A stretch of 5,842 nt of DNA from Candidatus Poribacteria bacterium. GTDB taxonomy: Bacteria; Poribacteria; DTPJ01; WJIO01. How positions within the stretch are numbered: the stretch's first letter is position 1; each line of letters starts with the position of its first letter. The translations under genes were made by a program, and so were the position numbers. Positions 1 to 5,842 of the stretch are shown one piece after another. The stretch spans positions 1-5,842 of the forward strand of contig WJIO01000113.1 in NCBI GenBank assembly GCA_014730235.1, written 5' to 3'. The notes below the pieces were generated by a model. That model made no database searches. It saw only the letters and a list, made by a program, of their open reading frames with translations, and was not told where the DNA came from.

Positions 1-1
1 T

Positions 2-670
2 CACCTAATAACCACCAATGTTGATGATTTCCCCCCGGAAATTCATAAATATAAAGAACTATTATCAGGTAGAAGCATGCTGGTAAATAAGGCAGAACGC
101 ATAGACGTTGAATGTGTGGTCAGAGCTTATCTGGCCGGAAGCGCATGGAGAGCCTATAAAAAAGATGGGTCGATATGCGATATAGAACTTCCTACAGGGT
201 TAAAAGAATCGGATAAATTACCAGAACCTATATTTACACCCACAACCAAAGCCGAATCTGGACATGATATGCCGATGAACCAGAAAGAAGTTGAGGATGC
301 CGTGGGGGTAGAAGTAGCACAAACTATCAAGGATAAAAGCCTTGAGATAATGGCAGCCGCTGGTCAGGAAGCTGAATCAAAGGGTTTAATATTATCTGAT
401 ACAAAGTTTGAATTTGGGTTTTATGAGGGTGAAATTATCCTGATTGATGAGGCTTTAACCCCTGATTCATCAAGGTTCTGGCCTATGGATGATTATGAAC
501 CAGGACGTTCCCAGCGTAGTTTTGATAAGCAGTATGTCAGGGATTACCTGGATAGTTTAGATTGGGATAAAACCCCACCAGGCCCTGAACTGCCGGAAGA
601 AGTGGTAAAAAAGACTACAGAAAGATACATGGAAGCGTATAAACGCATTACAGGAAATCCGAAGTTATAA
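2..670 (+). CDS. purC: Phosphoribosylaminoimidazole-succinocarboxamide synthase (SAICAR synthetase), 5' truncated by window edge
   Basis: PurC joins CAIR and aspartate with ATP to give SAICAR, a cytosolic step of de novo purine synthesis. The frame is open from base 2 and gives 222 residues before TAA at 668-670. The ATG at 77 is internal, because family-like sequence (HLITT, then SGRSMLVNKAERIDVECVVR) runs through it. Numbered from the first visible residue, the signature block VECVVRAYLAGSAW lies at about 36-49, the PIFTPTTKAESGHD substrate/nucleotide region at 76-89, DTKFEFG at 133-139, DEALTPDSSRFW at 149-160 and the PGRSQRSFDKQYVRDYL tail at 167-183. The tail and spacing fit the long, roughly 300-residue form, so I infer about 75 N-terminal residues are missing. 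A small departure is VRAY where VRGY is usual. The last 23 bases overlap the convergent cvpA gene. No terminator is visible. Identification is secure. Confidence 0.96.
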   Translation, partial: HLITTNVDDFPPEIHKYKELLSGRSMLVNKAERIDVECVVRAYLAGSAWRAYKKDGSICDIELPTGLKESDKLPEPIFTPTTKAESGHDMPMNQKEVEDAVGVEVAQTIKDKSLEIMAAAGQEAESKGLILSDTKFEFGFYEGEIILIDEALTPDSSRFWPMDDYEPGRSQRSFDKQYVRDYLDSLDWDKTPPGPELPEEVVKKTTERYMEAYKRITGNPKL

Positions 671-1220
671 ATTCAGATTTCTTCGCATCACCGATCAGTT
701 CTTTTGATTCTCTTGTTGGTTTTATGGTAAAGTTTTTTATGGCCGGGGCTATAGGCTCTATAAAATTATATGAAATGCCTTTCTCAAGAGGGGATTTAGC
801 ACCCATAGGAGAAAAATAGAGATCTATACCCATAATTATTATACTGACAATAAGTATACCTTCGATAACTCCCATTGCTGTTCCTCCAGCCCGATCCAGA
901 CCCGTAGCGTTTTCTGGTGGATTAACGATACGATTTATGAGCATGGCCATAATAAACCATATTATAACCATGAAAAGGCCAAAGAGTAATATAAATATTA
1001 TAGATTGCAAAGGGGCCAGGGGTATTTTGAATTTATCATGAATGGGAAGAGCAATTGTTTCATACAAAAGAATGGCAATAATAAATGAAAAATAAATACG
1101 AAGAGTGCTAAATAAGGCATTAAGCACACCGCGTTTTAATCCTCTGAAAGCAAATAATATTATAGTACCTACTATGAGAATGTCTGGAAAAGGTATTATC
1201 GAAGATATATCTATTTGCAC
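648..1220 (-). CDS. cvpA: CvpA family integral membrane protein
   Basis: With the GTG at 1218-1220 this is a 190-residue protein with four predicted membrane segments at about 14-28, 36-56, 72-97 and 113-133. It has the family features FRGLKRG after the first segment (26-31 region) and the glycine-rich GLDRAGGTAMGVIEGILIV entering the fourth. The C-terminal tail is soluble and ends in TAA at 648-650. CvpA proteins are inner-membrane proteins needed for colicin V production in E. coli and linked to envelope stress; their biochemical role is unclear. Start choice: an AGGAA at 1230-1234 sits 9 bases before this GTG and gives the usual short head before the first helix. In-frame alternatives are ATG at 1250, with no visible Shine-Dalgarno, and GTG at 1283, which adds a basic 21-residue leader with a GGGG only 3-4 bases away. 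The gene is convergent with purC; in E. coli cvpA precedes purF, so a purine neighbour is familiar. Family call firm, start uncertain. Confidence 0.85.
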   Translation of the reverse strand: MQIDISSIIPFPDILIVGTIILFAFRGLKRGVLNALFSTLRIYFSFIIAILLYETIALPIHDKFKIPLAPLQSIIFILLFGLFMVIIWFIMAMLINRIVNPPENATGLDRAGGTAMGVIEGILIVSIIIMGIDLYFSPMGAKSPLEKGISYNFIEPIAPAIKNFTIKPTRESKELIGDAKKSEFITSDFL

Positions 1221-1298
1221 TTGTCTATATTCCTGTTGTTTAGAAATCATACGTTTAATTCTGATTTTTCTAAATAAATACACCTACCCCATACTTTA

Positions 1299-1329
1299 AT
1301 AGTAGAAATTGGCTGGTAATTTCGGTCAA
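1299..1329 (-). promoter_or_regulatory. Weak sigma70-like promoter candidate before cvpA
   Basis: Reading the minus strand, a -35-like TTGACC (1324-1329) is followed 19 bases later by TACTAT (1299-1304). The spacer is longer than the ideal 17 and the -10 matches only four of six positions. It lies in the gap between rsfS and cvpA, the longest inside the gene cluster, so it could give cvpA its own transcription. Low certainty. Confidence 0.25.
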
Positions 1330-1338
1330 TAAAGTTTA

Positions 1339-1698
1339 TTATATACTATTATCTTTATATTCTTCTACCGGGGCATCACCCCATAATCTTTCCAGACCAT
1401 AATGCTCTCTGGATTCTTCGGTGAATATATGAAATATTACATCCACATAATCCAGCAGCATCCAGGAACTTCCCCGTTCACCTTCTTTATGCCAGAGATT
1501 TGCTCCTATTTCGTCGAGTTTCTCTTCAACAGAATTTGATATACCCTCAACGTGGGCGTCTGAATTTCCACTGCATATAACAAAAAAATCAGCAACTGAA
1601 GATAAACCTTTCAAATCCAGCACAACAACATTATTTGCCTTTAATTCCAGTGCAGCTTCTGCGCCTTTTTCTGCAATCACTATTCCTTTTGGTTCCAA
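1339..1698 (-). CDS. rsfS: Ribosomal silencing factor RsfS (Iojap/YbeB family)
   Basis: RsfS binds ribosomal protein uL14 on the 50S subunit and blocks joining with 30S, lowering translation when nutrients are scarce. The 119-residue product matches the family's usual 105-120. It shows the one-domain pattern throughout: ALELKANNVVVLDLKGLSSVADFFVICSGNS (16-46), the region around WHKEGERGSSWMLLDYVDVIFHIF (69-92) and the terminal signature REHYGLERLWGDAP (97-110). The frame stays open upstream to an ATG at 1800, inside yqeK, but the extra 34 residues have no family character. A perfect AGGAGG at 1708-1713 stands 9 bases before the TTG at 1696-1698, which I therefore take as start. yqeK ends 17 bases upstream, so the two genes are probably co-transcribed. 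Family call is certain; the TTG start is well supported. Confidence 0.94.
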   Translation of the reverse strand: MEPKGIVIAEKGAEAALELKANNVVVLDLKGLSSVADFFVICSGNSDAHVEGISNSVEEKLDEIGANLWHKEGERGSSWMLLDYVDVIFHIFTEESREHYGLERLWGDAPVEEYKDNSI

Positions 1699-1707
1699 TA
1701 AATAATA

Positions 1708-1713
1708 CCTCCT
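1708..1713 (-). promoter_or_regulatory. Ribosome binding site of rsfS
   Basis: A perfect AGGAGG on the minus strand, 9 bases before the TTG at 1698. It decides the rsfS start against the in-frame ATG at 1800. It lies just after the yqeK stop codon (1716-1718). Confidence 0.8.
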
Positions 1714-1715
1714 GG

Positions 1716-2288
1716 TTAGTTTGTAATTTCTTTTAGTATATAATTCCGCGCTTCTACTGTCATAGGATGTAAAAGGGAACGCTTTTTTAAAACATAACAT
1801 ACCTTTATTTCAATAGCTTCCAGAACAGCGTTATTCAAATCTCCATTTACGGATAACTCCCTGATCCGCTCTACATCAGGATAAGCCCTATTTGGCTCAG
1901 AGGAATCAGCCAGATATAATATCTTGTCAAGAGTGGACATACCTTTACTGCCAGTATTATGTATTCTTATAGCCTGCAATACCTCTTCATCATCAATCCC
2001 CAATTCCTGTTTAACAAGCAACGCACCAACTGGTGCGTGTAACAAACCGGGTTGAGTTAGCTTTATGTCATCCAGGGGAATTTCATATTCCCGGGCGAAA
2101 GCTATCAATTCATTATGCGGCAACGCTTTGGCTCGATCATGCAGCAAACCAGCCAGCATAGATTTATATTGATCGTAGCCATGAATCTCAGCCAGCTTTA
2201 ATGCTGTATCCATCGTGCCAAGAGAGTGCTTGTATAAACCGGGATTCAGCTTTTGTTTCAGCCATTCTATAATTTCATTCTTCGTCAT
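1716..2288 (-). CDS. yqeK: HD-domain hydrolase YqeK, predicted symmetrical Ap4A hydrolase
   Basis: YqeK proteins are HD-superfamily metal enzymes shown in Gram-positive bacteria to split diadenosine tetraphosphate into two ADP. The 190-residue protein has the metal-ligand pattern in order: H21 (YKHSLG), H50-D51 in LLHDRAK, H84 in LLHAPVGA, H110 in RIHNTG and D128 in YLAD. The following EPNRAYPDVERIR (131-143) is a characteristic YqeK stretch; the usual ADYIEPNR reads ADSSEPNR here. Start ATG at 2286-2288 has an AGGA 8 bases upstream and overlaps the end of yacG by 14 bases, which suggests translational coupling. In many genomes yqeK follows nadD directly; here yacG is inserted between them. 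The biochemical role is by family, not shown here. Confidence 0.92.
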   Translation of the reverse strand: MTKNEIIEWLKQKLNPGLYKHSLGTMDTALKLAEIHGYDQYKSMLAGLLHDRAKALPHNELIAFAREYEIPLDDIKLTQPGLLHAPVGALLVKQELGIDDEEVLQAIRIHNTGSKGMSTLDKILYLADSSEPNRAYPDVERIRELSVNGDLNNAVLEAIEIKVCYVLKKRSLLHPMTVEARNYILKEITN

Positions 2289-2472
2289 CTTTTATATCCT
2301 GCTCTATAGATACAGGCTCAAAAAATTTGTATTCCTCGTTAAGCCATCTGCCTAAATCAACCAGTTTGCATCTTTTTGAACAAAAGGGAAAATTTGGTGG
2401 GAGTTTATTCTTTTTAGGGATATCCACATCCTTACCACATATAGGACATTTTAGTTTTCTTTTTTTAGCCAT
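2275..2472 (-). CDS. yacG: YacG-type zinc-ribbon protein, DNA gyrase inhibitor family (DUF329)
   Basis: A 65-residue basic-headed, acidic-tailed protein, the same length as E. coli YacG. Four cysteines in the family pattern bind one zinc: C9 and C12 in KCPICGK, C31 and C35 in FPFCSKRCK. They are followed by the conserved LVDLGRWLNEEY (37-48) and an acidic tail. In E. coli YacG binds the GyrB subunit and inhibits gyrase; whether that holds here is inference. Its ATG (2470-2472) lies 8 bases inside the end of nadD, with a CAGG about 10 bases upstream, and its own end overlaps yqeK by 14 bases, so it is firmly embedded in the operon. In Proteobacteria the usual neighbour is coaE, so the setting between nadD and yqeK is less common. 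Confidence 0.9.
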   Translation of the reverse strand: MAKKRKLKCPICGKDVDIPKKNKLPPNFPFCSKRCKLVDLGRWLNEEYKFFEPVSIEQDIKDDEE

Positions 2473-3052
2473 AATAATATAACCTGTTTTTATTTATGTA
2501 ATTTTCGACTTCATGAGTGACAAGATATTTTATTGATTTACCTTGTTTTACCCTTTCTCGTATTTCACTGGCGGATATATCCACATTTGTAACTTCAAAT
2601 AAATGAACCTTATCCAGAAAGCGTCTATTTGCCTTATCTATATCATAACCGGGACGATTAATTGCAATGAAATTGCATATATTCAGCAGATGATCAATAT
2701 CTTTCCAGATGTGCATCTCTAAAATTGCATCGGCCCCTACTATCCAGCTAATTCCGGTTTCCTCACCATAAAGAGCTTTCATATCTCTTACAGTCTGAAT
2801 AGTATAAGAGCGACCTGGGCGATCAACTTCCATCCTTGAAACACAAAAATGGGGATTACCCTGAGTTGCCAGAACTGTCATCCTATAACGATGTTCAGGA
2901 TCAATTATATTCCCATATTCTTTGTGGGGAGGACGGGCACTTGGCATAAAGATCAATTCATCGAATTTAAAATAATCATATACCTCTTCAGCACAAATCA
3001 GATGCCCCAGGTGCGGTGGGTTAAAAGTTCCCCCCATAACTCCAATATTCAC
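2465..3052 (-). CDS. nadD: Nicotinate-nucleotide adenylyltransferase
   Basis: NadD transfers AMP from ATP to nicotinate mononucleotide, giving deamido-NAD, the step before NAD synthetase. The 195 residues are typical for the family and have the nucleotidyltransferase layout: GGTFNPPHLGH (7-17, the phosphate-binding HxGH), PPHK (41-44), WIVGADAI (103-110), IWKDID (115-120), RPG (133-135) and the C-terminal ISASEIR (159-165), a variant of ISxTxIR. Start is GTG at 3050-3052, supported by AGGAG 8 bases upstream; that site lies between the proA stop and this start, which are 19 bases apart. The 3' end overlaps yacG by 8 bases. Identification is secure. Confidence 0.97.
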   Translation of the reverse strand: MNIGVMGGTFNPPHLGHLICAEEVYDYFKFDELIFMPSARPPHKEYGNIIDPEHRYRMTVLATQGNPHFCVSRMEVDRPGRSYTIQTVRDMKALYGEETGISWIVGADAILEMHIWKDIDHLLNICNFIAINRPGYDIDKANRRFLDKVHLFEVTNVDISASEIRERVKQGKSIKYLVTHEVENYINKNRLYYYG

Positions 3053-3060
3053 AGCTAAAA

Positions 3061-3065
3061 CTCCT
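3061..3065 (-). promoter_or_regulatory. Ribosome binding site of nadD
   Basis: AGGAG on the minus strand, 8 bases before the GTG at 3052. It fits in the 19-base gap after the proA stop and supports the non-ATG start of nadD. Confidence 0.75.
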
Positions 3066-3071
3066 GTGAGG

Positions 3072-4328
3072 TTATTCTCTGATTTGACCGTTACCGAAGA
3101 TTATATACTTCTGACTGGTTAGATCCTCTAAACCCATAGGCCCTCTGGAATGTAATTTTTGAGTGCTTATTCCCAGTTCTGCCCCCAGACCGAATTCGTT
3201 TCCATCGGTAAATCTGGTGGATGCGTTTACATATACAGCAGCCGAATCAACTTGGTTCAGAAACTTGTTGGCCCTGCTGTAATCATTTGTAACTATTGCA
3301 TCAGAATGCAGACTTCCGTATGTCATAATGTGATCTATGGCTTCATCAATATCTTTAACAACCTTTACCGACAGAACAAGCTCAAGGTATTCGGTTTCCC
3401 AATCTTCTTCAGTGGCTTCCATAACATCCGAGCAAATCTCTCTGGTTTTAGCACATCCTCTTACTTCAACCTCTGCATCATGTAATCTTTTTATCATTCC
3501 GGGCAGAAAATCAGTGGCTATGTCATGATGCACAAGCATTGTCTCCATGGCATTGCAGACACCAGGACGCTGGACTTTGGCATTAAAGCAGATTTCCCGG
3601 GCCATATCCAGATCTGCACCAGTGTCAACATAAGTATGACAAAGACCTGCTGAATGTCTGGCTACAGGTATGGTGGCATTTTCTGTTACTGCCTTTATAA
3701 GACTGTGACCACCACGAGCTACTATCATGTCAATGTATTTATCCAGCTTTATCATCTCCATAACAGCTTGACGGTCGGTAACTTCCACCAACTGTATACA
3801 ACCCTCTGGAAGGCCTGCAGTCACAGCGGATTTTACCAATATATCAGCAATAGTCGTATTGGAGTTTATGGCTTCTGAACCTCCGCGCAGGATAATGGCA
3901 TTTCCGGACTTCAGGCACAGACCAGCGGCATCGGCTGTAACGTTAGGTCGGGATTCGTAGATAATTCCTATAACACCTATGGGAACCCGGATCTTACCGA
4001 TCTGTAGACCGTTGGGACGCTTCCACATGCGGGTTATTTCACCCACCGGATCTGGCAGAGCAGCGATTTCTTTTAATCCTGAGGCCATGCCGCTGATCCT
4101 TTTGTCTGTCAGTTCCAACCGATCCATCATGGCTGAGGATAAACCCTTTTCCTTACCGTATTCTAAATCCTTTTTATTCTCGGATTTAAGGACTTCTGCG
4201 GCATCCATTAGCCCATCGGCCATAGCCATAAGGGCTTCATTTTTCACCCTTGATGAGACACCAGCCAGTATACGGGCTGATTTTTTTGCTTTTAATGCTT
4301 TATCTAACAATAGCTCTTTAATATCCAT
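3072..4328 (-). CDS. proA: Gamma-glutamyl phosphate reductase (glutamate-5-semialdehyde dehydrogenase)
   Basis: ProA reduces gamma-glutamyl phosphate with NADPH to glutamate 5-semialdehyde, which cyclises on the way to proline. The 418 residues match the usual length (E. coli 417). The aldehyde-dehydrogenase-like cofactor domain holds PIGVIGIIYESRPNV (116-130) and LKSGNAIILRGGSEA (139-153). The catalytic cysteine is C258 in KVQRPGVCNAMET. The C-terminal signature FGLGAELGISTQKLHSRGPMGLEDLTS (379-405) is present. A departure from the common IPRGG motif is VARGG at 203-207. Start ATG 4326-4328 has GAGG about 7 bases upstream, and proB ends 20 bases before it, the standard proBA arrangement. ProB and ProA probably act together to protect the labile acyl phosphate. 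Identification is secure. Confidence 0.98.
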   Translation of the reverse strand: MDIKELLLDKALKAKKSARILAGVSSRVKNEALMAMADGLMDAAEVLKSENKKDLEYGKEKGLSSAMMDRLELTDKRISGMASGLKEIAALPDPVGEITRMWKRPNGLQIGKIRVPIGVIGIIYESRPNVTADAAGLCLKSGNAIILRGGSEAINSNTTIADILVKSAVTAGLPEGCIQLVEVTDRQAVMEMIKLDKYIDMIVARGGHSLIKAVTENATIPVARHSAGLCHTYVDTGADLDMAREICFNAKVQRPGVCNAMETMLVHHDIATDFLPGMIKRLHDAEVEVRGCAKTREICSDVMEATEEDWETEYLELVLSVKVVKDIDEAIDHIMTYGSLHSDAIVTNDYSRANKFLNQVDSAAVYVNASTRFTDGNEFGLGAELGISTQKLHSRGPMGLEDLTSQKYIIFGNGQIRE

Positions 4329-4348
4329 TTAAATCCCTCTATCGTAAT

Positions 4349-5464
4349 TTACAATATAACGAGGTTATCCCTGTGAATTACCTCGTCATAATATATATGA
4401 CCTAATATTGATTCAATCTGCTCCGTTTTTTTACCTTTTATCTTTTCAACTTCTTCGGAACTGTAATTTGCTAATCCCCTGGCAAACTCTTTATCATCTT
4501 CTCCTGTGCAACTTATAGCATCGCCAAATTCAAATTTACCTTCTACACTGGTAATTCCCGATGGCAAAAGGCTTTTTCCATATTTTGTTAAAGCTTTTTT
4601 TGCCCCGGAATCCACCTTTATTTTACCTTTTGTGGGAACTGAATAGGCAATCCAGCGTTTTTTACCCGACATCTTATCTCCTGCTGGTAAAAAGACCGTT
4701 CCTTCTTCTTCGCCATTTAAAATTCTCTCTATAATCCCCGCCTTGCATCCGTTGGCGATAACCATAATATCCCCTGCGCCGGTTACAATTTCCGCCGCCT
4801 GGAGCTTTGTTGTCATTCCTCCTACAGAAACATTACTACCTTTCCCCCCGGCCATGCTGTGGATTTCAGTGGTTACTGACGGAATTACTGAGATTATCTT
4901 CTTTTCGAAATTATAAAAGCCGTCGATATCCGATAATATTAGCAGTAAGTCGGCTTTGATAAGGTTTGCTACCAGTGCGGATAGTGTATCATTATCGCCG
5001 AATTTAATTTCTTCCACAGCCACAGTGTCATTTTCATTTATAATAGGTATGACATCGTATTGTAAAAGGGTGGATATAGTATTATTGGCATTGGTGTATC
5101 TTTTCCTATCGCAGATATCATCCTGAGTAAGAAGAACCTGAGCTACTAATTGTCCGTGTTTTTCAAAAATTTGTTTGTAGGTATGCATCAGGTGGCCCTG
5201 TCCCACTGCCGCTGCCGCCTGCTGTCGAGGTATATCCCTGGGACGCGTTTTCCAACCAAGCTGTCCCATACCGGTAGCAATAGCCCCGGAAGTAACTAGA
5301 ATAACGTCCTTATCCGTTTTATGTAACTTAATTAAATCAAGTGATAGGTTTTCTATACGCCCAAGGTCTAAACTCATATCAGGTGATGTGATTGAGCTTG
5401 TGCCGACTTTTACAACTATTTTTTTTACACTCTTAAAAAGAGACTTGCGATCTATTTTTTTCAT
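4349..5464 (-). CDS. proB: Glutamate 5-kinase with C-terminal PUA domain
   Basis: ProB phosphorylates glutamate with ATP, the committed and normally proline-inhibited step of proline synthesis. It has 371 residues, full length for the two-domain form. The amino-acid-kinase domain shows VVKVGTSS (17-24), VTSGAIATGMGQLG (57-70), NENDTV (143-148), FGDNDTLSALVA (155-166), LSDIDGFY (177-184) and GGMTTK (215-220). A linker FLPA (258-261) leads to a PUA domain at about 280-360 and the family-typical end HRDNLVIL. Start ATG 5462-5464 has a modest GGA 5 bases upstream. It is first in the minus-strand gene cluster; two promoter candidates and a MITE-like element lie in front of it. obgE, which often precedes proB, is not the adjacent gene here. 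Identification is secure. Confidence 0.98.
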   Translation of the reverse strand: MKKIDRKSLFKSVKKIVVKVGTSSITSPDMSLDLGRIENLSLDLIKLHKTDKDVILVTSGAIATGMGQLGWKTRPRDIPRQQAAAAVGQGHLMHTYKQIFEKHGQLVAQVLLTQDDICDRKRYTNANNTISTLLQYDVIPIINENDTVAVEEIKFGDNDTLSALVANLIKADLLLILSDIDGFYNFEKKIISVIPSVTTEIHSMAGGKGSNVSVGGMTTKLQAAEIVTGAGDIMVIANGCKAGIIERILNGEEEGTVFLPAGDKMSGKKRWIAYSVPTKGKIKVDSGAKKALTKYGKSLLPSGITSVEGKFEFGDAISCTGEDDKEFARGLANYSSEEVEKIKGKKTEQIESILGHIYYDEVIHRDNLVIL

Positions 5465-5472
5465 ATAATTCC

Positions 5473-5501
5473 AGAATATAAAAGATATAAAGTCATGTCA
5501 A
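5473..5501 (-). promoter_or_regulatory. Sigma70-like promoter candidate for proB (proximal)
   Basis: On the minus strand a perfect TTGACA (5496-5501) is followed after 17 bases by TATTCT (5473-5478, four of six); a shifted TATATT (5475-5480) fits better but with a 15-base spacer. The -10 ends only 8 bases before the proB ATG, so a transcript from here would have almost no leader and might lose the GGA ribosome site. The perfect -35 is striking but the position is awkward. Confidence 0.4.
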
Positions 5502-5510
5502 GGTTTAAAT

Positions 5511-5539
5511 ATTATAATTTTTGGTTCTTCCGGGTTCAG
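5511..5539 (-). promoter_or_regulatory. Sigma70-like promoter candidate for proB, partly inside the element end (distal)
   Basis: On the minus strand a perfect -10, TATAAT (5511-5516), stands 17 bases after CTGAAC (5534-5539), a three-of-six match to the -35 consensus. The -35 lies inside the inverted repeat end of the MITE-like element and the -10 lies in its AT-rich flank. Start of transcription would fall near 5504, leaving a leader of about 40 bases with the proB ribosome site intact, which makes it the more workable of the two candidates. Confidence 0.4.
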
Positions 5540-5547
5540 TGTGGTAA
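5523..5547 (+). repeat. Left terminal inverted repeat
   Basis: Left arm of the 121-base element, a perfect reverse complement of 5619-5643. The pairing stops on both sides: 5522 and 5644 are both T, and inward 5548 and 5618 are both T. It ends 58 bases from the proB start codon. Confidence 0.85.
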
Positions 5548-5568
5548 TAGTTTGAAAATTCTCTCAAC

Positions 5569-5598
5569 CTGTCATTCCTGCGAAAGCAGGAATAACAG
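5569..5598. repeat. Interior hairpin with GAAA loop (dispersed palindromic repeat type)
   Basis: The stem ATTCCTGC (5574-5581) pairs perfectly with GCAGGAAT (5586-5593) around a GAAA loop. After one C-A mismatch, CTGT (5569-5572) pairs with ACAG (5595-5598). The core is like the palindromic CATTCCTGCGAAAGCAGGAAT units that I know from many environmental bacterial genomes, where they occur in many copies. Here only one copy is present, inside the inverted-repeat element. Folded as RNA or single-stranded DNA the whole 121 bases would form a long stem topped by this hairpin. Confidence 0.7.
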
Positions 5599-5618
5599 CA
5601 TAAAGAAGTTTCTTATCT

Positions 5619-5643
5619 TTACCACACTGAACCCGGAAGAACC
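5619..5643 (-). repeat. Right terminal inverted repeat
   Basis: Right arm of the 121-base element, a perfect reverse complement of 5523-5547. It stops 4 bases from the stop codon (5648-5650) of the neighbouring partial gene, so the element either inserted just behind that gene or helped create its present end. Confidence 0.85.
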
Positions 5644-5647
5644 TTTT

Positions 5648-5842
5648 TTAATAATAATATGAAGATGATCCAGGTCTCAGGAATCCACCTACGCGACCCA
5701 TGCCGGGAATACTTCGTAAGTTCCATGAATCTGAAGCGTCGTCGTATCCAATACCCAGGGCTTTGCCGGGATCTGCAAGGATGTTCAGTTGAACCATGAA
5801 ATCCCTGCGGATTCTTCCGTCCTTTGTGCCGCGTCGGCGAAA
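5648..5842 (-). CDS. Unrecognised protein, C-terminal 64 residues, cut by window edge
   Basis: The frame is open from the window edge to TAA at 5648-5650. The visible tail has a strongly basic, arginine-rich head (FRRRGTKDGRIRRDF, 1-15), then MVQLNILADPGKALGIGYDD (16-35), a glycine-rich LRSIPGMGRVGGFLRPG, and the end SSSYYY. Many GNN codons and a smooth composition favour real coding. A plus-strand ORF across the same bases (5659-5799) lacks a ribosome site. An ATG at 5795-5797 with AGGG 5 bases before it could start a 49-residue protein, but the frame is open beyond it. I do not recognise the family. The G-x-RR-x-F-x-V-x-L pattern vaguely recalls C-terminal regions of PilX-like pilus assembly proteins, and the aromatic end recalls outer-membrane proteins; both are guesses. 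GC is about 53%, well above the neighbouring operon. Confidence 0.5.
   Translation of the reverse strand, partial: FRRRGTKDGRIRRDFMVQLNILADPGKALGIGYDDASDSWNLRSIPGMGRVGGFLRPGSSSYYY

Follow-up and report, generated by a model that had tools for sequence, protein, structure and literature searches.

The window analysed here, a stretch of 5,842 nucleotides, is a whole contig (C29) of a Candidatus Poribacteria genome of 5.53 Mb in 451 contigs. Its minus strand carries, in order, an LptD-like gene, the element under study, proB, proA, and nadD-like, yacG-like, HD-domain, rsfS and CvpA-like genes, and a SAICAR synthetase gene lies on the plus strand; Pfam support for the window's genes comes from AA_kinase with PUA, Aldedh, CTP_transf_like, YacG, HD, RsfS, Colicin_V and SAICAR_synt. 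The gene upstream of proB could be named through an overlap: positions 5702-5842, the final 141 bases of the window, are identical to the first 141 of contig C308, which holds the LptD-like gene at 1-3786 on its minus strand (L220), with the C-terminus falling in the window at 5648-5842. The product combines four PpiC-type rotamase stretches and an LptD_2 match in one chain. The assembly graph branches at 5702, 58 bases past the element, perhaps reflecting a strain difference near the insertion. The element itself occupies 121 bp (5523-5643, no strand assigned), begins 4 bases after the LptD-like stop codon (5648-5650, minus strand) and stands 58 bases ahead of the proB start codon (5462-5464, minus strand). 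Between it and proB there is a promoter-like TTGACA-17-TATTCT (5473-5501, minus strand), which is weak and not beyond chance, two such sites being found against 1.4 expected. As far as can be read from the sequence, no function of the element for proB is evident; it lies upstream of this putative promoter.

The element is bounded by a left terminal inverted repeat of 25 bp, GGTTCTTCCGGGTTCAGTGTGGTAA exactly, with the tip GGTTCTTCCGG (5523-5547, plus strand), and by a right one that matches it perfectly as its reverse complement (5619-5643, minus strand); the longest inverted repeat of the window includes this pair. The 71 bases between the arms are non-coding, no ORF of at least 60 aa being present within the 121 bp, and Rfam has no match anywhere in the window, so that the perfect ends around a non-coding spacer described in the sequence-only reading are borne out. 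The folding energy of the strand is -73.4 kcal/mol, where dinucleotide shuffles give -25.0 +/- 3.3 (z -14.7). Inside the arms, clustering of half-types distinguishes two different halves: the interior of half-module A, a variant of TAATTGAAAATTCTCTCAGCT (5548-5570, plus strand), and that of half-module B, read on the minus strand as GATAAGAAACTTCTTTATGC (5597-5618). They meet at a central palindrome of the general form ATTCCTGC-N4-GCAGGAAT, here a dRS3-like core GTCATTCCTGC-GAAA-GCAGGAATAAC (5571-5596, no strand assigned) in which one stem base, close to the 3' end, has changed from G to A.

A search with the 22-base arm tip, allowing up to three mismatches, gave 652 matches in the 5.53-Mb genome (331 forward and 321 reverse) and none for the reversed tip used as a control in the same genome; from the sampled contigs we extrapolate to some 276-369 two-ended copies. 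Detailed counts come from 1.94 Mb, chosen partly for holding copies. The copies listed carry differing flanks, as the sequence-only reading had anticipated, and 193 of the 194 two-ended ones lie outside ORFs, compared with 86% of random 121-mers falling inside. They are enriched in divergent gene gaps (54 of the 163 scored, compared with 115 of 1159 pairs of adjacent genes) and are found far more often between divergent than between convergent genes (54 vs 13). Of the 83 further genomes in the phylum, 78 contain no arm at two mismatches and five contain one to four, so that arms at such copy number are absent from all 83; viral contigs yielded none. The MITE load is thus heavy and lineage-restricted within the uncultured phylum Candidatus Poribacteria. 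The label MITE-like proposed earlier is well founded: 121 bp, no transposase gene, perfect 25-bp ends, many dispersed copies and, at the level of the family, a target-site duplication of 8 bp.

This duplication is exact in 59 of 130 A/B-type copies in the 1.94 Mb, compared with 0.23% for mis-paired flanks, and a sample of the first 1.2 Mb gave an exact 8-bp direct repeat for 39 of 83 paired copies; its consensus is the AT-rich AAAATTTT. Roughly 40% of A/B-type copies reach no more than 6/8, in part owing to a repeat-in-repeat family that displaces the match by one base, and loss of the duplication increases with arm divergence. The focal copy shows no clear duplication: its left flank TAATTTTT (5515-5522) and right flank TTTTTTAA (5644-5651), both read on the plus strand, match at 4/8. 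Among the twelve copies with the least-diverged arms relative to the reference, eleven score 7 or 8/8, the one that does not being the focal copy. Individual members of MITE families frequently lose their duplication, and for that reason its absence here does not undo the family assignment; it does mean that the insertion event of the focal copy is not visible. The duplication may have been lost, may never have formed, or may have been separated by a misjoin of the flanks in assembly. The last of these would leave the repeat family real and explain the missing duplication as an assembly error at a repeat, and it draws on the combination of perfect arms with flanks at 4/8 and on the contig end 199 bases beyond the element, at the 141-base overlap with another contig. 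The same overlap implies that the graph was built on 141-mers, which exceed the 121-bp element in length, so that copies with differing flanks should be resolved, and the branch point at 5702 lies outside the element; we regard a misjoin as unlikely. Apart from the absent duplication, the focal copy is ordinary for its family.

The very stable fold and the position 4 bases past the LptD-like stop codon, with six T following the hairpin on the plus strand, might also suggest an intrinsic terminator or a structured RNA belonging to the lptD-proB region and maintained by selection. Such a role is hard to reconcile with some 300 dispersed copies in differing flanks and with their enrichment between divergent rather than convergent genes; the run of T is not on the strand of lptD and proB but on the other one, a terminator scan, limited to short loops, found none, and the search of Rfam was equally negative. 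A terminator of the proB operon was dropped on the grounds of the wrong strand and the negative scan. Furthermore, rare variants in the outer arms of A/B copies are one-sided in 70 cases and two-sided in 4, which gives no indication of selection for the stem, and this reading was set aside as well. In the 70-75-base cores described below, matched changes number 28 against 6 expected, and shared ancestry may be the cause. Taken as a whole, a terminator or RNA function appears very improbable. The sequence-only reading had offered recent mobility or selection for the structure: mobility is supported by copy number, flanks and duplications, and the mostly one-sided changes do not indicate selection on the stem. 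What it had named as counter-evidence, a lone copy conserved in place with compensatory changes in its stem, was not seen, the copies being dispersed.

Coming back to the element as a MITE, the question arises as to which transposase moves it. An earlier, narrower arm pattern had no match in 84,980 genomes; a wider, degenerate tip pattern gave matches in public genomes, in at least 32 stretches. Among the matches listed are two loci of Nitrospira sp. ACE_NIT13 (L147 and L167) with insertion sequences of 1309 bp, which resemble the Poribacteria family in a near-identical right tip (GGCTCTTCCGGTTTTAGTGTGG) and in AT-rich 8-bp duplications (AAAAAATG and GAAATTCT), and differ from it in length, in being coding, in lineage and in a less similar left tip (GGCTCTTCAGGAAATGGTGTGG); they encode a protein of 421 aa with PF01610 (E 2e-74), HTH_Tnp_ISL3 and Zn_ribbon_ISL3. 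Also among the matches listed is a gammaproteobacterial element of 1386 bp with the tip GGCTCTTCCGGTTTGAGTGTGG, PF01610 at 3e-67 and the same ISL3 domains, and with no exact duplication. These near-identical tips on elements encoding ISL3 transposases uphold the ISL3-like end proposed in the sequence-only reading, and the ends together with the 8-bp duplications place the family, by sequence, with ISL3. The transposase that mobilises it in this genome would accordingly be of the ISL3 family. As for the full-length partner suggested for this genome, PF01610 occurs there as three fragments only, each at a contig end, and no complete ISL3 element bounded by GGTTCTTCCGGGTTCAGTGTGG was found in the 451-contig assembly, from which collapsed repeats may be missing. 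The readable tips of the fragments, GGTTCATCCGGTTAATGCG and GGATTCATCCGGGAAATG, agree with the MITE mainly over the first dozen bases. The fragment loci are L038, L039 and L040; contigs C342 and C236 may be contamination, and C391, which has an ISL3 transposase fragment, also carries the focal MITE family. No ISL3 transposase was found in G004 or G029, two genomes with related tips; the latter, a Poribacteria genome, has a 561-bp element (L138, 962-1522) with related tips, an 8-bp duplication GGTTATTG and no evident transposase.

What makes this family worth following is its shared core, together with the chimeras described below. When copies are aligned outward from it, more than ten recurrent half-modules all meet the palindrome at the same base, and the 330 cores with both flanks include 141 A/B, 23 A/C, 16 G1/G2 and 13 I/J combinations, half-modules being typed by fuzzy motifs that leave many flanks unclassified. 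ATTCCT-N8-AGGAAT forms the core in nearly all copies; the exact pattern, GAC ends included, is present at 255 places in this genome and at none in the 83 others from the phylum, and parts of the core lacking the GAC ends appear as single occurrences in a few relatives. The core exists in forms of 26 bases, 47 bases (TTCAAGCTTTTTCAAAAAGCTTGAA replacing the loop), 67 bases and 70-75 bases (two palindromes around a spacer), and these interchangeable forms are found with different half-modules. Elements with equal halves are rare (four A/A and one B/B, the majority diverged or truncated). Bacteria do not stably maintain long perfect palindromes, and our guess is that this instability explains the rarity. 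Read from A to B, the 26-base core of A/B elements carries a GAAA loop in 33 cases and a TTTC loop in 26. Template switching between the arms of inverted repeats is known to invert spacers and to homogenise arms (PMC8604942), and it would be the simplest cause of these flipped loops.

The same core palindrome also joins halves of two unrelated MITE families, G, whose tip GTAATCGTTAAAAAATG is present in 144 exact copies over both strands, and I-J, with the tips CTGATATTTCTAAAATTAA and CTGAGAATTCTAAAAAATC. Elements with both ends from one family keep the traces of their insertion: exact 5-bp duplications flank 8 of 15 G-G and 6 of 9 IJ-IJ elements, where chance gives 0.8%, and the 8-bp duplication is exact in 64 of 170 ISL3-ISL3 elements. 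Counting an exact duplication of either length, none of the 28 scorable cross-family chimeras has one, against 78 of 194 same-family elements (Fisher p 2.6e-6). Devoid of duplications, the chimeras were not inserted as units and probably formed after insertion, through exchange or deletion at the palindrome. In seven cases the tip of the other family lies outside the ISL3 tip, an arrangement that, judged from single sequences, would fit insertion of an ISL3-type element into the other element followed by a core-core deletion. Among A/B copies that have no duplication, no two had exchanged their flanks exactly and reciprocally; with no reciprocal pair and with duplications lost mainly in diverged copies, frequent crossover among young A/B copies was dropped. 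A larger repeat is marked by 62 occurrences of GTCCGTGAAAACTTT, most of them followed at the same base by the GGCTCT tip of the focal MITE family, and in several the far side carries AAACTTTATCGCAATAACACACGGA (for example L079 12648, L116 7465 and L185 2958); it has the appearance of a MITE that sits inside another element and was copied along with it. That the family spread instead in the form of composite modules, with the core as the target of a site-specific recombinase of the dRS3 type and the ISL3 ends as passengers, is scarcely credible: the core does resemble dRS3, a phage-integrase target in Neisseria (PMC3898611), and is common to several families, but the exact 8-bp duplications flanking the outer ends show that the tips are where transposition took place, an IS110-type recombinase (PF01548) has no match in this genome, and few cores (11 of 330) are without a recognised module on either side.

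The closest known systems include the 187-nt ISL3-type MITE of Microcystis aeruginosa (PMC11448079), likewise non-coding, stem-loop forming and mostly intergenic, with 8-nt duplications, ends that start with GGCTCTTCG and an ascribed ISL3 transposase. It has imperfect ends of 9 nt and 31-33 identical copies, whereas the Poribacteria MITE has ends of 22-25 bp, about 300 divergent copies, and two half-modules with a shared palindromic core; a matching full-length element was found in Microcystis (PMC11448079) and not in this Poribacteria genome. The core recalls the dRS3 of Neisseria (ATTCCC-N8-GGGAAT; PMC3898611), which has been linked to rearrangements (PMC9778887). As in the NIME/dRS3 arrays, an intergenic 20-bp palindrome of the form ATTCC(C/T)-N8-(A/G)GGAAT recurs in hundreds of copies and joins different modules (PMC3898611, PMC9778887), which in our case is seen in both the half-module combinations and the chimeras and agrees with the mosaic arrays of NIMEs. 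The core here is not the exact dRS3 palindrome, each arm differing by one base, and unlike dRS3, which borders RS modules in Neisseria, the Poribacteria palindrome sits in the middle of MITEs whose ends and duplications are defined. Correia repeat enclosed elements of Neisseria are similar in size (100-160 bp), intergenic position, ends of about 26 bp and copy number above 100, and differ in ends beginning TATAGTGGATTAA and in having no ISL3 link (PMC9778887).

Altogether, we are highly confident that the element is a non-autonomous MITE served in trans by an ISL3-family transposase, built of two half-modules at a shared core; the chimeras probably arose after insertion. The acting transposase, which we infer to be of this family, would have moved the MITE into AT-rich gaps between genes in a single species of Candidatus Poribacteria. 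Every element consists of two different half-modules (A and B at the focal copy) joined at a palindromic core; its loop occurs in both orientations, and larger palindromic inserts are found in its place. Replicational template switching in the hairpin would flip the loops, and recombination or deletion between the cores of nearby copies would be the simplest route to the chimeras.

Intergenic mosaics are already known in Neisseria as NIMEs, and the occurrence of such mosaics inside MITEs that have defined duplications seems to be new, linking two observations, ISL3-type MITEs and dRS3-like mosaics, that have so far been separate. Since the outer ends keep duplications, insertions of whole units can be told from later assemblies, and a mosaic origin becomes testable through them. 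The MITE load may also account for part of the fragmentation of this assembly. It is tempting to hypothesize, and we do so tentatively, somewhat short of favouring it, that the dRS3-like palindrome acts as a recombination hub for the exchange of halves and core cassettes among unrelated MITE families that differ in their type of transposase; elements with asymmetric halves would persist, equal halves making a long unstable palindrome, and new families could arise by the shuffling of halves.
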